DNA of 5,669 nt, from positions 1 through 5,669 of the forward strand of contig MGQK01000014.1 of the NCBI GenBank assembly GCA_001797815.1, written 5' to 3'. Source of the DNA: Deltaproteobacteria bacterium RBG_13_61_14 (GTDB lineage Bacteria > RBG-13-61-14). Of the stretch, positions 1 through 5,669 are shown in pieces (position 1 is the stretch's first letter; each line of letters opens with the position of its first letter). A model generated the notes under the pieces. It did not search any database, had not been told where the DNA came from, and worked only from the letters and a program-made list of their open reading frames with translations. Made by a program: the position numbers and the translations under genes.

Positions 1-2
1 TG

Positions 3-50
3 CCCCTGACCCCGGACCCAAGCGTTCTGATCAACGTGGAGCAACCCTGA
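3..50 (+). CDS. Possible 3' end of an upstream gene (partial)
   Basis: An open frame runs from the window edge to a TGA at 48-50 and reads PLTPDPSVLINVEQP. It is on the same strand as the following genes and ends 15 bases before a good promoter, so it could be the C-terminus of a preceding gene. Only 15 residues are visible and no family can be recognised. A chance open frame of this length is quite possible. Confidence 0.35.
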   Translation, partial: PLTPDPSVLINVEQP

Positions 51-65
51 AAAATCGGCGGAAGG

Positions 66-94
66 TTGACGGCTGCGGGAAGATTTTCTAAACT
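66..94 (+). promoter_or_regulatory. Sigma70-like promoter of the hydratase-cytochrome unit
   Basis: The -35 box TTGACG (66-71) and the -10 box TAAACT (89-94) are separated by exactly 17 bases. They match the consensus at 5/6 and 4/6 positions. A transcript would begin near 101, giving a leader of about 28 bases before the ATG at 129. The in-frame TTG at 66 is part of the -35 box, which argues against it as a translation start. Confidence 0.55.
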
Positions 95-128
95 GTCCAC
101 CAATATTCTGGGCCAAGAAAGAAAAGGA

Positions 129-569
129 ATGGACAAGCTGGATCGGTCTGTGGTCGGTCGGAAATCTTTGCCGGCGAAGAACGTGATCGAGCGCGGAGCC
201 ATCCGGCGCTTTGCCGAAGCCATTGGCGATCCCCACCCGCTCTGGGTGGATGAGGATTACGCGCGCTCAACGCGGTTCGGGGGGATCGTGGCGCCGCCCA
301 CTTTCGCGGTGAGTCTCCAGGTGGGGAGCAACGTGCGCGAAGGCCTGCCGATTGACTTGACCAAGATCCTGCACGGGGAAATGGAATTTGAATATTTCCG
401 GCCGTTGCGGGCAGGGGAAACTTTGTTCTGCCAGGCCGAGATCGTGGACTTTTACACCAAGGAAGGCAAGAGCGGGCAGATGAGCTTCCTGGTCACCGAG
501 ACCCGCGGGGTGGACGCAAACGGGGAGCTGGTGTATAAGAGCCGGTCAACGACCCTGATCCGAAGTTAA
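129..569 (+). CDS. FAS1-like/MaoC-type dehydratase subunit, catalytic His replaced
   Basis: A 146-residue single hot-dog-fold protein resembling the N-terminal FAS1-like dehydratase domain family (MaoC_dehydrat_N). The hydratase-like segment at residues 28-39 reads FAEAIGDPHPLW. Asp34 of the usual D-x4-H pair is kept, but Trp39 stands where His is expected. The stretch HGEMEFEYFRPLRAGETL (82-99) is typical of the family. In two-subunit hydratases such as mycobacterial HadAB/HadBC, a subunit like this contributes to substrate binding while its partner supplies catalysis. The next gene encodes a protein with the intact motif, so the two probably form a heterodimeric enoyl-CoA hydratase; this pairing is inference. 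I chose the ATG at 129 because the upstream in-frame TTG at 66 overlaps a promoter -35 box. The Shine-Dalgarno is only a purine-rich AAGAAAG around 116-122. The acyl substrate cannot be read from the sequence. Confidence 0.85.
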   Translation: MDKLDRSVVGRKSLPAKNVIERGAIRRFAEAIGDPHPLWVDEDYARSTRFGGIVAPPTFAVSLQVGSNVREGLPIDLTKILHGEMEFEYFRPLRAGETLFCQAEIVDFYTKEGKSGQMSFLVTETRGVDANGELVYKSRSTTLIRS

Positions 570-571
570 GA

Positions 572-599
572 ATTTTAGATTTTGGATTTTGGATTTGCG
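572..599 (+). repeat. Four tandem AT-rich heptamers between the hydratase genes
   Basis: The 30-base gap contains four consecutive 7-base units: ATTTTAG, ATTTTGG, ATTTTGG and ATTTGCG (572-599). They fill it almost completely and run directly into the ATG at 600. The base composition is sharply AT-rich against GC-rich neighbours. The GGA at 591-593, inside the repeat, is the only Shine-Dalgarno-like sequence for the next gene. Similar AAAATCC-type arrays occur between genes in other bacterial genomes (recollection, not a search). Confidence 0.8.
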
Positions 600-1037
600 A
601 TGAGCGGTCAAGTCTATTTTGAGGACGTGCATGAGGGCGACTCCATTCCCGCCCTGGTCAAAGGTCCGCTCGAGAGAATCCAACTGGTGAAATATGCGGG
701 CGCCTCGGGAGACTTCAACCCCATCCACGTGGATGAGGTCTATGCCCAAGCCGCGGGCATGAAGAGCGTGTTCGCCCACGGGATGCTGAGCATGGCATTC
801 GTGGGGCAAATGCTGACCGATTGGATGGGGCCCTTGGGGGAGCTCAAGCGCTTTCAGGTCCGGTTCAGCGCCGTGGCCTGGCCGGGCGACGTGATCACCT
901 CCACCGGCACCACCGTGCGGCACTGGGAAGAGAAGGGCGAAGGCCTGGTGGAGCTGGCTCTGGAGTCGAAGAGCCAGGAAGGCACGGTTACGGTCAAGGG
1001 CGCGGCCTGCGTGCGCCTGCCGCGACGCTCGGCCTGA
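600..1037 (+). CDS. MaoC-like (R)-specific enoyl-CoA hydratase subunit
   Basis: A 145-residue MaoC-domain protein. Residues 32-49 match the hydratase 2 signature Y-x2-[LIVA]-S-G-D-x-N-P-[LIV]-H-x5-A: Tyr32, Ser36-Gly37-Asp38, Asn40-Pro41, His43 and Ala49 are all present. Asp38 and His43 are the expected catalytic pair that adds water to a trans-2-enoyl-CoA to give a (3R)-hydroxyacyl-CoA. The segment FAHGMLSMAF (58-67) is also typical of the family. The protein is probably cytoplasmic. It follows a paralogue-like subunit lacking the catalytic His, so a heterodimer is likely (inference). An in-frame TTG at 582 would add six residues encoded by the AT-rich repeat, so the ATG at 600 is preferred despite a weak ribosome-binding site. 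A homodimer working alone is the main alternative. Confidence 0.9.
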   Translation: MSGQVYFEDVHEGDSIPALVKGPLERIQLVKYAGASGDFNPIHVDEVYAQAAGMKSVFAHGMLSMAFVGQMLTDWMGPLGELKRFQVRFSAVAWPGDVITSTGTTVRHWEEKGEGLVELALESKSQEGTVTVKGAACVRLPRRSA

Positions 1038-1047
1038 TCGAGAGGAA

Positions 1048-1055
1048 AAGGAGGG
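1048..1055 (+). promoter_or_regulatory. Strong Shine-Dalgarno of the cytochrome gene
   Basis: AAGGAGGG lies six bases before the ATG at 1062, matches the anti-Shine-Dalgarno core fully, and fixes the start. It sits in the 24-base gap after the hydratase gene, which suggests co-transcription with it. Confidence 0.75.
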
Positions 1056-1061
1056 AAAGAC

Positions 1062-1952
1062 ATGCACCTGGGGGTAGGAACGGCACGGAGAGTCGGGATC
1101 GTATTGTTGATTCTGGCCATGGCCTGGATCCTGAGCCTGGAGACGCGGGCGCAAAAAGTGAAAATCAAGCCCGAGGCGCCGCAGCCCACCAAAGGCCAGG
1201 GCCTGTTCAAGACGGAAAAGTATGACTTGTTGACCCTGGCCATGCACGAGGTCTATGAGCATTACAACCAGGCCCAGGACTATTTCAAAAAGCAGAATTA
1301 CGATCTGGCCGGGGCCAGCCTGCGGGTGATGGAGTTCTACCTGTCCGGCACCAAGAACATCCTGCCCGGCCAGATCACGGTCTGGGAAAAGGACAAAGCC
1401 GCTAAAACCATCACCCTGGACAAGGCCAAATACATTGCTACCGTGGACCGCCTTAACCACTATTCGCAGCAAGTGCAGGCGGGCTTGGCCAAGGGCCAAT
1501 GGCTCCAGGCCGGCGGCAACCAGCCGGACCCGATGATGGAAACCTGCGTGGGCTGTCACCTGTCCAACCAGGTCCCCACCGATTTTCATCGCGACACCGA
1601 CTTCAAGATCCTGACCAAGTTGATGCACGAGATTTACTACCACTACCGGGACGCCGGGCCTCTGCTCCAGCAGGAACGCTGGGACCAGGCCCTCGACCTG
1701 TTCGTGGTGCTGGACCCGTATTTGGAGCAGATCCCGAATCACATCCCCGCGGTCAACCAGGATCAACAGCCGATTGATAAGGCCCTGTTCCTCCAAGCGC
1801 ACCAGGAACTGACCCGATTCACCCACGACATGGTGGAGAAGCTCCGCACCCGGAGCTGGCAGCAGGGCAAGCCCCTGCCCCCGCCCCGGATCGTGGTGGA
1901 CAACTGCTACGCCTGCCATGACAAGGTGGTGAAGATTCCCTCCCCCTGGTGA
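1062..1952 (+). CDS. Exported dihaem c-type cytochrome with two cytochrome c'/c-556-like repeats
   Basis: A 296-residue secreted protein. The N-terminus has two arginines (9-10), a hydrophobic core (11-25) and a plausible signal peptidase I site after Ala30 (TRA|Q). Two haem-attachment motifs are visible: CVGCH at 162-166 and CYACH at 282-286, the latter ten residues from the C-terminus. Each closes a helical repeat of about 105-115 residues (54-166 and 181-286). The repeats share an opening helix, LAMHEVYEHY (59-68) against KLMHEIYYHY (186-195), and a later hydrophobic helix ending in YL. A helical bundle with CxxCH at its C-terminal end is the layout of class II cytochromes (c', c-556), so this looks like a tandem duplication of that fold. 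Met61 or Met188 could be a sixth haem ligand as in c-556 (inference). It would act in the periplasm in electron transfer or small-ligand binding. Co-transcription with hydratases is unusual and unexplained. Confidence 0.85.
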   Translation: MHLGVGTARRVGIVLLILAMAWILSLETRAQKVKIKPEAPQPTKGQGLFKTEKYDLLTLAMHEVYEHYNQAQDYFKKQNYDLAGASLRVMEFYLSGTKNILPGQITVWEKDKAAKTITLDKAKYIATVDRLNHYSQQVQAGLAKGQWLQAGGNQPDPMMETCVGCHLSNQVPTDFHRDTDFKILTKLMHEIYYHYRDAGPLLQQERWDQALDLFVVLDPYLEQIPNHIPAVNQDQQPIDKALFLQAHQELTRFTHDMVEKLRTRSWQQGKPLPPPRIVVDNCYACHDKVVKIPSPW

Positions 1953-1986
1953 GGGGCATTAAGCTCCGCGGCCACGCGACCAGCCG

Positions 1987-2033
1987 AGCCGACTTGGTTT
2001 CCTGGAAGAGGGAGACCGAGCCGGCTCTTTTTT
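1987..2033 (+). terminator. Rho-independent terminator after the cytochrome gene
   Basis: Arms 1987-2002 (AGCCGACTTGGTTTCC) and 2011-2026 (GGAGACCGAGCCGGCT) form a 16-position stem with 13 Watson-Crick pairs, two G-U pairs and one A-C mismatch. The loop is the 8 bases at 2003-2010. One C and six Ts (2028-2033) follow. It lies 35 bases after the cytochrome stop codon and just before a new promoter, so it ends the first transcription unit. Confidence 0.85.
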
Positions 2034-2040
2034 CCGGCGG

Positions 2041-2069
2041 TTGAAAACTCCGGGATTAGACGGTATGAT
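2041..2069 (+). promoter_or_regulatory. Sigma70-like promoter of the MCE-LUD-thiolase unit
   Basis: TTGAAA (2041-2046) and TATGAT (2064-2069) are separated by 17 bases, each matching the consensus at five of six positions. It begins eight bases after the T-run of the preceding terminator. Transcription would start near 2076, almost on the GTG at 2078. Translation is therefore either nearly leaderless from that GTG or begins at the ATG at 2129. Confidence 0.65.
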
Positions 2070-2077
2070 TCCAATGG

Positions 2078-2647
2078 GTGGGCGAAACCATCACACGCTC
2101 CGGCAATTCCAAGCGCATCGGGCGGATCATGGCCGGCGTGCTCTTGATCCTGGCGGCCGCGATTTTCAGCGCCGACCGCTTCGGGGTGCTGGACTATCGG
2201 TGCTTGCTCCTGAGTGAAGTCCGGAACCTGCGCGGCCTGCAGGCCAAAGACCGGGTGCTCTACCGGGGAGTGGGGATTGGATACGTGGAGGGCATGCGGC
2301 CCGCGGGCGGAGCGGCGTTGAAATTCAGCCTGCGCCTGCGGGTGAAATGCTCGGCCTTCCGCCAGATCCCGCTGGATGCGGCGGTGCGGATCGAGCCCCA
2401 GGGCACCAACGACCCCTACCTGGTCAACATCCTGCCCGGCCGGGAGCCGCCGCCGGAGGATTACCCGGGCAAGGTCAAAGTGCTGAAGGAGGCCACGGCG
2501 GAAGACCTGTTGCTGCGGGGCCTGCGGGACGTGCTGGACGGAGTGACCGAGGTTTCCAGGGCGAAAAGCACGGAAGCCGAGCTGGAACGATTGCGGCAAG
2601 AGAATGAGCGGCTCAAGCGCGAGCTGGAACAACTGAAAGAGAAATAA
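2078..2647 (+). CDS. Small MCE/MlaD-like membrane-anchored protein with C-terminal coiled coil
   Basis: A 189-residue protein from the GTG at 2078. A basic N-terminus (KRIGR, 12-16) precedes one membrane segment (about 17-31), so most of the protein should face the periplasm. Residues about 45-122 resemble an MCE domain: the GL-x-A-x-D-RV-x-YRGV-x-IGYVEGM pattern at 53-73, then IPLDAAVRIEP (97-107) and a terminal ILPG (118-121). MCE proteins such as MlaD bind lipid as hexameric rings in phospholipid transporters. Residues 163-189 are a charged heptad-patterned coiled coil (ELERL, ENERL, ELEQL). No ATPase, permease or other mla-type gene is present, so a transport role cannot be shown. The only other in-frame ATG nearby, at 2129, has a weak GGCGGA upstream but would remove the basic residues before the membrane segment. 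Family assignment is moderately secure; function is unknown. Confidence 0.65.
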   Translation: MGETITRSGNSKRIGRIMAGVLLILAAAIFSADRFGVLDYRCLLLSEVRNLRGLQAKDRVLYRGVGIGYVEGMRPAGGAALKFSLRLRVKCSAFRQIPLDAAVRIEPQGTNDPYLVNILPGREPPPEDYPGKVKVLKEATAEDLLLRGLRDVLDGVTEVSRAKSTEAELERLRQENERLKRELEQLKEK

Positions 2648-2650
2648 GCC

Positions 2651-2671
2651 GCGCGGATTGCAAATCCGCGC
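2651..2671. repeat. REP-like perfect palindrome between MCE and LUD genes
   Basis: GCGCGGATT (2651-2659) and AATCCGCGC (2663-2671) form a perfect 9-bp stem with a 3-base loop (GCA), three bases after the MCE stop codon. The T-run at 2687-2691 begins 15 bases beyond the stem, so it does not look like a standard intrinsic terminator. Palindromes of this GCGGATTTGCAAATCCGC type occur repeatedly between genes in some bacteria (recollection, unsearched), suggesting a REP-type dispersed element that could also stabilise the mRNA 3' end. Confidence 0.75.
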
Positions 2672-2702
2672 CACTACCACCAAGTATTTTTCGGAAAGGC
2701 CC

Positions 2703-3314
2703 ATGGATCAAAAAATCGAAAAAACCATCAAGGCTTTGCAGAACCATGGCTTCGCCGCGGAATACGCGGCCGACCGGGCCGGGGCCAAGGCGCGGCTCCT
2801 GGAGTTGATCCCGACCGGCGCCACGGTGGGGGTGCCGGGCAGCCGCACGGTGCGCGAGACCGGGATCGTGGAGGCGCTGAAATCGCGGGGCGAGCAGGTC
2901 TTTGACCACTGGACCGCCCCGCCCTCGGATTCCCTGGCGGTGCGCAAAAGCCAGCTCGCCTGCGACGTGCTCCTGGTCTCGACCAATGCGCTGACCGAGG
3001 CGGGCGAGCTCGTCAACCGCGACGGGATCGGCAACCGGGTGGCGGCCATGGTCTTCGGGCCGCGGCAGGTGGTGGTGGTCGCGGGCCGGAACAAGATCGT
3101 GGCCGACCTCCCCGCGGCGGAAGCGCGCATCCGCCAGATCGCGGCCCCGCGGCGCGCCAAAGAGTTGAACCTGCAGACGCCCTGCGTCAAAGCCGGCGAA
3201 TGCCAGGACTGCAACCACGCCCAGCGCATTTGCCGGGCCACGGTAATTCTCCTTCGCCGGCCGAGTTTGACCCCGATCCGGGTGATGGTGGTGGGCGAAG
3301 ATTTGGGAAATTGA
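2703..3314 (+). CDS. LUD-domain (DUF162, LutC/YkgG-type) protein
   Basis: A 203-residue protein of the LUD (lactate utilisation, DUF162) superfamily. Recognisable segments are VGVPGSRTVRETG (42-54), VLLVSTNALTEAGELV (89-104) with the following DGIGNRVAAMVFGP (107-120), and VVVVAGRNKIV (123-133). After the core lies a cysteine cluster C161-x5-C167-x2-C170-x6-C177 (TPCVKAGECQDCNHAQRIC), seen in a subset of the family and able in principle to bind metal or an iron-sulfur cluster. LutC works with LutA and LutB in lactate oxidation in Bacillus, but neither is nearby. Its role here, beside acyl-CoA genes, is unknown. The start at 2703 has GGAAAGG at 2693-2699 upstream; an in-frame TTG at 2658 lies inside a palindromic repeat and is rejected. 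The stop codon shares its last base with the next gene's Shine-Dalgarno, indicating tight co-expression with the HMGCS-DUF35 fusion. Confidence 0.88.
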   Translation: MDQKIEKTIKALQNHGFAAEYAADRAGAKARLLELIPTGATVGVPGSRTVRETGIVEALKSRGEQVFDHWTAPPSDSLAVRKSQLACDVLLVSTNALTEAGELVNRDGIGNRVAAMVFGPRQVVVVAGRNKIVADLPAAEARIRQIAAPRRAKELNLQTPCVKAGECQDCNHAQRICRATVILLRRPSLTPIRVMVVGEDLGN

Positions 3315-3320
3315 AGGAGG
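3314..3320 (+). promoter_or_regulatory. Shine-Dalgarno of the HMGCS-DUF35 fusion gene
   Basis: AAGGAGG ends five bases before the ATG at 3326, and its first A is the last base of the preceding TGA. It decides the start over an in-frame ATG at 3200, which lies inside the LUD gene. Confidence 0.8.
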
Positions 3321-3325
3321 ACCGA

Positions 3326-4714
3326 ATGATCGGAATCATCGGGTGGGGTGGTTACGTTCCCCGGTATCGCTTGACCGGAGAGATTTTCAAGGCGGCCTGG
3401 GGGGCCGGGGGCAAGGGCGAGCGGAGCGTGGCCAGTTACGATGAGGACGCTGTGACCCTGGGGGCGGAGGCGGCGCTCGAGGCCATCTCCGGCCATGACC
3501 CGCTCGAGGTGGACCGGCTCTACTTCGCTTCGGTGAGCGCGCCCTACCTCCAGCACCAGAACGCGGCCATCGTGGCGGCGGTGGCGGATTTGCGCCAGGA
3601 CATCTTCGCCGCGGATTTCGGCGGCTCGGTCCGCTCCAGCACCGCGGCGCTCAGGGCGGGCTTTGACGCGATCAAGGCCGACAACGCTTCCCGGGTGATG
3701 GTGGTGGCCGCGGACCTGCGCCAGGCGCTGCCCGGCGACCCTCTCGAGCGGGAGTTGGGCGACGGGGCCGCGGCCCTGCTTCTGGGCCGGGACGACCCGG
3801 TGGCGGTGTTCAAGGGCTTTTACTCCACCTCGAAAATCTTCCTGGATTACTGGCGCCGGGAGGGCGATCCCTTCATCCAGAGCGGGGACGCCAAGTTCAT
3901 CCACGACGAGGGCATCAGCCGGCACTTGCCCGAGGTGCTGGAGGACCTGCTGGAGGCGCTGGACCTGGCGCGGGGGGACATCCAGACGGTGGTGTTCTCG
4001 TCCCCCAACCTGGGGCTGCGCCGGGCACTGGAAAAGGCCCTGGGGTTCCAGCCCCAGCAATACCTGGCCGACACGCTCCAGGCCAGGATCGGAGACACCG
4101 GCTCGGCTTCGGTCTTCCTCGACCTGGGCGCGGCCTTGGCCAAGGCCAAGCCCGGAGACAAGATCCTTTTGCTCCATCACGGCTCCGGCGCGGACGCGAT
4201 CTTGCTCGAAGCCACCGAGCATATCACCCGGTTCCAGTGCTCGCTGGAGGGCCAGCTCCAGAAGGCGCGGCCGATTTCCAGTTATGAAAAGTACCTGAGC
4301 TTCCGGAAGGTCTTGCCGCAGGAGCCGTTGAACGTGTGGAGCGCGCTGCCGGTTTTGTGGCGGGAGGAGAAGCCGAATATCCGGCTTTTGGCCAAGCGGT
4401 GCGTGAAGTGCGGGGCGGTGCAGTATCCGCCGCGGCAGATCTGCTGGCAGTGCTCGGGCATGGAGATGAAGACCCAGAAGCTGAAGCGGCGGGGCAAGGT
4501 CTTCACTTTCACCCGCGACTACCTGCCCCCGAACCCGGACCCGCCCACCAACATGGTGAGCGTGGATCTGGAAGGCGGGGGCCGCTTCTACGGCCAGTTG
4601 ACCGACCTGGGCTCGGCCAAGGTGGAGATCGGGATGGAAGTGGAATTGACCTTCCGGAAGCTCCACGAAGGCGGAGGGTATAACAATTATTTCTGGAAAC
4701 TCAGGCCAGTTTAG
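3326..4714 (+). CDS. Degenerate HMG-CoA-synthase-like domain fused to DUF35 Zn-ribbon/OB-fold
   Basis: A 462-residue two-domain protein. Residues 1-300 have the archaeal-type HMG-CoA synthase (thiolase-superfamily) fold: IGIIGWGGYVPRYRL at the start, YFASVSAPY (66-74), a dimer-region helix TAALRAGFDA (106-115), VVFSSPN (222-228) and HHGSGADAILLE (284-295). Against HMGCS motifs recalled from memory, the catalytic Glu falls on Val70, the nucleophilic Cys on Val102 (beside Ser101) and the catalytic His on Ser225. The domain's only cysteine, Cys305, is far from that site, so HMGCS chemistry appears lost. Residues 358-462 are DUF35: a zinc ribbon C359-x2-C362-x10-C373-x2-C376, then an OB-fold (390-460). 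In archaea, separate DUF35 and HMGCS proteins form a channelling complex with thiolase; in toluene degraders DUF35 protein BbsA pairs with thiolase BbsB. With a thiolase gene next, this is probably a thiolase partner or acyl-CoA scaffold (inference). Database names may say HMG-CoA synthase, which would mislead. Confidence 0.85.
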   Translation: MIGIIGWGGYVPRYRLTGEIFKAAWGAGGKGERSVASYDEDAVTLGAEAALEAISGHDPLEVDRLYFASVSAPYLQHQNAAIVAAVADLRQDIFAADFGGSVRSSTAALRAGFDAIKADNASRVMVVAADLRQALPGDPLERELGDGAAALLLGRDDPVAVFKGFYSTSKIFLDYWRREGDPFIQSGDAKFIHDEGISRHLPEVLEDLLEALDLARGDIQTVVFSSPNLGLRRALEKALGFQPQQYLADTLQARIGDTGSASVFLDLGAALAKAKPGDKILLLHHGSGADAILLEATEHITRFQCSLEGQLQKARPISSYEKYLSFRKVLPQEPLNVWSALPVLWREEKPNIRLLAKRCVKCGAVQYPPRQICWQCSGMEMKTQKLKRRGKVFTFTRDYLPPNPDPPTNMVSVDLEGGGRFYGQLTDLGSAKVEIGMEVELTFRKLHEGGGYNNYFWKLRPV

Positions 4715-4723
4715 GATTTCAAA

Positions 4724-4805
4724 CACAAAGGCACAAAGACACCAGGAAGATTAAAAAATTTAAAAGATGAAGGAATTAATTTTTTCGTGTCTTTGTGTCT
4801 TTGTG
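4724..4805. repeat. Long inverted repeat of CACAAAG type between fusion and thiolase genes
   Basis: The arm at 4724-4742 (CACAAAGGCACAAAGACAC) is the reverse complement of 4787-4805 except for one G-T wobble: a 19-bp stem. Each arm is itself a near-direct repeat of a CACAAAG unit. The 44-base AT-rich interior contains a second perfect 8-bp stem (4753-4760 with 4778-4785, AAAAAATT/AATTTTTT). The element takes up most of the 113-base gap between the two genes, and its composition contrasts with the GC-rich coding DNA. Similar CACAAAGACACAAAG elements are scattered between genes in various bacterial genomes (recollection, unsearched), so this looks like a small dispersed, perhaps MITE-like, repeat. 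As RNA it would form a strong hairpin ending 8 bases before the thiolase Shine-Dalgarno and could lower or stabilise expression. Confidence 0.85.
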
Positions 4806-4813
4806 GTGAAGAA

Positions 4814-4819
4814 AAGGAG
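4814..4819 (+). promoter_or_regulatory. Shine-Dalgarno of the thiolase gene
   Basis: AAGGAG lies eight bases before the ATG at 4828. A closer ATG at 4820 is in another frame, so the spacing supports 4828. Confidence 0.7.
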
Positions 4820-4827
4820 ATGGAAAA

Positions 4828-5669
4828 ATGCCGATTGCCAATGAAGTCGCGATTATCGGTACCGGGGTGATCAAGTTCGGGGAGAATTTTCACCAGAGCT
4901 ACGCGGACATGGCCCTGGAAGCGAGCTTGCTCGCGTTTTCGGACGCCAAGGTGGAGATGAAGGACATCCAGGCCGCGTGGTTGGGGACTTATCTGCCCTT
5001 CAGTTGGGGCTATGACGGGGTGGCGGGCGCCAGCCTGGCCGAGCCGCTTAACCTTTACAACATTCCGATCACCCGGGTGTCTAATTATTGCAGCACCGGG
5101 ATGGAGGCGGTGCGGAACGCGGCGCTGGGCATTGCCGCGGGCGAATACGACCTGGTGCTGGCCGTGGGGGTGGAGAAGATGCGGGAGGTGCCGGGCCGGG
5201 GCTCCCTGGTGGCCCAGCACGTGGAGCGGGGCCATCCCCTGTATTGCAAGGGCCGGACCGCGCCCGGGATGTTCGCGCTCTTGGCCAACCGCTATTTTAA
5301 GGAATACGGGATCGGGGAGGAGACCCTGGCCAAGGTGGCGGTGAAGAACCACTACCACGGCTCGCTCAACCCCAAGGCTCACTTCCGCAAGGAGATCACC
5401 CTGGAGCAGGCGCTCCGGGCGCCTCCGGTGGCCTCGCCCTTGAAACTCTTTGACTGCTGCCCGACCACCGACGGCGCGGCCGCGGCGATCTTGTGCCCGG
5501 CGAGCAAGGCCCGGCAATACACGGACTCATATACGATCATCAAGGGCGTGGGGTTGAACGTGGCGGGCGGCTACTATTCGGCGCAGATGGACCAGAGCTT
5601 TAGCTTTACCGGGTTCAAGGCCACCCAGGGGGCGGCCGCCTCGGCTTATCGGCAGGCCGGGATCACGAA
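4828..5669 (+). CDS. SCP2-type thiolase (acetyl-CoA acetyltransferase family), 3' end outside window
   Basis: An open frame of 280 complete codons from the ATG at 4828 to the window edge, without a stop; family members are usually about 390 residues. It starts MPIANEVAIIGTGVIKFG and has the nucleophilic Cys88 in VSNYCSTGMEAV (84-95), followed by AAGEYDLVLAVGVEKM (103-118), a family-typical stretch. KNHYHGSLNPKA (173-184) and LFDCCPTTDGAAAAIL (207-222) are characteristic of SCP2/SCPx-like thiolases rather than the classical FadA type. The C-terminal catalytic His and second Cys should lie beyond the window. The enzyme would cleave a 3-ketoacyl-CoA with CoA, or run in reverse, in the cytoplasm. 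Such thiolases often need a DUF35 partner (BbsB with BbsA, Ltp2 with ChsH2, archaeal thiolase), and the preceding gene provides one. The order DUF35 then thiolase also matches bbsAB. The substrate cannot be deduced. Confidence 0.88.
   Translation, partial: MPIANEVAIIGTGVIKFGENFHQSYADMALEASLLAFSDAKVEMKDIQAAWLGTYLPFSWGYDGVAGASLAEPLNLYNIPITRVSNYCSTGMEAVRNAALGIAAGEYDLVLAVGVEKMREVPGRGSLVAQHVERGHPLYCKGRTAPGMFALLANRYFKEYGIGEETLAKVAVKNHYHGSLNPKAHFRKEITLEQALRAPPVASPLKLFDCCPTTDGAAAAILCPASKARQYTDSYTIIKGVGLNVAGGYYSAQMDQSFSFTGFKATQGAAASAYRQAGIT

Follow-up and report, generated by a model that had tools for sequence, protein, structure and literature searches.

The archaeal complex of a thiolase, an HMG-CoA synthase (HMGCS) and a DUF35 protein channels acetoacetyl-CoA to HMG-CoA; in the solved assembly (6esq), the HMGCS is active, with its Glu, Cys and His (E-C-H) in place, and DUF35 is a separate chain. 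A degradative thiolase is joined with DUF35 in the benzoylsuccinyl-CoA thiolase BbsAB (7pxp), which is not known to contain an HMGCS-like domain, and IpfD/IpfE of ibuprofen degradation are a thiolase/OB-fold pair. In the steroid side-chain hydratase/aldolase complexes ChsH1-ChsH2-Ltp2 and Shy-Sal, DUF35 shares a chain with a second domain and binds a protein of the thiolase fold (PMC12329534); the second domain is a MaoC hot-dog domain rather than an HMGCS fold, and the bound protein is an aldolase. Finally, the PhlABC acyltransferase consists of PhlA, an HMGCS fold that lacks the catalytic Cys and Glu, PhlB, a DUF35 protein, and PhlC, the thiolase-fold catalyst; catalysis is carried out by residues of PhlC only, all three subunits are needed, and the cavity of PhlA runs on into the active site of PhlC (PMC6392133). 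Krishna et al. described PhlA as an inactive member of the thiolase superfamily and also reported fusions of DUF35 with domains of that superfamily (PMC2954200).

The window analyzed here, a stretch of 5,669 nucleotides from Deltaproteobacteria bacterium RBG_13_61_14, combines the same three modules as the archaeal complex, which contains the closest solved fold. The set resembles PhlABC (5m3k, 9skh) in joining an HMGCS fold devoid of Glu, Cys and His to DUF35 and a thiolase-type subunit, active in PhlABC and probably so here, whereas PhlA and PhlB are separate chains and PhlABC is biosynthetic, performing a CoA-independent acyl transfer. Given this precedent, the window protein is best explained as PhlA and PhlB combined in a single chain that acts for a degradative thiolase, that is, as the inert, obligatory, non-catalytic partner of the adjacent SCP2-type thiolase, a reading to which we assign a probability of roughly 78%. 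The inert HMGCS-like/DUF35/thiolase arrangement is known; the fused, widespread and apparently catabolic form of it appears to be new.

An HMGCS-like domain fused to DUF35

The features of the locus are as follows.

3326..4714, + strand: fused HMGCS-like and DUF35 protein, 462 aa (ORF, AAGGAGG upstream of the ATG)
3326..4315, + strand: HMGCS-like (thiolase-fold) domain, residues 1-330, catalytic residues lost (phmmer and VIA-align to 6esq)
3533..3535, + strand: codon of Val70, position of the catalytic Glu, aligned with the E of SESHPY
3629..3631, + strand: codon of Val102, position of the catalytic Cys, aligned with the C of EFACKAGT
3998..4000, + strand: codon of Ser225, position of the catalytic His, aligned with the H of VFHQPN
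4361..4714, + strand: DUF35, zinc ribbon plus OB fold, residues 346-462 (PF12172, PF01796)
4828..5669, + strand: SCP2-type thiolase, N-terminal 280 aa, running past the window into an N gap (PF00108, 7.5e-24; PRK06157, 1.8e-82; BbsB model, 7.6e-28; motif NYCSTG)

The AAGGAGG that lies just before the ATG at 3326 overlaps the end of the upstream LUD-domain gene. The fused protein matches ACP_syn_III_C (1.9e-8), zf-ChsH2 (PF12172, 2.4e-7) and OB_ChsH2_C (PF01796, 6.6e-11), with both DUF35 domains above cutoff. The DUF35 part has the order characteristic of the family, a Cys4 zinc ribbon followed by an OB fold, and the ribbon cysteines C359, C362, C373 and C376 are 95 to 100% conserved in the family alignment; the BbsA model matches this part below cutoff (30.7 bits versus 250). 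An AlphaFold2 single-chain model (mean pLDDT, 83.5) superposes on the archaeal HMGCS with a Z score of 43.4 and a root mean square deviation (RMSD) of 1.9 Å over 320 residues (VIA-align) and on PhlA with a Z score of 42, and these two proteins are the closest solved folds. The predicted structure thus places the domain in the thiolase-superfamily HMGCS fold. The preliminary description of an HMGCS-like fold fused to DUF35 beside a thiolase agrees with the Pfam and NCBIfam matches, the 6esq alignment and the superposition of the model on the archaeal HMGCS.

The positions of the catalytic triad were set by a phmmer alignment to the 6esq HMGCS (E = 4e-38) and by a 72-row MAFFT alignment, which agree with each other. 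The motif SESHPY reads SVSAPY in the window protein, EFACKAGT reads GGSVRSST, and VFHQPN reads VFSSPN. As judged from sequence alignment, which is gap-free around these positions, Val70, Val102 and Ser225 occupy the places of Glu, Cys and His, in agreement with the alignment made by eye, in which Ser101 had been an alternative to Val102. The HMGCS-like core contains no cysteine; apart from the four zinc ligands, the only one in the protein is C305, which lies past the core. Of the fold motifs reported as kept, the PY after the Glu site and the glycines near 286-288 are indeed retained, but VVFxxPN is variable in the fused homologues.

The best curated NCBIfam model for the fused protein is nonetheless an HMG-CoA synthase, PRK04262 (NF003274; E = 2e-67), which could be taken to mean that the protein is a functional HMG-CoA synthase whose active site has been rearranged. 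However, the score of 227.6 bits lies under the model cutoff of 244 (for TIGR00748, 165.8 bits versus 353), the core has no Cys, and E, C and H are kept in all 20 true HMGCS of the set, which makes this explanation extremely improbable.

Loss of the triad and conservation of the domain across the fused family

Homologs were collected from a 60-genome sample, a 386-genome sample, genome contigs and plasmids; 69 of them were aligned with three references, and the resulting 72 rows comprise 47 fused and 22 unfused homologs in addition to the references. Full-length fused matches occur in 29 genomes of the 386-genome sample. The Glu-Cys-His set is absent from all 47 fused homologs, including one very long-branched row (L044) that has E at the Glu column without Cys and His and whose alignment there is unsure. 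Conversely, the set is complete in 20 of the 22 unfused homologs, 19 of which are accompanied by DUF35 as an ORF of its own within the stretch retrieved. Two rows of the 22 are left: L011, which is in fact a fused protein truncated where its contig ends (at 9765), and L110, an unfused PhlA-like protein; PhlA itself reads C, G and Q at the aligned triad columns.

In an unrooted tree built without the three catalytic columns, a 100/100 branch parts the unfused HMGCS and PhlA from the fused rows, the sole exception being the truncated L011, which was labeled as standing alone. Being unrooted, the tree gives no direction, either for loss of catalysis on fusion or for the reverse, and the placement of several fused rows that are long-branched or odd in composition is unsure. 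PhlA groups with the unfused HMGCS, away from the fused proteins; the window protein is proposed to work like PhlA, but the tree does not show it to be a PhlA. The PhlA-like L110 protein (4018-5085), which is unfused and reads S, G and H at the triad columns, groups with PhlA (99/93) and has a thiolase and a separate DUF35 nearby, a PhlABC-like set in another lineage.

Residue conservation was counted over 43 fused rows. Position 70 is Thr in 38/43 and T, S or N in 41/43; position 102 is Leu in 29/43 and Gln in 7/43 and is never Cys (L/Q/V/M/P/R/A across the rows); position 225 is Pro in 15/43, Tyr in 14/43 and Ser in 4/43 and is never His (P/Y/S/A/T/F/G/V). The family alignment called for in the preliminary description thus confirms that the triad is gone, whereas conservation of the window residues themselves does not hold at 102 and 225 and gives way mostly to Thr at 70. 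Residues conserved in the fused set and unlike those of catalytic HMGCS are T70, R132 (41/43), D146 (42/43) and G259 (43/43).

These patterns bear on the proposal that the HMGCS-like domain uses new residues to catalyze a reaction of another kind, with Ser101 or Thr70, for instance, as the nucleophile. Position 101 is S or T in 39/43 fused rows and S, T or C in 40/43, and together with the T/S/N at position 70 this is what such a proposal would call for. However, no conserved His or second acid stands in place of the lost ones, position 101 aligns in 6esq with the residue before the nucleophile and not with the nucleophile, and residue 70 of the window protein is Val. With no fused-specific Cys/His/Glu set and no conservation at 102 and 225, the "enzyme with different chemistry" raised earlier finds no support, and we regard it as improbable.

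That all catalytic residues are lost could also mean that the HMGCS-like half is degenerating and persists only because the DUF35 attached to it is useful. Against this, dN/dS of the HMGCS-like domain is 0.06 to 0.19 in six close pairs, about the same as that of DUF35 (one further pair, the seventh, was saturated); the fused rows carry the domain throughout its length; and 24 positions are conserved in the fused and catalytic groups alike. A decaying remnant is thus very improbable: the HMGCS-like half is under strong purifying selection and has the marks of a maintained non-catalytic domain.

The preliminary description treated the fused inert form as unusual, which does not hold, because it makes up a broad bacterial family, annotated, where annotated, as "OB-fold domain-containing protein"; nor is an inert HMGCS-like subunit unusual, PhlA with DUF35 and a thiolase having already been described (PMC6392133; PMC2954200). 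Plasmid homologs are annotated as "OB-fold domain-containing protein," "hypothetical protein" or "3-oxoacyl-ACP synthase III C-terminal domain-containing protein," and in Rhodococcus, Sphingomonas, Variovorax, Novosphingobium and Sphingobium they lie directly upstream of an "acetyl-CoA acetyltransferase." No published or solved fused HMGCS-DUF35 member was found in a literature search that covered open-license papers only, so that such a study may exist; papers on anaerobic limonene, polycyclic aromatic hydrocarbon (PAH) and ibuprofen degradation describe no fused member under HMGCS-like, OB-fold or DUF35 terms.

The source genome carries a second fused-protein/thiolase pair on the minus strand (L010:2407-5137, on G000:C71), in which the thiolase is complete; the fused paralog is 33% identical to the window protein and reads T, Q and P at the triad positions. 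The phylum of the source organism is represented by only three genomes in the collection searched and is a very poorly sampled lineage.

The putative thiolase partner and its surroundings

The window thiolase carries the nucleophile motif NYCSTG, and an assembly gap at 5670 hides its second half. Its score against the BbsB model (97.4 bits, on the truncated sequence) does not reach the cutoff of 750. The gaps in this locus (L009) are N runs at 5670-5705 and 6056-6107; comparison with the paralogous thiolase suggests that the first of them hides about 90 residues of the thiolase where only 36 N are written, so that the length given for this gap would be a mere placeholder. The fused gene and the thiolase are 113 bp apart, and this spacer (4715-4827) forms a near-perfect hairpin (-38.4 kcal/mol; z, -8.4) that is a dispersed repeat, the 23-base arm having 22 copies in the genome at ≤2 mismatches and its reversed control 0. 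The two genes appear to have been separated by the insertion of a mobile palindromic element. The spacer was considered as an argument against an operon and was dropped, because it is a dispersed palindromic repeat and spacers at the other loci are near zero.

Across the family, an SCP2-type thiolase adjoins the fused gene in 41 of 47 loci, and the Cys, HDCF and GHP motifs are present in nearly all of the adjacent thiolases. The exceptions are one locus at a contig edge (L084), the nearest relatives of the window protein (L090 and L091) and three deep-branching loci (L099 to L101); for the last five, no thiolase lies within about 6 kb, and the linkage is therefore not universal. Just upstream of the fused gene, L090 and L091 have an ORF that by eye resembles HpcH/HpaI-type aldolases. 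Distances among the HMGCS-like domains and among their thiolases correlate at r = 0.83 over 38 pairs (best of 2,000 permutations, 0.27), a correlation partly due to the shared inheritance of neighboring genes.

The window also contains two MaoC-type genes upstream, and an acyl-CoA dehydrogenase lies downstream, which suggests a catabolic, beta-oxidation-type pathway acting on an acyl-CoA; other genes intervene (cytochrome-like, MlaD-like, LUD and, by eye, a radical-SAM-like ORF), so that the substrate cannot be named. Where annotated, the adjacent thiolases of the family fall in catabolic clusters, and the clusters around several fused loci include ring-hydroxylating dioxygenases or steroid-type genes. 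In the window, 1062-1952 encodes a dihaem-type protein that contains the CxxCH haem-type motifs CVGCH and CYACH and matches cytochrome c' only below threshold (PF01322, 0.0047), and 2078-2647 encodes a short MlaD/Mce-like protein (PF02470, slightly below cutoff) as a single gene, with no other Mce transporter gene in the window.

A proposed composite assembly with one active site

The inert fused form recurs in many bacterial lineages, and in almost every case an intact thiolase is next to it; the best reading is therefore that of a conserved thiolase partner without catalytic activity. The fold, the family-wide triad loss, the purifying selection and the thiolase linkage, all established computationally, together with the PhlABC precedent favor the "pseudoenzyme scaffold or acyl-CoA-binding half of a thiolase complex" among the possibilities first listed. 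From these we infer complex formation, a shared cavity and the kind of substrate. The inert domain would form a dimer that packs on the thiolase dimer in the manner of HMGCS and PhlA, DUF35 would bridge the two, and the surfaces of all three would form one acyl-CoA cavity in which all bond making and breaking takes place at the thiolase Cys. An archaeal-type channeling assembly without its HMGCS chemistry would then become a thiolase that only cleaves (or forms) 3-oxoacyl-CoA.

The inert half may be more than a scaffold: its pocket could bind part of a bulky acyl-CoA and so set, or gate, the substrate range of the thiolase. This would refine the reading as a non-catalytic partner rather than oppose it. 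The continuity of the PhlA cavity with the PhlC active site (PMC6392133), the fused-specific conservation of T70, R132, D146 and S/T101, and the loci beside ring-hydroxylating dioxygenases or steroid-type genes are consistent with it, but the residues at 102 and 225 vary and are in many cases large, and a filled pocket is equally possible; we hold it as a tentative proposal. Equally tentatively, widespread degradative thiolases might use the fused inert HMGCS half in a composite acyl-CoA pocket, a dead domain setting the range for bulky catabolic intermediates (alicyclic, aromatic and steroid-type).

In many bacterial lineages, HMGCS-like domains that are joined to DUF35 lack the HMGCS active site, whereas the thiolase remains intact. 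This makes it a testable question why a dead enzyme domain is retained alongside a thiolase. For annotation, such genes should not be read as HMG-CoA synthases of the mevalonate pathway or as ketoacyl synthases.
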